Shown piece by piece: positions 1-64,000 of a stretch of DNA of 64,000 nucleotides (position 1 is the first letter of the stretch; the number at the start of each line of letters is the position of its first letter). The notes beneath the pieces are model-generated. The model had not been told where the DNA came from and made no database searches. It saw nothing but the letters and a program-made list of their open reading frames with translations. Made by a program: the position numbers and the translations under genes. The DNA is from Chloroflexota bacterium (GTDB taxonomy: Bacteria > Chloroflexota > UBA11872): assembly GCA_028874175.1 (NCBI GenBank), contig JAPPLN010000113.1, forward strand, positions 44,059 through 108,058, given 5' to 3'.

Positions 1-504
1 TCACTGGCAATCCGCGCGGTAGGTCGCGCGGCCCAGGCGATGATCCAGGAGGTCCGCCGTCAATGGCGGGAAGAGCCCGGAATCATCGAAGGCACGGTCG
101 AGCCGAACTACAGCTTGGCCGTGGACATCAGCACGCGCTCGGCGCTGCGGGAGATGATCGCGCCGGGTCTGCTGGCCGTGATCATGCCGATCGTGGTCGG
201 GCTGGTGCTGCGAGCCGAGGCCGAGGCGGCCCTGTTGATGGTCGGAACCATTGCCGGCGTGCTGTTGGCGACGGTGATGAACAACGGCGGCGGCGCCTGG
301 GACAACGCCAAGAAATACATTGAGGCGGGGCACCTGCGCGACGAAAACGGCAATCCAATCGGCAAAGGCACGGACGAACACGCCGCATCGGTCGTGGGCG
401 ACACCGTGGGCGATCCGTTCAAGGACACCGCCGGACCGTCGCTGCACGTGCTGGTCAAGCTGTTGAGCACGATCACGCTGGTGCTCGCCCCGGTATTTAT
501 CTAG
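1..504 (+). CDS. hppA: Membrane-bound proton-pumping pyrophosphatase, C-terminal part (5' truncated by window)
   Basis: Couples PPi hydrolysis to H+ (or Na+) transport across the cytoplasmic membrane. Only the last 167 residues are present; the reading frame is open to the first base, so the gene begins upstream. The frame reads AVGRAAQAMIQEVRRQW, then VDISTRSALREMIAPG, a hydrophobic helix pair, and the family's conserved tail GDTVGDPFKDTAGPSLHVL. The final helix ends directly before the stop, as in the family. Residues that separate K+-dependent from K+-independent enzymes lie upstream of the window, so the subtype cannot be decided. It is followed in the same direction by uppP after about 60 bases. 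The 40..504 ORF in the track is an internal ATG of this gene. Confidence 0.95.
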   Translation, partial: SLAIRAVGRAAQAMIQEVRRQWREEPGIIEGTVEPNYSLAVDISTRSALREMIAPGLLAVIMPIVVGLVLRAEAEAALLMVGTIAGVLLATVMNNGGGAWDNAKKYIEAGHLRDENGNPIGKGTDEHAASVVGDTVGDPFKDTAGPSLHVLVKLLSTITLVLAPVFI

Positions 505-566
505 CTGCTTTGACACTGGGCCGCCCGCCAGGGTGCGCGCCGGCGTCTCGCTGGGTCGACTGACCC

Positions 567-1376
567 ATGTGGGGCGAGGTGATCGTCCTGGCGGCGGTCC
601 AGGCGCTGACCGAGTTTCTGCCGGTCAGCAGCTCGGGTCATCTGCTGCTGGTTCCTGCCTTGGCGGGCTGGACCGATCCGTTTCTGACGGGGCTGACGCT
701 ATCGGTGGCACTGCACGTGGGGACGGGGCTGGCCCTGGTGATCGCGCTTTGGTCCGACTGGGTGTGGCTGGCCCGCGGCGTGATCGGCAAGGGACCCTCC
801 GTCCGGTTGGCCCGTCGGCTGCTAGCAGCGCTGGTGGGATCGACACTGCTGATCGGACTAATCGCGCTGCCGCTGCGCAGCTGGCTGACCACGCTGCGCG
901 ATCCCACGCTGGCGGCGGTGCTGCTCATCGTCTTTGGGCTGGGCCTGGCGGCGGCGGACCGGATTGGAACGAGCCGCCGCGACCTCGCGTCCACGCCATT
1001 CGCATTCTGGGTTGCGATTGGACTGTCGCAATTCGCGGCGCTGGTTCCCGGGGTTTCGCGGGCGGGTATCACGATGACGGTGGCGCGAGGTCTGGGTGTG
1101 GAGCGTCAGGCCGCCGCCAAGTTTTCGCTGTTTCTGCTGGCGCCGGCGGTGGCCGGTGCGGGCTTGGTGCAGTTCGTGGACGTGGCGATCAGCGGCAAGC
1201 CGATCGGCGACATCCCGCTGCTGATCGGGGCGACGCTGGTGGCGGCAGTGGTCGGGGCGGCCGCCGTGCGCTGGCTGCTGAGCTTCGTCGCCCGTCACAG
1301 CCTGGCGGCGTTTGCGGTCTACCGAGTGGCTGCCGGCACCCTGGCGCTGATCCTGTTGCTGACGCTGCGCGCCTGA
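567..1376 (+). CDS. uppP: Undecaprenyl-diphosphatase (BacA/UppP family)
   Basis: Integral membrane phosphatase that recycles undecaprenyl pyrophosphate to the monophosphate carrier used for peptidoglycan and glycan export. The 269-aa protein is the usual family length and almost entirely hydrophobic. The N-terminus shows the (E/Q)xxxE motif as QALTE, followed by FLPVSSSGHLLL with the conserved His. The second signature PGVSRAGITMT, with its conserved Arg, is near residue 160. The ATG start MWGEVIVLAAVQALTEF matches the family's N-terminus. It sits between hppA and the arg cluster without an obvious functional link; two glycosyltransferases downstream may depend on the same lipid carrier (inference). 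Confidence 0.95.
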   Translation: MWGEVIVLAAVQALTEFLPVSSSGHLLLVPALAGWTDPFLTGLTLSVALHVGTGLALVIALWSDWVWLARGVIGKGPSVRLARRLLAALVGSTLLIGLIALPLRSWLTTLRDPTLAAVLLIVFGLGLAAADRIGTSRRDLASTPFAFWVAIGLSQFAALVPGVSRAGITMTVARGLGVERQAAAKFSLFLLAPAVAGAGLVQFVDVAISGKPIGDIPLLIGATLVAAVVGAAAVRWLLSFVARHSLAAFAVYRVAAGTLALILLLTLRA

Positions 1377-1406
1377 AAAACCCGCGGTGAAGGCGGAAAC
1401 CGTCCA

Positions 1407-1412
1407 TATAAT
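1407..1412 (+). promoter_or_regulatory. Candidate -10 element for the arg cluster
   Basis: A perfect TATAAT lies in the uppP-argC gap, about 24 bases before the argC ATG. I see no good TTGACA-like -35 element at 16-18 bp spacing. In DNA this GC-rich a TATAAT stands out. A second one precedes argD, and the sugar nucleotidyltransferase gene has one on the minus strand. No clear ARG-box operator is visible. Confidence 0.45.
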
Positions 1413-1435
1413 CGCTTCTCCCAGGTGAGGTGCGT

Positions 1436-2467
1436 ATGCGCATAGGAATTCTCAACGCGACCGGGTATTCCGGCGGCGAACTGGTTCGGTACCTGGCCGT
1501 CCACCCGGAGTTCGAAGTCGTCGGCGCCACCGCCCGCAGCCAGGCCGGACGCCGTTTGCACGAGGTGTTTCCGTGGATGCGCGCCAGCGGCCGCGCCGCC
1601 TACGCCGACCTGGAGCTGACGCCCGAGTTGAACGGCAGCGCCGATCTGGTGATCTCGTGCCTGCCGCACAAGGCGTCGGCGGCGAAGCTGGCTCCGTTTC
1701 TCGACGATGGGATGCGCTGCATTGACGTCAGTTCCGATTTCAGGCTGCGCAATCCGGCGGACTACCTGCGCTGGCATGGTGTGGAGCACGCGGCGCCCGA
1801 GTGGATCGACTCTGGCGTGTACGGGCTGACGGAGTGGCATCGCGACCAGATTCGCGAGACCGACCTGGTGGCCAATCCGGGATGTCACGCCATCACGGCG
1901 GCGCTGGCGCTGGCCCCGGCGGCGAGCGCCGGACTGCTCGCGGGCCACGTGATGGTGGACTCAAAGACCGGTGTTTCCGGGGCGGGACGTTCGGCGTCGG
2001 CCGCGTATGGATTCTCGGAGATCAATGAAGATTCGTCGGCCTATCGGGTTGCCGACCACTACCAGAGCCCGGAAATTTCGCAGGAGTTGAGCGACATCGG
2101 CGGCTCGCCGATCGAGGTGACATTCGCCCCGCACCTGGTGCCCATGACGCGCGGCATTCTGATCACGGCTTACGGGGCGCTGCGTGCCGATGTCGCCCCG
2201 TCGCACGTCGAGCAGGCGTACCGCGACGCCTACGAGGATGAGCCGTTCGTTCACCTTGCGGGCGTTCCGCCGCACACCAAGTGGACATCCGGCGGCAACC
2301 ATGCGTTTGTGCACTGGACCGTCGATGAGGCGACGCAAACGCTGGTGGCGATGGCGGCGATCGACAACCTGGGCAAGGGCGCGGCCGGCAGCGCGGTCCA
2401 GAACGCGAACGTTATGGCGGGGATCGACGAGCAGGTTGGCCTGGCGATTCCGCCGAGTCACCCGTAA
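1436..2467 (+). CDS. argC: N-acetyl-gamma-glutamyl-phosphate reductase
   Basis: NADPH-dependent reduction of N-acetylglutamyl phosphate to the semialdehyde, third step of arginine biosynthesis, cytoplasmic. The N-terminal Rossmann motif reads MRIGILNATGYSGGELVR. The catalytic cysteine sits in ANPGCHAITAALAL near residue 150, and the C-terminal part has the expected GVPPHTKWTSGGNHAFV region. I chose ATG rather than the GTG two codons upstream (1430) because GGTGAGG is then 5 bases from the start and the protein begins like other ArgC proteins. The stop codon overlaps the argJ start (TAATG), indicating translational coupling. Confidence 0.96.
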   Translation: MRIGILNATGYSGGELVRYLAVHPEFEVVGATARSQAGRRLHEVFPWMRASGRAAYADLELTPELNGSADLVISCLPHKASAAKLAPFLDDGMRCIDVSSDFRLRNPADYLRWHGVEHAAPEWIDSGVYGLTEWHRDQIRETDLVANPGCHAITAALALAPAASAGLLAGHVMVDSKTGVSGAGRSASAAYGFSEINEDSSAYRVADHYQSPEISQELSDIGGSPIEVTFAPHLVPMTRGILITAYGALRADVAPSHVEQAYRDAYEDEPFVHLAGVPPHTKWTSGGNHAFVHWTVDEATQTLVAMAAIDNLGKGAAGSAVQNANVMAGIDEQVGLAIPPSHP

Positions 2468-3696
2468 TGCACGAGCCGCCGACGGAACTTGACGGCTTCC
2501 AGGTCGTTCCGGGCGGCACGCTGGCGCCCCGCGGATTCGTGGGCGGCGGCCTGGCCGCCGGGATCAAGGCTACCGGGGCGCTGGACCTGGGCGCGATCCT
2601 GAGCACGCGCACGCCCTGTCAGTCGGCGGCGACCTTTACGACCAACCGCGTATGCGGTGCATCGGTGACCATCAACAAGGAGCGCCTGGGTACAAAGCCG
2701 GCCCGCGGCATCGTATTCAACAGCGGAAACTCCAACGTGTTTACCGGAGCGCGCGGGCGGGCCGATGGCCTGGCGTTCATCGACGCCTTTGCCGGCCGGT
2801 TCGGCGTGCCGGCCGATGAGATTCTGGTTGCGTCAACGGGCGTGATTGGATTCCACCTGCCGATGCCCAAGATTCTTGCAGGAGTTGAGTCTCTTGAGCT
2901 GTCGCCCGACGCCGGCGAGGCGGTCGCAAGGGCCATGATGACCACCGACGTTGCGCCAAAGACGCTGGCCATTGAGATTCCGGTGTCCGGCGGCACCATT
3001 CGGATCGGCGGCGCCGCGAAGGGCGCCGGCATGGTGCATCCGAACATGGCGACGATGTTCGTTTTCATGACCACGGACGCCGAACTAGAGGGCGGCTCAC
3101 TGCAGCGCCTGCTGAGCGAGACCGTGGCCGACTCCTTCAACCTGCTCAGCATCGACGGCGACCAATCGACGAGCGACACCGCCCTGCTGTTGGCCAACGG
3201 GGCAAGCGAAACCGGCTCGATCCAGGAAGGCACGTCGGACGCGGACGCGTTTACGCGCGGTTTACGGGCAGTGTGCCAGTGGTTGGCGCAGGAGATCGTG
3301 CGGGGCGGCGAGGGCGTGACAAAGGTCTTCGCCGTGACGGTGCGTGGAGCGTCCAATAACGCCACGGCGCGGCAGGCGGCGCGCGCGGTCACGACGTCGT
3401 CACTGGTAAAGACCGCGATTCATGGCGGCGACCCGAATTGGGGTCGGATCGTCATGGCCCTTGGCAATAGCGGGGCAGTCTTCGACCCGGATCTGCTCGA
3501 CATCTGGATCGGCGATACGCAGGTCGTCCGCGACGGAGCGCCCGCGGTGTACGAGGAGGCCATGGTCGCCGAGCACTTCCGGCAGCCCGACGTAACGATC
3601 GAGGTGGCGCTGAACCAGGGCGAGGCGAGCGCGACGGCCTGGGGTGGGGATCTGTCGGCCGAGTACGTGGCGATCAACGCGGAGTACATGACCTGA
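2467..3696 (+). CDS. argJ: Bifunctional glutamate N-acetyltransferase / ornithine acetyltransferase
   Basis: Transfers the acetyl group from N-acetylornithine to glutamate, closing the acetyl cycle of arginine biosynthesis; many ArgJ proteins also use acetyl-CoA. The 409-aa proenzyme cleaves itself into alpha and beta chains at the KGAGMVHPNMATMFVFMTTDA-type motif, seen here in the middle of the protein; the Thr after MA is the nucleophile. The C-terminus has the expected HGGDPNWGRIVMALG. It overlaps the argC stop by one base. Its presence means the linear pathway (argA/argE) is probably not needed. Confidence 0.96.
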   Translation: MHEPPTELDGFQVVPGGTLAPRGFVGGGLAAGIKATGALDLGAILSTRTPCQSAATFTTNRVCGASVTINKERLGTKPARGIVFNSGNSNVFTGARGRADGLAFIDAFAGRFGVPADEILVASTGVIGFHLPMPKILAGVESLELSPDAGEAVARAMMTTDVAPKTLAIEIPVSGGTIRIGGAAKGAGMVHPNMATMFVFMTTDAELEGGSLQRLLSETVADSFNLLSIDGDQSTSDTALLLANGASETGSIQEGTSDADAFTRGLRAVCQWLAQEIVRGGEGVTKVFAVTVRGASNNATARQAARAVTTSSLVKTAIHGGDPNWGRIVMALGNSGAVFDPDLLDIWIGDTQVVRDGAPAVYEEAMVAEHFRQPDVTIEVALNQGEASATAWGGDLSAEYVAINAEYMT

Positions 3697-3734
3697 GCGG
3701 CGACTCCTCGCCCGCAACCCTCGCGGGCCGCTAC

Positions 3735-4502
3735 GTGGTCGTCAAGATTGGCGGGACGGCGGACATGGCAGCCGGGCGAATCGGGGCCGACGTTCGTGCC
3801 TTAGTCGATAGCGGCGTACGCGTCGTGATTGCGCACGGGGGCGGCGACGAACTGACGGCCTGGCAAGCGGCGAGGAATCGCACGACCACATGGCACAACG
3901 GGCTGCGCGTGACCGACGACCAGACGCGGGACGACGCCGTGCTGGTGTTCCGGGGTCTGGTGGCGCCGGCCGTCGTGGGCGCGCTGCAGCATGCCGGGGT
4001 CTCGGCGGTGGGCATCAGCGGGCCGGATGGCGGCGTGGTGCGTGTTCGGCAGGCGTCCCCGGATCTTGGCTGGGTGGGTCGCGTCCGGACGGTGAACACG
4101 CGGATTCTCGATGACCTGACGTCCGGGGGACACGTGCCGGTGGTTTCGCCGCTTGGTGTTGATGATTGCGGGTCGATCTATAACGTGAACGGTGACGACA
4201 TCGCCGGGGCTCTGGCGCGTGCGACGCGAGCCGCGGCCCTCGTGTTCCTGACCGACGTGGACGGAGTACGGGACGCCGACGGCGACGTTCTCGCACAATT
4301 GGACCCGGATGGTGCCGAGCGCCTGATCCAGGATGAGGTCATTGCGGGCGGCATGGTTCCAAAGGTTCGGTCCGCAATCTCCCTGCTCGGCGACGTGGGG
4401 CGGGTCTGCATAGCCAATGGCTCGCGGCCGCACGCGTTACGACGTGCCCTGGACCCGGCAGGCGGCGGCACGCAGGTGAGGGCCGAGGCCGCGTCCCTAT
4501 AA
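3735..4502 (+). CDS. argB: Acetylglutamate kinase
   Basis: Phosphorylates N-acetylglutamate with ATP, second step of arginine biosynthesis. This amino-acid kinase fold protein has VVVKIGGTAD at the N-terminus, the glycine-rich VIAHGGGDELTAWQ substrate loop, NVNGDDIAGALA and VFLTDVDGVRDADG. At 255 aa it is near the short end of the family and lacks the extra N-terminal helix of arginine-inhibited hexameric ArgB, so feedback inhibition is less likely (inference). The start is uncertain: GTG is the only standard in-frame start after argJ, lies directly before the first beta strand and has no Shine-Dalgarno. Upstream frame LSGDSSPATLAGRY is open back to argJ. Confidence 0.9.
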   Translation: MVVKIGGTADMAAGRIGADVRALVDSGVRVVIAHGGGDELTAWQAARNRTTTWHNGLRVTDDQTRDDAVLVFRGLVAPAVVGALQHAGVSAVGISGPDGGVVRVRQASPDLGWVGRVRTVNTRILDDLTSGGHVPVVSPLGVDDCGSIYNVNGDDIAGALARATRAAALVFLTDVDGVRDADGDVLAQLDPDGAERLIQDEVIAGGMVPKVRSAISLLGDVGRVCIANGSRPHALRRALDPAGGGTQVRAEAASL

Positions 4503-4503
4503 T
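4498..4503 (+). promoter_or_regulatory. Candidate internal -10 element before argD
   Basis: TATAAT overlaps the argB stop codon and lies about 52 bases before argD. The flanks (CCCTATAATCCG) resemble those of the argC element (CCATATAATCGC). No convincing -35 is present. It may give argD-argH a second promoter. Confidence 0.35.
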
Positions 4504-4554
4504 CCGAGTCGGAACGGCGACCGCCGTTCGACCCCTCCCGAGGCTGAACGACGC

Positions 4555-5733
4555 ATGGGCTGGCAAGAGCTGGAAGCGCGCTATTACCACCAGGCGTTTC
4601 GCCGCTTTCCGGTGACGCTGGTGCGCGGCGAGGGGTCGCGCCTGTGGGACGACGAGGGCAATTCGTACCTGGACTTCACCGCCGGCATTGCCGTGACCAC
4701 GCTGGGACACGGCGATCCCGAGCTGTGCGACGCGGTGGCGGACCAGGTGCGGTCGCTGGCGCACACTTCCAACCTGTTTTACACGACGCCGCAACTCGAA
4801 GTGGCGCAGCGCCTGGTCGACAACTCGGCGCTGGACCGCGTCTTCTTCGTCAACAGCGGCGCGGAGGCCAGCGAAACCTGCCTGAAGATCGCCCGCAAGT
4901 GGGGGCGAACGCAGCGGGACGGCGCCTACGAGGTCATCACGGCGGAGCACGGCTTCCACGGCCGCACGATCGCCACGACGGCCGCCACCGGCACACCGGC
5001 CTACCAGGAACCGTTCGCGCCCATGCCCTCAGGATTCACGCACGTGCCGCTGAACGACCTTGATGCCGTCGACGACTCGATTTCGTCGACGACGGCGGCG
5101 GTCATGGTGGAACTGGTTCAGGGCGAGAGCGGCGTGCGAACGGCGGACGTGGACTACGTGCAAGGTCTGCGCCGGGTCTGCGACGAGCACGGCGTGCTGC
5201 TGATATTCGACGAGGTTCAGACCGGCATCGGACGCACCGGCCGCCTGTTTGGCTACGAGAACTTCGGCGTGACACCCGACGTAATCGGTCTGGCCAAAGG
5301 GCTGGGCGGTGGGCTGCCCATCGGGGCCGTGCTGAGCAGCGAGGCCGTGAGCGTCCTGGCGCCCGGTGAGCATGGGTCCACCTTTGGCGGCAGCCCGGTT
5401 GCCTGTGCCGCAGCCCGGGTGGTGCTGGACCGCGTGATGGCTCCCGGGTTCCTCGATGAGGTGCAGGCAAAGGGCGAACACGTGCGGGCGCGTCTGCGGT
5501 CCAGCGCCGAGCAGGGCGCCCGGATCACCGACGTGCGCGGGTTGGGGCTGATGATCGGCCTTGACCTTGAATCCGAAGACGCGGCAACCGAGGTGGTGGA
5601 GAAGGCTCGAAGCAACGGGCTGCTGCTGATCAAGGCCGGGCCGGAGACGATCCGCATCGTGCCGCCGCTTACGATCACCGTTGATGAACTCGACGAAGGG
5701 CTGGATGCGCTCGACGCCGCGCGGGGCGCCTGA
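4555..5733 (+). CDS. argD: Acetylornithine aminotransferase
   Basis: PLP-dependent class III aminotransferase converting N-acetylglutamate semialdehyde to N-acetylornithine. The 392-aa protein has FFVNSGAEASETCLKIAR, the PLP-binding IFDEVQTGIGRTG, and the Schiff-base lysine in VIGLAKGLGGGLPIGAVL. The C-terminus has the small-domain IRIVPPLTITVDEL. ATG start MGWQELEARYYHQAF. Within a class III family, context (argC-J-B before, argH after) is what makes acetylornithine the likely substrate rather than ornithine or GABA. Confidence 0.95.
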   Translation: MGWQELEARYYHQAFRRFPVTLVRGEGSRLWDDEGNSYLDFTAGIAVTTLGHGDPELCDAVADQVRSLAHTSNLFYTTPQLEVAQRLVDNSALDRVFFVNSGAEASETCLKIARKWGRTQRDGAYEVITAEHGFHGRTIATTAATGTPAYQEPFAPMPSGFTHVPLNDLDAVDDSISSTTAAVMVELVQGESGVRTADVDYVQGLRRVCDEHGVLLIFDEVQTGIGRTGRLFGYENFGVTPDVIGLAKGLGGGLPIGAVLSSEAVSVLAPGEHGSTFGGSPVACAAARVVLDRVMAPGFLDEVQAKGEHVRARLRSSAEQGARITDVRGLGLMIGLDLESEDAATEVVEKARSNGLLLIKAGPETIRIVPPLTITVDELDEGLDALDAARGA

Positions 5734-5770
5734 CGGCGCCGCCGTCCGGCTGTTGAGATAGTCCGCTCTG

Positions 5771-7213
5771 ATGTGGGGCGGCCGCTTCGACAAACCGCCG
5801 GCGGACGTCGCGCGCGCCTTTACGCGCTCGTTTCCCGTTGACCGCCGCATGTACCGTGAGGACATCGTGGCCAGCCGCGCCCACGCCGCGATGCTGGGCC
5901 GGCAGGAGATCATTCCAGTCGGCAGCGCGAACGCCTTGGTCGATGCCCTTGACGCGCTTCTGACGGATCTGGATCAGACCGGCGGCCCTCCCCTGACCGC
6001 GGATGATGAAGACGTCCACAGCTACGTCGAACGGGAACTGACCGCGCGTATCGGCGACGACGGCCGACGTCTCCATGTGGCTCGCAGCCGAAACGACCAG
6101 GTCGCCACGGATTTTCGGCTCTACTGCAAGGGGTTCTGTCTTCGTCTCGCGACGGCGGTCCTGGACTTGCTGGGCGTACTCGCGCAGCGGGCCGATGAGG
6201 AGGCCGAGACTGTCGCACCGGGCTTCACGCACCTGCAGGTCGCCCAGCCGGTAACGCTGGGGCACTACTTCCTGGCCCTGTTTGAAATGCACCGACGGGA
6301 CGTAGACAACATCCTGTACGCCTACACCGTGTCCGACGTCTGCCCGCTGGGGGCCGGTGCCTTGGCAGGCCTCGCCTTCGATATCGATCGGGATTATGTG
6401 GCGGAGGAACTGTGCTTCAGCCAGGTAGCGCGCAACAGCCTAGATGCGGTGTCCGACCGCGACTTTGTGAGTGCTGTTCTCCAGGCGTGCGCGACGCTCA
6501 GTGGTCACTTATCACGATGGGCGGAAGACTTGGTTATCTGGGCGTCGCCCGGGTTCGGCCTCGTCCGGTTTGACGATGCTTTTGCGACTGGCAGCAGCAT
6601 GCTGCCCCAGAAGCTCAATCCGGACGTTGCCGAACTGACGCGCGCAAAGGCCGGGGCCATTGCCGGTGCGGCCGTCGGCTGGCAAGCGACGTTGAAGGGA
6701 GTGCCCCTCAGCTATGCCCTGGATATGCAGGAGGACAAGCGTTCCCTGTTCCGAGTCGAGGACGATGTCGTGGCGGCGCTACGGGCCCTCACGGGCGCTT
6801 TGCGCACTCTGACGGTAAACCGCGAGCGCATGGCGGAGGTGGCGAGCCTGGGACATTCGACCGCAATCGAGATTGCCGACTACCTGACGGAGCGCGGCGT
6901 GCCATTTCGCGATGCGCATGCGGCCGTGGGTCGTTTGGTTCGCCTGGCCGAGGACCGGGGCGTTGAACTGGCCGACCTTGAGGAGGCTGACTTTGTCGAG
7001 GCCGACGAGAGGCTGTCAGGGGACGTGCGAGATCGGCTGGAACTTCAGCGTGCTGTCGCGCGCCGAACGTCGCTCGGGGGAACCGCGCCAGCCCGGGTGC
7101 GCGAGGAAGCCGCGCGCGCGAACCGCTGGCTGCGCTGGCAACGAGACCACGTGCAAGACCTAACTGGTCGCGGCCTGCCGCTGGCCCTGCGGCCGTCGGC
7201 GAGTGCTCCGTGA
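5771..7213 (+). CDS. argH: Argininosuccinate lyase
   Basis: Cleaves argininosuccinate to arginine and fumarate, last step of the pathway. The N-terminus MWGGRFDKPP is diagnostic. HVARSRNDQVATDFRLY holds conserved active-site residues, and TLGHYFLA follows. The fumarase/aspartase superfamily signature reads GSSMLPQKLNPDVAELTRAK, a slightly altered form of the usual GSSIMPQKKNP loop: Leu replaces the second Lys, while the catalytic Ser and first Lys remain. Length 480 aa is typical. Neither argF nor argG lies between argD and argH or elsewhere in the window, so those steps must be encoded elsewhere. Confidence 0.95.
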   Translation: MWGGRFDKPPADVARAFTRSFPVDRRMYREDIVASRAHAAMLGRQEIIPVGSANALVDALDALLTDLDQTGGPPLTADDEDVHSYVERELTARIGDDGRRLHVARSRNDQVATDFRLYCKGFCLRLATAVLDLLGVLAQRADEEAETVAPGFTHLQVAQPVTLGHYFLALFEMHRRDVDNILYAYTVSDVCPLGAGALAGLAFDIDRDYVAEELCFSQVARNSLDAVSDRDFVSAVLQACATLSGHLSRWAEDLVIWASPGFGLVRFDDAFATGSSMLPQKLNPDVAELTRAKAGAIAGAAVGWQATLKGVPLSYALDMQEDKRSLFRVEDDVVAALRALTGALRTLTVNRERMAEVASLGHSTAIEIADYLTERGVPFRDAHAAVGRLVRLAEDRGVELADLEEADFVEADERLSGDVRDRLELQRAVARRTSLGGTAPARVREEAARANRWLRWQRDHVQDLTGRGLPLALRPSASAP

Positions 7214-7294
7214 GTTCCTTGGCGTGCAAATGGCGTGGTGCAGCCGGCGACGGTTTGATCAGTCTCGATGTCCTCGAAAGAGCGATAGTCGAGC

Positions 7295-8080
7295 GTGACT
7301 AGCGCAAACGAAACGCCGGTACAACTCTCAATCGTCATCCCGGCATTCAACGAGAAGGATCGGCTGGGTGCCACGCTGCTTGCGGTTGACGAGTGGGCCG
7401 CCGGCCGTGAGGCGAGGGTTGAAGTCGTTGTCGTGGACGACGGATCGACGGATAACACGCTTGAGATATCCCGAATCTGGGCGAACGAGACGGAAGGCAG
7501 CGGTGCGGTTGCCTCTATAGTGCTGAATGAGCCACACCGCGGCAAAGGCGCGGCCGTGGCGCGCGGCATGCTCGCAGCGCGTGGCGCCGTTCGCCTGTTC
7601 ATGGATGCAGATCTGGCGGTACCGCTCGTTTACGTTGAACGCATCGTCGACGAGGTGCGACGCGGTGCCGACGTTGCGATCGGCTCGCGGGAGCTAGATC
7701 TGTCACAGCGATTTGACGAGCCGTGGTACCGCCATGCGCTAGGGCGTGGATTCAACCGTTTGGTGAGTTGGCTCGGCGTCAGCGGATTCACCGACACGCA
7801 ATGTGGCTTCAAGGGTTTTTCGGCAGATGCAGCCGAGGACATCTTTCGTCGGGCTCGGCTCTATCCAGCCGATGGAGAGGTCATAAAGCAGGAGCGGGTT
7901 ACCGCCTTCGATGTGGAACTGTTGGCTATTGCCCGCCGTCGCGGCTGGCAGACCGTGGAGATTCCAGTTGAGTGGCGGCATGTACCCATGAGCAAGGTTC
8001 GCCCGCTGTCCGATGCCGTCTCGATGCTGTTCGATGTTTTGAGAGTACGGTGGTATTTGCTGCGCAGGGCGTACGACTGA
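7295..8080 (+). CDS. Family 2 glycosyltransferase, dolichyl-phosphate glucosyltransferase-like (ALG5/DPM1 type)
   Basis: Likely transfers a sugar from a nucleotide donor to polyprenyl phosphate at the inner face of the membrane. The GT-A fold is clear: LSIVIPAFNEKDRLGATL at the start, VVVVDDGSTDNTLEI, then the metal-binding LFMDADLAVPL. AIGSRELDLS and the acceptor-loop DTQCGFKGFSADAAEDIF are typical of the ALG5-like subgroup. No transmembrane helix is evident in the 261 aa. GTG start, chosen because the protein then begins just before the first strand. It is followed by a second glycosyltransferase in the same direction, suggesting a glycan or glycolipid locus (inference). Exact sugar unknown. 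Confidence 0.85.
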   Translation: MTSANETPVQLSIVIPAFNEKDRLGATLLAVDEWAAGREARVEVVVVDDGSTDNTLEISRIWANETEGSGAVASIVLNEPHRGKGAAVARGMLAARGAVRLFMDADLAVPLVYVERIVDEVRRGADVAIGSRELDLSQRFDEPWYRHALGRGFNRLVSWLGVSGFTDTQCGFKGFSADAAEDIFRRARLYPADGEVIKQERVTAFDVELLAIARRRGWQTVEIPVEWRHVPMSKVRPLSDAVSMLFDVLRVRWYLLRRAYD

Positions 8081-8126
8081 CGCTGGTTCAGCTACCGCGT
8101 GCCGTGGAGGATATAGCCTCGCGTAA

Positions 8127-9752
8127 ATGTGGTCGGCCCATGCGGCGGATGGCATCGGACGACTTGACGGTGTCAATTTGAAGGAAAAGAGCATTGTTCT
8201 GTTCGACGGCTGGCTGGAGACCCTGGGTGGCGGCGAGCGACAGGTTCTCAGCGCGGCCAGTGCGTTGCGGTCACTGGGAACGGTCAGCGTGGTGTCGCAC
8301 CGTCCGTTGCGCTGGACCACGGTGGTTGAGCGAGCCGCCGTCGATCTGGATGGAGTGAGATTCCGCACACTGCCGGAACGGCCCCAGCTGTCAGGACGTG
8401 AAGTGGCTGGTGATGCGGACCTGTTCGTTAATGGGACGCATCACAGCCTCGTCGATGGCCGTGGCTTGCCGTCAATGCGATTTGTCTACTTTCCAGCTCG
8501 GAATGCCAATCGTGCGCGGCGCATGGCCGGACAAGCGCTGCGAAGGCTGGCCGGGAATCTGGGCGCGGCGTACGAGCGATCAGGCTGGTTCGGGACCGAG
8601 GTTCATCAGCGCGTCCGCTATCGGCAGTCTGATGGCGCCGGACGGATCGGCGTTGGCGAAGGCGCTTGCCTCCGCTTGTGGATAAGTGCGATGACCGATG
8701 TGGATAGGGCCTACACAATTCAGACCGGCGCAGGCAAAGCGCTAACCGAGGGACTGGCTGGGCCCAAGGGCGACTTTGCGCCGAGCCCCTGGGTCGAGGT
8801 CCCGCGCGGATGCCGCGAACTGGTGGTGCATTCAGCGGCATCGCTGGGGACGAATGAGCGCGAAAGCCGACTGCTGGGGCTGGCGCTTGGCTCGATCGAG
8901 GAGCAGGGTCCTCCGCCACGGCGCCTGTTTCAGCGCACGACGCGGCGGCTGGTACCGGCACTGGGGAGCTGGGCAAGCGACGACCGCGAGGAGCAATACG
9001 CCAAAGCGCTCCGTTCGTACGACGTCGTGACGCCTAACTCCCACTTCACGGCGTCCTGGCTTAAGCGGCGCTGGGGCGTGACGGGTCCGGTCATTGAGCC
9101 TCCGGTCGTCGCCGAGGCACACGCGCACGCGACTCGGCAGCCGCTGATCGTATCGATCGGGCGCTTCTTCGTCGGCAGCCATAACAAGAAGCACCTAGTG
9201 ATGGTGCGTGCCTTCCGCAAGCTGTGCGACCGCGGGCTGGTTGGCTGGCGCCTGGCGCTGGTGGGGGGCGTCGGCCAGCAGCCGGCGGACTCGGCATATT
9301 TGCGCGAGGTGCAACAGGCGGCAGAGGGTCTGCCGATCGATGTGCATCCGGACGCTGACGAAGCGACCGTGAACGAGCTGCAGGAACACGCCGCCATTGG
9401 TTGGCACGCCGCAGGATTCGGCGAGTCGGAACGCCGAACTCCTGAGCGATTCGAGCACTTTGGCATGGCGGTGGCCGAACTCATGATGTCTGGCGCCGTG
9501 CCGGTGGTGTTTGACGGCGGCGGCTTGCGGGAAATCGTTGAACCGGGTCGCAGCGGATATCGATGGCGCACGCTGGACGAGCTGGCAGACGCCACATTGG
9601 CGCTGGCTCGAAACGGTCGGCGTCGCTCGGAAATTGCCGATGCGGCGCGGCGTCGCGCCGCGCGCTGGTCGCTGGCCGACTATCAGCGGCGGATCGTGAA
9701 CTTGGCCCTTGAGGTCATGGACGGCCACAGCGGCCGCCGGGACGCCGCCTAG
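8127..9752 (+). CDS. GT4-type glycosyltransferase with a domain inserted in its N-terminal half
   Basis: GT-B glycosyltransferase, probably using a nucleotide sugar on a membrane or polysaccharide acceptor. The N-terminal motif SIVLFDGWLETLGGGERQVL is a classic GT4 donor-fold start. The C-terminal half has LIVSIGRFFVGSHNKKHLVMVRAF, HAAIGWHAAGFGESERRTPERFEHFGMAVAELM and VVFDGGGLREIVEPG, the nucleotide-sugar domain. Residues of about 150-285 are extra: a beta-rich stretch (RLWISAMTDVDRAYTIQTG ... ESRLLGLALGSIEEQG) interrupts the usual fold before VTPNSHFTASWLKRRW. The start is uncertain; TTG at 8178 (MKEKSIVLFDGW) is an alternative and neither has a good Shine-Dalgarno. Confidence 0.85.
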   Translation: MWSAHAADGIGRLDGVNLKEKSIVLFDGWLETLGGGERQVLSAASALRSLGTVSVVSHRPLRWTTVVERAAVDLDGVRFRTLPERPQLSGREVAGDADLFVNGTHHSLVDGRGLPSMRFVYFPARNANRARRMAGQALRRLAGNLGAAYERSGWFGTEVHQRVRYRQSDGAGRIGVGEGACLRLWISAMTDVDRAYTIQTGAGKALTEGLAGPKGDFAPSPWVEVPRGCRELVVHSAASLGTNERESRLLGLALGSIEEQGPPPRRLFQRTTRRLVPALGSWASDDREEQYAKALRSYDVVTPNSHFTASWLKRRWGVTGPVIEPPVVAEAHAHATRQPLIVSIGRFFVGSHNKKHLVMVRAFRKLCDRGLVGWRLALVGGVGQQPADSAYLREVQQAAEGLPIDVHPDADEATVNELQEHAAIGWHAAGFGESERRTPERFEHFGMAVAELMMSGAVPVVFDGGGLREIVEPGRSGYRWRTLDELADATLALARNGRRRSEIADAARRRAARWSLADYQRRIVNLALEVMDGHSGRRDAA

Positions 9753-9848
9753 GTCTGGACTCACCTCAACCGAACTGGGCGATTGTGCCAACGGGCGCGT
9801 GCTGGTTGCTAGCATCGTGGGTTCGCGCCTTTGATGTCTGGGTTCCAC

Positions 9849-11081
9849 GTGGCACTACTTGTCCAGAAGTTCGGCGGCTCGTCGCTCGCAACCAGCGAGC
9901 GAATTCGAATCGTGGCCGAGCGGATACATGACTCACTGTCGCAGGGTGATCGAGTAGCCCTGGTTGTGTCGGCCATGGGGGACACAACCGACGATCTAAT
10001 TGCCGCAGCGCAGCGCCTGGCCAGTCGGCCGAACTCGCGGGAACTGGACTTTCTGCTGTCCACCGGCGAGCTGGTATCTGCGGCCTTGACATCCATGGCC
10101 CTGCACGAACTTGGGCGCGACGCGGTCGCGCTCTCCGGCCCTCAGGCCGGCATCCGAACCAACGGCCGCTACGGTCGCGCCCGAATCACGGAGATCGAGC
10201 CGACGCGAATCCGCGCGGAACTCGAGGCCGGGCGCGTTCCCGTCATGGCCGGGTTTCAGGGCCTGGGACCTGGTGGCGACATTGTCACGCTGGCGCGGGG
10301 AACGTCGGACACCTCGGCGGTGGCCTTGGCGGTGGCCTTGGGCGTCGACCGCTGCGAGATCTACACCGATGTGGACGGCATCTTCACCGCCGATCCGCGC
10401 ATCGTGCCGGACGCGCGCAAGCTCGATCTGGTGATTTACGACGAGATGCTGGAGATGGCTAAGCTCGGCGCGCGTGTCATGCATCCGCGCGCGGTCGAGA
10501 TTGCCGAACACTTCGGCATGCCGGTGGTGGTACGTTCCAGTTTCAGCGATGCACCAGGGACGGAAATTGTGGCTGAATCAGCGGTTCCAATCGAAACCAT
10601 GCAGCGAGTGCGCGCTGTCGCGCACGACACCGACGTGGCGCGGGTCACCATTCGCGGCGTCAGTGACCGGCCGGGCTTGGCACACGCCCTCTTCCAGCCG
10701 CTCGCCGACCGACATATCAACATTGACGTGATCGTGCAGAACGTCTCGGACGGCGGGGTGACCGACCTTTCGTTCACGATCGCCGAAACAGACCTGGACG
10801 CGACGCTCGACCTGATTCGTCCCGTGGCGGCCGAAATCGGCGCCCGCGACGTGGCGGCGTCAACCGAGTTGGGCAAAGTCAGTATTGTGGGTGTGGGCAT
10901 TCAGAGCACACCCGGCATCGCGTCCCGCATGTTCGGAGCCTTGGCGGCGGACGGCATTAACATCGTCAGCATTACGACCAGCGAGATTCGGCTGACGTGC
11001 CTGGTGGACAAGGCGCAGGTGGCACGCGCGACTGAGCTGCTACACGATGAATTCGATCTGAGCGCTGCAGACGCCGTGTAA
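9849..11081 (+). CDS. lysC: Aspartate kinase
   Basis: Phosphorylates aspartate, the committed step to lysine, threonine and methionine. The kinase domain begins LLVQKFGGSSLATSERI and contains LSTGELVSAALTSMAL and GRGTSDT-like LARGTSDTSAVALA, then EIYTDVDGIFTADPRIV. Two ACT domains follow: VTIRGVSDRPGLAHALFQPL and VSIVGVGIQSTPGIASRMFG, so allosteric control by lysine and/or threonine is expected. I chose GTG (MALLVQKFGG), which matches the family N-terminus; ATG at 9834 would add five residues. Monofunctional, with no homoserine dehydrogenase domain. Confidence 0.93.
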   Translation: MALLVQKFGGSSLATSERIRIVAERIHDSLSQGDRVALVVSAMGDTTDDLIAAAQRLASRPNSRELDFLLSTGELVSAALTSMALHELGRDAVALSGPQAGIRTNGRYGRARITEIEPTRIRAELEAGRVPVMAGFQGLGPGGDIVTLARGTSDTSAVALAVALGVDRCEIYTDVDGIFTADPRIVPDARKLDLVIYDEMLEMAKLGARVMHPRAVEIAEHFGMPVVVRSSFSDAPGTEIVAESAVPIETMQRVRAVAHDTDVARVTIRGVSDRPGLAHALFQPLADRHINIDVIVQNVSDGGVTDLSFTIAETDLDATLDLIRPVAAEIGARDVAASTELGKVSIVGVGIQSTPGIASRMFGALAADGINIVSITTSEIRLTCLVDKAQVARATELLHDEFDLSAADAV

Positions 11082-11176
11082 TGCCGCGCGTTCGTTCCGT
11101 GAACGGCCGCTGGTACCATGAAAGTGCGCGCCAAACCTGTTAAGACGTCGCCTGGAGCGGGAGTGGCGATAGCGAC

Positions 11177-11683
11177 ATGATCGAAATGATCGTGGACAGC
11201 GTGCGGGTGAATCTAATCAGCCCCAGCCGTGTGGTGGTGCTGAAGGAACGGGATGGACCGCGCTATCTCGCGATCGTTATCGGTCAGGGCGAGGCCGACG
11301 CCATTGCCGTCAAGCTACAAGACCACGAGGTTCCGCGGCCGCTGACCCACGACCTCCTCAAGCAACTGATCGAATCGGTTCAAGGGTCCGTTGAGCGCGT
11401 GGTGGTGACCGACCTGGTGGACACGACGTTCTTTGCAACGATCGTGCTGAACATGAACGGCAGCCGCTGCGAACTGGACTCGCGACCGAGCGACGCTATC
11501 GCGCTGGCGGTGCGAGCGAATGCGCCGATTCTGGTTGAGCCGTCAGTGCTTAACGAGGCTGGTTTCGAGCCGGACGTTTCGGGCGAAGAGTCCGGTGAGG
11601 GCGAGCCTGTGGCGGAAGAAAAGCTCGAGGTATTTCGCGAATTCATTAATCAGCTCGACTTGGACGATCTGGGCAAGTCCTAG
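11177..11683 (+). CDS. Bifunctional nuclease (BFN/DUF151) domain protein
   Basis: Members of this family are small cytoplasmic proteins; plant and some bacterial members have reported nuclease activity, but the bacterial role is poorly known. The BFN core runs from VDSVRVNLISPSRVVVLKER through YLAIVIGQGEADAIAVKLQ to the signature CELDSRPSDAIALAVRANAPI. The remaining C-terminal 45 residues are acidic (EESGEGEPVAEEKLEVFREF) and match the UVR-like/helical tail seen in many bacterial homologues. ATG start at the conserved MIEM. It stands alone between lysC and a convergent gene. Confidence 0.85.
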   Translation: MIEMIVDSVRVNLISPSRVVVLKERDGPRYLAIVIGQGEADAIAVKLQDHEVPRPLTHDLLKQLIESVQGSVERVVVTDLVDTTFFATIVLNMNGSRCELDSRPSDAIALAVRANAPILVEPSVLNEAGFEPDVSGEESGEGEPVAEEKLEVFREFINQLDLDDLGKS

Positions 11684-11697
11684 GCTGCCGGCCGCGC

Positions 11698-11732
11698 TGG
11701 ACGGGATGCTCGGCGTCCCGCCGGCCCGTCCA
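11698..11732. terminator. Candidate hairpin between convergent genes
   Basis: TGGACGGG pairs with CCCGTCCA (8 bp) around a 19-base GC-rich loop, located between the stop of the BFN protein and the stop of the convergent GH-cytochrome gene. There is no long U-tract on either strand, so this is only a plausible bidirectional terminator. Confidence 0.35.
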
Positions 11733-11737
11733 TTTGT

Positions 11738-13939
11738 TCATTCGGTGGCCACGCGTCGAAGCGCCACCGCGCCATTTGAGCCAATAGCGGCGATAACCCA
11801 GTTGCCCGCAGCCATCGATGCGTCCGCGGCTGCGAGGTGCGTCCGACGAACACCGAACGCGGAACCCGGCTCCGGCACGAGCCGGCGAGCGATACCCCCA
11901 CCGGCCGCGACGGCCCAGATCTCAGAGGCGCCCGCGCTCGCAGTGCCCAGTCGATGGATGCCGTCTCCTGCGTCGACCACATAGCTGGAGGCAAGAAGGG
12001 GGCGCTGGCTTGTTGTCGGCGTGTGGAGCGCGAATGTTGCCGTGGGGCCGGACGGTAGGGCCCCGAGGCTGAGGGGCGCGGAGGCAACTCCGTGGTCTGC
12101 GTGGAAGGCCATGAGCCGCCGAGGGGTCGAGGTTACGCTGCCCAGCGGATCGGACGCGCGCAATTGAAATTTCCCCGCGGCGTCGGTCCACGCCGCGGTG
12201 CCGGAGTCGAAGCCGACGGCGATTACAAGAGCTCCCGAAATAGGAGTCCCATTTTCATCCTGCACGATTCCTGTGACTATGCGGCCATTGGATCGCCAGC
12301 CGGACAAGAAGTTAGCCAAATTGATCCGCTCGCTGTGCGTGAGAAGGGCTGCAGCGTGCGAGCCGTCAACCTTGGCTCGAGAGGCGCCGGCCAGTCCCGG
12401 CGCACGCGCGCCCAAGGGTGTGACGCCGTGACATGACGAGCACTGAGTGTCATACGTCCGGCGGCCGCGCTCGACGGTCGGAAGTGCAGGTAGCCCGGCG
12501 AGCGAGCCATCAATCACGGCTAACCCAAAGCCTGGAACGAAGACCGACGTTCCGTCGAACCAGGAAAGAGTCCAGGCCGTTTCGCCGCTGACGGCGACCG
12601 CAGGCGCTGCTGGCAACCCGGACACGCGCACGGTTCGGTGGCTTGGCGATAGATTCACGACAGCCGCCCGCGGTCCCTGGTCGGTGTCAACGACCAGCGC
12701 ATCGAGATCCGGCCCGCGCACATCTACCCGCGTCAGTCGTCCGGAACCCGCAACGAACCGGCGTACCAACTGCATGACCCCAAATGCCGGTGCCGGAGGG
12801 TCTGCAATCGCGCTGGACCACAGACCGAAGTCTGGTTCACCGCGAGGCGATTTACCCGATGGGTCGCGCGTTCCCTTGTATACCAGCAGGCCGCTGGCGC
12901 CCTGGCGCAGTGCGCGCAGGGTGGCGGAAGCCAGAAACGCGCCGTTGATCGGCGCATGGACCAAAGGATCGACCGCAAGATCGCCGTTGAAGTTGATTTC
13001 TTCCACATAGTGGGGCCGTCCGGCGGCGATTCCTGAAATCAGGCGCACGCGGTTTTCAAACCATGAGAGACGTGTGCCAAGGACGTCGGTCGACGTTGTT
13101 TCGCCGACGCGATGCATCCCGTACCAGTGCCACGTCAGGAAGTCGTGGAAGGATGCTGAGTCCACGGCGCGCAGATACGTGGACCAGTCCACGTCGGGCG
13201 CATTCCCGCAGGTCGGACTACCGTCGGGATTCAGCGTGGCGCCGGTGTCGATCGCGTCGAGCGACGGGCCGCCAATAGCAACCACGCCGGAGCCGAAGCG
13301 CCTGGCCGCGGCGGCGCGCGCCGCGGCATAGAGCTCCGCGTACGCGGCGCCGCTGCCGCAGGCGTAGTGCTGACCGGCGTTCTGATGATTGTTCGGCTCG
13401 TTCCAGATGGTGTAAGGCCACGTCAGCGCGACCGGACCGAAGTGATCACGCAATCGCTCAATGGCGTCCGCCACGTACTCGGCATACCCCCTGACGCCGG
13501 CGGCGTTGAAGCGTTCGCTCTCGTGCTGGGAACTTGGGGTGCCGTCGGCGGCAGTCACCCATGCCGGCGCGGCGACAAAGCTCACCATCGGCGTCGCGCC
13601 GGCGTCGAGAACTCGCTGCACGAAGGTATGGAGCCGGCTCCAGTCGAAGTCGGCGGGTGTGCTACCCGCCACAGCGCCGAGAAAGCGATGCCCCACCCAC
13701 ACGCGTACCAGATCGGCTCCGAACTGGGCGGCCCGGTCGATGCCACCGTCTCGATAGAGATCGACGATTTCGTTGGTGCCCAGCTTGAAGTCGAGCGACT
13801 GCGCGAATCCCGTCGAAGGTTGATCGAGATGAACCTTGATGTCTGGCGTTGGCGAGCCACCGAGCAGCAGGCTGCCCAAGAGCAGTGCGCAGGCAAAGCG
13901 AGCTGCGCGGCGCCAGCGACCGGGCAGACCGCTGCCCAT
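11738..13939 (-). CDS. Secreted glycoside hydrolase-like protein fused to a cytochrome c motif and a carboxypeptidase-regulatory-like domain
   Basis: The 733-aa protein starts with a Sec-type signal (RRAARFACALLLGSLLLGG). Residues about 45-400 form a clan-A TIM barrel like GH39/GH5: TIWNEPNNHQ carries the presumed acid/base Glu (about 181), and PHYVEEINFNGD (about 310-320) the presumed nucleophile. A beta-sandwich-like stretch follows (about 400-480). Next comes a heme c motif CSSCH at about 500-504 inside RGRRTYDTQCSSCHGVTPLG, ending HSERINLANFLSGW. No methionine lies between CSSCH and that helix, so the distal heme ligand is unclear. Then GIVQDENGTPISGALVIAVG looks like a carboxypeptidase-regulatory-like fold, and the tail is unassigned. 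Substrate unknown. Five bases separate it from the upstream oxidoreductase gene. Confidence 0.8.
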   Translation of the reverse strand: MGSGLPGRWRRAARFACALLLGSLLLGGSPTPDIKVHLDQPSTGFAQSLDFKLGTNEIVDLYRDGGIDRAAQFGADLVRVWVGHRFLGAVAGSTPADFDWSRLHTFVQRVLDAGATPMVSFVAAPAWVTAADGTPSSQHESERFNAAGVRGYAEYVADAIERLRDHFGPVALTWPYTIWNEPNNHQNAGQHYACGSGAAYAELYAAARAAAARRFGSGVVAIGGPSLDAIDTGATLNPDGSPTCGNAPDVDWSTYLRAVDSASFHDFLTWHWYGMHRVGETTSTDVLGTRLSWFENRVRLISGIAAGRPHYVEEINFNGDLAVDPLVHAPINGAFLASATLRALRQGASGLLVYKGTRDPSGKSPRGEPDFGLWSSAIADPPAPAFGVMQLVRRFVAGSGRLTRVDVRGPDLDALVVDTDQGPRAAVVNLSPSHRTVRVSGLPAAPAVAVSGETAWTLSWFDGTSVFVPGFGLAVIDGSLAGLPALPTVERGRRTYDTQCSSCHGVTPLGARAPGLAGASRAKVDGSHAAALLTHSERINLANFLSGWRSNGRIVTGIVQDENGTPISGALVIAVGFDSGTAAWTDAAGKFQLRASDPLGSVTSTPRRLMAFHADHGVASAPLSLGALPSGPTATFALHTPTTSQRPLLASSYVVDAGDGIHRLGTASAGASEIWAVAAGGGIARRLVPEPGSAFGVRRTHLAAADASMAAGNWVIAAIGSNGAVALRRVATE

Positions 13940-13944
13940 TGGGA

Positions 13945-14949
13945 CTAGGTCCGACTTACGACTTCGCGCTGCCCGGAGACCGAGGACTGCCGAATCGCAG
14001 CCAGCACCTCCAGCAGGTGGACGCTGTCTTCGGGCGGTGAGCCGTTGGGGGCCGCGCCGCCGATTACGGCCAGGAAGTGATCGTCGGGATTGCTTCCGCC
14101 GGAGAGTCCTTCGACTTCACGCGTGACCTTGGCCTCGAGATCGTCCTCCAGAATGACTTCAACGCCTCCCGAGGCCCAGTCCGCGCGGATGGCGCCGCCG
14201 CCGCCAACCACCGCCAGGCGCTCCCCGAACGTGTGGCCGGTACCGATGATGGACAACGTGCCGATGGCGCCGTTCTCGAAGAGCAAAACGGCCGCGCCGT
14301 CGACCTCCACTTCCAGGTCGTAGGTACGCATGCGCGCGTCCACTTCGACGATGCGCAAGCCGGTAGTCCACAGCAGCATGTCCATGAGATGGCTGCCGGA
14401 GTCACTGAGCTGTCCACCGCCGCCCAGGGCCAGCGTGCTTCGCCACTTGCCTCGTGCGGCGCCAATCCAGGCCTGCCACTGGCTGGCTTGCACGTGGGTG
14501 ATGTCACCCATCTCGCCGCCCTGCAGGCGCTGGCGCATATAGGTGTAGCCGGGACTGAATCGACGCTGGAAGCCAACCACTACGTGTTGGCCTAGAGCCT
14601 TAGCGTGATCGGCGATCTCTTGGGCCAGTTCGGGGGTGTGGGCGAGCGGCTTCTCGCAGAGCACGTGTAAGCCGGCATCCAGGGCGCCCATGACATGCTC
14701 GTAGTGAAGGGTATGCGGGGTTGAGACCAGCGCTAGTTCCAGATCGGTCGCGGCCAGGAGGTCACGCCAGTCGGCGTATGCTGGAACTTCGTCCAGGCCT
14801 TCAACATTCGACCGCGCGTTCGCGATTGACGTGTCAGACGGATCCGCCATACCAACCACGTCAACCTCTGGCATCGCGAGGAATCGCCGCAGGTGGCCGG
14901 CGGAGTTGCCGCCAACGCCAATGGCGCCTAGTCGGTATGGCATGGACAT
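13945..14949 (-). CDS. Gfo/Idh/MocA family NAD(P)-dependent oxidoreductase
   Basis: Probably oxidises or reduces a sugar, inositol or related polyol using NAD(P). The N-terminal Rossmann motif is RLGAIGVGGNSAGHLRRF, followed by ADPSDTSIAN and the family hallmark LHVLCEKPLAHTPELAQ. C-terminal half has the GFO_IDH_MocA alpha/beta domain (SDSGSHLMDMLLWTTGL) with the conserved His. 334 aa, usual length. It is the first gene of a minus-strand pair whose second gene is the GH-cytochrome fusion, so both may act on the same carbohydrate (inference). An in-frame ATG two codons downstream is an alternative start. Confidence 0.88.
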   Translation of the reverse strand: MSMPYRLGAIGVGGNSAGHLRRFLAMPEVDVVGMADPSDTSIANARSNVEGLDEVPAYADWRDLLAATDLELALVSTPHTLHYEHVMGALDAGLHVLCEKPLAHTPELAQEIADHAKALGQHVVVGFQRRFSPGYTYMRQRLQGGEMGDITHVQASQWQAWIGAARGKWRSTLALGGGGQLSDSGSHLMDMLLWTTGLRIVEVDARMRTYDLEVEVDGAAVLLFENGAIGTLSIIGTGHTFGERLAVVGGGGAIRADWASGGVEVILEDDLEAKVTREVEGLSGGSNPDDHFLAVIGGAAPNGSPPEDSVHLLEVLAAIRQSSVSGQREVVSRT

Positions 14950-15011
14950 CGTGCAGTGCGCGCAGACGGGCGGAAGTCTACGTCAACGCGGCCAACCGTA
15001 GGGGCCGCAGC

Positions 15012-15314
15012 CTATGCGTCGCGGGTGGTCGGGTCTCCAGGCGCAAACTGACCGCCGTACGGGAGGGGAAGTCGCTCCACGGTCTCACGGAACGTCCCAC
15101 GCCCCTTCAGCAGATCGTGCACGTCCCAGCCCTCGGCTTCCAAATGTTCAAGCACATAGGCCAGTTCGTAGCGATCGCCCGTTTCCTCGTCGATGAACGC
15201 GTCGGTCCAGGCGAGCTGGTGGCGCGGCACCGGAAAGGTTCCCTCGCCGTTGCGGCGGGGAATCTGAAACCGGAACTCGGATACGCGGATGTGGCGACGG
15301 GGCTCGCTGGTCAT
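15012..15314 (-). CDS. Conserved-looking small hypothetical protein
   Basis: Protein of 100 residues beginning MTSEPRRHIRVSEFRFQIPRR. I do not recognise it. It is soluble and charged, with no signal peptide or membrane segment, and has aromatic/acidic stretches (HQLAWTDAFIDEETGDRYEL, YVLEHLEAEGWDVHDLL). The ATG was preferred to the TTG eight codons upstream. Codon usage is like its neighbours, which supports a real gene. It lies between an oxidoreductase and a methyltransferase on the same strand. Confidence 0.6.
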   Translation of the reverse strand: MTSEPRRHIRVSEFRFQIPRRNGEGTFPVPRHQLAWTDAFIDEETGDRYELAYVLEHLEAEGWDVHDLLKGRGTFRETVERLPLPYGGQFAPGDPTTRDA

Positions 15315-15387
15315 ATGGGTTTCTGGTCGTGGGCCCAAACGGCCCGGCTGGCTTGGGTGCGATTGTGAAGAGCGCGCCCGCCCTGTG

Positions 15388-16197
15388 TCAACGGGCGGCT
15401 GTGCGACCGATGACGATCAAGTTCGGCGAGTCGTCGCGCCACGGTTGGCGCGTGTAATCGCCGTACACCGCGTCAATCTCCAACCCGGCCTCCACGAACT
15501 CCGCCACCACCTCATCTCGCGTCACCAGCGCCAGGCTGTAACCCAGCCGACGCTCGTCGACCAGCAACGGGCCGTCGTAGTAGCGGTAGATGAGAGTGCT
15601 GCAGCCACGATGCGTTGCCTCGTCGTAGGTGTAGAAGCGCTCGCGGGTTATACGCCGGCCGGTCGAGGGGTCGCGTTCCAGAAACTCGACCTCCTCGTGA
15701 TCCGGCGTGGCGTCAAGCGGCGTGGCCGAGAACACGTCCACGGCCACGCCCCCGCCGGGCCGCACGTGGGCGGCCGCGTTCTCCAGGGTCCGCAGGCGAG
15801 CCGATTGATCCGGCAGTAACAGATATGAGTTGAAGCCCACCAGCGCGAGGTCATAGGTGTCCGTCAGCCGGCACGTACGCATGTCGCCGCGTTGCAGCCC
15901 GAGACGCGCGCTGGTTGACCGCCCTGAGGCAGCGCGGCGTGCCGCAGCCCGCTTGAGCATGGCGGCTGAGGTATCCACGCCGGTGATCTGGAAACCTTGC
16001 CTGGCCAGGGGAATGGCCATGCGGCCGGTGCCGACGGCGAATTCCAGCAGCCGCGGCCCCAAGCGGCGCCCCTCGGCGATCCAGAAGTCCAACTCCGCTC
16101 CGTCGCACTCCGGGTACTCCAGGTCGTAGACCCGTGCGGCCGGGTCGTAGCCGGTTTCGCGAAACGGCGGGGGCGTGACCAGTCTGGGCCGTCGCAT
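15388..16197 (-). CDS. Class I SAM-dependent methyltransferase
   Basis: Rossmann-fold methyltransferase of the Methyltransf_25 type. Motif I reads LLEFAVGTGRMAIPLARQG, motif II VDTSAAMLKRA, and the post-I acidic loop is GDMRTCRLTDTYDLALVGFNSYLLL. The following HVRPGGGVAVDVFS matches motif III. The C-terminal beta region (RRITRERFYTYDEATH, IYRYYDGPLL) resembles small-molecule methyltransferases with a YcgJ-like insert. 269 aa, ATG start. Substrate unknown; the next gene makes nucleotide sugars, so a sugar or lipid substrate is possible but not shown. Confidence 0.85.
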   Translation of the reverse strand: MRRPRLVTPPPFRETGYDPAARVYDLEYPECDGAELDFWIAEGRRLGPRLLEFAVGTGRMAIPLARQGFQITGVDTSAAMLKRAAARRAASGRSTSARLGLQRGDMRTCRLTDTYDLALVGFNSYLLLPDQSARLRTLENAAAHVRPGGGVAVDVFSATPLDATPDHEEVEFLERDPSTGRRITRERFYTYDEATHRGCSTLIYRYYDGPLLVDERRLGYSLALVTRDEVVAEFVEAGLEIDAVYGDYTRQPWRDDSPNLIVIGRTAAR

Positions 16198-16224
16198 GTC
16201 AGGGCCGGCGCGCGGCCGGCGACA

Positions 16225-16932
16225 TCAGTCGGCGCCGGCGTAGTTCAGGGGCGCTGTGGCCAATTCGTCTTCGAGATTGGCGTGGTCTTTCACACTGTCC
16301 ATGCCGCGCCAGCGAGCTTCAGACTGAAAGGCGCCCAGTCGGCCCGCTGCGGCCAGCTCCGGAAACGTGCTGTCCTCGTGGTCGCCGATCTCGGGCAAGT
16401 GGTCTTCAAACGACCGGTCCAACACATACACGCCGCCGTTGATCCAGTGCGGCAGCACCGGGTTGGTAGTGAACTGGCTGACTTTGCGACCGTCGACTTC
16501 CACGATCCCGTACTGGCTCACGTACGGCGTAAGCAGGATGGTCGCCAGATTCCCGTCGTCCCGATGCTGATCCAGCATCGGAACCAGCCGCTGCTCCGTC
16601 AGGATGTCGGCGTTGGAGGCCATCACGATCGGCTCGTCGCGGGGAATCTGCTGCATGCCCAGGCGCAGGCCGCCGCCGCGACCCATCGGCGTGTCCTCGA
16701 CCGCGTAGCTGAAGCTGGCCCCGAAGGCCGAGCCGTCGCCAAAGTGGTCCTCGATGACTTCGTGCAAGTAGCCGCACGAGATTACGAAGTGATCGACCCC
16801 CTGGGCCTGGTACCACTCCACCTGGTGCTGCATGATCGGCTTGCCGGCCACGGCGACCATGGGCTTGGGCACGTTAGCGGTCAGCGGCCGCAGGCGTTCA
16901 CCGCGGCCTCCGGCGATCAATACGGCGTACAC
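16225..16932 (-). CDS. Sugar-1-phosphate nucleotidyltransferase
   Basis: Makes an NDP-sugar from a sugar 1-phosphate and NTP. The signature AVLIAGGRGERLRPLTANVPKPMVAVAGKP is complete, with the catalytic Arg and Lys. ASNADILTEQRL carries the metal-binding Asp region, and WINGGVYVLDRSFEDHL follows. At 235 aa it is the short form without a left-handed beta-helix C-terminal domain. GTG start. The family does not tell mannose/GTP from glucose/TTP donors on this evidence alone. A TATAAT lies upstream on the minus strand. Confidence 0.88.
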   Translation of the reverse strand: MYAVLIAGGRGERLRPLTANVPKPMVAVAGKPIMQHQVEWYQAQGVDHFVISCGYLHEVIEDHFGDGSAFGASFSYAVEDTPMGRGGGLRLGMQQIPRDEPIVMASNADILTEQRLVPMLDQHRDDGNLATILLTPYVSQYGIVEVDGRKVSQFTTNPVLPHWINGGVYVLDRSFEDHLPEIGDHEDSTFPELAAAGRLGAFQSEARWRGMDSVKDHANLEDELATAPLNYAGAD

Positions 16933-16979
16933 GCAGCGAACCTCCAGGGCATCACGGGCACCCGGCGCCGCGACGCACG

Positions 16980-16985
16980 ATTATA
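16980..16985 (-). promoter_or_regulatory. Candidate -10 element for the nucleotidyltransferase gene
   Basis: Minus-strand TATAAT in the context CCTATAATCG, about 48 bases upstream of the GTG start. The same CTATAATC core is seen before argD, and TATAATCG before argC. No clear -35 element. Confidence 0.4.
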
Positions 16986-17036
16986 GGAACGGGCTGCTAC
17001 GGGACTGACCACGCCGGTCAGCGGCGTTGCCTGGTG

Positions 17037-17459
17037 TTACTCGGTGCGGACTGGATCCCATGCGCTGCGTAGTTCGATGATATTGCCATCCGGGTCTCGA
17101 AAGTAGAGGGAACGTCCCTCTGCGTCTTCGGTCGGCCCTTCGACCGCCGATCCGGCGGCCACGATGACCTCGGCGGCACGTTCGAACTCAGCTTCGCCCA
17201 GTGCCAGCGCGATGTGTTGTACGCCCAGCCGCCGCCAGTCGCGGCCGCCAGCTTCCGGTCGCCGTGCCGGCGCCTGGAACAAGTGAAACGAAAAGCCGGG
17301 TGCCGAGAGTACGTGGCGAAACGTCGAACGTGCCTGAGGCGTCAGGTTGAATACGCGGGCGTAAAACGAGGCGCTTCGGTGAAGGTCGCGCACGTTGATC
17401 GCCACGTGATCGAGACGCCTCGGCATCAGACGTCGTGGTCCGACAGATTCCTGTGACAT
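17037..17459 (-). CDS. VOC (glyoxalase/bleomycin-resistance fold) family protein
   Basis: Metal-binding betaalphabetabetabeta-fold protein. The first half begins RRLDHVAINVRDLHRSASFYARVF with a metal-ligand His; the second has QHIALALGEAEFERAAEVI and the family's C-terminal SLYFRDPDGNIIELRSAW with the conserved Glu. 140 aa, one full VOC module. An AGGA five bases before the ATG supports the start. It may be a dioxygenase, lyase or resistance protein; the sequence alone does not say which. It is divergent from nrdR. Confidence 0.85.
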   Translation of the reverse strand: MSQESVGPRRLMPRRLDHVAINVRDLHRSASFYARVFNLTPQARSTFRHVLSAPGFSFHLFQAPARRPEAGGRDWRRLGVQHIALALGEAEFERAAEVIVAAGSAVEGPTEDAEGRSLYFRDPDGNIIELRSAWDPVRTE

Positions 17460-17531
17460 TGGAGTCCTGCTTGGCCCGTTGGTCGGGTTGTGGCCGCGAA
17501 ATCCCGACTACCGATACGGCCTTGAGCCTTG

Positions 17532-17549
17532 ACATGCTATATGTAGTGC
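17532..17549. promoter_or_regulatory. Possible NrdR-box-like operator upstream of nrdR
   Basis: ACATGCTATATGTAGTGC in the nrdR/VOC intergenic region loosely resembles the NrdR box (consensus ACAC(A/T)ATATAT(A/T)TTGTGT), matching about two thirds of positions. Only one copy is visible, whereas NrdR usually binds paired boxes. This would imply autoregulation; weak. Confidence 0.25.
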
Positions 17550-17593
17550 CCGTGTGATTCGGCCCCCTGCGAAGTCATCGGAGAAAGCGCGAT

Positions 17594-18238
17594 ATGCGGT
17601 GTCCATCTTGCTCGTCAGGACGATTGCAAGTAGTGGACACGCGTGAGGCCGCCGATGCCACCCGCCGCCGCCGTGCCTGCCAGGATTGCGGCCGTCGTTT
17701 TACGACCTACGAGCGTCGCGAGATCTTCACGTGCCCGCACTGTGGACACGATGAAGCGCGAATAGAAACCTGGGAATTTACGTCGCAGGGGACCATGCGC
17801 CGCCGTCGCCGCTGCGCGGATTGCGGACTGGGCTATCAGACGCTGGAGCGTTTGGCGCGGATGGACATCCGCGTGGTCAAGGACGACGGTCAAAGCGAGC
17901 CGTTCAACCGCGGCAAGCTCTATCGCTCGATCATGATCGCCGGGACGAAGCGCCCCGTCACCAGCGACTGGGCAGACGAGGCGGCCATCGAAATCGAGAA
18001 CGAACTGCTCAGTCGTGAGACGCTGGATGTTCCGTCGAAGCAGATTGCCGACCTAGTCATGGAGCGCCTGGTCATGCTCGACGAGGTTACCTACGTACGC
18101 TACGCGTCGGGTTACTTCGGCGAGGGTGGCGTCCAGGACATGCTGGACACCATTAATGAGTCGCGGCGTCGACGCGAGCGAACCGAAATTGAGCGAACGA
18201 ATCTGCCGCTGGTCCCGGCAGACGCTGATGACACTTAG
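17594..18238 (+). CDS. nrdR: NrdR-type ribonucleotide reductase repressor with duplicated zinc ribbon
   Basis: NrdR senses ATP/dATP and represses ribonucleotide reductase genes. The ATP-cone is complete: IRVVKDDGQSEPFNRGKLYRSIMIAGTKRPV ... VPSKQIADLVMERLVMLDEVTYVRYASGYF. The N-terminus is unusual. Instead of one zinc ribbon there are two in series: CPSC (3,6) with CQDC (29,32) followed by RRFTTYERRE, then CPHC (47,50) with CADC (74,77) followed by LGYQTLERLARM. Length is 214 aa against about 150 for ordinary NrdR; the extra length is the second ribbon and a 20-residue charged tail. No ribonucleotide reductase gene is in the window. Confidence 0.85.
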   Translation: MRCPSCSSGRLQVVDTREAADATRRRRACQDCGRRFTTYERREIFTCPHCGHDEARIETWEFTSQGTMRRRRRCADCGLGYQTLERLARMDIRVVKDDGQSEPFNRGKLYRSIMIAGTKRPVTSDWADEAAIEIENELLSRETLDVPSKQIADLVMERLVMLDEVTYVRYASGYFGEGGVQDMLDTINESRRRRERTEIERTNLPLVPADADDT

Positions 18239-18306
18239 CCTGCGAATCGTGCCGCGCTCGCACTATGTTTTTCGTGTGCCCGCCATAGGCCATTGAGCAC
18301 GGAGCA

Positions 18307-19500
18307 ATGATCGCTGCCCGCACGTTTATCGGTTTCGGGCTGGCGTTGGCGGTGCTGGGGTTTGTGGTCGGCGTGCGGGCTGAACTGGGACCGGGCCTTC
18401 GTACAGCGTCAGCGCTGGCGTCCGTGGTTCCGGGAAGCCCGCCCACGCCGCTCAAGCTGCGGCCGTCCCCCCGCGTCACCACGCTGGCCTACACGACCCG
18501 CGAGGGCTACGAGTTGCTGGCGGACCTGTATGAACCGCCCAATGCCTCAAGTCTGCCGGCCATCGTGCTCGTCAACGGCGTGGTGCCCCAGGGCCGGGGG
18601 TATCAGCCGCTGGTGGACTTTGCGGACGGGTTGGCGCGCACCGGGTTCGTGGTGCTGGTGCCCGACGCACTCGACTACGGCAACTACCGAGTTTTTCCGG
18701 AAGACATCGGTGCCCTGGTGCGTGGCTTCCAGGTGCTCCAGGACCGGCCATCCGTGGATCCGATGCGCGTGGGGTTCATCGGGTTCAGCATGGGGGGATC
18801 GCTGGCAATGGTTGCCGCCGCCGACCCTGAGATTGCCGACGACGTGGCGCTCATTGCGACCATTGGTGCCTACTACTCGTTGGACGCAATGCTCAGGGCC
18901 GTCACGACCTCCACCGTGCAGGTTGACGACCGGTTCGAGCCGTACCAGCCCGACAGCTACGTCTGGCTGGTGACGCGCAACACGCTGCTCTCGGCCATTC
19001 CGGACGACCGCGATCAGGAGGCGTTGTTCCATCTCTTCGCGCTGGAGACGCCGGACCCAGACCCCGAAGCATTGCCTAGCTACAACCCGGATAAGCTCGG
19101 CCCGCCGGCACGACACGTTTTCGATCTCTTCACCAATCGCGACCCGGCGGCGGTGGGCACGCTGATGGACCGCGTGCGTAGCGAGATGCCGGGAGTGCTC
19201 GAGTCGATCTCGCCCGACGCTCATCTCGAGAGCCTCCGAGCTCCCGCGGCGCTGCTGCACGATCGCGGCGACCTGTACGTGCCGGCGCAGGAATCGCGAC
19301 GAATTTACGATCAACTGGGCGGCGAGCCGCGCGCCCAGTTGGCCGTCCTGGACGTAATTCAGCACGCGCAACTCTCTACGCCCGACCTGTCACCGCCCGT
19401 GCTGCTCGGCTCATTCCTGCCGGGTATGTGGACCCTCTGGCAGTTCACCTACGACGCGCTGGGCCAACTGTCAATGGCTACCAACCCGCACCAAGCGTAG
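18307..19500 (+). CDS. Membrane-anchored or exported alpha/beta hydrolase (dienelactone hydrolase-like)
   Basis: Serine hydrolase of 397 aa. An N-terminal hydrophobic segment (TFIGFGLALAVLGFVVGV) is a signal or anchor. The fold starts at YTTREGYELLADLYEPPNASSLPAIVLVNG; the nucleophile elbow is VGFIGFSMGGSLAMVAA. The catalytic Asp is probably in LLHDRGDLYVPAQES and the His in DVIQHAQLSTP. A long helical cap (about residues 210-300) lies between. ATG start with GGAG just upstream. Its 3' end overlaps the convergent metallophosphoesterase gene by 30 bases. Substrate unknown. Confidence 0.82.
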   Translation: MIAARTFIGFGLALAVLGFVVGVRAELGPGLRTASALASVVPGSPPTPLKLRPSPRVTTLAYTTREGYELLADLYEPPNASSLPAIVLVNGVVPQGRGYQPLVDFADGLARTGFVVLVPDALDYGNYRVFPEDIGALVRGFQVLQDRPSVDPMRVGFIGFSMGGSLAMVAAADPEIADDVALIATIGAYYSLDAMLRAVTTSTVQVDDRFEPYQPDSYVWLVTRNTLLSAIPDDRDQEALFHLFALETPDPDPEALPSYNPDKLGPPARHVFDLFTNRDPAAVGTLMDRVRSEMPGVLESISPDAHLESLRAPAALLHDRGDLYVPAQESRRIYDQLGGEPRAQLAVLDVIQHAQLSTPDLSPPVLLGSFLPGMWTLWQFTYDALGQLSMATNPHQA

Positions 19501-20301
19501 GGCGATCACATCCGCCGGCGCGTTTAAGCGCAGAGGCACGCCCACCGTGCCCACGCCGGCAGATACAACCAGTGGACGTCCGCGCACATACATCAAGCCG
19601 GAGGGTTGGGGCAAGCGGTGACGCGTGCGCAGAGTGAGCGGGCCGAAAAACGGAAGGGCAATTTGCCCACCGTGGGTGTGGCCGCTGAGCGTCAGGTCCA
19701 CACGACGCCGTTCCAGCCGAAATGCCGTGTCGGGGTTGTGGGCGGCGAGGATGGTAAAGACGGAAGGGTTCATGCCCTGAAACGCGGCGTCCAGGTCGCA
19801 CAGGCCCAGATGGGTATCGCCCGCCCCAACGATCTGCAGCGGGGCGCCGTCGACGGTGAGACGAACGGAGCGGTTGGTCAGCGTCTGAATGCCGTGCGCT
19901 GCCAGCGCTGCTTCCATATTGGGGAGCGACCGTGTCTCGTCGCGCAGCCAGCCTGGAGCCCGACCCTGCGGCTTGCCCAACGCATCGTGGTTGCCCCAGA
20001 CGGCAAAGGCGCCAAAGCGTGCGTCAATCCGTGCCAGGCGCTCGCCCACGTCGGATATGAAGCGCTCGTTCTCCACCAGGTCGCCAGCCGCGATCAGCAG
20101 ATCGGGACGAGCGCCGGCGAGTCCGTCAAGTGCGGTGAGCGAATCATGCGGTCGGTTACCTACATGCAGGTCTGAGACGAGCAGGATGCTGAGCGACTCA
20201 ATTGCCGCAGGCAGCCGAGCTGTGGGCAGCCGATGCTGAATCGTAGCTAGGGGCTGAAGGCCCAGAAAGAGTTCTTTCAGCAACTTCACGTTAGTCGGCA
20301 T
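19471..20301 (-). CDS. Calcineurin-like metallophosphoesterase
   Basis: Binuclear-metal phosphoesterase. All motifs are present: SILLVSDLHVGN (DxH), LLIAAGDLVEN (GDxxxx), FAVWGNHDALG (GNHD), IVGAGDTHLG and LTLSGHTHGGQIALP (GHTHGGQ). This arrangement matches the YaeI/YkuE type that acts on lipid-linked phosphates such as UDP-2,3-diacylglucosamine or lipid phosphates. At 276 aa it begins MPTNVKLLKELFLGLQPL without a clear membrane helix. The stop lies inside the 3' end of the convergent hydrolase gene. Confidence 0.88.
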   Translation of the reverse strand: MPTNVKLLKELFLGLQPLATIQHRLPTARLPAAIESLSILLVSDLHVGNRPHDSLTALDGLAGARPDLLIAAGDLVENERFISDVGERLARIDARFGAFAVWGNHDALGKPQGRAPGWLRDETRSLPNMEAALAAHGIQTLTNRSVRLTVDGAPLQIVGAGDTHLGLCDLDAAFQGMNPSVFTILAAHNPDTAFRLERRRVDLTLSGHTHGGQIALPFFGPLTLRTRHRLPQPSGLMYVRGRPLVVSAGVGTVGVPLRLNAPADVIALRLVRVGSH

Positions 20302-20420
20302 CTGGCCGACGGAACCGGTGCCGGCGGTGCGCCCTAAGCTCAGATGTCCGTAGTAACCCAGACATCCTCGGCCTGCGAGCCAGACTTCCGCCCATTAGTC
20401 TTGTGCTTTAACGACGGGCG

Positions 20421-21380
20421 CTAGACGGCTGGCACGTTCTGGTGTTCGCCCATGGCGCGGAACTTGGCGTAACGGGCGCTGACGAGGTCGTCGACGTTCT
20501 GGGCGCAGAGTTCCTGAAGCATGCGTGCCAGTTCGGCTCTGAGATTGGCGGCGGCGGTGTCGAAGTCGCGGTGCGCGCCGCCTTCGGGTTCGGGCACGAC
20601 GCGGTCGATGAGGCCGGCTCGCAGCAAGTCGGGAGCGGTTAAACCTAAAGCGGCGGCCGCTTCTTCGGCGTGGTCGGAGCTGCGCCAGATGATGGCGGCG
20701 GCGGCTTCGGGCGAGGCCACAGAGTAGATCGCGTGTTCCAGCATCAGCACCCGGTCGCCAACACCCAGGGCCAACGCGCCGCCGCTGCCGCCCTCCCCGA
20801 TGACCGTAACGATCACGGGCACTCGTAGCCGCGCCAGGCGGGCCATGTTCTCGGCGATGGCCCATGATTGGCCGCGCTTCTCGTCGTCAAGGGTCGGGCT
20901 GGCGCCGGGCGTGTCCAGGAAGGTCAGAACGGGCCGCCCAAAGCGTTCGGCCATGTCGAACAGGCGTAGGGCCTTGCGGAATCCCTCGGGATGGGCCATG
21001 CCGAAGTTGCGCTCGACGTTCTCGGCTGTACTCCGGCCCTTCTGGTGACCTACCACCATCACGCTGCGGCCCTCAAACGTGGCCAGCCCGGCAACGACCG
21101 AAGGATCGTCGGCGAAGCGGCGGTCGCCGTGCAGTTCGGTGAAGTCGGAGCAGAGGCGGTCAATGTAGTCCTGGGTGTGGGGACGCTGCGGGTGACGCGC
21201 CAACTGGACGCGCTGCCACGGGGTGAGGTGGGCAAAGATGTCGGCGGTGCGAGCCTCGAGCTCTAGTTGGAGGACGGCGAGTTCGCGCACGACATGGGAG
21301 TTCGAGTCCGCGCCGGCGTCGCGCTCCAGTTCGGCGATGTGGTCGCGGAGTTCGTCAAGGTCGCGCTCGAATTCAAGCAC
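20421..21380 (-). CDS. accA: Acetyl-CoA carboxylase carboxyltransferase subunit alpha
   Basis: With AccD forms the carboxyltransferase that makes malonyl-CoA for fatty acid synthesis. 319 aa, crotonase-type fold: N-terminal coiled helix (LEFERDLDELRDHIAELERD), then RHPQRPHTQDYIDRLCSDFTELHGDR, GHQKGRSTAENVERNFGMAHPEGFRKALRL, FLDTPGASPTLDDEKRGQ and the oxyanion-type VTVIGEGGSGGALALGVGDRV. Starts 15 bases after accD, so the two are probably co-transcribed in the order accD-accA. The biotin subunits accB and accC are not in the window. Confidence 0.95.
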   Translation of the reverse strand: MLEFERDLDELRDHIAELERDAGADSNSHVVRELAVLQLELEARTADIFAHLTPWQRVQLARHPQRPHTQDYIDRLCSDFTELHGDRRFADDPSVVAGLATFEGRSVMVVGHQKGRSTAENVERNFGMAHPEGFRKALRLFDMAERFGRPVLTFLDTPGASPTLDDEKRGQSWAIAENMARLARLRVPVIVTVIGEGGSGGALALGVGDRVLMLEHAIYSVASPEAAAAIIWRSSDHAEEAAAALGLTAPDLLRAGLIDRVVPEPEGGAHRDFDTAAANLRAELARMLQELCAQNVDDLVSARYAKFRAMGEHQNVPAV

Positions 21381-21395
21381 GGAGACGCTCTGTGC

Positions 21396-22277
21396 TCAGA
21401 CGCGAGCGGCCCTGGCAGCCATCGGCGCCGGAGCGGTCACGTGCGCGGGCGCAAGGTGACCGATCACGCGAGCCAAGGTCTCGCGCAGTTCGCGGCGTGG
21501 GACCACCAGGTCGATCATGCCCTGCCGAAGCACCCATTCGGTGGTGTGGTCTTCAACCGGCGCGCGGCGGCGCAGCGTGCCCTGCACGACGCGGGACCCA
21601 GCGAAGCGAATGGTTGCGCCAGGCTCACCGATGATGATGTCGGCTACGGCGGCGAAGCTGGCGGTGACTCCTGCCAGGGTAGGGTCGGCCATCACACAGA
21701 TGTGAGGGAGGCCGGCTTCGCCCAGGCGAGCGGCCGCCGCTGTCGTACGGGCCATCTGCATGAGCGCGAACAGGCCCTCGTCCTGGCGGGCCCCGCCGGA
21801 AGCGGTGACGGTGACGACCGGCAAACGGTGGCGGAGCGCGTGCTCGAAGAGCCGGGTGATCTTTTCGCCCGTGGCCGAGCCCATGCTGCCGGCGATGAAG
21901 CCGAATTCCATGACACCCAGCGCCACCGGCCGGCCTTGCAGCGGGCCGATGCCGCAGACAATCGCCTCATTACGTGAGGTGAGGGCACGGGCCTTGGCTA
22001 CGCGGTCGACATAGGAGCCGCTGGGTCGGCTGAATTCGAGCGGATCGGCTGCGGTAATGTCGGCGTCAATTTCTTGAAACCGACCTGGCTCGTCGAGCAG
22101 GAGGGCAATGCGTTCGGCGGCGTCGAGGCGGTCGTGGTAGTTGCACGTGGGGCACACGCGTAGCGCGGCCTCGTACTCAGGGCGGTAATGCATGCCGCCG
22201 CACTTGCGGCACGTAACCCAGAGGTCAACCGGGATATCCGGGTCGCTCTGCATTCCGCCGCGACGCCTGACGGCCAT
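21396..22277 (-). CDS. accD: Acetyl-CoA carboxylase carboxyltransferase subunit beta
   Basis: Carboxyltransferase partner of AccA. The N-terminal four-cysteine zinc ribbon is intact: LWVTCRKCGGMHYRPEYEAALRVCPTCNYHDRLDA. The crotonase core has GSMGSATGEKITRLFEHAL, VTASGGARQDEGLFALMQM and VMADPTLAGVTASFA. I chose ATG at 22277 (AAGGGG eight bases upstream) over the GTG three codons earlier. About 293 aa, usual length. A likely -10 lies about 73 bases upstream. Confidence 0.95.
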   Translation of the reverse strand: MAVRRRGGMQSDPDIPVDLWVTCRKCGGMHYRPEYEAALRVCPTCNYHDRLDAAERIALLLDEPGRFQEIDADITAADPLEFSRPSGSYVDRVAKARALTSRNEAIVCGIGPLQGRPVALGVMEFGFIAGSMGSATGEKITRLFEHALRHRLPVVTVTASGGARQDEGLFALMQMARTTAAAARLGEAGLPHICVMADPTLAGVTASFAAVADIIIGEPGATIRFAGSRVVQGTLRRRAPVEDHTTEWVLRQGMIDLVVPRRELRETLARVIGHLAPAHVTAPAPMAARAARV

Positions 22278-22349
22278 CCGGCGCACCCCTTACGCGCTTG
22301 GGAAGACGCGGCTTCCGGTGGGCGGGCCTCCCAGCCGCGAGATTGCCGG

Positions 22350-22355
22350 AGTATA
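22350..22355 (-). promoter_or_regulatory. Candidate -10 element for accD-accA
   Basis: Minus-strand TATACT (context GATATACTCC) sits between the stop of the upstream comF-like gene and accD. No strong -35 is seen. If used, accDA would be transcribed independently of the upstream genes. Confidence 0.35.
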
Positions 22356-22361
22356 TCAGCG

Positions 22362-23165
22362 CTACAGGTGTAAATCGGGTGGATTCGAAGGAACATCCAA
22401 GCGTTCCTCGGGGGTACGCGCAAGAGCCAAAGCGCCCACCCAGACCGCGCCACGACGCCGCAATGCACGGGTTGCGGCCTCGATGGTCGCACCGGTTGTA
22501 GTGACGTCGTCCACCAGGAGGATCCGGGTTCCGGACAGCTTGCGCAGGGCGCGAAACGCGCCGCGAACGTTGTTGAGGCGGCGTGCGCGGGGCAACGAGG
22601 TCTGGGGCGGGGTGTCGCGCAGACGAATCAGCACGTTGCAGTCGAGTGGGCAGTCGAGGTGTCGCGCGATCTCGGCTGCGAGCAGCCGGCCCTGGTTGTA
22701 GCCGCGCTGCCGCTCGCGGCTGGCGGCCAGCGGTATGGGGACAACAAGGTTGACTTCCAGGTCGGACGGCAGCGCCGACATGGCGAGGGCGGCCAGGTCG
22801 GCGGCGAGGTAGCGCTTGTTGGCGTACTTGAAGTGGTGGACGGCGTTGAGGATTGGCGGGGTGTAGGCGTAGGGGACGTAGAGGTGGTCGACGCGGCGAC
22901 GCTCGAGGCGGCAGCGGGCGCATTGGTCGCCGTGGGTGAGCGGGCGAGTGCATTGGCGGCATTGCGGGTGGGGGAGGAGCGTGGCGGTTGCGAGGCAGGG
23001 TTGGCAAAGGGTGGCGCCGGGACGTCCGCAGGCGGAGCAGCGGGGAGGGAATAGGGCGGTGGCCAGGGCCCGGCTGGCGCTGCGGATGCCATCGGCGGCT
23101 GATTGGGCGAGGCCGCGGAGGACCGCCCCGCCCTGGATTCGGTCGGGCGGAGCGAGTCTCGCCAC
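22362..23165 (-). CDS. ComF family phosphoribosyltransferase-like protein
   Basis: ComF proteins are linked to DNA uptake in competent bacteria; in many others the role is unclear. The 267-aa protein has a double zinc-ribbon N-terminus (FPPRCSACGRPGATLCQPC, HPQCRQCTRPLTHGDQCARC), the conserved FKYANKRYLAADLAAL, VVPIPLAASRERQRGYNQ, and the PRPP-binding loop ILLVDDVTTTGATIEAATRAL. It lies 18 bases downstream of clpC in the same direction. No other competence genes are in the window apart from a TfoX-N protein at 52.4 kb. Confidence 0.88.
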   Translation of the reverse strand: MARLAPPDRIQGGAVLRGLAQSAADGIRSASRALATALFPPRCSACGRPGATLCQPCLATATLLPHPQCRQCTRPLTHGDQCARCRLERRRVDHLYVPYAYTPPILNAVHHFKYANKRYLAADLAALAMSALPSDLEVNLVVPIPLAASRERQRGYNQGRLLAAEIARHLDCPLDCNVLIRLRDTPPQTSLPRARRLNNVRGAFRALRKLSGTRILLVDDVTTTGATIEAATRALRRRGAVWVGALALARTPEERLDVPSNPPDLHL

Positions 23166-23183
23166 TACGCCACGCGCATTGGA

Positions 23184-25691
23184 CTAGCCAGGGGTACCCG
23201 CGGGACTCGGAGTGGTTTCGACGATGACGGGATTGCCGTCCTGCACGCGTAGTTCGAACTCGCGGCCCTCGGCCGACTCCTGCATGACGTGGTCGGTGAG
23301 CGGCTGGTCGACGTACTCACCGACCAGTTGCGCGATGGGACGTGCGCCGGCGTTGCGGCCCAGGGTGACGTTGACGATGTAGTCGAGTGCTTCGGACGTG
23401 ATGTGGAGCCGGATGCCGAGGTTCTCGGCGCGGAGGATGGCGTCCGAGAGCGTCCGACGCGCGATTTCCCGGATGTCCTCCTCTTCAAGCGCGCGGAAGA
23501 CGACGAGGCGGTCGAGCCGGTTCAGGAACTCGCCAGGGAGTTGGCGGCGGGCGTACTCGCGGATGCGGGCTTCGTAGGCGGTATGGCGGCGGGCGGAGAC
23601 AGAGGAGGATTCGAACCCGATGGAGGGTCCAGTGACCTGGTCGACGCCCAGATTCGAGGTAAGCACGACGATGGTGCTGCGGAAGTCGACGTGGCGGCCG
23701 TTGGCATCGGTGAGCAGGCCGTCCTCCATGATTTGCAACAGGACCTGCAGCGTGCGGGGATGGGCTTTCTCCACGTCGTCGAAGAGGACGACGGAGTACG
23801 GATTGCGGCGGACGGCTTCGGTGAGGCCGCCGGCTTCGTCGAAGCCGACATAGCCCGGCGGGGAGCCGATCAGCCGGGAGATGCTGTGGTACTCGGACAT
23901 TTCCGACATGTCGACGCGGACCAGGTTGTCGTCGGTGCCGCTGACGAACTGGGCCAGGGCCTTGGCGGTCTCGGTTTTGCCGACGCCGGATTCGCCGAGG
24001 AAAAGAAAAGACCCAATCGGACGGCGCTCGTCGCGCATGCCGGCCAGGGCGCGGCGCAGGGCGCGGCCGAGCTCGGCGAGGACGTCGTCCTGGCCGACGA
24101 CACGCTTCCGCAAGTCATCCTCCATGTGCAGGAAGCGATCGGATTCGTTTTCAGCCAGCGTGGGAAGCGGAACACCGATCCAGGAGGAGAGGACTTCGGC
24201 GACTTCGTGGGGGGTGATGACTGGTCGGTCCGTGCCGACTTCGGCTTCCCAGGCGGCGCGTTCGTCACGCAGTTCGTCGGCAACCTGGTCGCGCACCCGA
24301 CGCCTGGCGGCCGGGGGATGTGCCGGGTCATCGGGCGCCTCGGGCTCCGCCGCGATTTCGGCGTCAAGCTCCTTGATGCGTCGCAGGAGTTCGAGGATGC
24401 GGGTGGGTGGGGTCTGGCGCAGGACCTTGGCCCGGGCGGCGGCCTCGTCCACGAGGTCGATGGCCTTGTCGGGCAGTTGACGCGAGGTGACGTAGCGGCG
24501 GGACAGGTGCACGGAAGCGTCCACGGCATCGTCGGTGACCTCCACGCCGTGATACGACTCGTAGATCGGGCGCAGGGCCTTAAGGATTTCGATGGCATCT
24601 TCGTCGCTGGGTTCGTCGACGTCGATGGGCTGGAAGCGGCGGTTGAGGCTCTTGTCGTTGGCGATGTAGCGGCGGTATTCGCGCCAGGTGGTGGCTCCGA
24701 TGACCTGGACCTCGCCACGGGCCAGGTGGCCCTTGAGGAGGTTGGCGGCGTCAAGGGATCCGGCCGCACCGCCGGCGCCGATGACGGTGTGGAGCTCGTC
24801 GATGAAGAGGATCACGTCGCCGCTCTTGCGGACTTCGGCGATGAGTTGTTGAACGCGTTCCTCGAACTCGCCGCGGTACTTGGCGCCCGCGATCATGCCG
24901 GGGAGGCTGAGGGAGATGAGGCGCCGGTTTTCGAGCTCCTCGGGCACGTCGCCCTTGACGATGCGGTGGGCCAGACCTTCCACGATGGCCGTCTTGCCCA
25001 CGCCAGCGTCGCCTACGAGCACCGGGTTGTTCTTGGTTCGGCGCAGCAGGACCTCAATCGCGCGGTCCATCTCAAGCTGGCGGCCGATGACGGGGTCCAG
25101 ATCGCCGGTGCGGGCGGCGTTGGTGAAGTCGCTGCCGTATTCGGCCAGCATGCTGCGCGGCTTGCTGCGGCGGCCGCGCCCACGCCAGCGGCCGCGGCGA
25201 CGGCGGCCTCGGCCCGGTGAGCCGGGCTGGTAGGCAGCCTCGATGCGGCGGCGGAGGGAGCGGAACTCGACGCCGGCGGCGGCCAGCGCACCTGACGTCA
25301 AGCGTCCGGCGTTGGCCAGCGCACCGAGCAGCAGGTGCTCCGTGCCGATAAAGCGGACGCCCATGCGTTCGGCCTCCAGGGCGGCGGAGCGGAGGACGTT
25401 GCGGCCCTGGGCGGAGAGGGGACGGCGGCCGTCGTCTCGCGCATAGCCGGGAGGCAGGGTGTCGACGATTGCATCGCGGAGCGGTTCCAAGTCGATCCCG
25501 GAGTCGCGCAGGACGCGTGCGGCAGCGGTTTGGGGGAACTCGAGGATGGCGAGGAGGACGTGGCCGGGGCCGACGGCGTCGTGGCCCAGGCGGGCGGCTT
25601 CAAGCTCGGCGTGCTGGATGACACGACGACCGCGGCCGGTGAGGCGGCGGAGGTACTCGACCGGGGCGTATTCGTCGGGTTCGCGGTCCAC
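23184..25691 (-). CDS. clpC: ATP-dependent Clp protease ATP-binding subunit, ClpC type
   Basis: AAA+ unfoldase that feeds substrates to ClpP. Two Clp_N repeats ([56 protein letters not shown]) lead to D1 with Walker [14 protein letters not shown] and Walker [11 protein letters not shown] coiled middle region ([21 protein letters not shown]) precedes D2 with [13 protein letters not shown] and [20 protein letters not shown] in D2 matches the (I/L)GF loop that docks ClpP. An odd Arg/Gly-rich linker ([17 protein letters not shown], about 160-177) joins the N-domain to D1. 835 aa, GTG start. The 643-aa antisense ORF here is a shadow. Confidence 0.95.
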
Positions 25692-25706
25692 AGGGCTAGG
25701 GGCTCC

Positions 25707-25910
25707 TCAGAGGCTGATGGGGATCTGGTCGACGAGGTCTTGCAGACCCTCGCCGATGCTGTTGCCGAGGGAGGTGAGCACCACGATCAGGACGATGACG
25801 AAGACGGCGGTGACCAGGACGTAGCTGAGGACGCTGACGCCCGACCCCTCGGGCAGGTAGCGGCGCCCCGAATGGCGGGGCGTTCCGGTGGGATTGAGAT
25901 TGGCCGTCAC
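25707..25910 (-). CDS. Small single-pass membrane protein, Flp-pilin-like
   Basis: The 67-aa protein ends SVLSYVLVTAVFVIVLIVVLTSLGNSIGEGLQDLVDQIPISL: one long hydrophobic helix with a Gly before it and an amphipathic tail. This layout resembles Flp/Fap pilins but lacks the conserved Glu-Tyr pair, and no tad genes are nearby. GTG was chosen because CGGAG lies five bases upstream. The longer 171-aa ORF in the track is low-complexity Pro/Arg sequence running through a perfect AT-rich palindrome, so it is unlikely to be translated. Located just upstream of clpC on the same strand. Confidence 0.5.
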   Translation of the reverse strand: MTANLNPTGTPRHSGRRYLPEGSGVSVLSYVLVTAVFVIVLIVVLTSLGNSIGEGLQDLVDQIPISL

Positions 25911-26028
25911 ACCGGCTCCGAGGCTTGGCGGGACAGTGCCAGTGTAGACGGGCGGGGCGGTGGAGCGCGTGCCGGGGCTGGCGATGGGTGGCGTCCGGAG
26001 CGTCGAATTCGGGGGTCTCGCGCGCAAT

Positions 26029-26052
26029 AAGAGTTTTTTCCAAAAAACTCTT
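26029..26052. terminator. Perfect 24-bp AT-rich palindrome, possible bidirectional terminator
   Basis: Half-site AAGAGTTTTTT, a CC centre and its exact complement. On each strand a run of six Ts is part of the stem itself. In this GC-rich genome such an A/T block is striking. It could be a terminator or a protein-binding site; the two-base loop is too small for an ideal hairpin. Confidence 0.4.
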
Positions 26053-26429
26053 GAGGCGACGCGGGGCGCATTTTTGCGGGGTTTGGGGCGCGTCGGGGGC
26101 CGGGGTGGCGACTGGCCTACGCGGGTCGGATGGATGGCGCGGCGGGGCGGTTTGGGGGTTGGTGGGCGAGGCGTGGCGGAAGGACGGCCGCGGGTGACGA
26201 GATCGGGGCGAGAGGTGGGCATTTGGGGTGGGTTGCGAGACTTACTCAGATAGAGTACGATAGTGAGAGGCTGGAGTCAAAGTTGTGGTTGGCACCGATT
26301 GGTGCGGGATGGGGCGGGATGCGGGGCTAGTGGCGAGTGGCTAGTGGTTTGTGGTTGGTGGAGAGTCGAAGAGGGCGGGTGCGGGGCTGATTGGGGCGGT
26401 GGGTCTAATCGGGGCCGGTGATGGCGGAG

Positions 26430-26453
26430 GCCGGCATTGACGTCAATGCCGGC
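26430..26453. repeat. Perfect 24-bp palindrome
   Basis: Half-site GCCGGCATTGAC followed directly by its reverse complement, centred on GACGTC. No loop. Lies near the start of the intergenic repeat region. Function not evident: operator, recombination site or cruciform are all possible. Confidence 0.6.
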
Positions 26454-26558
26454 AATGCAATCAGTGCATGCGTTGCTGGCAGTGGGGGCGAGGATGGCTT
26501 TGTCAGCGACGCCGTCGGCGGGCACAGAAAGGCGGTGGTGGTTCGACACTGCCCCTGC

Positions 26559-26693
26559 TTCGGCAAGCTCAGGGCAGGCTCTGCGTCGGTCGACGGGATG
26601 ACTGAGGGCCGGGGCGCGGGGTGGGTGGACGGCTTGGGCGTGGTACCGGCAATCAAGGATTCCAGGCTGCTCGCAGCCTGGGTCACCGGGCAG
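26559..26693. repeat. Dispersed intergenic repeat, copy A
   Basis: Starts TTCGGCAAGCTCAGGGCAGG, passes through GGACGGCTTGGGCGTGGTACC and ends with the inverted repeat CCAGGCTGCTCGCAGCCTGG plus GTCACCGGG. The same blocks in the same order occur in copy B at 28711, with scattered substitutions. Non-coding in appearance. Confidence 0.7.
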
Positions 26694-26898
26694 AAACCGG
26701 CAATGACCGCTTCGCTGCGCTCCCCGCCAGTCTTGTTGGCGAGGATCCGCGTCGGGGCGAGTTGTTCAAACGCGGTGGAGGCCGTCGACCAGCATCGCAA
26801 CCGCCAAGTCAATGGGTGCCCCGGCTCTTAGGCGGCGCTGATCCTGACTAGCCGCTATTGGTCCTTGATCGCATCGGTGAATGTCACGCGTACTGGAT

Positions 26899-28440
26899 TC
26901 AGCCAGCCAATCCGCTCTTTGTTCCTTCCCAAACCAGCGCCTTCTCAATTGTCCAGTTGCCATTGGCATCGGCCCGCGCGGCGAGAACCGTACATCTTGT
27001 AGCGGGCGGGGGAGGAGCTCTAGCAACGACGTTGCTCGCGTAGACAAATTGACCCTGCGCTGGACTCATAAGAAGGTCTTTGGCATTTTCTGAGCCTTCA
27101 CACCCTGAGCCAGCACCGTGACCAGAAGCTTCACTCACTTTGAACCATCCGTCCCTGACCTGAACGGGGTTCGCATCGAAGCTTATGTTGATACTTACAT
27201 ATCGAGTTTCGTATACCTCGTTCTCTTTCTCGTAGACGATGCCCAGGCCGTCAACAGCGACCGCGAATCCGCGCACCCTGGTCTTGGTGAACTCGGGCAT
27301 CTTGCAGCCAGATCCTTTCGCAATCATCACTCCGGAGCTGCAAATCACGTCGCTTGGCGGTGCGGGGGGCCGGCCAGGCTGCGTTGGCGGGGACGTGGCT
27401 TCTCCGCTAAAGTTGCTGCCCCAGCATCGAATTGACCCGTCGGCCAGCAACCCACAGGCATGATCTTTCCCAGCCCCAATGTCCAGAAACTTCTGAGTCG
27501 ACGGTATCGTCGGAATGTACCAATCCTGATCTGAGTCTGGACTTACAGGCGAACATCCTGCGGAGCCGTCCGGCCGGATACCGCAAACGAAGCCACGGTA
27601 TCCGACGTCCCAACTGCCGCCCATGTATCGGAGCTTGTCGCCAGGAAGGACGCCGTAGTCGGGCCCCTGGTCCCAGTCAAGACAGACGATATCCCCCGCA
27701 ACATTGAGATCGCAGAGGTTGCCTCGGCTTAGTGCGACCAGATTGTCCCGTCGCGGAGGTTGGGGTGCTTGCAGTTCGAGTCCATTGTTCCAGCAATGCG
27801 TCGAGCCGTCCGGTCTAAGGCCACAGGAATGGGCGGCCATGCTAAAGATCGAGACAAACGTTTCGCTTGGCGGCGACCACCGATCAATGCGGGCTCCAGG
27901 TCTGGTGCCCCAGCAAATCGCGGCGCCGTCTTCCCGCAGGCCGCAAACGTGATACCCGCCGGAGTTAATCGCCACAAGCCGCTCATCTAGCAATGACGTG
28001 GCTCTGTGGCCTCGGTATCCCCAGCGGCCCCAACAGAGGGCCGCGCCGTCGGCACGCAGCCCGCAGGTGTGCTCGGCACCGGCGCTTATGGCCACAAATC
28101 GTTCGTCGACAGGTGCCGCCAACTGGCCCTGGCTGTCCTCACCCCAGCAAAGTGCTCGTCCGTCTTCCCGAAGGGCGCAGTTGTGGTGTTCCCCAACACT
28201 CAGGGCAATGAAGCGTTCGCGGTTCGCAGGGGCGGTTCCATCAAGAGTCTTCGCCCGCCCGGACATCGCATCCAATCCCGTGGCGGCAACTGGCGCCAGG
28301 GTGGCAGGTGGCGGCGGGGGTGCGTCCTCCGACGTGCAGGTCATCCCAGCCAGAGCGAAGGCCGACAGCATGAGGACGACGACGATGGCCGCCCGACCCG
28401 ATCGCGCGAGGATCCCCAATTCAGCCTTTCCCAGGCTCAA
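26899..28440 (-). CDS. RCC1-repeat (beta-propeller) protein with N-terminal membrane segment
   Basis: The hydrophobic segment AAIVVVLMLSAFALAGMTC directs it to or across the membrane; Cys is near the end but the lipobox is not canonical. About six RCC1-like repeats follow, each around GxxHxCgLrxDGxaxCWG (GEHHNCALREDGRALCWG, AEHTCGLRADGAALCWG and so on), ending GKDHACGLLADGSIRCWGS. The last 150 residues (VICSSGVMIAKGSGCKMPEF onward) are cysteine-containing and unassigned. Start: TTG preceded by a strong GGAGGAG at seven bases; the ORF track's earlier TTG has no such site. 513 aa. Ligand unknown. Confidence 0.8.
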   Translation of the reverse strand: MSLGKAELGILARSGRAAIVVVLMLSAFALAGMTCTSEDAPPPPPATLAPVAATGLDAMSGRAKTLDGTAPANRERFIALSVGEHHNCALREDGRALCWGEDSQGQLAAPVDERFVAISAGAEHTCGLRADGAALCWGRWGYRGHRATSLLDERLVAINSGGYHVCGLREDGAAICWGTRPGARIDRWSPPSETFVSIFSMAAHSCGLRPDGSTHCWNNGLELQAPQPPRRDNLVALSRGNLCDLNVAGDIVCLDWDQGPDYGVLPGDKLRYMGGSWDVGYRGFVCGIRPDGSAGCSPVSPDSDQDWYIPTIPSTQKFLDIGAGKDHACGLLADGSIRCWGSNFSGEATSPPTQPGRPPAPPSDVICSSGVMIAKGSGCKMPEFTKTRVRGFAVAVDGLGIVYEKENEVYETRYVSINISFDANPVQVRDGWFKVSEASGHGAGSGCEGSENAKDLLMSPAQGQFVYASNVVARAPPPPATRCTVLAARADANGNWTIEKALVWEGTKSGLAG

Positions 28441-28710
28441 ACGCAGACTCCTCCAACGGTTAGGCAAAGGTTGCTCAAGGCCGAAGAAGGTATTAGCGGG
28501 CGTCCAGTGTGTTTAATTCGCGATACGTGATCAACGGCATCGACTCGCAGGTTGGTGCGGCGGTGCGGCGAGTGAGGAGTTTGTAGAGGCGCCGCGGGTG
28601 GGCTGCCTGGCATTGGAGAGCGCATTGGGGTTTGGGGCAGTGGCTGACTTGTGGGCGAGGGACGATAGATCGAATGGCGACTGGTGACGGCGAGTGCTGC
28701 TGGGTTCCCC

Positions 28711-28840
28711 TTCGGCAAGCTCAGGGTCGGCTCTCTGTGGACGCCGGGAAGACGGAGGGACGGGGCGGGGTGGTTGGGCGGCTTGGGGGTGGTGCCGGCG
28801 ATCGTGGGTCCCAGGCTGCGCGCAGCCTGGGCCACGGGGC
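28711..28840. repeat. Dispersed intergenic repeat, copy B
   Basis: Begins TTCGGCAAGCTCAGGGTCGG, contains GGGCGGCTTGGGGGTGGTGCC, and ends with the perfect palindrome CCAGGCTGCGCGCAGCCTGG and GCCACGGGG. Collinear with copy A about 2.1 kb away, same orientation. Confidence 0.7.
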
Positions 28841-28885
28841 ACGGTTCTCCGACGGACTCTGGACCGGCTCACCACGAACAGGGGT

Positions 28886-28945
28886 GCGCGGAAGAGGGGC
28901 GGGTCGGAGACGCCGCCCCCATTCGGCAAGCTCAGGGCAGGCTCT
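28886..28945. repeat. Hairpin repeat module, copy C
   Basis: GCGCGGAAGAG, then a stem GGGGCGG/CCGCCCC around a 10-base loop, then CATTCGGCAAGCTCAGGGCA. Copy D at 32.15 kb has the same flanks with a different but still complementary stem. Confidence 0.65.
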
Positions 28946-29022
28946 ACGAAAGATGGGGCCGGGGACGTCGGGGATGGCTGGAGCGGAAGTGGTGGGTGGT
29001 TGGTGGGGAGCGGGGAGGGTGG

Positions 29023-29442
29023 CTATGGGTAGTCCCAGGGGTTGACGATGTGGATGTCCATCCCCTGGAAGTCCCGGATGTTGCGGGTGGCGATGGCCAA
29101 GGCGTGGGCTTTGGCTGTCCCGGCGATGAGGGCGTCGCCGACGTCGACGGTCCGCCCGGCGTGGCGGGCCTGTGCCTGGAGCTCGGCTGCCCAGCGAGCG
29201 CCGGAGAGATCCAGGGACAACAGCCGATCGTCAAAGGCGGCGAGGATATCCGCGTGCAAGGCGCGCAACCTGGCCAAGCGCCGACCCTGGGGAAGGGTGG
29301 CAAGGCCGTATTCCATCTCGTACACGACGACGGACGACAGCCATAGGTCGCCCTGGTCGTCGAGAAACCGGACCACCCGCGAATCAGGATCGTCTTTGGT
29401 CAATTCGGAGATGACGTTGGTGTCGAGGAGGAATCCCGTCAA
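29023..29442 (-). CDS. VapC-type PIN-domain ribonuclease toxin
   Basis: PIN-fold endoribonuclease expected to cleave RNA when freed from its antitoxin. FLLDTNVISEL carries the first Asp, EMEYGLATLP the conserved Glu, and GRTVDVGDALIAGTAKAHALAIATRN the third and fourth acidic residues, followed by IRDFQGMDIHIVNPW. 139 aa, normal length. The start overlaps the antitoxin 3' end by four bases, so the two are translationally coupled. Confidence 0.9.
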   Translation of the reverse strand: MTGFLLDTNVISELTKDDPDSRVVRFLDDQGDLWLSSVVVYEMEYGLATLPQGRRLARLRALHADILAAFDDRLLSLDLSGARWAAELQAQARHAGRTVDVGDALIAGTAKAHALAIATRNIRDFQGMDIHIVNPWDYP

Positions 29443-29717
29443 CGCTCGTCTTCCTCTGAAAAGGGAATGGGCCTGTTGGAACGCCGGTCACGGGGGATTT
29501 CCCAGTTCAGGCCCCTGGGCACGTTTTCGACCAGCCATTGGCCCAAGTGTTTTTCGGGAGGCGACTTTTCCTGCCAGACGCGCTCAGGCACGACGACGAA
29601 GGGCCGGCGCAGACCGATGCGCTGGGGGCCCTCCTCTTCCGCCAGCCGGAGAACCTCGGACAGCTTGGCCTTGGCCTCGGCGACGGTCCAGGTGCGTTGC
29701 GATACGGAGGGATCCAT
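29439..29717 (-). CDS. Phd/YefM-type antitoxin partner of the downstream VapC
   Basis: Short antitoxin of 92 aa. The N-terminal half RTWTVAEAKAKLSEVLRLAEEEGPQRIG ... PFVVVPERVW is the Phd/YefM DNA-binding fold. The C-terminal part (WLVENVPRGLNWEIPRDRRS) would wrap the toxin. An operator-like inverted repeat lies about 30-45 bases upstream, overlapping the end of the orphan antitoxin gene. Confidence 0.87.
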   Translation of the reverse strand: MDPSVSQRTWTVAEAKAKLSEVLRLAEEEGPQRIGLRRPFVVVPERVWQEKSPPEKHLGQWLVENVPRGLNWEIPRDRRSNRPIPFSEEDER

Positions 29718-29744
29718 TACCGATGCTCTTGTGAAATTTCAGAC

Positions 29745-29761
29745 TAGTCTATTGTAGACTA
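29745..29761. promoter_or_regulatory. Operator-like inverted repeat upstream of the first Phd/VapC pair
   Basis: TAGTCTA-TTG-TAGACTA, with an overlapping palindrome AGACTAGTCT at 29741. Related sequence (GACTAGTCTA) is upstream of the second Phd/VapC pair. Likely bound by the antitoxin-toxin complex for autorepression (inference from family behaviour). Confidence 0.55.
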
Positions 29762-29982
29762 TGCGGTTCCCAAGCGCTCAGCGCGACACCCCCCGGGGAG
29801 CGCTCCCGGGATCGAGCCTTGGGGCGGGTGATTCGCTGCAGCCGGCGCCAGTGCTCGATGGGGACGAGTACGGATTTCTCGACGCCGGGCCCGGTAACGA
29901 TCTGCGGCCCTTCAGCGAGGCTGGTCTCGAGCAGTTCGCTGAAACGCGTCATGGCCTCCTGTGCCTGCCAGACTTCGCTCAT
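29749..29982 (-). CDS. Orphan Phd-type antitoxin, near-copy of the one at 32.7 kb
   Basis: 77 aa. The first 54 residues (MSEVWQAQEAMTRFSELLETS ... VLVPIEHWRRLQRITRP) are about 85% identical to the antitoxin at 32677-32937. After RITRP the sequence diverges completely and ends early. No toxin follows it: the next gene on this strand is a different Phd antitoxin. In the G/P pair GPGVEKS the usual RRGVEKA Arg residues are lost. Probably a partly decayed duplicate; it could still act as a DNA-binding repressor or anti-toxin decoy. Confidence 0.7.
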   Translation of the reverse strand: MSEVWQAQEAMTRFSELLETSLAEGPQIVTGPGVEKSVLVPIEHWRRLQRITRPKARSRERSPGGVALSAWEPHSLQ

Positions 29983-30247
29983 GCAGTCCTGCGGGCCAAG
30001 TTTGGGTGGACCCCAACCTGACTCGACTGAAGGCTGGTCTATTCGATTTATACGCTCTGGGCTGTCGGCATGAGGAGGTAACGCGGCAGCTGGCCCGCAG
30101 CGTTTTCCGCCCGGTCAGTCGTTACCTCGCCGGCAGCCGCACGTCATTCGCCGTGGCCTCGAAGCGTGGGGCCCGGGCCGGACGCTCAATGTCGCCTGGT
30201 CTGACCGTGCCACGGTCGCTCCGCGGCCCGCCGGCGCGTCGTCGGAG

Positions 30248-31993
30248 TCACGTCCGAGGCGCACGGCGGTATTCGATAAGGGCTGATCGGCCCACGACAT
30301 CCAGGATTCGAACCAGGGCTTCGCGGCCGTCGGCGTCGGTGAGACGGAGTTCTTCGCCGGGGGCGAAGTGGACCGGTTGGGGCTGGCCCTGGTTGATCGC
30401 GATGTTGGAGGCGTAGAGATAGGTTCGGTCGCTGGTGTCGCGGATGGGATTGAGGCGGCCTTTGAGGATGGGCAGGTGTCCGACCGCCTCGGGGAATATG
30501 ACGCTGCCGCCATCCGCCAAGGGCCGCATCTCAAGCGTGAGGGCGCCGTGGCTGGGCGTCCATTCGCGCTCGAGGCGCGCCGCGTGTGCGGGGGCAGCTG
30601 CAAACACGGTCATTGGGAGGTGGGACGTGTATAGCTCCACCGATGCCTCGCCGTCGTCGTTTGTATTCGCGCGCTTCCAGGTCTTGTTCGGAAATAACGC
30701 GAGGACATCGGCACCTGACAAGGGCTGATTGGCTGACCACACAGTGACGACGGCGCTGGCGGGGCTATGTTCCTGGACTGCCGCGGGGATGGTGAGCCGG
30801 ACTTCGGAGTCGTCAATGACCTGGTATTCGGGCAGCTTCCCGCAGAGTTCGCGAGTCTCACGCCGGATAATGGGCACGCCGTCGCCGCGACGTTCCATGA
30901 AGTACTGCCGGTCCTCCGACCCGCGAATCCCGCCCACCGGCAGGCGCGCCAGTACGGACGTCAACGCTTCGTTGCGCGTGACCTGCCGCGTTTCCATGCT
31001 TTCGACGGTGAGGTTGTTGGGGAGCGAGCCGGGCGACTGAATTTCCAGGCGGTCGGCGAACATCGAGAGGCGGACCTTGCTGCCGCGAATCGAGTAGTCG
31101 CGGTGCACTATGGCGTTGACGAGGGCCTCAAACAGCGCCCGGTGGCTGTACTGGGGAAGGTCAACGCGCCCCGGTTCCTTGCGAGCGGCGACTTGCATGT
31201 TGCGCAGGGCAAAGGCAACGACCTGAGCAATCTGCTGGTTCAGCGGACCGCTGATCTCCTGGGCATCGACCTGGCCTGAGGCACGATCATTTCCGCGGTA
31301 CCGGGTGGCGGTAACGCCGGCGTTTGGCAACCACTGTCGGGGATCCGGGGTGCACAACAACAGGCCAGCGACGGTGGCGCGGGGGATTCCAGCCTCGTCG
31401 CTGACCAGGAGCGCCAGCCTGCCCAGGGCCGCTTCGGGCTCGGCGGCGCCTTCCGCACTCAGCAGAGGACGCCAAAGCGACTCATCTAGCGTGTTGAATC
31501 CAGTATTGGGCACAGCCTGTTCGTCGAAGGACGCAAACCGCGCCTGGCCTCGCCGCTGCGCCAAGCGCAACCGCTCGTCGCTGGTCATCCGTCGCTTGGA
31601 GCCGCCGACGCGGATGTAGCTTCTTCCGGATCGCTCATGGAGGGAATCGCTTGCCGGAACGCGGACGATCAGCAGCCGCTTGCCATCCTGGCGCCGCATG
31701 TGCCGGGTGTGGACGCGAACGGGCGGCTCGATGGCGTCGGAACTGATCTCGACCACGAACGCGTCAAACGCGGCGAGCTGATCACGCGTCATGCCCTGCA
31801 CTTCACCGTCGTCAGTGACGCCGCAGAGCAGCGTGCCGCCATCCGCATTGGCGAAGGCCGCGATTTCATCCGCCAGATCGTCGCGTCTCGGACTCCTGGG
31901 CCGGTCGCCAGCGAACTCGACCTGCTTGAACTCCCAGGCGCTGTCCTCGCCGAGCTGTAGGCGGCGAGTTATCTCTTCGTTGCTGTAGGTCAT
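30248..31993 (-). CDS. AlbA_2/Schlafen-like DNA-binding protein with ATPase-like and extra C-terminal domains
   Basis: 581 aa. The N-terminal AlbA_2 domain reads EDSAWEFKQVEF, DLADEIAAFANADGGTLLCGVTDDGEVQGM, and RSYIRVGGSKRRMT. A middle region matches the HATPase_c_4 group usually paired with AlbA_2 (HRALFEALVNAIVHRDYSIRGSKVRLSMFADRLEIQSPGSLP; the NAIVHRDY motif). The last 170 residues (SAVVTVWSANQPLSGADVLALFP onward) are an added beta-rich domain I cannot name. Such proteins serve as transcription regulators and some occur in phage-defence islands; here it lies between toxin-antitoxin modules. Confidence 0.8.
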   Translation of the reverse strand: MTYSNEEITRRLQLGEDSAWEFKQVEFAGDRPRSPRRDDLADEIAAFANADGGTLLCGVTDDGEVQGMTRDQLAAFDAFVVEISSDAIEPPVRVHTRHMRRQDGKRLLIVRVPASDSLHERSGRSYIRVGGSKRRMTSDERLRLAQRRGQARFASFDEQAVPNTGFNTLDESLWRPLLSAEGAAEPEAALGRLALLVSDEAGIPRATVAGLLLCTPDPRQWLPNAGVTATRYRGNDRASGQVDAQEISGPLNQQIAQVVAFALRNMQVAARKEPGRVDLPQYSHRALFEALVNAIVHRDYSIRGSKVRLSMFADRLEIQSPGSLPNNLTVESMETRQVTRNEALTSVLARLPVGGIRGSEDRQYFMERRGDGVPIIRRETRELCGKLPEYQVIDDSEVRLTIPAAVQEHSPASAVVTVWSANQPLSGADVLALFPNKTWKRANTNDDGEASVELYTSHLPMTVFAAAPAHAARLEREWTPSHGALTLEMRPLADGGSVIFPEAVGHLPILKGRLNPIRDTSDRTYLYASNIAINQGQPQPVHFAPGEELRLTDADGREALVRILDVVGRSALIEYRRAPRT

Positions 31994-32150
31994 CGGCGGT
32001 TTGGAGCCTCTCCCGGAGCCATCCTATCCGCCGTTAGCAGGTGAGCCGCCGCGATGCTTGAGAGTGTTCGCGATTCGAGGGGGCTCTTCAGGAACCTCAG
32101 GATGGCCTTGCCTCATCGGGGATCGCGAGTGGGGAAGGGTTAGCGGGTGG

Positions 32151-32198
32151 CGCGCGGAAGAGGCCGGTCGGAAACCGGCCCCCATTCGGCAGGCTCAT
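32151..32198. repeat. Hairpin repeat module, copy D
   Basis: GCGCGGAAGA, then stem GGCCGGT/ACCGGCC around CGGAA, then CCCCATTCGGCAGGCTCAT. Same layout as copy C with different stem bases that still pair. It sits in the 265-base gap between the AlbA_2 gene and the second VapC. Confidence 0.65.
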
Positions 32199-32259
32199 CG
32201 CAAGTTGAGGCGCAGGACCGGATGGCGGGTGGCTTGGGCGCGGCGCAACCGGGGGCGGC

Positions 32260-32673
32260 TTAGGGCGAGTGTGGCTGGAAGGGGTTGAGGGTTGGGACGC
32301 CGAGGTGCTGGAAGTCGCGGGTGTTGCGGGTGACGACGATGCGGCGGTGGACGGTGGCGACGGCGGCGATGAGGGCGTCCTGCATGAGGATGTCCGACTG
32401 TCGGTGCATCAGCTGGGCCCAGATTCGAAAGGCGAGGGCGTCGACCGCCAGCACTTCATGGGTCACGAGCACACGGTCGAGCCATTCCTCAAGCTGAGCC
32501 GCTTTGGCGGGATCCTGCTGACGGGTGACCTCAATACCAGCCTGGATTTCGCCGATGGTGACTGCGGAGAGGTAAAGCTGATCGGCCGGCACACGCTGCA
32601 TCCAGCCGAGAACGGCCGGATGCGGCGAGGGGCGGCGGAGTTCGGAGACGACATTGGTATCGAGGAGGTACAC
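32260..32673 (-). CDS. VapC-type PIN-domain ribonuclease toxin (second pair)
   Basis: 137 aa PIN protein: MYLLDTNVVSELRRP, LSAVTIGEIQAGIEV, HRQSDILMQDALIAAVATVHRRIVVTRNTRDF. All four acidic positions appear intact, and the C-terminal NTRDFQHLGVPTLNPF is typical of this VapC/FitB group. It starts three bases after the antitoxin stop. Confidence 0.9.
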   Translation of the reverse strand: MYLLDTNVVSELRRPSPHPAVLGWMQRVPADQLYLSAVTIGEIQAGIEVTRQQDPAKAAQLEEWLDRVLVTHEVLAVDALAFRIWAQLMHRQSDILMQDALIAAVATVHRRIVVTRNTRDFQHLGVPTLNPFQPHSP

Positions 32674-32676
32674 GCG

Positions 32677-32937
32677 CTAGTCGAATTGGGGCGTGGGGCG
32701 ACGTCGGAGCTGCCGGCGCGGCGGTGTCAGGTCTTCAGTGCGAGGCTCTGGGGCGAGCAGCAGTTCCTTGAGCGTGGGGCGGGTCATTCGCTGCAGCCGG
32801 CGCCAGTGCTCGATGGGGACGAGTACGGCTTTCTCGACGCCGCGCCTGGTGACGATCTGCGGTCCTTCGGCGAGGCTGGTTTCAAGCAGTTCGCTGAAGC
32901 GGGCCTTGGCTTCCTGTACTTGCCAGACGTTGCTCAT
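32677..32937 (-). CDS. Phd-type antitoxin (second pair)
   Basis: 86 aa: MSNVWQVQEAKARFSELLETS and the Phd signature TRRGVEKAVLVPIEHWRRL, then a basic/Pro-rich tail (TPPRRQLRRRPTPQFD) for toxin binding. Paralogue of the orphan at 29749-29982. An operator-like repeat lies 40-60 bases upstream. Confidence 0.88.
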   Translation of the reverse strand: MSNVWQVQEAKARFSELLETSLAEGPQIVTRRGVEKAVLVPIEHWRRLQRMTRPTLKELLLAPEPRTEDLTPPRRQLRRRPTPQFD

Positions 32938-32977
32938 GCCGTCCTCCGGGATAGGCCTAGTCCGGCATCTAACTGAC

Positions 32978-32996
32978 TAGACTCCTGACTAGTCTA
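32978..32996. promoter_or_regulatory. Operator-like repeat upstream of the second Phd/VapC pair
   Basis: TAGACT-N7-AGTCTA inverted repeat with inner palindrome GACTAGTC and a preceding direct copy TGACTAG. Shares GACTAGTCTA with the operator before the first pair at 29.75 kb. Confidence 0.5.
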
Positions 32997-33091
32997 CGTG
33001 ATTCTGTTGGCCCGACGTGACTGCCGAACCGGCTGGCGCGGTAGAATGAAACAGGTCGTTACTTCTGGGGCGCAGGGACTTAACCACCGGA

Positions 33092-33601
33092 TTGGCCAGG
33101 CCTTCGTTTACGCATTTCGACGCGGATGGGTCCGCGCGGATGGTGGACGTGTCGGCTAAGTCGGAGACGGACCGAACCGCGGTGGCGCGGGGTCGGGTGG
33201 TGATGCAGCCGGCGACGCTGGCGATGATTCGCGAGCAGATGGCCGGCGAGACTTCGGACCTGCCGAAGGGCGACGTGCTGGGGGTGGCGCGGCTGGCCGG
33301 GCTCATGGCGGCCAAGCGCACGTCGGACCTGATTCCGCTGTGTCACCCGCTGCCGCTGAATGGCGTTGAAGTGGAGCTGACGCCGGAGGGCGAGGAATCG
33401 CTGGCGATCGAGGCGACTGTCCGCACCGTGGGTCGGACGGGGGTTGAGATGGAGGCGCTGACGGCGGTTTCGGTGGCGGCGCTGGCGGTGTACGACATGT
33501 GCAAGGCGGTGGACCGGGGGATGCGGATTGCGGATGTGCGGCTGGTGCGGAAGGCCGGAGGGGTGAGCGGCGATTTTGAGCGCTTGGACGATGAGGGTTA
33601 G
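33092..33601 (+). CDS. moaC: Cyclic pyranopterin monophosphate synthase
   Basis: Converts the MoaA product to cyclic pyranopterin monophosphate in molybdenum/tungsten cofactor synthesis. LTHF-type start [24 protein letters not shown], the active-site [22 protein letters not shown], and [28 protein letters not shown] are all conserved. 169 aa, usual size. TTG is the only standard start in frame before the conserved region. It stands alone rather than in a moa cluster; the tungsten-type AOR and a MoaD-like protein at 55-57 kb would need this cofactor. Confidence 0.93.
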
Positions 33602-33670
33602 CGCGGACGTGCGAGCTCTTTTGGGACTGGAATTGGGCGCGTTGGTGTCCGGGGCGCCTCGGCCGGAAGA

Positions 33671-33708
33671 CCCTCACCCCGACCCTCTCCCATGGAGAGA
33701 GGGAGAAG
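33671..33708. repeat. Interspersed CCCTCACCCCGACCCTCTCC-type palindromic element
   Basis: CCCTCACCCCGACCCTCTCC followed by CATGGAGAGAGGGAGAAG; CTCTCC-CAT-GGAGAG forms a short hairpin. Elements of this form are widespread in bacterial intergenic regions. It lies between moaC and gyrA and could also act as a terminator for moaC. Confidence 0.5.
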
Positions 33709-33745
33709 AACAGCGAGCCATCTCTGACGAGGGGAGTGGAGGGGC

Positions 33746-36208
33746 GTGACGGAGGAGTCTGTAGGGGACGACGGGATCCGGTCGGTGGACATCGTCGAGG
33801 AGATGGAGACGTCGTATATCGACTATGCGATGAGCACGATCGTCGCGCGGGCGATTCCGGACGTGCGCGATGGGTTGAAGCCGGTGCATCGGCGGTTGCT
33901 GTACTCGATGGAAGAGATTTCGGCCACGCCGAACGCGGCGTTCCGCAAGGCGGCGCGGGTGGTTGGCGACACGATGGGGAAGTACCACCCGCACGGCGAC
34001 CAGGCGCTGTACGACGCGCTGGTGCGGATGGCGCAGCCGTTTTCGATCCGGTATCCGCTGGTGGACGGGCAGGGCAATTTCGGGTCGGTGGACGGCGATC
34101 CGGCGGCGGCGATGCGGTACACGGAAGCGCGGCTGACGCAGGTGGCGGCCGCGATGCTGGACGACCTTGACCGGGACACGGTGGATTTCGTCGACAACTT
34201 CGACGGGACGGCGGAGATGCCGGAGGTGCTGCCCTCGGTGGTGCCGAACCTTTTGATCAACGGGTCCACGGGAATCGCGGTGGGGATGGCGACGAGCATT
34301 CCGCCGCACAACCTGCGCGAGGTCGGGCGGGCGATCGACCACTACATCGAAAACCCGGAGGCGACCTCGCGGGACCTGATGCGGTTCGTGCGGGGGCCCG
34401 ATTTTCCGACCGGCGGGATCATCGTGGGGGCGGAGGGGATCGAGCAGGCGTATACGCAGGGTCGCGGGCGAATCAGCGTGCGGGCGGTGGTGAACGTGGA
34501 GGAAGTGCGCGGCACCACGATGGCGCTGGTGGTGTCGGAGATTCCCTACCTGGTGAACAAGGCCAGGCTGGTGGAGAAGATCGCCGCGCTGGTGCGGGAC
34601 AAGGTGATCGAGGGCGTTCGCGATATCCGTGACGAGTCGGACCGGCATGGCATGCGCGTGGTGGTGGAGTTGCGCAGCGGCGCGCGGCCGTTGGCGGTGC
34701 TGAACCAGCTGTACAAGCACACGGCGCTGCAGTCGACGTTCAGCATCAACAACCTGGCGCTGGTGGACGGGCAGCCGGAGCAGTTGCCGCTGCGCCGGTT
34801 CGTCGAGCTCTTCGTGCAGCACCGGCAGGACGTGGTGCGGCGGCGGACCGAGTTCGACCTGAAGAAGGCGCAGGCGCGCGAGCATCTGCTGGAAGGCTAT
34901 GTGATCGCGCTGGCGGACATCGACAAGGTGATCCGGATCATTCGCGGGGCGGACGACACTGAGGAAGCTCGCAACGGGTTGATGCAGGAGTTCGGGCTGA
35001 CGGAGATCCAGGCGAACGCGATCCTGGACATGCAGCTGCGCCGGCTGGTGCGGCTGGAGCGCGAGCAGATCCTGGCGGAGTTGGAAGAGGTGCGGGCGAC
35101 GATCCGGGACCTGCAGGACATCCTGGCGGACGAGTCGCGGGTGCTGGCGATCATCGGCGACGAGACGCGCGAGGTGGTGAAACGCTTCGGCGACGAGCGG
35201 CAGACGGAGATCCAGCGGGAGGCGTCGGGCGACTTCAACGAGGAAGACCTGGTGGAGGACCGGGATTGCCTGATCACGATGTCGTCGCGCGGCTACGTGA
35301 AGCGGGTGCCGGCGAACACGTACCGGCGGCAGGGCCGGGGCGGGAAGGGGATCCGCGGGTTCCGCAGCAAGACGGGCGGGGTGGTGGAGCACTTCCTGGT
35401 GGCCAACACGCACGACCACCTGCTGTTTTTCACGAACCGGGGGAAGGTGTACCGGCTGCGGGCGTACGAGTTGCCGGAGCAGGGGCGGGACGCGCAGGGG
35501 CATAACCTGATCAACTTGCTGGCGATCGAGCAAGGCGAGCGGGCGACGGCGGTGCTGGCGATTCCGAACTTCGAGGCGGGGGACTACCTGGTGTTCGGGA
35601 CGCGCAAGGGCGAAGTGAAGCGGAGCGCGTTGACGCAGTTCGTGTCAATCCGAACAACCGGCCTGCTGGCGATGGACCTGGACGAGGACGACGAACTGGT
35701 GTGGGTGCGGCTGGCGACGGACGAGACGCACGCGATGTTCTTTACGCGGAACGGGATGTCGATTCGGTTTGCGCTGGATGAGATACGCGCCAGCGGACGG
35801 ACCAGCGGAGGCGTGCGGGCCATCCGCCTGGCCGAGGGCGACGAGGTGACCGCGATGGACCTGACGCAGGACGACGGGTACGTGCTGCTGGTGACGGCCA
35901 ATGGCTACGGCAAGAAAGTGGCGGTGTCCGAGTTTCGGCCGCAGGGCCGGGGCGGACAGGGGCTCAAGTCGATCATTCTGAGCGAGAAGACGGGTGAGGT
36001 CGCCGACGCGCGCACGCTGATGGCGGAGAACGAGGAGATTGCGCTGGTGTCTTCGGACGGGCAGGTGATGCGCTGCGGGTTGGGGAACGTACGGCCGATC
36101 AAGCGGCCGGCGGCCGGGGTGATCATCATGCGGATGGACGAGGGCGTGGACCTGCTGCGGGTGGCGCGGCTGGCGGATGGCCGGGACGGGGAGAACGGCG
36201 GCGGATAG
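33746..36208 (+). CDS. gyrA: DNA gyrase subunit A
   Basis: Topoisomerase II breakage-reunion subunit. [38 protein letters not shown] opens the protein; the catalytic Tyr is in [11 protein letters not shown] (about residue 125). The C-terminal beta-pinwheel contains a GyrA-box [14 protein letters not shown], which separates it from ParC. In the quinolone-resistance region the sequence is [13 protein letters not shown]: Gln replaces the usual Ser/Thr at the E. coli 83 position, while Asp at 87 is kept. 820 aa, GTG start. gyrB is not in the window. The 619-aa antisense ORF is a shadow. Confidence 0.97.
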
Positions 36209-36734
36209 CGAGGCTGGGCGGTTTCCGGACCTCTTTGCGCCGGTGGTGGGGAAGCGCGGTTCGGCGGAGTTTCGGCGTGTCGACGAGGTTTCGTGCGAGG
36301 ACCTCGTGTCAAATGTGACTGTCGTGCCCTATACGGCTGCGGGCTGGGTGGTGCTGGTGCTGGGGGACGGGCGGCCGGAGGTGCCGGGTGGGACGCGTGA
36401 GCCGGGGGAGTCGATCGAGGCGACGCTGCGGCGGGAATTGCTGGAAGAGGCGGGGGCGAGGCTGGAGTCGTTCAGAACGTTTGGCGTGTGGGACTGCGTG
36501 TCGACGGCCGAGGCGCCGTATCGGCCGCATCTGCCGCATCCGAGGTCGCAACGGCTGGTTGGCGTGGGGCGGGCGGAGTTGGTGACGACGCCGACGATTG
36601 GGGACGGGGAGGATGTGGTGGAGGTGCTGACGGTGTCGCTGGAGGAGGCGCAGGCGCGGTTTCGGGCGGTTGGGCGCGGGGACCTGGCGGATCTGTATGC
36701 GTTGGCGGCGGAGGTGGTGGGTCGAGAGGGCTGA
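36177..36734 (+). CDS. Nudix hydrolase
   Basis: The Nudix box is perfect: [24 protein letters not shown] (Gx5Ex7REUxEExGU). It sits mid-protein after a strand pair ([25 protein letters not shown]), as in MutT-type nucleotide or nucleotide-sugar pyrophosphatases. Substrate cannot be told. The ATG overlaps the end of gyrA by 32 bases; a GTG at 36243 is an alternative that would remove a non-conserved N-terminus. Likely co-transcribed with gyrA. Confidence 0.85.
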
Positions 36735-36912
36735 TCGCGGGCGAGGGAACGAATTGCGATTGGGTGGCGTAGCTATTTGTGTGGCGCCGACTTGAGCGGT
36801 TTCGATGGTCTCGATACGAACTTGCGGGGGCGCCGTTAGTCTTGAAGAGGAAGAGGCCGAGGGCAGCGCCCGGAGGCCGCTTTCCGCACATCGACGTCAG
36901 TAGGAGCGCGTG

Positions 36913-38631
36913 ATGCCGAAGCGATTCCGGGTATTGGCGGCGGCTCTGGTGGTTGGCGCGCTGGCTCTGGCGGCGTGTGGGGAGTTTCCGTTTGGCGGGG
37001 ATGAGGAGTCGTTCGAGCGGTCGATGGCTGCCCCGGCGGCCGTGATGGCCGCGCAGCCGGCGGCCGCGATGGCCGAAAGTGAAAGCGGTCGCATGTCGCG
37101 CGACACGGCCACGACGATGGGGATGGCGGCGGAGCGGGCGGCGGTACGGGTTGCCGAGGGGCCAGCATCGCAAGTCGTGGTGAAGGAGGTCCCGGTCGAG
37201 GCGGCGGCGATGAAGCAGGTGGTCGTTGAGTCTGAGCAGGCGGCGCCGGCGCGGCGGGTGATTCGGGACGCGACGGTTGGGATCGTGGTTGGGGACGTGG
37301 ACGAGGCGGTGCGGCAGTTGCAGGCGCTGGTGGATGGGATTCCGGAGGCGTTTGTGGACTCGGCGGACGTGCGGGACGACGATCCGCGGTCGATCAGCAC
37401 GGTGAGGTTGCGGGTGCCGGTGGAGCGGTTCGACGAGGCGCGGCGGCTGGTGCGCGAGTTGGGCAGCGAGGTGTTGTTCGAGGCCGTGGGCGGGCGCGAC
37501 GTGACGGCGGACTTCACCGACCTGGAGGCGCGGCTGCGGACGGCGCAGGCGACCGAGCAGCAGCTGCTGGACATCCTGGCGACGGCGCGGACGGTGAGCG
37601 ACACGCTGGAGGTGCAGCGGGAGTTGCTGGAGGTGCGCTCGCGCATTGAGGTGTTTCAGGGGCAGCTGAACCTGCTGGCGAATCAGACGGATCTGGCGAC
37701 GATCACGGTCCAGTTGCATCCGGCGCCGGACCTGCGGATCGAGCGGTTCTCACCCGAGGGTTACGCGATGCACGGCAGCACGGAGCTGCCGATCACGATT
37801 GCGAATCACGGGACGGTGGACCTGCGGGACGTGATGGTGCGGGATCAGCTGGCAGTGGGGATGGTGTTCGAGTGGGCGTCGTCGCAGGGGGTGTACGAGG
37901 CGGCCTCGCACAGTGTGATTTGGGAGTTTGACCGACTAGAGGCGAACTCGTCGCGGGATGTGTGGTCGCGGGTGCGGCTGGAGGGCGACGGAGAGCCGAT
38001 GCAGGTGAGCGCGACGATTACGGCCAGCGGGGTCGTGCGCGAGCCGTCTGAGGACCGGGCGGAGACGACGCTGGCGTTCTTCGTGGACCTGAGCGTGTTC
38101 AAGGAGGGCGAGGCGTCGGTGCCGGTGGGGCGGGACGTGACGTATTTCCTCAGCTTCCAGAATCACGGCAACGGCGACGCGCGGGAGGTTCGGCTGACGG
38201 AGCGGTTGCCGCAGGGCATGACGTTCGTGCGGGCGGAGGGCGGCGGTCGCTACGACGAGGGCTCGCGGACTGTGGTGTGGGAGTTCCCGCGGATGTCGCC
38301 CGAGTCGGGGCAAGGCGTCTTCTACGAGGCGCGGGTGGACCGGAGCGAAGGACGGTTCCAGACCGAGACGACGATCGAGTCGGCCGACGAGGACCGGGCC
38401 GACGTGGATAACCGGGTGGTGACGTTCCTGACGGCGTTGCCGGAAGACGTGGCGGGCCGGGAGGTGTTCGGGCCAGGGTCTACGGCGCGGGACGCGGTGG
38501 GCCTGTTGCTGGACGTGCTGCGGTTCCTGGCCAACGCGGCGATCGTGCTGGTGATCGTGGCGGGGCCGTTTGCGGTGGTTGGGGTGCTGGGCTGGCGGGG
38601 GATCCGGACGATCAAGCGGCGGCGAGGGTGA
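36913..38631 (+). CDS. DUF4349-type lipoprotein with DUF11-like repeats and C-terminal membrane helix (copy 1)
   Basis: Signal peptide and lipobox (VVGALALAACGE) predict lipid anchoring. After a low-complexity stretch (KEVPVEAAAMKQVVVE) comes a DUF4349-like domain, RRVIRDATVGIVVGDVDEA through DVTADFTDLEARLRTAQATEQQLLDIL to LATITVQLHP. Two DUF11-like beta domains follow (TIANHGTVDLRDVMVRDQL; LSFQNHGNGDAREVRLTERLPQGM), then a C-terminal helix LANAAIVLVIVAGPFAVVGVL and a basic tail. AGGAG six bases before the ATG supports this start. Function unknown; family members are thought to be envelope sensors or structural proteins. Tandem paralogue downstream. Confidence 0.82.
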   Translation: MPKRFRVLAAALVVGALALAACGEFPFGGDEESFERSMAAPAAVMAAQPAAAMAESESGRMSRDTATTMGMAAERAAVRVAEGPASQVVVKEVPVEAAAMKQVVVESEQAAPARRVIRDATVGIVVGDVDEAVRQLQALVDGIPEAFVDSADVRDDDPRSISTVRLRVPVERFDEARRLVRELGSEVLFEAVGGRDVTADFTDLEARLRTAQATEQQLLDILATARTVSDTLEVQRELLEVRSRIEVFQGQLNLLANQTDLATITVQLHPAPDLRIERFSPEGYAMHGSTELPITIANHGTVDLRDVMVRDQLAVGMVFEWASSQGVYEAASHSVIWEFDRLEANSSRDVWSRVRLEGDGEPMQVSATITASGVVREPSEDRAETTLAFFVDLSVFKEGEASVPVGRDVTYFLSFQNHGNGDAREVRLTERLPQGMTFVRAEGGGRYDEGSRTVVWEFPRMSPESGQGVFYEARVDRSEGRFQTETTIESADEDRADVDNRVVTFLTALPEDVAGREVFGPGSTARDAVGLLLDVLRFLANAAIVLVIVAGPFAVVGVLGWRGIRTIKRRRG

Positions 38632-38819
38632 TCGGGGCGCCGACGCGCAGCTGATTGCGGGGATGGCCGGTCGTTCGGTCGTCTTTCGCAGTTCGACTAG
38701 AAAAGTCCCGAACCCAGGGAACGAATCCAGTCCTCCCTGCGTACATCTCTTTGAAGGCGTACCGCAGAGCCGAGTCGCGCACGCGGGGATTCATGCCTCA
38801 GACGTGAACGCTCGGCACA

Positions 38820-38825
38820 TATAGA
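38820..38825 (+). promoter_or_regulatory. Weak candidate -10 before the second DUF4349 gene
   Basis: TATAGA in an otherwise GC-rich 217-base gap, about 24 bases before the ATG. No -35 is evident. The gap itself shows no ORF worth calling. Confidence 0.25.
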
Positions 38826-38848
38826 TCGATTGGGTCGGGAGGCGAGTG

Positions 38849-40639
38849 ATGCGAGGACCAAGACGAACGCTGATGTTGGCGATTCCGCTGGCGGCAATGC
38901 TGGTTGCGTCATGTGGTGAGAGTTCGACGGATAGCCCGTCGTTCGCGGTAGAGGCGGCTCCGGCGGCCCCGGCCGCAATGGCCGTAGCTCCGCCGCCAGA
39001 GCGCGTCGTTATCAAGGAGGTTCCGGTCGAAAAGATTGTGGTCAAGGAGGTGCCGGTCGAGAAGGTGGTGACGCAGGCAGTCCAGTTCGAGGCGGTGGCG
39101 ACGACGGATCCCGGGACAGCCGGCTCGATCGTTCAGGAGGCCGCGCCGGCCAACGGGGCGCAGGGCCAGAGCCTGACCGGCTCCCTGCTGGCCGCGGAGA
39201 CGCAGGTGCCCGACTCGGGGCGGAAGGTCATTCGCACGGGCAGCATCGGGATCGTGGTGGCCGATGTGCCGACGAGCGTGAAGGCGATTCGGGGCATGGT
39301 GGCTTCGATCGCCGGGGCGTTTGTGTCGCACACCGAGATTGGCGGCAACGAGCCGTACCGGATCAGCTCGATCACGTTACGGGTTCCGGCCGAGCGATTC
39401 GACGAGACGATCGAGCGGATTCGGTCGCACGGGCGCGAGGTGGTGGCCGAGGACGTGACCGGGCGGGACGTGACGGCGGCCTTCACGGACATCGAGTCGC
39501 GCATGCGCAACGCGCAGGCCACGGAGAAGCAGCTACTGGAGATCATGGCGACCTCCAGAACCGTGCAGAGCACGCTGGAGGTGCAGCGCGAAGTCGCCAA
39601 GGTGCGCGAGCAGATCGAGATGTTCCAGGGTCAGCTGAATGTGCTGGCCGACCAGGCGGCGCTGTCCACCATCACGGTGAACCTGCACCCGGTGCCCGAC
39701 CTGCGCGTGGAGCGGCGCGCGCCGGACCGGTACGCGATGCATGAGTCAGTTGAGTTCCCAATAACCGTGATCAACGACGGGACGGTGGAGCTGCGCGAGG
39801 TCGTTCTGCGCGATCAGCTGGACCCGGATCTGGTGTTCCAGTTCGCGACGAAGCCCGGACAGTACGAAGAAGCGACGCACAGCGTGGTCTGGACGATAGA
39901 CCGGATGGCGCCGGGCCAGTCGCTGGAACTGCGGACGACCGCGCGCCTGGAGGGCGACGGCCGGACGATGGAGGTGCGGGCCAAGGCGAGCACGGCGAGC
40001 GACGTCCGGGGCGCCGACCTGGACCACGACGAGGTGCGACTGCCGTTCTTCGTCGACCTCGGCCTGGACAAGCAACGCGACGTGGAGGTCCAGGTGGGTC
40101 GCGAGTCGAGCTACTCGGTGGGCTACGCCAACCGGGGCAACGCCGATGCGAGGGATGTGCGGCTGGTCGAAGGGTTGCCCTCAGGCATCGAGTTCATCCG
40201 AGCGACCAGGGGCGGTCAATATGACGCGGATCAGCACGCGATCGTGTGGGAGTTCCCGGAACTGGCGCCCGGCGCCAGCGGCACCGTGAGCTACCTGGCG
40301 CGGCTGGAGTCGGCGGCCGCGCGGCAGTGGTTCACGACCTCGATCGAGGCATCCGAGCGCGACCGCGCAACCGTGGACAACCGCAGCGTGACGTTCCTGA
40401 CGGCGATTCCCGAGGACAGCGTCGAAGTCGTGGACACGGCCGAGCGCGACTGGGATCCCAGCGAGACCGTGAGCAATTCGGTCAGTGTGTTGACCCGGAT
40501 CGGGCAGTGGGCGGCCAACGCGGCAATCGTTATCGGAGTCATCGTTGCTCCCATTGGGGCCGCAATTGGAGCGATTGGGCTTGGCGCGCTTGGCGTTCAT
40601 CGGATGGTGATCCGCGGGATCCGGCGGCGTATGCAATAG
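38849..40639 (+). CDS. DUF4349-type lipoprotein with DUF11-like repeats and C-terminal membrane helix (copy 2)
   Basis: Same architecture as its neighbour: lipobox (AIPLAAMLVASCGE), repeated heptad-like segment (VVIKEVPVEKIVVKEVPVEK), DUF4349-like domain (RKVIRTGSIGIVVADVPTSVK ... FTDIESRMRNAQATEKQLLEIM ... LSTITVNLHPVPD), two DUF11-like domains (TVINDGTVELREVVLRDQL; VGYANRGNADARDVRLVEGLP), and a final hydrophobic helix (NAAIVIGVIVAPIGAAIGAIGLGALGV). GGGAGG six bases before the ATG fixes the start. The two genes diverged well after duplication: N-terminal thirds differ in length and composition, central domains align throughout. Confidence 0.82.
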   Translation: MRGPRRTLMLAIPLAAMLVASCGESSTDSPSFAVEAAPAAPAAMAVAPPPERVVIKEVPVEKIVVKEVPVEKVVTQAVQFEAVATTDPGTAGSIVQEAAPANGAQGQSLTGSLLAAETQVPDSGRKVIRTGSIGIVVADVPTSVKAIRGMVASIAGAFVSHTEIGGNEPYRISSITLRVPAERFDETIERIRSHGREVVAEDVTGRDVTAAFTDIESRMRNAQATEKQLLEIMATSRTVQSTLEVQREVAKVREQIEMFQGQLNVLADQAALSTITVNLHPVPDLRVERRAPDRYAMHESVEFPITVINDGTVELREVVLRDQLDPDLVFQFATKPGQYEEATHSVVWTIDRMAPGQSLELRTTARLEGDGRTMEVRAKASTASDVRGADLDHDEVRLPFFVDLGLDKQRDVEVQVGRESSYSVGYANRGNADARDVRLVEGLPSGIEFIRATRGGQYDADQHAIVWEFPELAPGASGTVSYLARLESAAARQWFTTSIEASERDRATVDNRSVTFLTAIPEDSVEVVDTAERDWDPSETVSNSVSVLTRIGQWAANAAIVIGVIVAPIGAAIGAIGLGALGVHRMVIRGIRRRMQ

Positions 40640-40669
40640 ATCGATCACGACTCGACGTTGACGGTCTTT

Positions 40670-40709
40670 CCCGACCCTCGCTCGTCTCGATGGACTGGCG
40701 AGGGTCGGG
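40670..40709. terminator. Bidirectional terminator-like hairpin between convergent genes
   Basis: CCCGACCCTCGC pairs perfectly with GCGAGGGTCGGG (12 bp) around a 16-base loop, 30 bases after the lipoprotein stop and 14 bases after the mnmG stop on the other strand. No U-tract, so a GC-rich or Rho-assisted terminator is more likely than a classical intrinsic one. Confidence 0.65.
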
Positions 40710-40723
40710 GCTCGTCTCTGGGA

Positions 40724-42709
40724 TTAGTGCCTCTCGGCGTCGGCCGTTTCGGCGTGGCGCTTGAGGTAGACGAGGAGGCCGGCGATGTCGGAGGGGGTGA
40801 CGCCTTCGAGGCGGGCAGCCTGGCCGACGGTGGCGGGGCGGAAGCGTTCGAGGCGGTGGCGGGCTTCGGTGCGGAGGGCGCGGAGGGCGAGGTATGCCAG
40901 GTCGGGCGGGATCCGGTGGTCTTCCATGGCGGCGGCTCGGCGGACCTGGGCTTCCTGCTGACGGATGTAGCCGGCGTATTTGACTTCAAACTCGACGTGG
41001 GCAGCGGCCTCGGGCGGGGGCGGCGGATCGCCGGCGAGGTCGGCGATGAGGTCGCAGGTCATGCCGGTGCGGGCGAGGAGTTCGAGACCGCGGGTGGTCT
41101 GGCGGAGCGGGGCGAGTTCGAGGTCGCGAAGGCGATCGTTGACTTCCGGCGTGGCGGGAACGCGGAGGCGCTGCAGCCAGGCCAGGGTGGCGTCGGATCG
41201 GTCGCGCTGACGGTGGAGACGGGTGAGACGACGGTCCGAGGCGAGGCCGATTTCGTGTCCGAGTTCGGTCAGGCGGCGGTCGGCGCTGTCGTGGCGGAGG
41301 AGCAGGCGGTATTCGGCGCGGGAGGTGTGGAGGCGGTAGGGCTCGGTGAGCTCGCTGGTGACGAGGTCGTCGATCATGACGCCGATGTAGGCCTGCGCGC
41401 GGCCGAGTTCGACCGGTTCAAGGCCGAGCGACCGGCGGGCGGCGTTGATGCCGGCCATGAGGCCCTGGGCGGCGGCTTCCTCGTAGCCGGTGGTGCCGTT
41501 CACCTGGCCGGCGAGGAAGAGGCCGAGGGCGCTGCGGACTTCGAGGGAGCGGCGGAGCTGGCGGGGGTGGACGAAGTCATACTCGACGGCGTAGCCCGGG
41601 CGCAGCATTTCGGCGGACTCGAGGCCCGGGATGGTCTGAATCATGGCCAACTGCACGTCGGCCGGCAGGCTGGTATTGGCGCCCTGGACGTAGACCTCGT
41701 GGGTGCGGAAGCCCTCGGGTTCAAGGAAAAGCGCGTGCGAGTCCTTGTGGGCGAAGCGGACGACCTTGTCTTCGATCGAGGGACAGTAGCGAGGACCCGA
41801 GGCCTTGATGGCGCCGTTGTACATGGGTGCGCGGTGGAGGTTGTCGCGGATGAGTTGGTGAGTCTGGGGCGTGGTGTGGACCTGGTAGCAGGCCATCTGG
41901 GTGCGCCAGCCGGCGGGAGGGACGTGGGGATAGACGGGGTCAGGCTGGGCTTCGTACCACTCCGACCGCGGAGGTGGGTCGAAGCTGAACCAGAGCGGAT
42001 GCTCGCTACCGTGCTGCACGCGCGTCCGGGTGTAGTCGATGCTTGTGGCGGCGAGGCGCGGCGGGGTGCCGGTCTTGAGGCGACCGAGTTCAAGGCCGGC
42101 CGCGCGTAGATCCTCAGATAGTGCGGTGGCGGGCGGTTCGCCGCGGCGGCCGCCGGGGGACATCTGGTCGCCCATGATGATGCGGCCCTGGAGGAACGTG
42201 CCGGTGGTGACGACGGTGGCGTGGGCGCGGATGTCCGCGCCATGGCTGGTGCTGACGCCGCGTACGCGCCAAGCGGGCGCTCCGTTCGCCGGTTCGGGGT
42301 CCCAGATGAGGCTGTCGGCGTGGGCCTCGAGAAGCGTCAGGTTCGGCTGCGCCTCCAGCACACGCCGCATGAGTCGGCCGTAGGCGTGCTTGTCGCACTG
42401 GGCGCGGAGGGCGCGGACGGCGGGACCCTTGCTGGTGTTGAGCTCGCGGATCTGGATCTGGGTGCGGTCGGTGTGGCGGCCCATCTCGCCGCCGAGGGCG
42501 TCGATCTCGCGGACGAGGTTGCCCTTGGCGGGGCCGCCGATGGAGGGGTTGCAGGGCATCTGGGCGACGGTGCCGAGGTTCGTGCTCAGCAGGACGGTGC
42601 GGCGGCCCATTCGCGCAGAGGCAAGGGCCGCCTCGCAGCCGGCGTGGCCGGCGCCGACCACCAGGACGTCGAAGCTGTCGGCAGGAGTTCGGGAACGTCG
42701 CAAACGCAT
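40724..42709 (-). CDS. mnmG: tRNA uridine-5-carboxymethylaminomethyl modification enzyme
   Basis: FAD-dependent partner of MnmE that modifies U34 of certain tRNAs. [23 protein letters not shown] is the FAD-binding motif; [30 protein letters not shown] and [24 protein letters not shown] are MnmG hallmarks, and the C-terminal helical domain [15 protein letters not shown] is complete. I placed the start at ATG 42709 ([19 protein letters not shown]); the longer ORF to 42772 adds 21 non-conserved residues. mnmE is not in the window. The nearby parS site and gyrA agree with an origin-proximal location, where gidA-type genes often lie. Confidence 0.95.
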
Positions 42710-42806
42710 GGCCTCATCTTCACACGCGCCGGTGCGTTTCGGTCCGATTTCAGGTTTGGCGGCGATATACACTCAGATACTCGCGCCGCTGTCATTGTGG
42801 CGTGCC

Positions 42807-43562
42807 GTGGCGCCGCTGGAGCCTTCTATCGCCGTGCAGGACTCCGATCCCAACGCCCAACTCATTGATGCATTCGTGGTTCCCACGGACACGGGGAGCG
42901 CGGTGCTGATCGACGCCGACTACGAGCGGCTGGACGCGGTGGCCGGACCGTTTCAGATCGCGCTGTACAGCCGGTTGCCGCTGTCGATGGGGGAACTGGC
43001 GGTTATCCGGGCACGGGTGGAAGCGGACCTGTTTGCCCACGCGGTGCGAACGGCGCCGGAGGGCCGGCGGTGGGTGCTGGCGCTGCTGATGGGGCTGCTT
43101 GAAGTTGGTGTGGTTGGCGTGCTGCTGGCGTTTCTGTTCCTGAACCGCGAGCCGATACACGCAGTGGTGGCCTGGGCGGCGCCGCTGGGATTCGTGCCGG
43201 GCGTGCTGCACGCGTGGCGGGCGGTGGCGCGCCGACGGGCCGGGGGGAGCGCACGGGCGACGCTGGAGGTTGGCGAATTGCTGCCCACGACCGCGGTTGG
43301 GCGCGACGGCGACTCGCTGGCGCGGCTGCGCGATCTCTGGCGGTTTGCTGATCAGCCCAACGAGCCGCGCGACCTGATGCGCCTGGAGCGCGCGGCGCGA
43401 ATCCGCGTGCGCTGGCCGGCGGCGGCGAGGTTCTATCGAGCCCTGGCGGCCGCGCCGGACGCCTCAACACCAGCGGGCCGCCTGGCCTGGCTGCGGGCGC
43501 GAGTGCGCCGCCGAGGAGCGGCCCCGCAGCCGCTGACCTACCTGGAAGCTCGCTCGCAATGA
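42807..43562 (+). CDS. Uncharacterised membrane protein, member 1 of a four-gene cassette
   Basis: I do not recognise it. About 251 aa. The N-terminal motif is AFVVPTDTGSAVLIDADYERLDAVAG, followed by an amphipathic region, two membrane helices (WVLALLMGLLEVGVVGVLLAFLFL; VVAWAAPLGFVPGVLHAW), and a cytosolic helical domain (RLRDLWRFADQPNE ... AARFYRALAAAPDAS). The motif, helix pair and helical tail recur in members 2 and 4. Start uncertain: GTG 42807 was chosen; TTG 42795 and GTG 42834 are alternatives. The stop overlaps the next start (ATGATGA). Confidence 0.7.
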   Translation: MAPLEPSIAVQDSDPNAQLIDAFVVPTDTGSAVLIDADYERLDAVAGPFQIALYSRLPLSMGELAVIRARVEADLFAHAVRTAPEGRRWVLALLMGLLEVGVVGVLLAFLFLNREPIHAVVAWAAPLGFVPGVLHAWRAVARRRAGGSARATLEVGELLPTTAVGRDGDSLARLRDLWRFADQPNEPRDLMRLERAARIRVRWPAAARFYRALAAAPDASTPAGRLAWLRARVRRRGAAPQPLTYLEARSQ

Positions 43563-44260
43563 TGAATCTGGCCTGCTGGGCGGTACCGATCCGTGACGGC
43601 TATGTGCTGCGGGCCGATCGGTCGACGGCCGCGATTTTGCAAGCGGCACCGGCCCGGAGCCCGCAATTCTGGGGATGGCGCATCGCGCTGATCCAGCCGC
43701 AAAGCCAGCAGTTTTCGGCGCCGCTGGCGGCGCGGGCCGCCGTGATGGCGGTGGACTATGCGCGCCTAGCGGGAGGTGTCGCGCCGCAAGATCAGTCTCG
43801 ACGCCGCGGCCGAATGATGATCTGGATGGAATTGGCGCTGGGGCTGGCGCTGATCATCGCGTCCGGCGGCCACTGGGTTCCGTCGCTGGCCGGCGCATGG
43901 TTGCTGGCCGGTCGGCGCTGGCTGCGATGGCTGCTCGGCCTAGATGCGCGGGTGGCCCAGTCGCCGACCGCGCCGGCGCAATCGCCGCTGGTCAGCTCGG
44001 ACGCTCACGCCGGACTTGGCCGTATCGAGCGCTCGATGCGGGAGGTCGACGACGACACGGCCGCCTACGCGCTGGGCGCAGTGCAGGCGCGCGCGGAGGG
44101 GCTGGACGAGGTCGCCGAGGTGTACGAGGCCCTGGCGGGGGGCACGCCCCCGTCCACGCTGCCGCCGCACATCGGCTTCTGGGTCGCGGACGAGACCCAG
44201 CACAACCTTTCGCGACCGGCGCTGCCTGCACCAGTCGCGGCGACCGGGGACCCAGGATGA
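43559..44260 (+). CDS. Uncharacterised membrane protein, member 2 of a four-gene cassette
   Basis: 233 aa, no family recognised. It opens MMNLACWAVPIRDGYVLRADRSTAAILQAAP, echoing the GxVLI/R-A/D motif of members 1 and 4. A helix pair follows (MMIWMELALGLALIIASGG; PSLAGAWLLAGRRW) and then a soluble helical domain (IERSMREVDDDTAAYALGAVQARAEGLDEVAEVYEALAGG). The last 35 residues contain HIGFWVADETQHN. Translationally coupled to member 1; 25 bases separate it from member 3. Confidence 0.7.
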   Translation: MMNLACWAVPIRDGYVLRADRSTAAILQAAPARSPQFWGWRIALIQPQSQQFSAPLAARAAVMAVDYARLAGGVAPQDQSRRRGRMMIWMELALGLALIIASGGHWVPSLAGAWLLAGRRWLRWLLGLDARVAQSPTAPAQSPLVSSDAHAGLGRIERSMREVDDDTAAYALGAVQARAEGLDEVAEVYEALAGGTPPSTLPPHIGFWVADETQHNLSRPALPAPVAATGDPG

Positions 44261-44285
44261 GCCACGGCCCCGAGGACGCCGGGCC

Positions 44286-45194
44286 GTGATTGCCGAGGGC
44301 GTGCGCGTCGACATTCCCATTGACGAGCCGCGCTATCGCCGGTTGCTGCGCCCGACGGACTGGTGGGAGGAGACCGCGAAGCTGGCCGGCGTCTATGCCG
44401 AGCGCACGATCTACGAAGGCCCCATCGGCGGCTTGCGGGAGGGTCGCGTGCTGGAACTAACGGCCGGCGACTCGGCAGCGGAGGTTCGAATTGCGATCGA
44501 CGCTGTGCCGAACACGCTCACAATGCCGGTGCTCGCGGCCGGACGGGCAGTGGCGCGCGCGCTCGGCACGCCCGCCAGCGACCGACAGTCGCTGCTGTCG
44601 CGGGTTGCGCTGTTGCTATATGTGGTGGAGCCCGACGCGTTTGGGGACATTCCCCGGCCGGAGCAGCCGGTGTTTGGATTGGCGGCGGCCCTGCGGTTGC
44701 TGGCCTCACCGATCCGGCCCCGCGCGTGGGCGGCGCTGCGGGCATCGCTGGACGCATTTGAGCCGTCGTTTGTCCTGGACCTACGAGACGGTGGCCCGGC
44801 ACTGGAGGCCCAGGAACTGGCCTTTATCGTCCATGCGCAGGGCCAGCAGTCCGACGTGCGGTGGTATGACGACCGGCGCGCGCGAATTGGCGCGGACGAA
44901 GGGCAGCGTGCCGCGGATGAGATTCGGCGGCGTGGCATCAACCTGCTGGCGCCGCAAGCTGACGACCTGCACATGGCCGGGGTTCTTCCGCTTGCTCCGG
45001 GCGTGCTGGCGACCGCTCCGGGCCAGCCACCGGATCGCACGCTGGCTTCGTGGGCGGCGCACAGGACCGGGGCGATCGGCGCTTCGGCCGTGGCGGTGGG
45101 GCGGATTGGGAGCCAACGGGCGGCGGCGCTGGCCGCGGCGGCCGGCGCCGTCTTCATCGCAGGGCCGGCCGCCGTAGCGCCGGAGACGCTGTAG
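44286..45194 (+). CDS. Uncharacterised soluble protein, member 3 of a four-gene cassette
   Basis: 303 aa without signal peptide or membrane helix. Not recognised. It begins MIAEGVRVDIPIDEPRYRRLLRPTDWWEETAKLAG and has an alternating alpha/beta look (VLELTAGDSAAEVRIAIDAVP, LSRVALLLYVVEPDAFGDIP, FVLDLRDGGPALEAQELAFIVHAQGQQSDVRWYDDRRARIG). The Ala/Gly-rich end (AAALAAAAGAVFIAGPAAVAPETL) is not a clear membrane segment. GTG start. It abuts member 4: the TAG stop is followed immediately by ATG. Confidence 0.68.
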   Translation: MIAEGVRVDIPIDEPRYRRLLRPTDWWEETAKLAGVYAERTIYEGPIGGLREGRVLELTAGDSAAEVRIAIDAVPNTLTMPVLAAGRAVARALGTPASDRQSLLSRVALLLYVVEPDAFGDIPRPEQPVFGLAAALRLLASPIRPRAWAALRASLDAFEPSFVLDLRDGGPALEAQELAFIVHAQGQQSDVRWYDDRRARIGADEGQRAADEIRRRGINLLAPQADDLHMAGVLPLAPGVLATAPGQPPDRTLASWAAHRTGAIGASAVAVGRIGSQRAAALAAAAGAVFIAGPAAVAPETL

Positions 45195-46700
45195 ATGCGG
45201 GCCGAACCATCGTCCGCGGCGAGCATGACGTCCGAACGGGACGACCCCGCGGCGATTCCGCTGGACTATGTGCCCATTCCCGCGGGTCCGAACGGTTCGG
45301 TGCTGATCGCGCACGATCGGCACCGACTCCGGCAAGTGGCGGGGCGAGCGCTGATTCCGGCTCGCACGCTACGGGTGGACGCGGTTCCGGGCGACGCCTC
45401 GGCCGTGGACCGGATCGAGGCCAAGGCCGTGCGGGGGATGCGGCGTTCGGGGCGCCATGTACGAGCCCGGCTCTGGGCGCACGTGATCGCGGCGGTGGGA
45501 TTGCCTTTTTTGGTTGCGGCGCTGCTGGGGCTGTCGTCGGTGCCGATTCGCAATGTCCCGGCCGTGGGAGCGACCGTTGCCGACTTCCTGGGCAGCGCCG
45601 GCGGTTCCCTGGGCGGGCTGCCGCTGGCCGTCGTGATTTCCTTGCTGCCATCCGCCTGGTTGATCCGCCGAGCCCACGGCCGGGTGGCGGCGCGTCCGTT
45701 GGCTCGCGGCGCCGAGAGCGCCCTGCGGGTGGCTGACCTCCAGGTGCGCCAGGACGCGGGGCCGTTCCTGGCCGCCGCCGATGGGCTGCTGGCGGACATT
45801 GGAGGCTTGATGGGCGGACGGGCGCGGATCGACGGCCAGCGGGCGCTACGCCTAGCGACGAGATTCGACCGGCTGAAGCAGTTGGCGGCCCACTACAATC
45901 AGGACGCGGTGCAGGCGTTCGCGGCCGACATGGCCGCCCAGTTTCGGCGGGCCGGCCAGCCGCCGCGGCGCCTAATTCCGGGGCTGTATGCGCGGCGGAA
46001 CTCGGCGCACATCGCCTCGGTTATCGCGCCGTACGACCCTGCCTCGCGGTCGCGCGTACCCACGTTCCTGAGCGTTCCGGCGATTCTCCTGCTGGGCGCG
46101 CTGACGGCGGTCGTAACGTTCCTGGCGGCCGGGGTCTTTCGGTTGAGCGCGGACGACGCGCTGATTCTGCTTCAGAACGAGGCGGCGGTATTTCCAGGCA
46201 GCGGCGGCGTGTTCGCGCTGGGCAAGGGATTCGACCAGCCCGAAGATCCCGGCCTTGGCACGCTGAGCGTCCTGCAGGGTCCGGGACTGTTCTGGAGTTG
46301 GCCGCAGCCGGTGACGGATCGGCGGCTCATCAATCTGACGGATCGAGCGGCACCGGTGACGTTGATCCTGCCGACGGAAGCGGAGCCCGAAGATCTGGTC
46401 GTGGATTTCCAGTACGACGTGACCGATCTGACCGCCTACATCCGGTTGGGCGTGCCCGAGCTGGCGGATCGGCTAATCGCCGCCGTCCTGCAGGAAGGCC
46501 TGACGCAGTTGCTGGGATCGTGGCGGGATTCGCTGGTGACGGAGCACGGGGGCGACAACGCCACGGTAAACGAGGAGCTGCGGTCCGGCATGGACGATTT
46601 CCTCAACCAGTTCGTGGACATCGCCAACGCCAACGAACGACTGACGGGCCTGGGGATCATCGTGAAGCCGCGGCCGGACTTCAACATTCAGCGAACTTGA
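45195..46700 (+). CDS. Uncharacterised membrane protein with SPFH/HflK-like C-terminal part, member 4 of a four-gene cassette
   Basis: 501 aa. The N-terminus repeats the member-1 motif (YVPIPAGPNGSVLIAHDRHRLRQVAG). Predicted helices are at about 96-113, 138-157 and 291-315, with a helical segment between (ALRLATRFDRLKQLAAHYNQDAVQAFAADM). After the third helix the sequence resembles the SPFH start of HflK/HflC: GLGTLSVLQGPGLFWSWPQPVTDRRLINLTDR ... LVVDFQYDVTDLTAYI ... LADRLIAAVLQEGLTQLLGSW, ending GIIVKPRPDFNIQ. This is residue-pattern resemblance, not an alignment. The next gene is rodZ, 41 bases on. Confidence 0.7.
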   Translation: MRAEPSSAASMTSERDDPAAIPLDYVPIPAGPNGSVLIAHDRHRLRQVAGRALIPARTLRVDAVPGDASAVDRIEAKAVRGMRRSGRHVRARLWAHVIAAVGLPFLVAALLGLSSVPIRNVPAVGATVADFLGSAGGSLGGLPLAVVISLLPSAWLIRRAHGRVAARPLARGAESALRVADLQVRQDAGPFLAAADGLLADIGGLMGGRARIDGQRALRLATRFDRLKQLAAHYNQDAVQAFAADMAAQFRRAGQPPRRLIPGLYARRNSAHIASVIAPYDPASRSRVPTFLSVPAILLLGALTAVVTFLAAGVFRLSADDALILLQNEAAVFPGSGGVFALGKGFDQPEDPGLGTLSVLQGPGLFWSWPQPVTDRRLINLTDRAAPVTLILPTEAEPEDLVVDFQYDVTDLTAYIRLGVPELADRLIAAVLQEGLTQLLGSWRDSLVTEHGGDNATVNEELRSGMDDFLNQFVDIANANERLTGLGIIVKPRPDFNIQRT

Positions 46701-46741
46701 GGATCCGGGCATTCCGACCAGGCGCCGCGCGATAATCCACT

Positions 46742-47416
46742 ATGGCGACGATGGGTGAAATGCTGCGCGCGGCGCGGGATCAGTCCGGGCTGAGCCTTGA
46801 GGCGGTGTCGAGCGCCACGCGGATTCCGCGCCACAACTTGATTGCGCTGGAAACCGACAACCTGGACGTGTTGCCGGCCGAGCCGTTCACGCGGGGGCTG
46901 ATACGGGTGTACACACGGGCTCTCGCGGTGCCGGAGGAGCCCGTGTTGAACGCCTACACCACGGCCCTGAGCGCGCGACGTCTGGCCGCCGGCGCGCCGG
47001 ACCGGGCATTGCGCCGTCGCCAGGGGCGCCTGATCGCCGGGGCGATTGCCGTGGTGGCCGTGATCGTGGCGGCGGCGCTGCTCATGATCCAATCCGGCGG
47101 ACTGCCCATGCCGGCGCCTTCGGAATCGCCCACACGTGCCTCGTCACCAGCGGGCGCCGGGCTGAGGGTCGGCGGCGTTCTGGAACTGGTAGCCGTGCGG
47201 CCGACCGAGATTGCGGTCGTGGTTGATGGCCGGTCGGTCTTCGACGGACAGATCTCGGCCGGATCGAGCCAGACCTGGTCGGCACAGCGGGAAATTGCGG
47301 TGCGGGCCGAAGCGCCCGATGCAATCGAGGTGCGAATCGACGGCGCCTCAATCGGATTGCTGGGTCCGCCGGGCGGATCGTTCCAGCGCACCTGGCGAGT
47401 GGACGCCGGTGGCTGA
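46742..47416 (+). CDS. rodZ: RodZ-like HTH membrane protein
   Basis: Likely links MreB-type cytoskeleton to cell-wall synthesis. The N-terminal HTH_25 domain is GEMLRAARDQSGLSLEAVSSATRIPRHNLIALETDNLDVLPAEPFTRGLIRVYTRAL; then a basic stretch, one membrane helix (LIAGAIAVVAVIVAAALLMI), a Ser/Pro linker and a periplasmic DUF4115-like domain (LELVAVRPTEIAVVVDGRSVFDGQISAGSSQTW). 224 aa. GATAAT ends five bases before the ATG, so the mRNA may be nearly leaderless. No mreB is in the window. It overlaps pgsA by eight bases. Confidence 0.85.
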   Translation: MATMGEMLRAARDQSGLSLEAVSSATRIPRHNLIALETDNLDVLPAEPFTRGLIRVYTRALAVPEEPVLNAYTTALSARRLAAGAPDRALRRRQGRLIAGAIAVVAVIVAAALLMIQSGGLPMPAPSESPTRASSPAGAGLRVGGVLELVAVRPTEIAVVVDGRSVFDGQISAGSSQTWSAQREIAVRAEAPDAIEVRIDGASIGLLGPPGGSFQRTWRVDAGG

Positions 47417-48032
47417 GCCGGCTGCAACGCCGCCGTCCGAGCACTCTGCCTCTGTGGCGGAGCCGGCAGGCCGGGCCGTTTGGATGGCCCGGCTGCCCAA
47501 TTTGTTGACAGGGTTTCGAGTGGCGGCAATTCCGGTGATGATCTGGCTGCTGCTCTGGGACGGCCAGGCCTCGAACCAGGCGGCTGCGTGCCTGTTCATC
47601 GTGGCGGGCATCACGGATGTGCTGGACGGTCTGATCGCGCGTCGCTACGGGTCCGGTTCGCAACTGGGAGTCTTTTTCGACCTGGTGGGCGACAAACTGG
47701 TCGTGGCAGCACTCGTGATCACGATGGTGGAACTGGGCTGGATTCCGGGATGGATTGCGGCTGGCTTTATCGGACGCGAACTCTTTGTGATGGGGATGCG
47801 GGCCTATGCCGGGGCGCAGGGCGTTACGGTGAGCGCTGGGCAGTTGGGCAAGATGAAGATGATGTGGCAGTACATGGGACTGGCCGCGTTGATCTGGGAC
47901 CGCGTGCCGCTGACCTGGGCGCTGGTGCTGTTTGCGCTGGCGATGACGGTTGCTTCAGGCCTCTACTATCTCGTCAGCGTTTCGCGCGAGTTGCGCGGAC
48001 GGCCCGCGCCGGACGTTCCGGAACCGCTTTGA
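47409..48032 (+). CDS. pgsA: CDP-diacylglycerol--glycerol-3-phosphate 3-phosphatidyltransferase
   Basis: Membrane enzyme for phosphatidylglycerol phosphate synthesis. The CDP-alcohol phosphotransferase motif is exact: DGLIARRYGSGSQLGVFFDLVGD (DGx2ARx8Gx3Dx3D). MARLPNLLTGFRVAAIPVMIW is the typical first helix, with four or five further helices. The GTG start adds a 28-residue Ala/Pro-rich leader not usual for the family; ATG at M29 (MARLPNLLTG) is an alternative. The rodZ-pgsA order is common in Gram-positive and related genomes. Confidence 0.9.
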   Translation: MAEPAATPPSEHSASVAEPAGRAVWMARLPNLLTGFRVAAIPVMIWLLLWDGQASNQAAACLFIVAGITDVLDGLIARRYGSGSQLGVFFDLVGDKLVVAALVITMVELGWIPGWIAAGFIGRELFVMGMRAYAGAQGVTVSAGQLGKMKMMWQYMGLAALIWDRVPLTWALVLFALAMTVASGLYYLVSVSRELRGRPAPDVPEPL

Positions 48033-48044
48033 GGTGGCGTTGAC

Positions 48045-49187
48045 ATGAGTGACTCAGACGTCCTGCGAATTGGTGTCGTTGGCGCGACGGGGCTCTTTGC
48101 CCCCACGTATCTGAATCCGGCGGTCGATCTGCCGGACCTGGAATTGCGCGCGATTGCCGCACGACGGCCGGAGCCGCTGGCGGAGACGGCGGCGGCCTAC
48201 GGCATGCCGGACACGCACACCGATTGGCGCGACCTGGTGGCGCGGGACGACCTGGATGTGGTGGCGATTGTCACCAGCAACGCCATGCACCATCCGGTAG
48301 CCATTGCCGCGCTGGAGTCGGGCAAGCACGTGTTATGCGAGAAGCCGCTGGCCAATACGGCCGAACAGTGCGCCGAGATGGTGGCGGCGGCGGAGAGCTC
48401 GGAGCTGGGGCACGGCCTGGGGCACTACATGCGGTTCGCGGAACCGATGCAGACGGTCCGCCGCCTGATCGACGAGGGCGAGATCGGCGAGGTGCAGGCG
48501 ATGTTCGGACGCATCTGGCAGCCGCGGGCCCTGCACGAGCCGGTGCAGTGGTGGATGACGGAGGAGGAGTGCCCGGCCGGGTCGATCGGGCTGCTGGGCG
48601 TGCATCTGCTGGATCTGGCGCGCTATCTGACCGGCAGCGAGATCAGGGCCGTGATGGGGCACCTGCCGATCGTGGTTCCGGAGCGGCCGGACATGGGTGA
48701 CATTTCGCGAGTTGACGCCAACCGCTGGTCGGCGGAAAACCCGCAGGGCGTGGCTCCGGGAACTCCGACGGCGCAGGTGACTGCCAGTGATTTCGGCACT
48801 ATCCACGGCGAGATGGGCTCGGGTGCGTTGTTTACCTTTACGGCAGGCCAAACAACGTTCACGCGGCCCGGGCCCACGCCCGACGTGCAGGTGCATGGGT
48901 CGCGGGCGTCGGCGTTCGTGCGCTACTCGGGCGGCAACCGGAAGGCCGGCCAGGTGAGCCTGGTGCGGGGGGTCAATCCTGAAGTCGTCGACGTACCGGT
49001 GCGGGTGCACGAGTCGCCACGGGCGCAGAACACGGCGATGTTCCGGGAGATCGTGATTCCGGGGTTGCGGGCGAGTGCCGCGGGAATGCCCAGCCGGCTG
49101 GCGAACTTCCACGACGGTCTGGCGGTGGCGCGGGCGGTGGACGCGGCGCGGGAGTCGGAGCGGACGCGGGCGTGGGTGGCGGTGTGA
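48045..49187 (+). CDS. Gfo/Idh/MocA family oxidoreductase
   Basis: NAD(P)-dependent oxidoreductase of 380 aa, substrate unknown. RIGVVGATGLFAPTYL is the nucleotide-binding loop; VAIVTSNAMHHPVAIAALESGKHVLCEKPLANTAEQCAEMV includes the catalytic EKP. SIGLLGVHLLDLARYLTG corresponds to the conserved GxHxxD segment. The C-terminal half is longer than in the 14-kb paralogue and includes HGEMGSGALFTFTAGQ. ATG start twelve bases after pgsA; likely read through from it. Confidence 0.87.
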   Translation: MSDSDVLRIGVVGATGLFAPTYLNPAVDLPDLELRAIAARRPEPLAETAAAYGMPDTHTDWRDLVARDDLDVVAIVTSNAMHHPVAIAALESGKHVLCEKPLANTAEQCAEMVAAAESSELGHGLGHYMRFAEPMQTVRRLIDEGEIGEVQAMFGRIWQPRALHEPVQWWMTEEECPAGSIGLLGVHLLDLARYLTGSEIRAVMGHLPIVVPERPDMGDISRVDANRWSAENPQGVAPGTPTAQVTASDFGTIHGEMGSGALFTFTAGQTTFTRPGPTPDVQVHGSRASAFVRYSGGNRKAGQVSLVRGVNPEVVDVPVRVHESPRAQNTAMFREIVIPGLRASAAGMPSRLANFHDGLAVARAVDAARESERTRAWVAV

Positions 49188-49516
49188 CTCAGGATGAAAG
49201 CCGAGTGGTGATTCCGCTCGTAGCGAAGCAGGCCGATGAACTGAAGCGGCTTTGCCGGCGCTACCGGGTCCAACAGCTTGACCTCTTCGGCTCGGCCAGT
49301 GTCCGCGGTCACCTCACAGAGGACAGCGACCTTGACTTTGTCGTGGAGTTCCAGCCGGAGGCCATGGGCGCTTATGCCGACGCGTACTTCGGCTTGCTGG
49401 AGTCTCTAGAGGAATTGTTCGGACGGCCCATAGATTTGATTATCGACTCGGCTATTAAGAACCCTTACTTCCGGGAAGCCGTTGATGAGAGCAGAACGCT
49501 GGTCTATGCGGCGTGA
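49184..49516 (+). CDS. MntA-type minimal nucleotidyltransferase antitoxin
   Basis: MntA antitoxins adenylylate and silence their HEPN toxin partner. LDLFGSASVRGHLTEDSDLDFVVEF is the nucleotidyltransferase motif (GS ... DxD) in the slightly longer form common in this subgroup. AYADAYFGLLESLEELFGRPIDLIIDSAIKNPYFREAVDESRTLVYAA completes it. About 110 aa. GTG start chosen after the previous gene's stop; GTG at 49172 would overlap it. The 3' end overlaps the toxin gene by 11 bases. Confidence 0.85.
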   Translation: MTQDESRVVIPLVAKQADELKRLCRRYRVQQLDLFGSASVRGHLTEDSDLDFVVEFQPEAMGAYADAYFGLLESLEELFGRPIDLIIDSAIKNPYFREAVDESRTLVYAA

Positions 49517-49847
49517 GACGCGGAAGTATCTGCACGACATCCAGCGTGCCGTTGGACAGCTACATGAATTCACCAACGACAAGACGTTCGGCGACTACAG
49601 CCGCGACGCCATGCGGCGTGCCCCGGTCGAGCGACAGTTCGAGATCATCGGCGAGGCCATGGCGCAACTGGCCAAAGTCGACGCACACGTGGCGGAGCGC
49701 ATCAGCGGTTACCAGCGCATCATTGCCTTCCGAAACCTCCTGATCCACGGCTACGACGATGTGGATGATCGGCTGGTTTGGAATGTGGTTGAGACCAGTC
49801 TTCCAACCCTTGCTCGCGAGATCGACGAGCTACTCGGCGGATCTTGA
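49506..49847 (+). CDS. HepT-type HEPN ribonuclease toxin (DUF86)
   Basis: HEPN-fold RNase toxin, 113 aa. The catalytic Rx4-6H motif is present as FRNLLIHGYDDVDDRLVWNVV, with the Tyr after His that MntA modifies in studied systems. N-terminal helices: RKYLHDIQRAVGQLHEFTNDKTFGDY and VERQFEIIGEAMAQLAKV. ATG at 49506 overlaps the MntA stop region, giving coupled translation. Confidence 0.88.
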   Translation: MRRETRKYLHDIQRAVGQLHEFTNDKTFGDYSRDAMRRAPVERQFEIIGEAMAQLAKVDAHVAERISGYQRIIAFRNLLIHGYDDVDDRLVWNVVETSLPTLAREIDELLGGS

Positions 49848-49939
49848 CCGCCGAGAGCCGAACCGAGCAGTCTCCGGCTGGCATTTCGGCGCCAAATCTG
49901 AGGGCGACGCGGACCTGAAAGACCGCAGGTAGAGCGAAC

Positions 49940-51706
49940 CTAAGTCAGGGGGACCTCGGCGGCGCTTTCGAGGCGCCAGCGGGCGCTGAGTTGCTGGCGG
50001 CGGACCATGTCGGCGTACCAGCCGCCGTGGGCCACGAGCTCGTCGTGGGAGCCAGCGGCGGCCACCCCGCCATCGCGCAGCACGATGATCCTGTCGGCGC
50101 GGCGGACGGTGGCCAGGCGGTGGGCGATGACGAGGGTCGTGCGGCGGAGGGTCAGGCGGTCGAGGGCTTCCTGAATCAGGGCTTCGGTTTCGGCGTCGAC
50201 CGCAGACGTGGCTTCGTCCAGGATCAGGATTGGGGAGTCCTTTAGGACGGCGCGGGCGATGGAGATGCGCTGTTGCTGGCCGCCGGAGAGGCGTACGCCG
50301 CGCTCGCCGACGCGGGAGTCGTAGCCATTGGGGAGGCGTTCGGCGAATTCGTCGACGTTGGCGGCGCGGGCGGCCTCCAGGATTTCTTCCTCGGTTGCGC
50401 CGGGGCGACCAAAGGCGATGTTGTCGCGGATGGTGCCGGCGAACAGGAAGACCTCTTGCAGGACCAGCGAGATGTTGGAGCGCAGCCAGGCCATCGGCAG
50501 GTCTCGGACGTCAATGCCGGCGACCCGCACCGCGCCGCTATCGACGTCGTAAAACCGCGGGACCAGGTGGGCGCAGGTGGACTTACCGACGCCGGTAGGG
50601 CCAACCACAGCGATGAGTTCGCCGGGCTCCGCGTTGAAGGACACGCCTTGCAAGACTGGTTCTTCCGGTTCGTAGCGGAATTCGACCTGGTCAAACTCGA
50701 CCGACCACTCGGGTGCTGACGGGGCCGTGGCATTCGGCTTGTCGCGAAGGTCGGTCTGGATTTCAAGCAACTCGAATACCCGTTCGGTGCTGGCCATGGC
50801 CTTTTGGATGTTTTCGCTGATGGCGGCCAGCTGGATGACGGGTTGGTAGATGAGGCCCAGGTAGACGACGAAGACGAATAGGTCGGCCACCGGCACCGTG
50901 CCGCGCAGGGTGAGATCGCCGCCGACCGCCACCACGAGGATGAGGCCGATGCCGGCGAGGAGTTCGATCATTCCGGCGGGAACCAGGGAGAAGAACTGTG
51001 CCTTCTGGATGTCGTCGCGGTAGCGCTGCCAGTTGCGCTCGACGATTCGGAGTTGGTCCCGCTCGCGGCCGAAGGCCTTGATGACGGCGTAGCCTGCGAT
51101 GCCCTCGGTGACCGTGGCGGTGACCCTGGCCACGGATTCCCGCACCACACGCCAGGAGCTTCGGATGTGCGGGAATAGGAACCGACCGGCCACGAGAATG
51201 ATGGGAATCGGCAAGAGCGCCAGCAGGGCCAGCTGCCAGTTGATGATGAACAGGGCAATCAGCATCGCGGCCGGCAATGCCATGGCGATGACGGTCTCGG
51301 GGATACCGTGGGCGACGAAGTCCTCGACCGTTTCCACGTCGCCCACAGAACGCGAAACCAACGAGCCCACGCGCCGGTCGGAGAAGAAGCGGTGGGGCAG
51401 CGTCTGGATGTGGCGGTAGAGGCTGACCATCATGGCCTGCTGCACGTTGTAGGCCGCCCAGTGGGACAGCAGACCGTAGGTGTAACGAGCGGCGGCGCGC
51501 ACCAGGTAGGCGCCCACCAGGGCCGCCACCACGACCAGCATGGCGTTCTCGGCGGTGGTGCCTTCGGCGTGCCAGATCAGGATCTGGCGGACCAGCAAGG
51601 GCGGGACCAACCCGCTGGCGGTGAAGAGCAAGCCAGCCGCGACCGTGCCGATAAGCATGCCGCGCTCGGGACGGGTGAAGCGTGACAGCTGCCGGAGAAA
51701 TCTCAC
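49940..51706 (-). CDS. ABC transporter, fused permease/ATP-binding (type I exporter half-transporter)
   Basis: 588 aa: N-terminal six-helix membrane domain (MLIGTVAAGLLFTASGLVPPLLV, MALPAAMLIALFIINWQLALLALLPIPIILVAG and others), then the nucleotide-binding domain with Walker A VVGPTGVGKSTCAHL, signature LSGGQQQRISIARAVL, Walker B ILILDEATSAVD and switch His in VIAHRLATVRRADRI. Functions as a homodimer or with an unlinked partner, exporting lipid, peptide or drug. Alone on its strand; no substrate hint from neighbours. Confidence 0.92.
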   Translation of the reverse strand: MRFLRQLSRFTRPERGMLIGTVAAGLLFTASGLVPPLLVRQILIWHAEGTTAENAMLVVVAALVGAYLVRAAARYTYGLLSHWAAYNVQQAMMVSLYRHIQTLPHRFFSDRRVGSLVSRSVGDVETVEDFVAHGIPETVIAMALPAAMLIALFIINWQLALLALLPIPIILVAGRFLFPHIRSSWRVVRESVARVTATVTEGIAGYAVIKAFGRERDQLRIVERNWQRYRDDIQKAQFFSLVPAGMIELLAGIGLILVVAVGGDLTLRGTVPVADLFVFVVYLGLIYQPVIQLAAISENIQKAMASTERVFELLEIQTDLRDKPNATAPSAPEWSVEFDQVEFRYEPEEPVLQGVSFNAEPGELIAVVGPTGVGKSTCAHLVPRFYDVDSGAVRVAGIDVRDLPMAWLRSNISLVLQEVFLFAGTIRDNIAFGRPGATEEEILEAARAANVDEFAERLPNGYDSRVGERGVRLSGGQQQRISIARAVLKDSPILILDEATSAVDAETEALIQEALDRLTLRRTTLVIAHRLATVRRADRIIVLRDGGVAAAGSHDELVAHGGWYADMVRRQQLSARWRLESAAEVPLT

Positions 51707-51768
51707 GCCCGAAGCCTAGCGAGGCGGGCTACGAGAGGCCAGCGGTGGCAGCGGTTGGCGAGTTCCGG

Positions 51769-52134
51769 TCAAGGGCCTCTCAGCCCGAACTCGTTTCCGT
51801 CGGGATCGCAGAAGATCGCGAACGTGCCCCAGGCCATGGACTGCGGTTCGCTGGAGAACTCAACCCCGGCGTCGCGCAGACGCACGTAGGCGGCCTGGCA
51901 ATCGGCGCACTCGAAAACGACCGAGGGTTTGCGCTCGGCCCAGTCCGGCATCATGGCCCTTGGGTAGATCACCAGGCGCGAGCCGGCCCCCGGCGGCGCC
52001 ACCTCCAGCCACTCGCCCACGCGGCCCATCGATTCGCGCCGTCTCAGATCGAATCCCACCTGGTCCACCCAGAAGCGCAGGGCGACCTCCTGGTCGTCGA
52101 CGTAAATCCCGACGGTAGCTATCCGTTCGATCAC
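51769..52134 (-). CDS. VOC family protein
   Basis: 121 aa, single VOC module: MIERIATVGIYVDDQEVALRFWVDQVGFDLR at the start, VFECADCQAAYVRLRDAGVEFSSEP in the second half, and FAIFCDPDGNEFGLRGP at the end. The first metal His of typical glyoxalases is not evident (ATVGIYV), so catalysis may be altered. Function unknown. Confidence 0.82.
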   Translation of the reverse strand: MIERIATVGIYVDDQEVALRFWVDQVGFDLRRRESMGRVGEWLEVAPPGAGSRLVIYPRAMMPDWAERKPSVVFECADCQAAYVRLRDAGVEFSSEPQSMAWGTFAIFCDPDGNEFGLRGP

Positions 52135-52199
52135 CTTGTTCCCTCCAGGGCGCGGGCCGACGCTCCGTGCCGGCCCCCAGCATCCGCCAGCGAAGTCAA

Positions 52200-52215
52200 T
52201 GTTTCACGTGAAACA
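52200..52215. promoter_or_regulatory. parS centromere site (ParB-binding)
   Basis: TGTTTCACGTGAAACA is a perfect palindrome and an exact match to the bacterial parS consensus TGTTNCACGTGAAACA. It lies in the intergenic region between the VOC gene and the TfoX-N gene, which are divergent. No parA/parB is in the window. Confidence 0.93.
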
Positions 52216-52355
52216 TCCACTTGCCGCCACGCGTTCACGAACCCAGTGTTCGCAAGCCTCTTGGGAACGGCATCCAGGCCAACGCCGCTATCCGCAGGCG
52301 ACGGCCCGAGTACGTGAGAATGACAGGCTTTGAATCTGAAGCTACCGGGAAACGC

Positions 52356-52685
52356 ATGGCCTACGACGAGGGACTGGCGCAGCGGATACACGAGGTGCTG
52401 GCGGGCGACGCCGGGCTGACGGAACGGCGGATGTTCGGCGGGGTTGCTTTCATGCTGCACGGGAATATGGCAGTCGGCATTTCCGGCGATGAGCTGATGG
52501 TGCGAGTAGGGCCGGAGGCCTATGACGAGGCGTTGACGCAGCCGCATGCGCGGGTCTTCGACATGACCGGCCGGGTCATGCGGGGCTGGGTGGTGGTGGA
52601 GGCGGACGGCGTAGCGGACGATGCGGCGCTGAATGCCTGGGTTCAGAAGGGCGCCGAATTCGCGCGGTCGTTGCCGGCGAAGTAG
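52356..52685 (+). CDS. TfoX N-terminal domain protein
   Basis: 109 aa. MAYDEGLAQRIHEVL, TERRMFGGVAFMLHGNMAVGISGDELMVRVGPEAY and GRVMRGWVVVEADGVADDAALNAWVQKGAEFARSLP match the stand-alone TfoX-N family. TfoX itself regulates competence in gamma-proteobacteria; stand-alone domain proteins have no settled role. ATG 52320 (MTGFESEATGKR) is an alternative start. Confidence 0.85.
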   Translation: MAYDEGLAQRIHEVLAGDAGLTERRMFGGVAFMLHGNMAVGISGDELMVRVGPEAYDEALTQPHARVFDMTGRVMRGWVVVEADGVADDAALNAWVQKGAEFARSLPAK

Positions 52686-52814
52686 CGCCGGCGTGTACCT
52701 TTGGTTCGAGACCGCCGAGTACCGTTCGGCCTGGTCCACCGTAATTCGCAGCGCGTCCCGAGGGCGGATCGTGGCGCCGCCTCTTGACCCACGAGGTTGG
52801 ATTGGAGACTCCCT

Positions 52815-53279
52815 GTGAAGTACACCCGCGAGGTCGTGATTGACCTGCCGCGCGATCGCGTGATCGAGCTATTCGACAACGCTGACAACCTGACGAAGTG
52901 GCAGGAAGGTTTGCAAGCGTTCGAGCACGTCAGCGGCGAGCCGGGAGAGTCCGGCGCCAAGTCGCGCCTGGTGTATGACCACCGAGGTCGCAGTTTCGAG
53001 CTGATCGAGACGATCACGGAGCGCAATCTGCCTGATGACTTCTCGGCCATCTACGAGACCGAAGGCGTCTGGAACCTGATGAAGAACCGGTTTGAGGAAG
53101 ACGGACCGGACCGCACGCGCTGGATTGCCGAGTCGAATTTTCGCCCCCAGGGGCTCAAGATGAAGCTGATGGCGATCATTCTGCGACCGCTGTTCACCGC
53201 AAGGACTAAGAAGACCCTGAACGACTTCAAGGCATTTGCCGAAGGCGAGGGTCGCGGGGACGAGCGTTCGACCGAATAG
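52815..53279 (+). CDS. SRPBCC-fold (START-like) protein, copy 1
   Basis: 154 aa lipid/ligand-binding-fold protein: KYTREVVIDLPRDRVIELFDNADNLTKWQEGLQAFEHVSG opens like polyketide-cyclase/START proteins; RLVYDHRGRSFELIETITERN and FKAFAEGEGRG follow. GGAG seven bases before the GTG fixes the start. Role unknown; such proteins can be cyclases, ubiquinone chaperones or ligand binders. The whole unit, with leader, is duplicated downstream. Confidence 0.8.
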   Translation: MKYTREVVIDLPRDRVIELFDNADNLTKWQEGLQAFEHVSGEPGESGAKSRLVYDHRGRSFELIETITERNLPDDFSAIYETEGVWNLMKNRFEEDGPDRTRWIAESNFRPQGLKMKLMAIILRPLFTARTKKTLNDFKAFAEGEGRGDERSTE

Positions 53280-53408
53280 CGCTAGCGTGTACCTTGGGTT
53301 CAAGCACGCCGAGTGTTTTTCGGCCTGGTCCGCAGTGATGTGCGGCGCGTCCGGAGGACGGATCGTCGCGTTGCTTAGCGACCCTTCTGGTTGGAGTGGA
53401 GGCTCCCT

Positions 53409-53858
53409 GTGAAATACACCCGTGACGTCGTCATCGACTTGCCGCGCGATCGTGTGATCGAGCTATTCATGGACCGGGACAACATGCCGAAGTGGCAGAC
53501 GGGCCTGAAGAGTTTTGAACACGTCAGCGGCGAGCCCGGGCAAGCCGGGGAGACCTCCCGGCTGGTGTACGAGCACCGCGGCCAGGACGTCGAGATGATC
53601 GAAACGGTCACGTCGCAAAGCCTGCCGGACGCATTAGCGGGCACCTATGAGACCGAAGGCGTATGGAACTACATCAACAACCGGTTCGTGGAAGAGGGAC
53701 CGGACCGCACGCGCTGGATTGCGGAGACGGAGTTCCGCTTCTCGGACTGGAAGATGTTGGTGATGTCCATCGTCATGCGGTTTGCATTCACGGGGCAGAC
53801 CAAGAAGGCGCTGCGCGATTTCAAGGCGTTTGCCGAGGGCGAAGGGCGCGGGGAGTAG
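53409..53858 (+). CDS. SRPBCC-fold (START-like) protein, copy 2
   Basis: 149 aa paralogue of the preceding gene: KYTRDVVIDLPRDRVIELFMDRDNMPKWQTGLKSFEHVSG, YETEGVWNYINNRFVEEGPDRTRWIAE, LRDFKAFAEGEGRGE. GGAGG lies just upstream of GTG in the same sequence context (GGCTCCCTGTGAA) as copy 1. The 130 bases before it are recognisably the same leader as that before copy 1. Confidence 0.8.
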   Translation: MKYTRDVVIDLPRDRVIELFMDRDNMPKWQTGLKSFEHVSGEPGQAGETSRLVYEHRGQDVEMIETVTSQSLPDALAGTYETEGVWNYINNRFVEEGPDRTRWIAETEFRFSDWKMLVMSIVMRFAFTGQTKKALRDFKAFAEGEGRGE

Positions 53859-53898
53859 CGGCCAGCTCGATCTGCAGCGGGCCAACGCAGCAGGGACG

Positions 53899-54122
53899 TC
53901 TCGGACCCGGAGGGCGTCACGCTGGTGCATAACGTGCATGTCTGGACGATTGTCTCCGGGAACGAGGCGCTCACCGCGCACGTGATACCGGACCCAGGAT
54001 TCCTCTGCGATCTCAGCCTGCTGGTGAGCCGTGGGCCTCAGTTCCTGCGCCGGTTGCAGCGCGTGCGTTTGGAAATGCGGCACGCCGTCGGATTGATGGT
54101 TAACGGACCGCGCGGGCGTTAG
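53899..54122 (+). pseudogene. Fragment of a CDF cation-efflux transporter C-terminal domain
   Basis: The frame reads DVSDPEGVTLVHNVHVWTIVSGNEALTAHVIPDPG, which is the cytoplasmic metal-binding domain of CzcD/ZitB-type CDF proteins (usual form xGVxxVHDLHVWTIxSGxxALSAHV). The following ~40 residues (LCDLSLLVSRGPQFLRRLQRVRLEMRHAVG) are degraded and no membrane domain or start precedes it. Tail-to-tail with an intact CDF gene on the other strand but not a copy of it. The frame is open only from about 53.9 kb. Confidence 0.6.
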
Positions 54123-55117
54123 TGGCGGTGGAGTGACAGCCCATCATGTTCATGGGCGGATGTTTGATCGTTGGCGGTGCCTGCTTGATCGGCGGGGTCG
54201 ACATGAATGACTGCCTCGCCCAGGTAAGGGATGGCGTGGGTGAGCGCATGGGAGACGCGCTGCTCCAGCTCGTGTGCCTGCTTGAGCGAAAGGTCACCGT
54301 TTGCCGTGAGATGCACTTCCGCGTGCAGGCGGTGGCCAATCCAGCGTGCCCGTGACGAGGTAACAGCTCGGACGCCTTGTACGTGCAGGGCCTCGTGCTC
54401 CAGATTGTCAAGGATCTCCGGGTCGACTCCGTCGAGCATGCGCCCAAATACGGTCTTGGCGGAGTCGTACACGATCTTTGCGATGAGTACGCTGATGCCC
54501 AGCCCCACGATGGGGTCGGCTATCGGGAAGCCTGACCAGATCGCGATGGCGCCGGCGACGACGGCGAGGCTGGCCAGACCATCCGTCCGGGCGTGATATC
54601 CGTCGGCCACCAGCGCGGCGCTGTTGATTTCGCGCCCGACGCGGATGCGGAACAGCGCGACGGCCTCGTTACCGATAAAGCCTATGGCCCCGGCCGCGGC
54701 GACCGCCCACACCAGTTGAACGTCTCGCGGGTTGAGCAACCGATCGACGGACTGGTAGGCGGCCACGATTGCGCTGGACAGGATCACGAGAACGATGGTT
54801 GCTCCAGCGAGGTCCTCGACCCTGCCGAAGCCATAGCCGAACCGCCGCGTTGCTGTGCGGCGTGCAAACAGGAAGGCAATCCACAAGGGGACGGCCGTCA
54901 TCGCATCGCCTACGTTGTGGATGGTGTCGGCCAGCAACGCCACGCTTCCGGAAACGGCGAAGACGGCCGCCTGGAGCACTGCGGTAATCCCCAGTCCCAC
55001 GAATGACCACTTGATGGCCCAGATGCCACGGCTGGTCGTCGCAATGGTCGGGTCGACTGCGCCGTGGGTGTGGGCGTGCTTCTCGTCCTCTCCGTGATGG
55101 CGGTGATGGTGCTGCAT
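54119..55117 (-). CDS. Cation diffusion facilitator family transporter
   Basis: Exports divalent metal (Zn, Fe, Mn or Co) in exchange for protons. 332 aa with a His-rich N-terminus (MQHHHRHHGEDEKHAHTHG) and C-terminus (HEHDGLSLHRH). Membrane helices carry the site-A residues ADTIHNVGDA and ADGYHARTDG (HxxxD twice). The C-terminal domain has LEHEALHVQGVRAVTSSRARWIGHRLHAEVHLTANGDLS. The N-terminal segment IWAIKWSFVGLGITAVLQ matches the FieF/MMT1-like group. Metal identity not predictable with confidence. Confidence 0.9.
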   Translation of the reverse strand: MQHHHRHHGEDEKHAHTHGAVDPTIATTSRGIWAIKWSFVGLGITAVLQAAVFAVSGSVALLADTIHNVGDAMTAVPLWIAFLFARRTATRRFGYGFGRVEDLAGATIVLVILSSAIVAAYQSVDRLLNPRDVQLVWAVAAAGAIGFIGNEAVALFRIRVGREINSAALVADGYHARTDGLASLAVVAGAIAIWSGFPIADPIVGLGISVLIAKIVYDSAKTVFGRMLDGVDPEILDNLEHEALHVQGVRAVTSSRARWIGHRLHAEVHLTANGDLSLKQAHELEQRVSHALTHAIPYLGEAVIHVDPADQAGTANDQTSAHEHDGLSLHRH

Positions 55118-55365
55118 AGCGCTGAATTTAGCCTGAATCCGGAGCTCGTAGCTAACAGGAGGGGTTCGCGCCGCGCGCTGCGTGACAGCAGGATAGACCC
55201 ACGTCTAGCACGCAAGTCTCGCCGGGCGGCCACGAGGCGGATGCCATCCGAGCACCGTGGTCAGGACGTTTGAATGACGGAGACGGTGCTATCGCGGAAC
55301 CTGCCCGGCGAGCTGGCGGGTCGCGGCCAGCTTGACGTCAGACGTGCAGCCACGGGCTGCGACGT

Positions 55366-57219
55366 TTATTCCTCGTGGCCGGCGGTTGACTCCAGTTCGA
55401 GGGTGTAGGGCAACGCGCCGACGGGGAGGGGTTCGGGCCGTTCCGTCACCAGATCCTCCAGATCGGCTTCGGAGGCGTTCAAGCCCAAGTAGTCCAACGT
55501 GTCGGCGTACGGCAGGCCCTGGTCGGGGTCCCAGCCGCGGTCGTGGTAGTAGCCCTGGACGTAGGTGCGGACTTCCTCGCGCGGCAAACGGTAGTCGCTG
55601 AGGGGTCCCTGACGGATGGGCTGGTGCAGGCGCTCGGGCAGGCGGTCATCCTGGGCGGTCATGCCTTCGCGCAGGTTGAAGAGCCGCGCCATGGTGAGGC
55701 CGCGTTCGAAGGTTTCGTGCAGTTCCTCGGGGGTCATGTCCCACCCGGTGACGGCGTTGAGGAGTTCCAGCGCCTTGGTGTCGTCGTAGTCCAGGAACTG
55801 GCAGAGGCCGACGGTGTTGCGGACGGAGGTTCGCTTGAGGCCGGCGCCGGTGTGATCGCCGCCGGTGGGGGTGATGGGGTAGTTGTCGCGCATGTCCTTC
55901 ATGGCGCGCGGGTCGTGCATGGCGACTTCCAGGCCCTTGACGTGGACGACGTAGTCCTCGGCATCGCCGCCGATGGTGCGGGCGGCACGGAGGGCGCCTT
56001 CGGCCAGCAGGTCGCCGATACCGTCGCGGTAGGCGATCTTCTCGATGAGATCCAGCAGGTCCTGGGCCGAGCCGAACTGGAGAGACTGGCCGTCTTCGTT
56101 GAAGTCGCGCAGGCGGCCCATTTCGTGCATTTCCATGGCCCAAGCGATGGTGGCGCCGGCGGAGATGCTGTCCATGCCCAGGTAGTTGAGCATCTCGTTG
56201 CCCTTGCAGACGGCCATGATGTCGGTGACGCCGGTGTTGGTCCCGATGGCGGCCAGCGTTTCGTACTCGGGGCCACCGTACTTGGGCCGGACCTTGACTT
56301 TGGGCGCGTCGATCTTCACGCGCTTCTTGCAACGCACGGAGCAGGCGAAGCAGCGGTCCATGTGGTCGATGACCTGGTCGCGCATGGCGATGGCGTCGAT
56401 GTTGCCGGCCCCGTCCAGCTGCCCATCGCGGAAGTTATGGACGATGAGATGGCCTTCAAGCTGCTTGGCGCGGACCGTGGCGCCAGTGCCCCAGGTGTGC
56501 AGCCGGTAGTGCGTACCGCCTTCGCCGAGCGTTTCGCGGGCGACCCACCGGGCGGTGTCCTTGACCGGATCGCGGTCGGCCACCTGCACCCGACGGCTAC
56601 CGCGAACGGCAATGGCCTTGAGGTTCTTGGAGCCCATGACCGCGCCGAGCCCGGTGCGGCCGGCAACCTCGTTCAGGTCGTTGACGATGCAGGCGTAGCG
56701 GACGAGGTTCTCGCCGGCGGGACCGATCTGGGTGACGCGGATCTGCTGGTCGCCCAGCTCCTCGCGGATGGCAGTCTCGACGGGGCCGGTGATCTTGCCC
56801 CAGAGGTGGGTGGCGTCGCGGAATTCGACCTGGTCGTCCTTGATCCAGAGGTAGACGGGCTCGGACGCGCGGCCCTGGATGACGATGCCGTCCCAGCCGG
56901 CCTGCTTGAGCTCGGACCCCCAGTAGCCGCCGGCTTCGGACTCGCCGAAGAGTCCGGTGAGCGGCGACTTGGCGCCCACGCTGTGGCGGCCGGCGCCAGG
57001 CAGGGCCACGCCGGTGGTGGGTCCCATGGCGAAGACCAGGCGGTTGACGGGATCGAATGCGTCAGCGCCGCGCGGCGTCTCCGTAAGCAGGTAGTGGGCG
57101 ATGAGGTTGCGGCCGCCGAGGTGCTTGCGGAAGAAGGCGTCGCCGGGCTGTTCGGTCCAGCAGCGGCGCTCGGTCAGGTCCACGCGCAGGATTCGGTTCT
57201 GGATCGCGGTTGGCGCCAT
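55366..57219 (-). CDS. Aldehyde:ferredoxin oxidoreductase family enzyme (tungsten-pterin)
   Basis: Oxidises aldehydes or reduces acids with a tungsto- or molybdo-bispyranopterin and one [4Fe-4S] cluster. RVDLTERRCWTEQPGDAFFRKHLGGRNLIAHYLL and FAMGPTTGVALPGAGRHSVGAKSPLTGLFGESEAGGYWGSELKQAGWDGIVIQG form domain 1; NDLNEVAGRTGLGAVMGSKNLKAIAVRG binds pterin. Cluster cysteines: CFACSVRC (CxxCxxxC) plus Cys in NTVGLCQFLDYDD. 617 aa, full length. The start overlaps the MoaD-like stop by one base. Substrate unknown. The 633-aa antisense ORF is a shadow. Confidence 0.92.
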   Translation of the reverse strand: MAPTAIQNRILRVDLTERRCWTEQPGDAFFRKHLGGRNLIAHYLLTETPRGADAFDPVNRLVFAMGPTTGVALPGAGRHSVGAKSPLTGLFGESEAGGYWGSELKQAGWDGIVIQGRASEPVYLWIKDDQVEFRDATHLWGKITGPVETAIREELGDQQIRVTQIGPAGENLVRYACIVNDLNEVAGRTGLGAVMGSKNLKAIAVRGSRRVQVADRDPVKDTARWVARETLGEGGTHYRLHTWGTGATVRAKQLEGHLIVHNFRDGQLDGAGNIDAIAMRDQVIDHMDRCFACSVRCKKRVKIDAPKVKVRPKYGGPEYETLAAIGTNTGVTDIMAVCKGNEMLNYLGMDSISAGATIAWAMEMHEMGRLRDFNEDGQSLQFGSAQDLLDLIEKIAYRDGIGDLLAEGALRAARTIGGDAEDYVVHVKGLEVAMHDPRAMKDMRDNYPITPTGGDHTGAGLKRTSVRNTVGLCQFLDYDDTKALELLNAVTGWDMTPEELHETFERGLTMARLFNLREGMTAQDDRLPERLHQPIRQGPLSDYRLPREEVRTYVQGYYHDRGWDPDQGLPYADTLDYLGLNASEADLEDLVTERPEPLPVGALPYTLELESTAGHEE

Positions 57220-57482
57220 CAGCTCGCTCCCATTCCGCCGGACATCGGAACCAGGACCTCCAGCGTATCGCCGTCGCGCAGTTTCGTCTCGCGCGAGGCC
57301 AGCACGTCGTTGACGCCGAGGGTCAGGCGGCGTGATTCATCAAGGCCGTGGGCATCGAGCAGATCGCCGACGGTTGAGCCGGCGGGGGCTTCTACGACCC
57401 GGACACGGCCTTCGCCGGGGAAGAAGCGGGCGAGGTCGGCGTAGGGCCGGACGCGGATGCGGATGGAACAGTTCTGGGCCAT
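57219..57482 (-). CDS. MoaD/ThiS-like ubiquitin-fold protein
   Basis: Sulfur-carrier fold of 87 aa, normally the sulfur donor for pterin dithiolene formation. SIRIRVRPYADLARFFPGEGRVRVVEAPAGSTVGDLLDAHGLDE and NDVLASRETKLRDGDTLEVLVPMSGG are typical. But the usual C-terminal Gly-Gly is followed by four more residues, MGAS. Start: MAQNCS rather than the ORF-track MIPQES, which has no Shine-Dalgarno and would add 11 residues. Coupled to the AOR gene. Confidence 0.85.
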   Translation of the reverse strand: MAQNCSIRIRVRPYADLARFFPGEGRVRVVEAPAGSTVGDLLDAHGLDESRRLTLGVNDVLASRETKLRDGDTLEVLVPMSGGMGAS

Positions 57483-57588
57483 TTCTGAGTCTCTCGAACT
57501 CTCCTGCGGGATCATTGACGTGCAGCCAACGGAAGTCAGCCGCCGGCACCAGCACTACGGTGCCTGGAACGACGGCTTGCCGCATGCC

Positions 57589-57620
57589 CTGATATCATTT
57601 TGGCAGTGAACTGATATCAT
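57589..57620. promoter_or_regulatory. Two-site palindromic operator of the FitAB-type pair
   Basis: CTGATATCAT occurs twice. The palindromic core TGATATCA at 57590-57597 and 57612-57619 is separated by 14 bases (22-bp period, two helical turns). The second copy ends 11 bases before the antitoxin ATG and also contains TATCAT, usable as a -10. FitA of Neisseria binds an inverted pair of 8-bp sites with similar N14 spacing. Confidence 0.65.
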
Positions 57621-57630
57621 AGGTTGGAGC

Positions 57631-57879
57631 ATGGCCATGCCGCAGGTGGCAGTGCGCGGGCTCCCCGAGGACGTGCATCGGAAACTCAAGGAAGCTGCTC
57701 GCCGAAACCACAGAAGTCTCAATGGCGAAATCGTGACGAGGTTAACGGCCTCCGTGAATTCGAACCAGATCGACCCTCAGGCGCTGCTCGATCAGATTCA
57801 GAGGCGGTACGAACGAATCGGGCCTATCCATCTCAGTGCCAGCGAAATACGGGAGCTTCGAGACGCCGGTCGACGATGA
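57631..57879 (+). CDS. Ribbon-helix-helix antitoxin, FitA-like
   Basis: 82 aa. PQVAVRGLPEDVHRKLKEAARRNHRSLNGEIVTRL is the RHH DNA-binding fold of the FitA/Arc type; the C-terminal part (ALLDQIQRRYERIGPIHLSASEIRELRDAGRR) would bind the toxin. GGTTGGAGC ahead of the ATG provides a ribosome-binding site. The stop overlaps the toxin start (ATGA). Divergent from the MoaD-AOR operon. Confidence 0.87.
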   Translation: MAMPQVAVRGLPEDVHRKLKEAARRNHRSLNGEIVTRLTASVNSNQIDPQALLDQIQRRYERIGPIHLSASEIRELRDAGRR

Positions 57880-58286
57880 TCGTCGTCGACACCAATGTCA
57901 TGGTCATGCTGGTCGTTGGAGGACCGGGCGGAGCCGAGGCGGCACGTCTGTATGGCCGAGACAACGAGTGGGTAGCGCCGCCGATTCTGATAAGCGAACT
58001 TCGCAACGTACTAATCGGATCAGTCCGCCGCGGTGCGATACCACGCCACGAGGCAGTCTCGATGGTCGACCACGCCTCGCTCGTGCTCGGCGACCGCGTA
58101 TTCGACGCGTCGCACTCCGACGTGCTCGACGTCGCACTGAACTGCGGGCTGACCGCCTATGACGCCGAGTTTGTCGTCCTGGCCCGCCGGCTCGGCGTTT
58201 CCCTGGCGACTTCGGATCGCGAGATATTGCGAAATGCCTCGGACGTAGCCGCACGGTTGTCGACGTTGGTGAACGGACAGGCGTAG
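57876..58286 (+). CDS. PIN-domain ribonuclease toxin, VapC/FitB-like
   Basis: 136 aa: MIVVDTNVMVMLVV, APPILISELRNVLIGSVRR, and DVLDVALNCGLTAYDAEFVVLARRLGVSLATSDREIL hold the PIN acidic residues (Asp5, Glu in SELRN, Asp of YDAEF, Asp of TSDRE). Translationally coupled to the antitoxin. The longer ORF in the track begins at an unrelated TTG in another gene's leader. Confidence 0.9.
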   Translation: MIVVDTNVMVMLVVGGPGGAEAARLYGRDNEWVAPPILISELRNVLIGSVRRGAIPRHEAVSMVDHASLVLGDRVFDASHSDVLDVALNCGLTAYDAEFVVLARRLGVSLATSDREILRNASDVAARLSTLVNGQA

Positions 58287-58300
58287 AGGGGCCGCAAGCG

Positions 58301-59218
58301 CTAGGGCACGCGCACGCCGGTGGTGTTGGTATTGACGCGGTAGACGCTGCCGCGGGCGGTGACGAAGAGGGTGGACCAGTCGGGGCCGCCCCAGGCGAGG
58401 TTGGCGGGTTGCTCGGGGAACTTGACGAGGCCGACCACGGTGCCGTCACGCTCGATCACCCACACGGCGTTGCCGGGTCCGGTGGACCAGAGGCGGCCGT
58501 TCATATCGCACTTCATGCCGTCGGGGTTGTTGGGTTCGGGGTAGGGATCCATGTCGACGAACTGGCGCGAGTTGTCCAGCGTGCCGTCGTCCGCAACATG
58601 GAAGGCCCAGATGTCGCGCGGTCCGCCTGAGTCGCCGATATACAGCGTGGCTTCGTCAGGTGAGAAGGCGAGCCCGTTGGGCTTGAGGAAGCGGTCGCTC
58701 AGGAGGGTGAGGGCACCGTCCGTTCCCAGACGGTAGACGCCGCAGACCGGCTGTTCCTGGACCTCCGGCGGCAGGTCAATAATCCCGTAGGGCGGGTCGG
58801 TGAAGTAGATGTCGCCGTTGCGCTTGACGACGATGTCGTTGGGGCTGTTCAAGCGTCCGCCGTTGAAATGGGTGGCGATGGGCGTGGGCTGGTTGTTCTG
58901 GTCGAAGCGCAGGACGGCGCGCGCGCCGTGGGTGCAACCGAGCAGGCGGCCTTCGCGGTCGAGGGTGAGGCCGTTGGTGGAACCGTTGAAGGCGCGGAAA
59001 GTCGTGAGCTCGGGGCCTTCGGGCAGCTGGCGCCAGCGGCAGATCCGGTCGTTGGGAATGTCGCTGAACAGCAGGTGGTCGCCGCGCCAGACGGGGCCCT
59101 CGGTGAAGCCGAGACCGCCGGCGATGCGTTCCAGGTTGGTGCCGGGCTCGATCAGCTCGGCGAGGCGCCCGGACACGTCCTCCAGCTCAACGTCGAAATG
59201 CGGGATCGGTTCGGCCAC
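58301..59218 (-). CDS. SMP-30/gluconolactonase-like beta-propeller hydrolase
   Basis: Six-bladed propeller lactonase or esterase, metal dependent. GLGFTEGPVWRGDHLLFSDIPNDRI has the first-blade metal Glu; NGLTLDREGRLLGCTHGARAVLRFD, NSPNDIVVKRNGDIYFTDPPYG (metal Asn/Asp), KPNGLAFSPDEATLYIGDS and PDGMKCDMNGRLWST are the blade motifs. GTG start (MAEPIPHFDVEL) chosen because GGAG lies eight bases before it and the longer ORF runs into the divergent gene's promoter. About 305 aa. Gluconolactone is one possible substrate. Confidence 0.88.
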   Translation of the reverse strand: MAEPIPHFDVELEDVSGRLAELIEPGTNLERIAGGLGFTEGPVWRGDHLLFSDIPNDRICRWRQLPEGPELTTFRAFNGSTNGLTLDREGRLLGCTHGARAVLRFDQNNQPTPIATHFNGGRLNSPNDIVVKRNGDIYFTDPPYGIIDLPPEVQEQPVCGVYRLGTDGALTLLSDRFLKPNGLAFSPDEATLYIGDSGGPRDIWAFHVADDGTLDNSRQFVDMDPYPEPNNPDGMKCDMNGRLWSTGPGNAVWVIERDGTVVGLVKFPEQPANLAWGGPDWSTLFVTARGSVYRVNTNTTGVRVP

Positions 59219-59372
59219 GGTGCGGGCTCCAAAGGACAAGTCTCGTTGGCACCGATATTGCCCGATTCGCGATCTGCCGGTCACGTTCCCGCGCTGTGGG
59301 AACTGTGCGGGTTGCGGCAAACCCAGCGCAGGCGCACGATGAGGCTGGCGATGGCTTCGGACGGTGATCACC

Positions 59373-60308
59373 ATGACCAACGACCTGCCACAGGTTCCGC
59401 CCGTGACACTGGGGCGGTCGGGCGTGCGGTCCACCAAGCTGGCGCTGGGGTCGGCCAACTGGATCGGCCGGGTGGGCGACGAGGCCTACGTCGAGCTGTT
59501 GCGCGAGGCGTTCCGCCTTGGCATCCGCCATGTCGATACCGCGCCCTCTTATGCGCAGGGATGGCTGGTGGAACGGCTGAAAGAAGCCGAGGCTCCCGAC
59601 GACCTGCTGATCGTCACCAAGATCGGGCGCTACATGGGCGACGACGGTATCGAGTACGACTTCGGTCCTGATCGAGCGGTGCGCAGCGTGCACGACAGCC
59701 TGGCGGAGCTAGGGCTGGAGCGCCTGCCGGTTGTCAAGGTGCATGACGCGAGGCCCGACCACTGGGATCAGATCATGGCGCCACACGGCATGCTGGCCGC
59801 GCTGCGGCGACTACAGAGCGAGGGCCTGGTAGGTGCAATTGGTACGGCGGTGGGGAACGCGGACTTCGCGGCAATGGCGGCCGAGAGCGGGGAGTTCGAC
59901 ATCATCGGCTCGTACCACCACTACACGCTGCTCAACCAGGACGCGGCCCGGCGCATCCATCCGCACGCGCGGCGGCATGACCTGGGCGTGATCAACATCA
60001 GCCCGTTCGGCGGGAACATCCTAGGCACGGGCGCGGTGCCAGGTGCACGTTACAGCTACCGGGAGGCCGCGCCCGAGGTACTGAACGAAGTGCGGGACAT
60101 GGAGCAGCGCGCCCAGGCTCACGGGCTGGACCTGCCGACGGCGGCCCTGGCCTACTCGCTGGCTTGCCCGGACATCAACGTCAACGTGATTGGTCCAACC
60201 TCGATCGAGGAATTGCACGCCGATGTGGCGGCCTTGAGAGTGGCCGAGGAGTTCGGGAACTTCGGCGATATCGTGTCGCCGGTTGAGTTTCCGAACGACT
60301 GGTTCTAG
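59373..60308 (+). CDS. Aldo/keto reductase family oxidoreductase
   Basis: NADPH-dependent TIM-barrel reductase, about 311 aa. Catalytic tetrad visible: Asp in RHVDTAPSYAQGW, Tyr in PSYAQG, Lys in LLIVTKIGRYMG, His in LPVVKVHDARPDH. NADPH-binding C-terminus is represented by NVNVIGPTSIEELHADVAAL. Resembles L-fucose/D-threo-aldose dehydrogenase-type AKRs. ATG start; a GTG three codons earlier is possible. Divergent from the SMP-30 gene: a sugar dehydrogenase plus lactonase pair would make sense (inference). Confidence 0.87.
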   Translation: MTNDLPQVPPVTLGRSGVRSTKLALGSANWIGRVGDEAYVELLREAFRLGIRHVDTAPSYAQGWLVERLKEAEAPDDLLIVTKIGRYMGDDGIEYDFGPDRAVRSVHDSLAELGLERLPVVKVHDARPDHWDQIMAPHGMLAALRRLQSEGLVGAIGTAVGNADFAAMAAESGEFDIIGSYHHYTLLNQDAARRIHPHARRHDLGVINISPFGGNILGTGAVPGARYSYREAAPEVLNEVRDMEQRAQAHGLDLPTAALAYSLACPDINVNVIGPTSIEELHADVAALRVAEEFGNFGDIVSPVEFPNDWF

Positions 60309-60320
60309 GGGTGCGCGGAC

Positions 60321-63300
60321 TCAGGCGACTGCGACGCTGTCCTTGCCGAATTGGGCGCTGAGTTCGCCGAGGAGTGATTCGCCGGGCTGGACGGTGTTGG
60401 GCCAGCGGAGGCGGGCGACGGATCCGTCGGTCTTGACCACGTGGAGATGCAGGGGCGTTGGGCCTTCGTTGGCGGCGACCGCGGCGTCCAGGCGCTTGAG
60501 CAGGTCGAGATCGAAGCTGGGGTCGGGGCTGCGGCGGAGGGTGACAACCACACGCGCGGGCGGGGGACCCTCAGACGGCGCTGGCGGGGTGGGCTCCTCG
60601 ATTTCGGGCGTCGGTGGCGTGCCGTTCGCTGGATCCCTGGTCAAGCCATTTGCGCCATTGCCGGCCGTGCCGGGGGCAGCAGCGCTCTTGGTTTTGTCCG
60701 GAGACTCGCCGGGCATTGGGTCTGTCACAGGTTCGACTGGCGCGGGGGAAGTGGAGCCATTGGCGGGTGTGTGGGCGGGCTCAGTTGGGCGCTGTTCTGC
60801 GGGCGCATCCGGCTCGTACTCGGCGGAAGTGTCGGAGGCCCCAGGCGCGGGAATAACGGCGTCTTCTTCGGCCTTCCTGATGTTCGCGGGTTCAGGTACA
60901 GGCTCGGGAACATAGAAATCGCCAGACTTGTCGTCGCCCGGCATCGGGAGGCTGTCCTCGCTGCCGGGCTGTTCGGGAACCGCATGCCCATTCTCGTCTG
61001 CCGCCTCCGATTCTGCGCCGTTCGATGTGGCGGCCGACAACGGGTACAAGTTGTCGGCCAGCATCCGCGGTGAGGAGTCGTCGCCTTCAATACGTCCAGT
61101 AGCCAGGACCACGCGGTCGTTGCTGAGTTCTGGCGAAATGCGCTGCCAGACGCGCGGGAAGCAGATCACCTCGATGGCGCCCGGTAGATCCTCCAGGGTC
61201 ACGGCGCCCATCATCTGACCCTTGCGAGTCATAAACGACCGCAGACTGGAGACGATTCCACCGATTGTCATCGTCTGGCCGTGGTGCGTGTCTTCGAGCT
61301 CGTAGATGCGGGCGTCGACGTTGGCTGCGAGTTGTTCGCCGATGGCCGGGTCGGAGAGTGGGCTGGGGGTGACGTATAGCCCCAGCAGTTCTTTCTCCCA
61401 ACGGCGGCGATCGGCCTCGGCGGCGGCCGGAACGTCGGGCAGCTCAAGCGCGGGTTCAGTCGCCTCCGGCAGCAGCCCGATGCCGAACATGGTCGTCTGG
61501 CCCGCCGCGCGATCGGCTTGCGTGCGCTGGCCGCGCTTCATGGCCGGTTCCAGCGCCTCCAGCATTGCCTGCCGCTCGCCCAGCTCGTCCAGGGCGCCGA
61601 CCTTGATCAGCGACTCCCAGGCGCGCTTGGGCGCTCGGCGCAAGTCGACTCGCTCGCAGGCGTCGGACAGGGAATTGAATGGGCCGCCCTCCTGGCGAGC
61701 CGCCGCGATGGCCTCGACGGCAGCCTCCCCCACGTTCTTAATGGCCGTCAGCCCAAACACGATTGAGTCGCCGCTGGGCTCGAACGTGACGCCGCTCTGG
61801 TTGATGTTGGGCGGCAGGACGTTGACGCCGAGGAGTTCGGCTTCCATACGAGTGCTGGCGACTTTGCCGACATCGCCCGCGTCGGTGTCCAGCAGAGCGG
61901 TGAGGAACTGCACGGGATAGTGCGCCTTGAGCCAGGCGGTCCAGTAGGCGATGACGGCGTAGGAGACGGCGTGGGCCTTGTTGAATCCGTAGCCGGCGAA
62001 GGGCTCGATCAGCGCAAAGATCTCCTCGGCGACGTCGTTCGGAATCCCCTCCTGCACGGACCGCGACACGAACTTCTCGTGCTCGCTTTGCAGCGCTTCA
62101 CGGATTTTCTTCCCGACGGCTCTACGGAAGTTGTCGGCTTCATCCCACGAGTAGCCGGCCAGGTGGCGGGCGATCATTAGCACCTGGTCGGCGTAGACGA
62201 GCACGCCGTAGGTTTCGCTGAGGATTGGCTTGAGCCGTTCGTGAAGGTAGGTGGGCGCTGTCCGGCCGTGCTTGCGGTCGATGTAGATGGGGATGTTGGC
62301 CATCGGCCCGGGGCGGTAGAGCGCGATGATTGCGGCGACTTCGCCGATGCTGGTGGGGGCCAGTTCGCGCAGCGTGCGGGTCATGCCGGCGCCTTCCATC
62401 TGGAAGATGCCGACCGTGCGGCCGCGCCGCAGCAGGGCAAAGGCCTTGTCGTCGTCCAGCGGGATGTCCTGCGGCGCCAGCGCCTCACCGGTGGCCTGCT
62501 CCACCAGCCGCAACGCGTGCTGGATGGTGCGGAAGTTGGAAAGACCCAGCACGTCCAGTTGCAGCAAGCCGATCTTTTCAATGGTCTGGAAGGTGAACTG
62601 CGCGACCGGGCGGCCCTCGGCCGAGCGCGTGAGGGGTACGTGCTCCTGCAGGGGATCCCTGGACACCACAAGCCCGGCGGCGTGGGTGGACGCGTGGCGC
62701 GCGACACCCTCGATGCGCTGGGCGGAATCCAGCAACCGCCGGACGGCGTCGTCCTCCTGGTAGAGACGCTTGAGTTCGTCAACTTCGTCCAGCGAGCGGC
62801 CGATGGTGTAGGGATCGACGGGGTTGACGGGAATCTGCTTGGCCACCCGGTCGGTCAGGCCGTATTCCATGCCGAGGACGCGCCCGACATCGCGGACCGC
62901 GGCGCGGGCGGCCAGGGTTCCGAAGGTAACGATCTGGGCCACGTGGTCGGCGCCGAAGCGACGAATCATGTACTCGATGACTTCGTCGCGGCGGTCGCTG
63001 GGAAAGTCCATGTCCACGTCGGGCATGGAGCCTTTGCGGCCGATGGTCAGGAAGCGCTCGAAGATGATGTCGTGCTCGATCGGATCGATGTCCGACATGT
63101 CGGTGGCGTAGGCGACGAGGCTGCCGTTCACCGAGCCCCGTGGGGCGGTCAACATGCCTAGGCCGCGCGCGAAGTCGAAGATTTCGCGCACCAGCAGCAG
63201 GTATTCGCCGAAGTCGGTCTGGTCAATAACGTCGAGCTCATAGGCCAGGCGTTCGCGGTATCTGGCGTCGGCGTTTGGAAGGCGACGGGCCAGGCCCTCG

Positions 63301-64000
63301 GCGGCCAGTTCGGCGAGGTGCGACTTGACCGTGTGGCCCTTCGGCACCTCGACGGAGGGCATGGCGATGCGGCCGAACGGCAGGTCGAGGTCACAGCGCT
63401 CGGCGATGGCGACGGTGTTGGCCAGGGCGTCGGGCTGGTCGTCGAAGGCCTGGGCCATCTCCTCGGGCGACTTGAGGTACCACTCGCCCTCCATGCGCAT
63501 GCGGTCGGTGTCGGCTACCAGGCTGCCGGTCTGGATGCAGAGCAGGATGTCGTGGGCGTCCTTGTCGTCGGGCGTGAGGTAGTGGACGTCGTTGGAGGCG
63601 ACGAGGGGCAGGCCCAGGCCGCCGGCCAGCTCGATGAGGCCCTGGGCCAGGGGTTCCTGGTCGGGCAGGCCGGGGCGCTGGATCTCGACGTAGTAGTTCT
63701 CGGCGCCGAAGGTATCGGCGTGCCAGCGGGCGACCTCCTCGGCGCGGGCCGGATTGCCGGATGTGACCGCTCGTGAAAGTTCGCTGGAGGGGCAGCCGGA
63801 GAGGCAGATGAGGCCTTCGGCGTGGGTGGCCAAGAGGTCGCGGTCGACGCGGGGCTTGTAGTAGAAGCCGTCCAGGCTGGCCCGTGAGACCAGGCGCACC
63901 AGGTTGCGGTAGCCGGTGAGGTTGCGGGCGAGCAGGGTGAGGTGAAAGGAGCGGCGGTCGAGGGCGGGGTCGCGGTCGGTGTGGGAGCGGGGGGCGACGT
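60321..64000 (-). CDS. dnaE: DNA polymerase III subunit alpha (5' end beyond window)
   Basis: Replicative polymerase catalytic subunit; about 1,225 residues are present and the frame stays open past the right edge (NLTGYRNLVRLVSRASLDGFYYKPRVD). PHP domain remainder, then the polymerase palm with GRKGSMPDVDMDFPSDRRDEVI (catalytic Asp pair), fingers, tandem HhH and the OB domain (TMTIGGIVSSLRSFMTRKGQMMGAVTLEDLPGAIEVICFPRVW). Between OB fold and the last 80 residues is a ~150-residue Pro/Glu/Ala-rich linker. The tail (ARVVVTLRRSPDPSFDLDLLKRLDAAV) looks like a folded tau-binding-type module. Confidence 0.95.
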   Translation of the reverse strand, partial: VAPRSHTDRDPALDRRSFHLTLLARNLTGYRNLVRLVSRASLDGFYYKPRVDRDLLATHAEGLICLSGCPSSELSRAVTSGNPARAEEVARWHADTFGAENYYVEIQRPGLPDQEPLAQGLIELAGGLGLPLVASNDVHYLTPDDKDAHDILLCIQTGSLVADTDRMRMEGEWYLKSPEEMAQAFDDQPDALANTVAIAERCDLDLPFGRIAMPSVEVPKGHTVKSHLAELAAEGLARRLPNADARYRERLAYELDVIDQTDFGEYLLLVREIFDFARGLGMLTAPRGSVNGSLVAYATDMSDIDPIEHDIIFERFLTIGRKGSMPDVDMDFPSDRRDEVIEYMIRRFGADHVAQIVTFGTLAARAAVRDVGRVLGMEYGLTDRVAKQIPVNPVDPYTIGRSLDEVDELKRLYQEDDAVRRLLDSAQRIEGVARHASTHAAGLVVSRDPLQEHVPLTRSAEGRPVAQFTFQTIEKIGLLQLDVLGLSNFRTIQHALRLVEQATGEALAPQDIPLDDDKAFALLRRGRTVGIFQMEGAGMTRTLRELAPTSIGEVAAIIALYRPGPMANIPIYIDRKHGRTAPTYLHERLKPILSETYGVLVYADQVLMIARHLAGYSWDEADNFRRAVGKKIREALQSEHEKFVSRSVQEGIPNDVAEEIFALIEPFAGYGFNKAHAVSYAVIAYWTAWLKAHYPVQFLTALLDTDAGDVGKVASTRMEAELLGVNVLPPNINQSGVTFEPSGDSIVFGLTAIKNVGEAAVEAIAAARQEGGPFNSLSDACERVDLRRAPKRAWESLIKVGALDELGERQAMLEALEPAMKRGQRTQADRAAGQTTMFGIGLLPEATEPALELPDVPAAAEADRRRWEKELLGLYVTPSPLSDPAIGEQLAANVDARIYELEDTHHGQTMTIGGIVSSLRSFMTRKGQMMGAVTLEDLPGAIEVICFPRVWQRISPELSNDRVVLATGRIEGDDSSPRMLADNLYPLSAATSNGAESEAADENGHAVPEQPGSEDSLPMPGDDKSGDFYVPEPVPEPANIRKAEEDAVIPAPGASDTSAEYEPDAPAEQRPTEPAHTPANGSTSPAPVEPVTDPMPGESPDKTKSAAAPGTAGNGANGLTRDPANGTPPTPEIEEPTPPAPSEGPPPARVVVTLRRSPDPSFDLDLLKRLDAAVAANEGPTPLHLHVVKTDGSVARLRWPNTVQPGESLLGELSAQFGKDSVAVA

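Follow-up and report, generated by a model that had tools for sequence, protein, structure and literature searches.

The window, by which is meant the whole 64,000-nucleotide stretch of Chloroflexota DNA that was analysed, carries on its minus strand an open frame that begins with an ATG at position 13939, ends with a stop at 11738 and is translated into 733 aa. The gene is flanked on one side by a bifunctional-nuclease-domain gene and on the other by a series of genes for a Gfo/Idh/MocA oxidoreductase, a 108-aa protein, a methyltransferase and a nucleotidyltransferase. Its product consists of a hydrophobic N-terminus, a clan GH-A barrel, a beta-sandwich, a CxxCH domain, a CarboxypepD_reg-like domain and a last beta domain. 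Essentially this order had been read from the sequence in an initial annotation, and it is borne out by Pfam, the structural model and the homologues. The features are as follows:

13945..14949, minus strand: upstream Gfo/Idh/MocA oxidoreductase (Pfam); its stop lies 5 bases before the fusion ATG
11738..13939, minus strand: whole gene, glycoside hydrolase-cytochrome-beta protein of 733 aa (open frame and eight full-length homologues without stops)
13844..13939, minus strand: hydrophobic N-terminal export signal or anchor, residues 1-32 (by inspection; conserved in kind)
12740..13843, minus strand: clan GH-A (beta/alpha)8 barrel, GH39-like, residues 33-400 (Pfam GH39; Foldseek)
13397..13399, minus strand: E181 of WNEPN, predicted acid/base (invariant in nine sequences; just after model strand 175-178)
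12998..13003, minus strand: E313-E314 of EEIN (invariant in nine sequences; in model strand 311-316)
12494..12739, minus strand: beta-sandwich after the barrel, residues 401-482 (model strands, pLDDT about 72-88)
12284..12493, minus strand: compact monoheme c-type cytochrome-like domain, residues 483-552 (Pfam Cytochrom_C; PDB match 8qk0)
12428..12442, minus strand: CSSCH, residues 500-504, heme attachment motif with proximal His504 (CxxCH in 9/9 homologues)
12356..12358, minus strand: His528, candidate distal heme ligand (invariant, +24 from His504 in 9/9)
12020..12283, minus strand: CarboxypepD_reg-like beta domain, residues 553-640 (Pfam below cut-off; 9/9 homologues match)
11741..12019, minus strand: C-terminal beta domain, residues 641-733 (strands, pLDDT mostly above 80)

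In the AlphaFold2 model of the 733-aa protein (mean pLDDT 67), the barrel extends to about residue 400 and the beta-sandwich to about 477, followed by an uncertain segment (481-539) and then by further beta domains. A helix at residues 7-26 lies within the hydrophobic N-terminus, which on inspection is plausibly a signal peptide or an anchor; the signal peptide of the initial annotation is therefore one of two readings. Neither a CBM nor a YceI domain was recognised in the fusion protein. Towards the C-terminus, Pfam CarboxypepD_reg aligns to residues 555-603 with 30.0 bits, just under the cut-off of 32.3, and each of the nine homologues matches it at E<=0.01. His613 and Asp615 (HxD; window 12095-12103) are invariant in this beta domain, which follows the heme segment. 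Residues 641-733 had no family match in Pfam, and a Foldseek search with the C-terminal part returned generic immunoglobulin-like matches only.

The barrel was assigned from a Pfam Glyco_hydro_39 match at residues 98-337 (27.4 bits against a cut-off of 26; E 1.9e-6). The same family is matched by 9/9 homologues at E<=0.01, with eight of the nine above the cut-off in the genome search, and within 19 genomes of the family GH39 matches are found in the nine carriers of the fusion and no others. Because the score is marginal, clan GH-A is the safer label than GH39. Foldseek searches with the barrel returned GH30, GH79 and GH39 enzymes, including PslG, at E values of 1e-10 to 1e-15. No solved glycosidase is more than weakly similar in sequence, and the barrel is therefore filed as clan GH-A, GH39-like, with no substrate named. 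The catalytic glutamates that had been proposed in WNEP and EEIN hold up well: E181 and E313/E314 do not vary among the nine sequences, and the model positions them beside or in barrel strands, as expected for strands 4 and 7. By analogy with GH39, E314 is presumably likelier than E313 to be the nucleophile. Two cysteines of the barrel, residues 194 and 244 (window 13358-13360 and 13208-13210), are also invariant; as judged from the sequence, they may possibly form a disulfide of an exported protein.

Eight homologues were recovered from GTDB genomes, all from Chloroflexota metagenome-assembled genomes and none with an internal stop; as the scan used a single-sequence query, it reaches close relatives only, and more distant examples outside the phylum may have escaped it. 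Among 400 genomes spread over the phylum there are nine carriers, six from the genus of the window and three from a second genus, all within the window's own Chloroflexota family, which is represented here solely by metagenomes. Eight of the carriers correspond to the GTDB homologues, and the ninth is the genome of the window itself. All carriers hold the whole architecture in one frame, at 46-90% identity. A search for the same domain order in other genomes, proposed with the initial annotation, thus finds it in nine genomes, each time as a single uninterrupted frame, and an assembly join of two genes is ruled out. The fusion of a clan GH-A protein with a predicted monoheme domain is a real and conserved pairing. 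No glycosidase-only homologue was present at E<=0.001 among 41 genomes of the class, and a plasmid search gave no match.

The heme segment matches Pfam Cytochrom_C at residues 489-525 with 22.9 bits (cut-off 21.3), as do seven of the nine homologues at E<=0.01. The single heme c motif noted initially is confirmed, in that CSSCH is the sole CxxCH in the window's frames of more than 150 residues; by chance, a CxxCH appeared in 21 of 20,000 shuffles of the fusion protein. Conservation of the motif among homologues had been named as a check, and both cysteines and the histidine are invariant in the nine sequences, the variants being CSSCH, CSACH, CAQCH, CAACH and CAGCH. Between residues 489 and 552, nine of 64 positions are invariant (G492, Y496, C500, C503, H504, G505, P514, S527 and H528), and identity between the two genera is about 36% over the heme segment. 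The second genus has a 5-residue insertion ahead of the CxxCH and a short deletion past H528; indels thus flank the H504-H528 stretch on both sides, with none inside. For closely related pairs, dN/dS is 0.23-0.54 in the heme segment, which indicates purifying selection that is weaker than in the barrel (0.08-0.16).

As had been remarked for the window's protein, no Met is available as a ligand: none occurs within 50 residues after the CxxCH in any of the nine sequences. The accompanying suggestion of a His as the second ligand gains support, since the invariant H528 at its fixed spacing is a likely candidate for this role. Some c-type hemes are five-coordinate. Confidence in this region of the structure is low (pLDDT about 35-60 in two AlphaFold2 runs with nine sequences). 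Cytochromes are the top PDB sequence matches of the segment, and 8qk0 ranks best in the single-sequence search and second when a profile is used. This structure is domain III of Geobacter sulfurreducens PgcA, in which a single heme has bis-His ligation; domains I and II of PgcA have a Met at +27 (PMC11520253). However, phmmer aligned the distal His of domain III near residue 535, away from H528, and residue 535 is His in only three of the nine sequences. The PgcA match therefore does not prove H528 as a ligand, although it does make a small tethered monoheme domain plausible.

In the second genus, the fusion gene is found at the same place in the opposite orientation. It is cleanly absent from the locus in ten genomes of the family, where the flanking genes retain the same order, and carriers are scattered over the tree of flanking proteins. 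An old gene lost several times appears to fit these observations better than repeated gain at one place, and inspection of the tree suggests about six losses. The clean absence from ten relatives suggests a dispensable accessory function, and the gene is probably such an accessory. Since the flanks are kept without it, the neighbours, which include glycosyltransferases and an NDP-sugar-type nucleotidyltransferase, are no reliable clue to a substrate. A constant partnership with the Gfo/Idh/MocA gene is likewise ruled out, because first-genus genomes without the fusion still have this oxidoreductase, and the locus of the second genus lacks it. The 108-aa protein (window 15012-15338, minus strand) has no Pfam or NCBIfam match; it is conserved, and its position is syntenic, in nearly all of the 19 family genomes. 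Judging from their names, some of these metagenome-assembled genomes presumably come from sponge studies. Glycan-degrading potential has been described for sponge Chloroflexi symbionts (PMC6306507).

With respect to heme attachment, the genome of the window encodes CcmF and CcmC, the latter with its tryptophan-rich motif WGVWWQWD, and contains six other cytochrome c matches. In several of the other cytochromes of these genomes, a Met lies in its usual context (TMP, RMP) and the connecting segment is longer. Three long proteins of same-family relatives (L046, L049 and L055) start with a Met-type cytochrome c domain, after which comes a region that, by eye, resembles a sorbosone/glucose dehydrogenase-type propeller. 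Three further proteins (L025, L047 and L054) combine a Met-type cytochrome c, a Pro/Thr/Ala-rich linker and two WPTxCVDLNDIVExHLGN units; in the genome of the window this arrangement is at G000:C113:46837-46962. The search for oxidative glycan enzymes in that genome covered AA10 LPMOs and GSDH-type dehydrogenases. No recognisable AA10 LPMO was present in the genome, which is about 92% complete; an AA10 LPMO is thus unlikely as partner, and the best-known role of such heme modules, the feeding of LPMOs, is without a visible partner.

A hydrolase has no need of electrons and does not produce any. If the heme is present, it would therefore serve something beyond the hydrolytic step, be it the placement of a carrier, sensing or structure. 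The preferred reading, to which about even chances are given, is that of an exported clan GH-A glycan-cutting enzyme with a tethered monoheme c module whose partner in electron exchange would be a separate protein outside the cytoplasm. The barrel would cleave its glycan with retention, E181 acting as acid/base and E314 as nucleophile. The module of about 60 residues, which follows the catalytic part and precedes the two C-terminal beta domains, would receive its heme c via Ccm outside the membrane and hold it by His504 and His528, probably as a bis-His site. As no other redox centre is recognised in the chain, the heme would most likely be a one-electron relay, the exchange taking place with a surface redox protein, and the enzyme would hold the heme at the glycan or cell surface. 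Two features favour electron exchange, namely the similarity of the segment to proven carriers and the presence of a fixed candidate for the sixth ligand. A tighter link, in which electron transfer via the on-board heme c switches or accompanies hydrolysis and so ties glycan cleavage to extracellular electron flow within one chain, is considered unlikely.

Other roles for the heme have to be weighed against electron exchange. It could be attached but mainly structural or vestigial, in what would be a plain secreted glycosidase that, for instance, trims the cell's own polysaccharide like PslG. The faster divergence of the heme region than of the barrel is in line with this, as are PslG among the fold matches and the glycosyltransferase and nucleotidyltransferase genes nearby; yet the CxxCH and H528 have been retained at the same spacing in a region that has otherwise largely changed, and the neighbouring genes persist in genomes without the fusion and so are not specific partners. 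This explanation is accordingly held to be unlikely. A redox or gas sensor, in which ligand exchange or oxidation state rearranges the neighbouring domains and tunes hydrolysis, would suit the position of the heme domain between the catalytic part and the beta domains, and no partner protein is evident. However, a fixed candidate distal His suggests a six-coordinate heme, which is more usual in electron transfer, and a sensor is regarded as distinctly unlikely.

A role as electron donor to a separate enzyme that cleaves glycans oxidatively, such as the isolated X183 domain (CjX183) of Cellvibrio japonicus Cbp2D can play towards LPMOs, is very unlikely: this role has been proposed for the closest described architecture, but it meets the lack of an AA10 LPMO in the genome. 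Finally, the CxxCH region might carry no heme at all and instead bind a metal ion or form a disulfide. The heme is itself predicted from sequence, and model confidence in the region is low; nevertheless, a Cytochrom_C score above the curated cut-off, cytochromes as the leading PDB matches and an apparently exported protein in a Ccm-bearing genome make this highly improbable.

A predicted glycosidase that bears a conserved heme c motif presents a clear puzzle, and one that can be addressed on a single protein. Should the heme be active, a hydrolase would join the oxidative enzymes and binding modules through which carbohydrate breakdown is linked to electron transfer, and the bacterial lineage concerned is represented here by metagenome-assembled genomes alone. 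Within the limited searches made, the joining of a c-type cytochrome to a GH-A hydrolase appears to be new: in the open-licence literature searched, neither a glycoside hydrolase fused to a c-type cytochrome nor a GH39 enzyme with heme was found. The rarity claimed for such proteins in the initial annotation should be taken with caution, since cytochrome c modules on carbohydrate-binding modules have been described (PMC8981238).

Each part of the fusion has known counterparts. GH39/PslG-type clan GH-A enzymes share the WNEP acid/base, a second Glu on a later strand and a beta-sandwich after the barrel, although they are very remote in sequence. The monoheme domains of PgcA (structures 8QJ6, 8QJG and 8QK0), which carry electrons when tethered (PMC11520253), are small like the heme segment of the fusion, solvent-exposed and built of short helices, with the CXXCH in the first. 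In contrast to the fusion, PgcA is an electron carrier with three hemes and (PT)x linkers, and its distal ligands lie at +27 (Met) or +32 (His), compared with +24 for the candidate His of the fusion. A heme domain is also tethered to a carbohydrate-active enzyme in AA8-bearing cellobiose dehydrogenase and AA12 quinohemoproteins, but there the heme is of the b type and the protein's own oxidoreductase catalytic domain supplies the electrons, which a hydrolase does not. Cbp2D consists of CBM2, X158, FN3 and the c-type cytochrome domains X183 and X132, and its isolated X183 domain reduces LPMOs (PMC8981238). Further domain combinations are listed in the supplement to that paper, and related redox proteins in Teredinibacter are treated in PMC10916295. 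As predicted for the fusion, Cbp2D is a secreted multi-domain protein that combines carbohydrate modules with small c-type cytochrome domains, each with a single CxxCH. However, Cbp2D has a carbohydrate-binding module and no glycoside hydrolase barrel among its described domains, whereas the fusion bears a GH-A catalytic domain with conserved catalytic Glu on the same chain.
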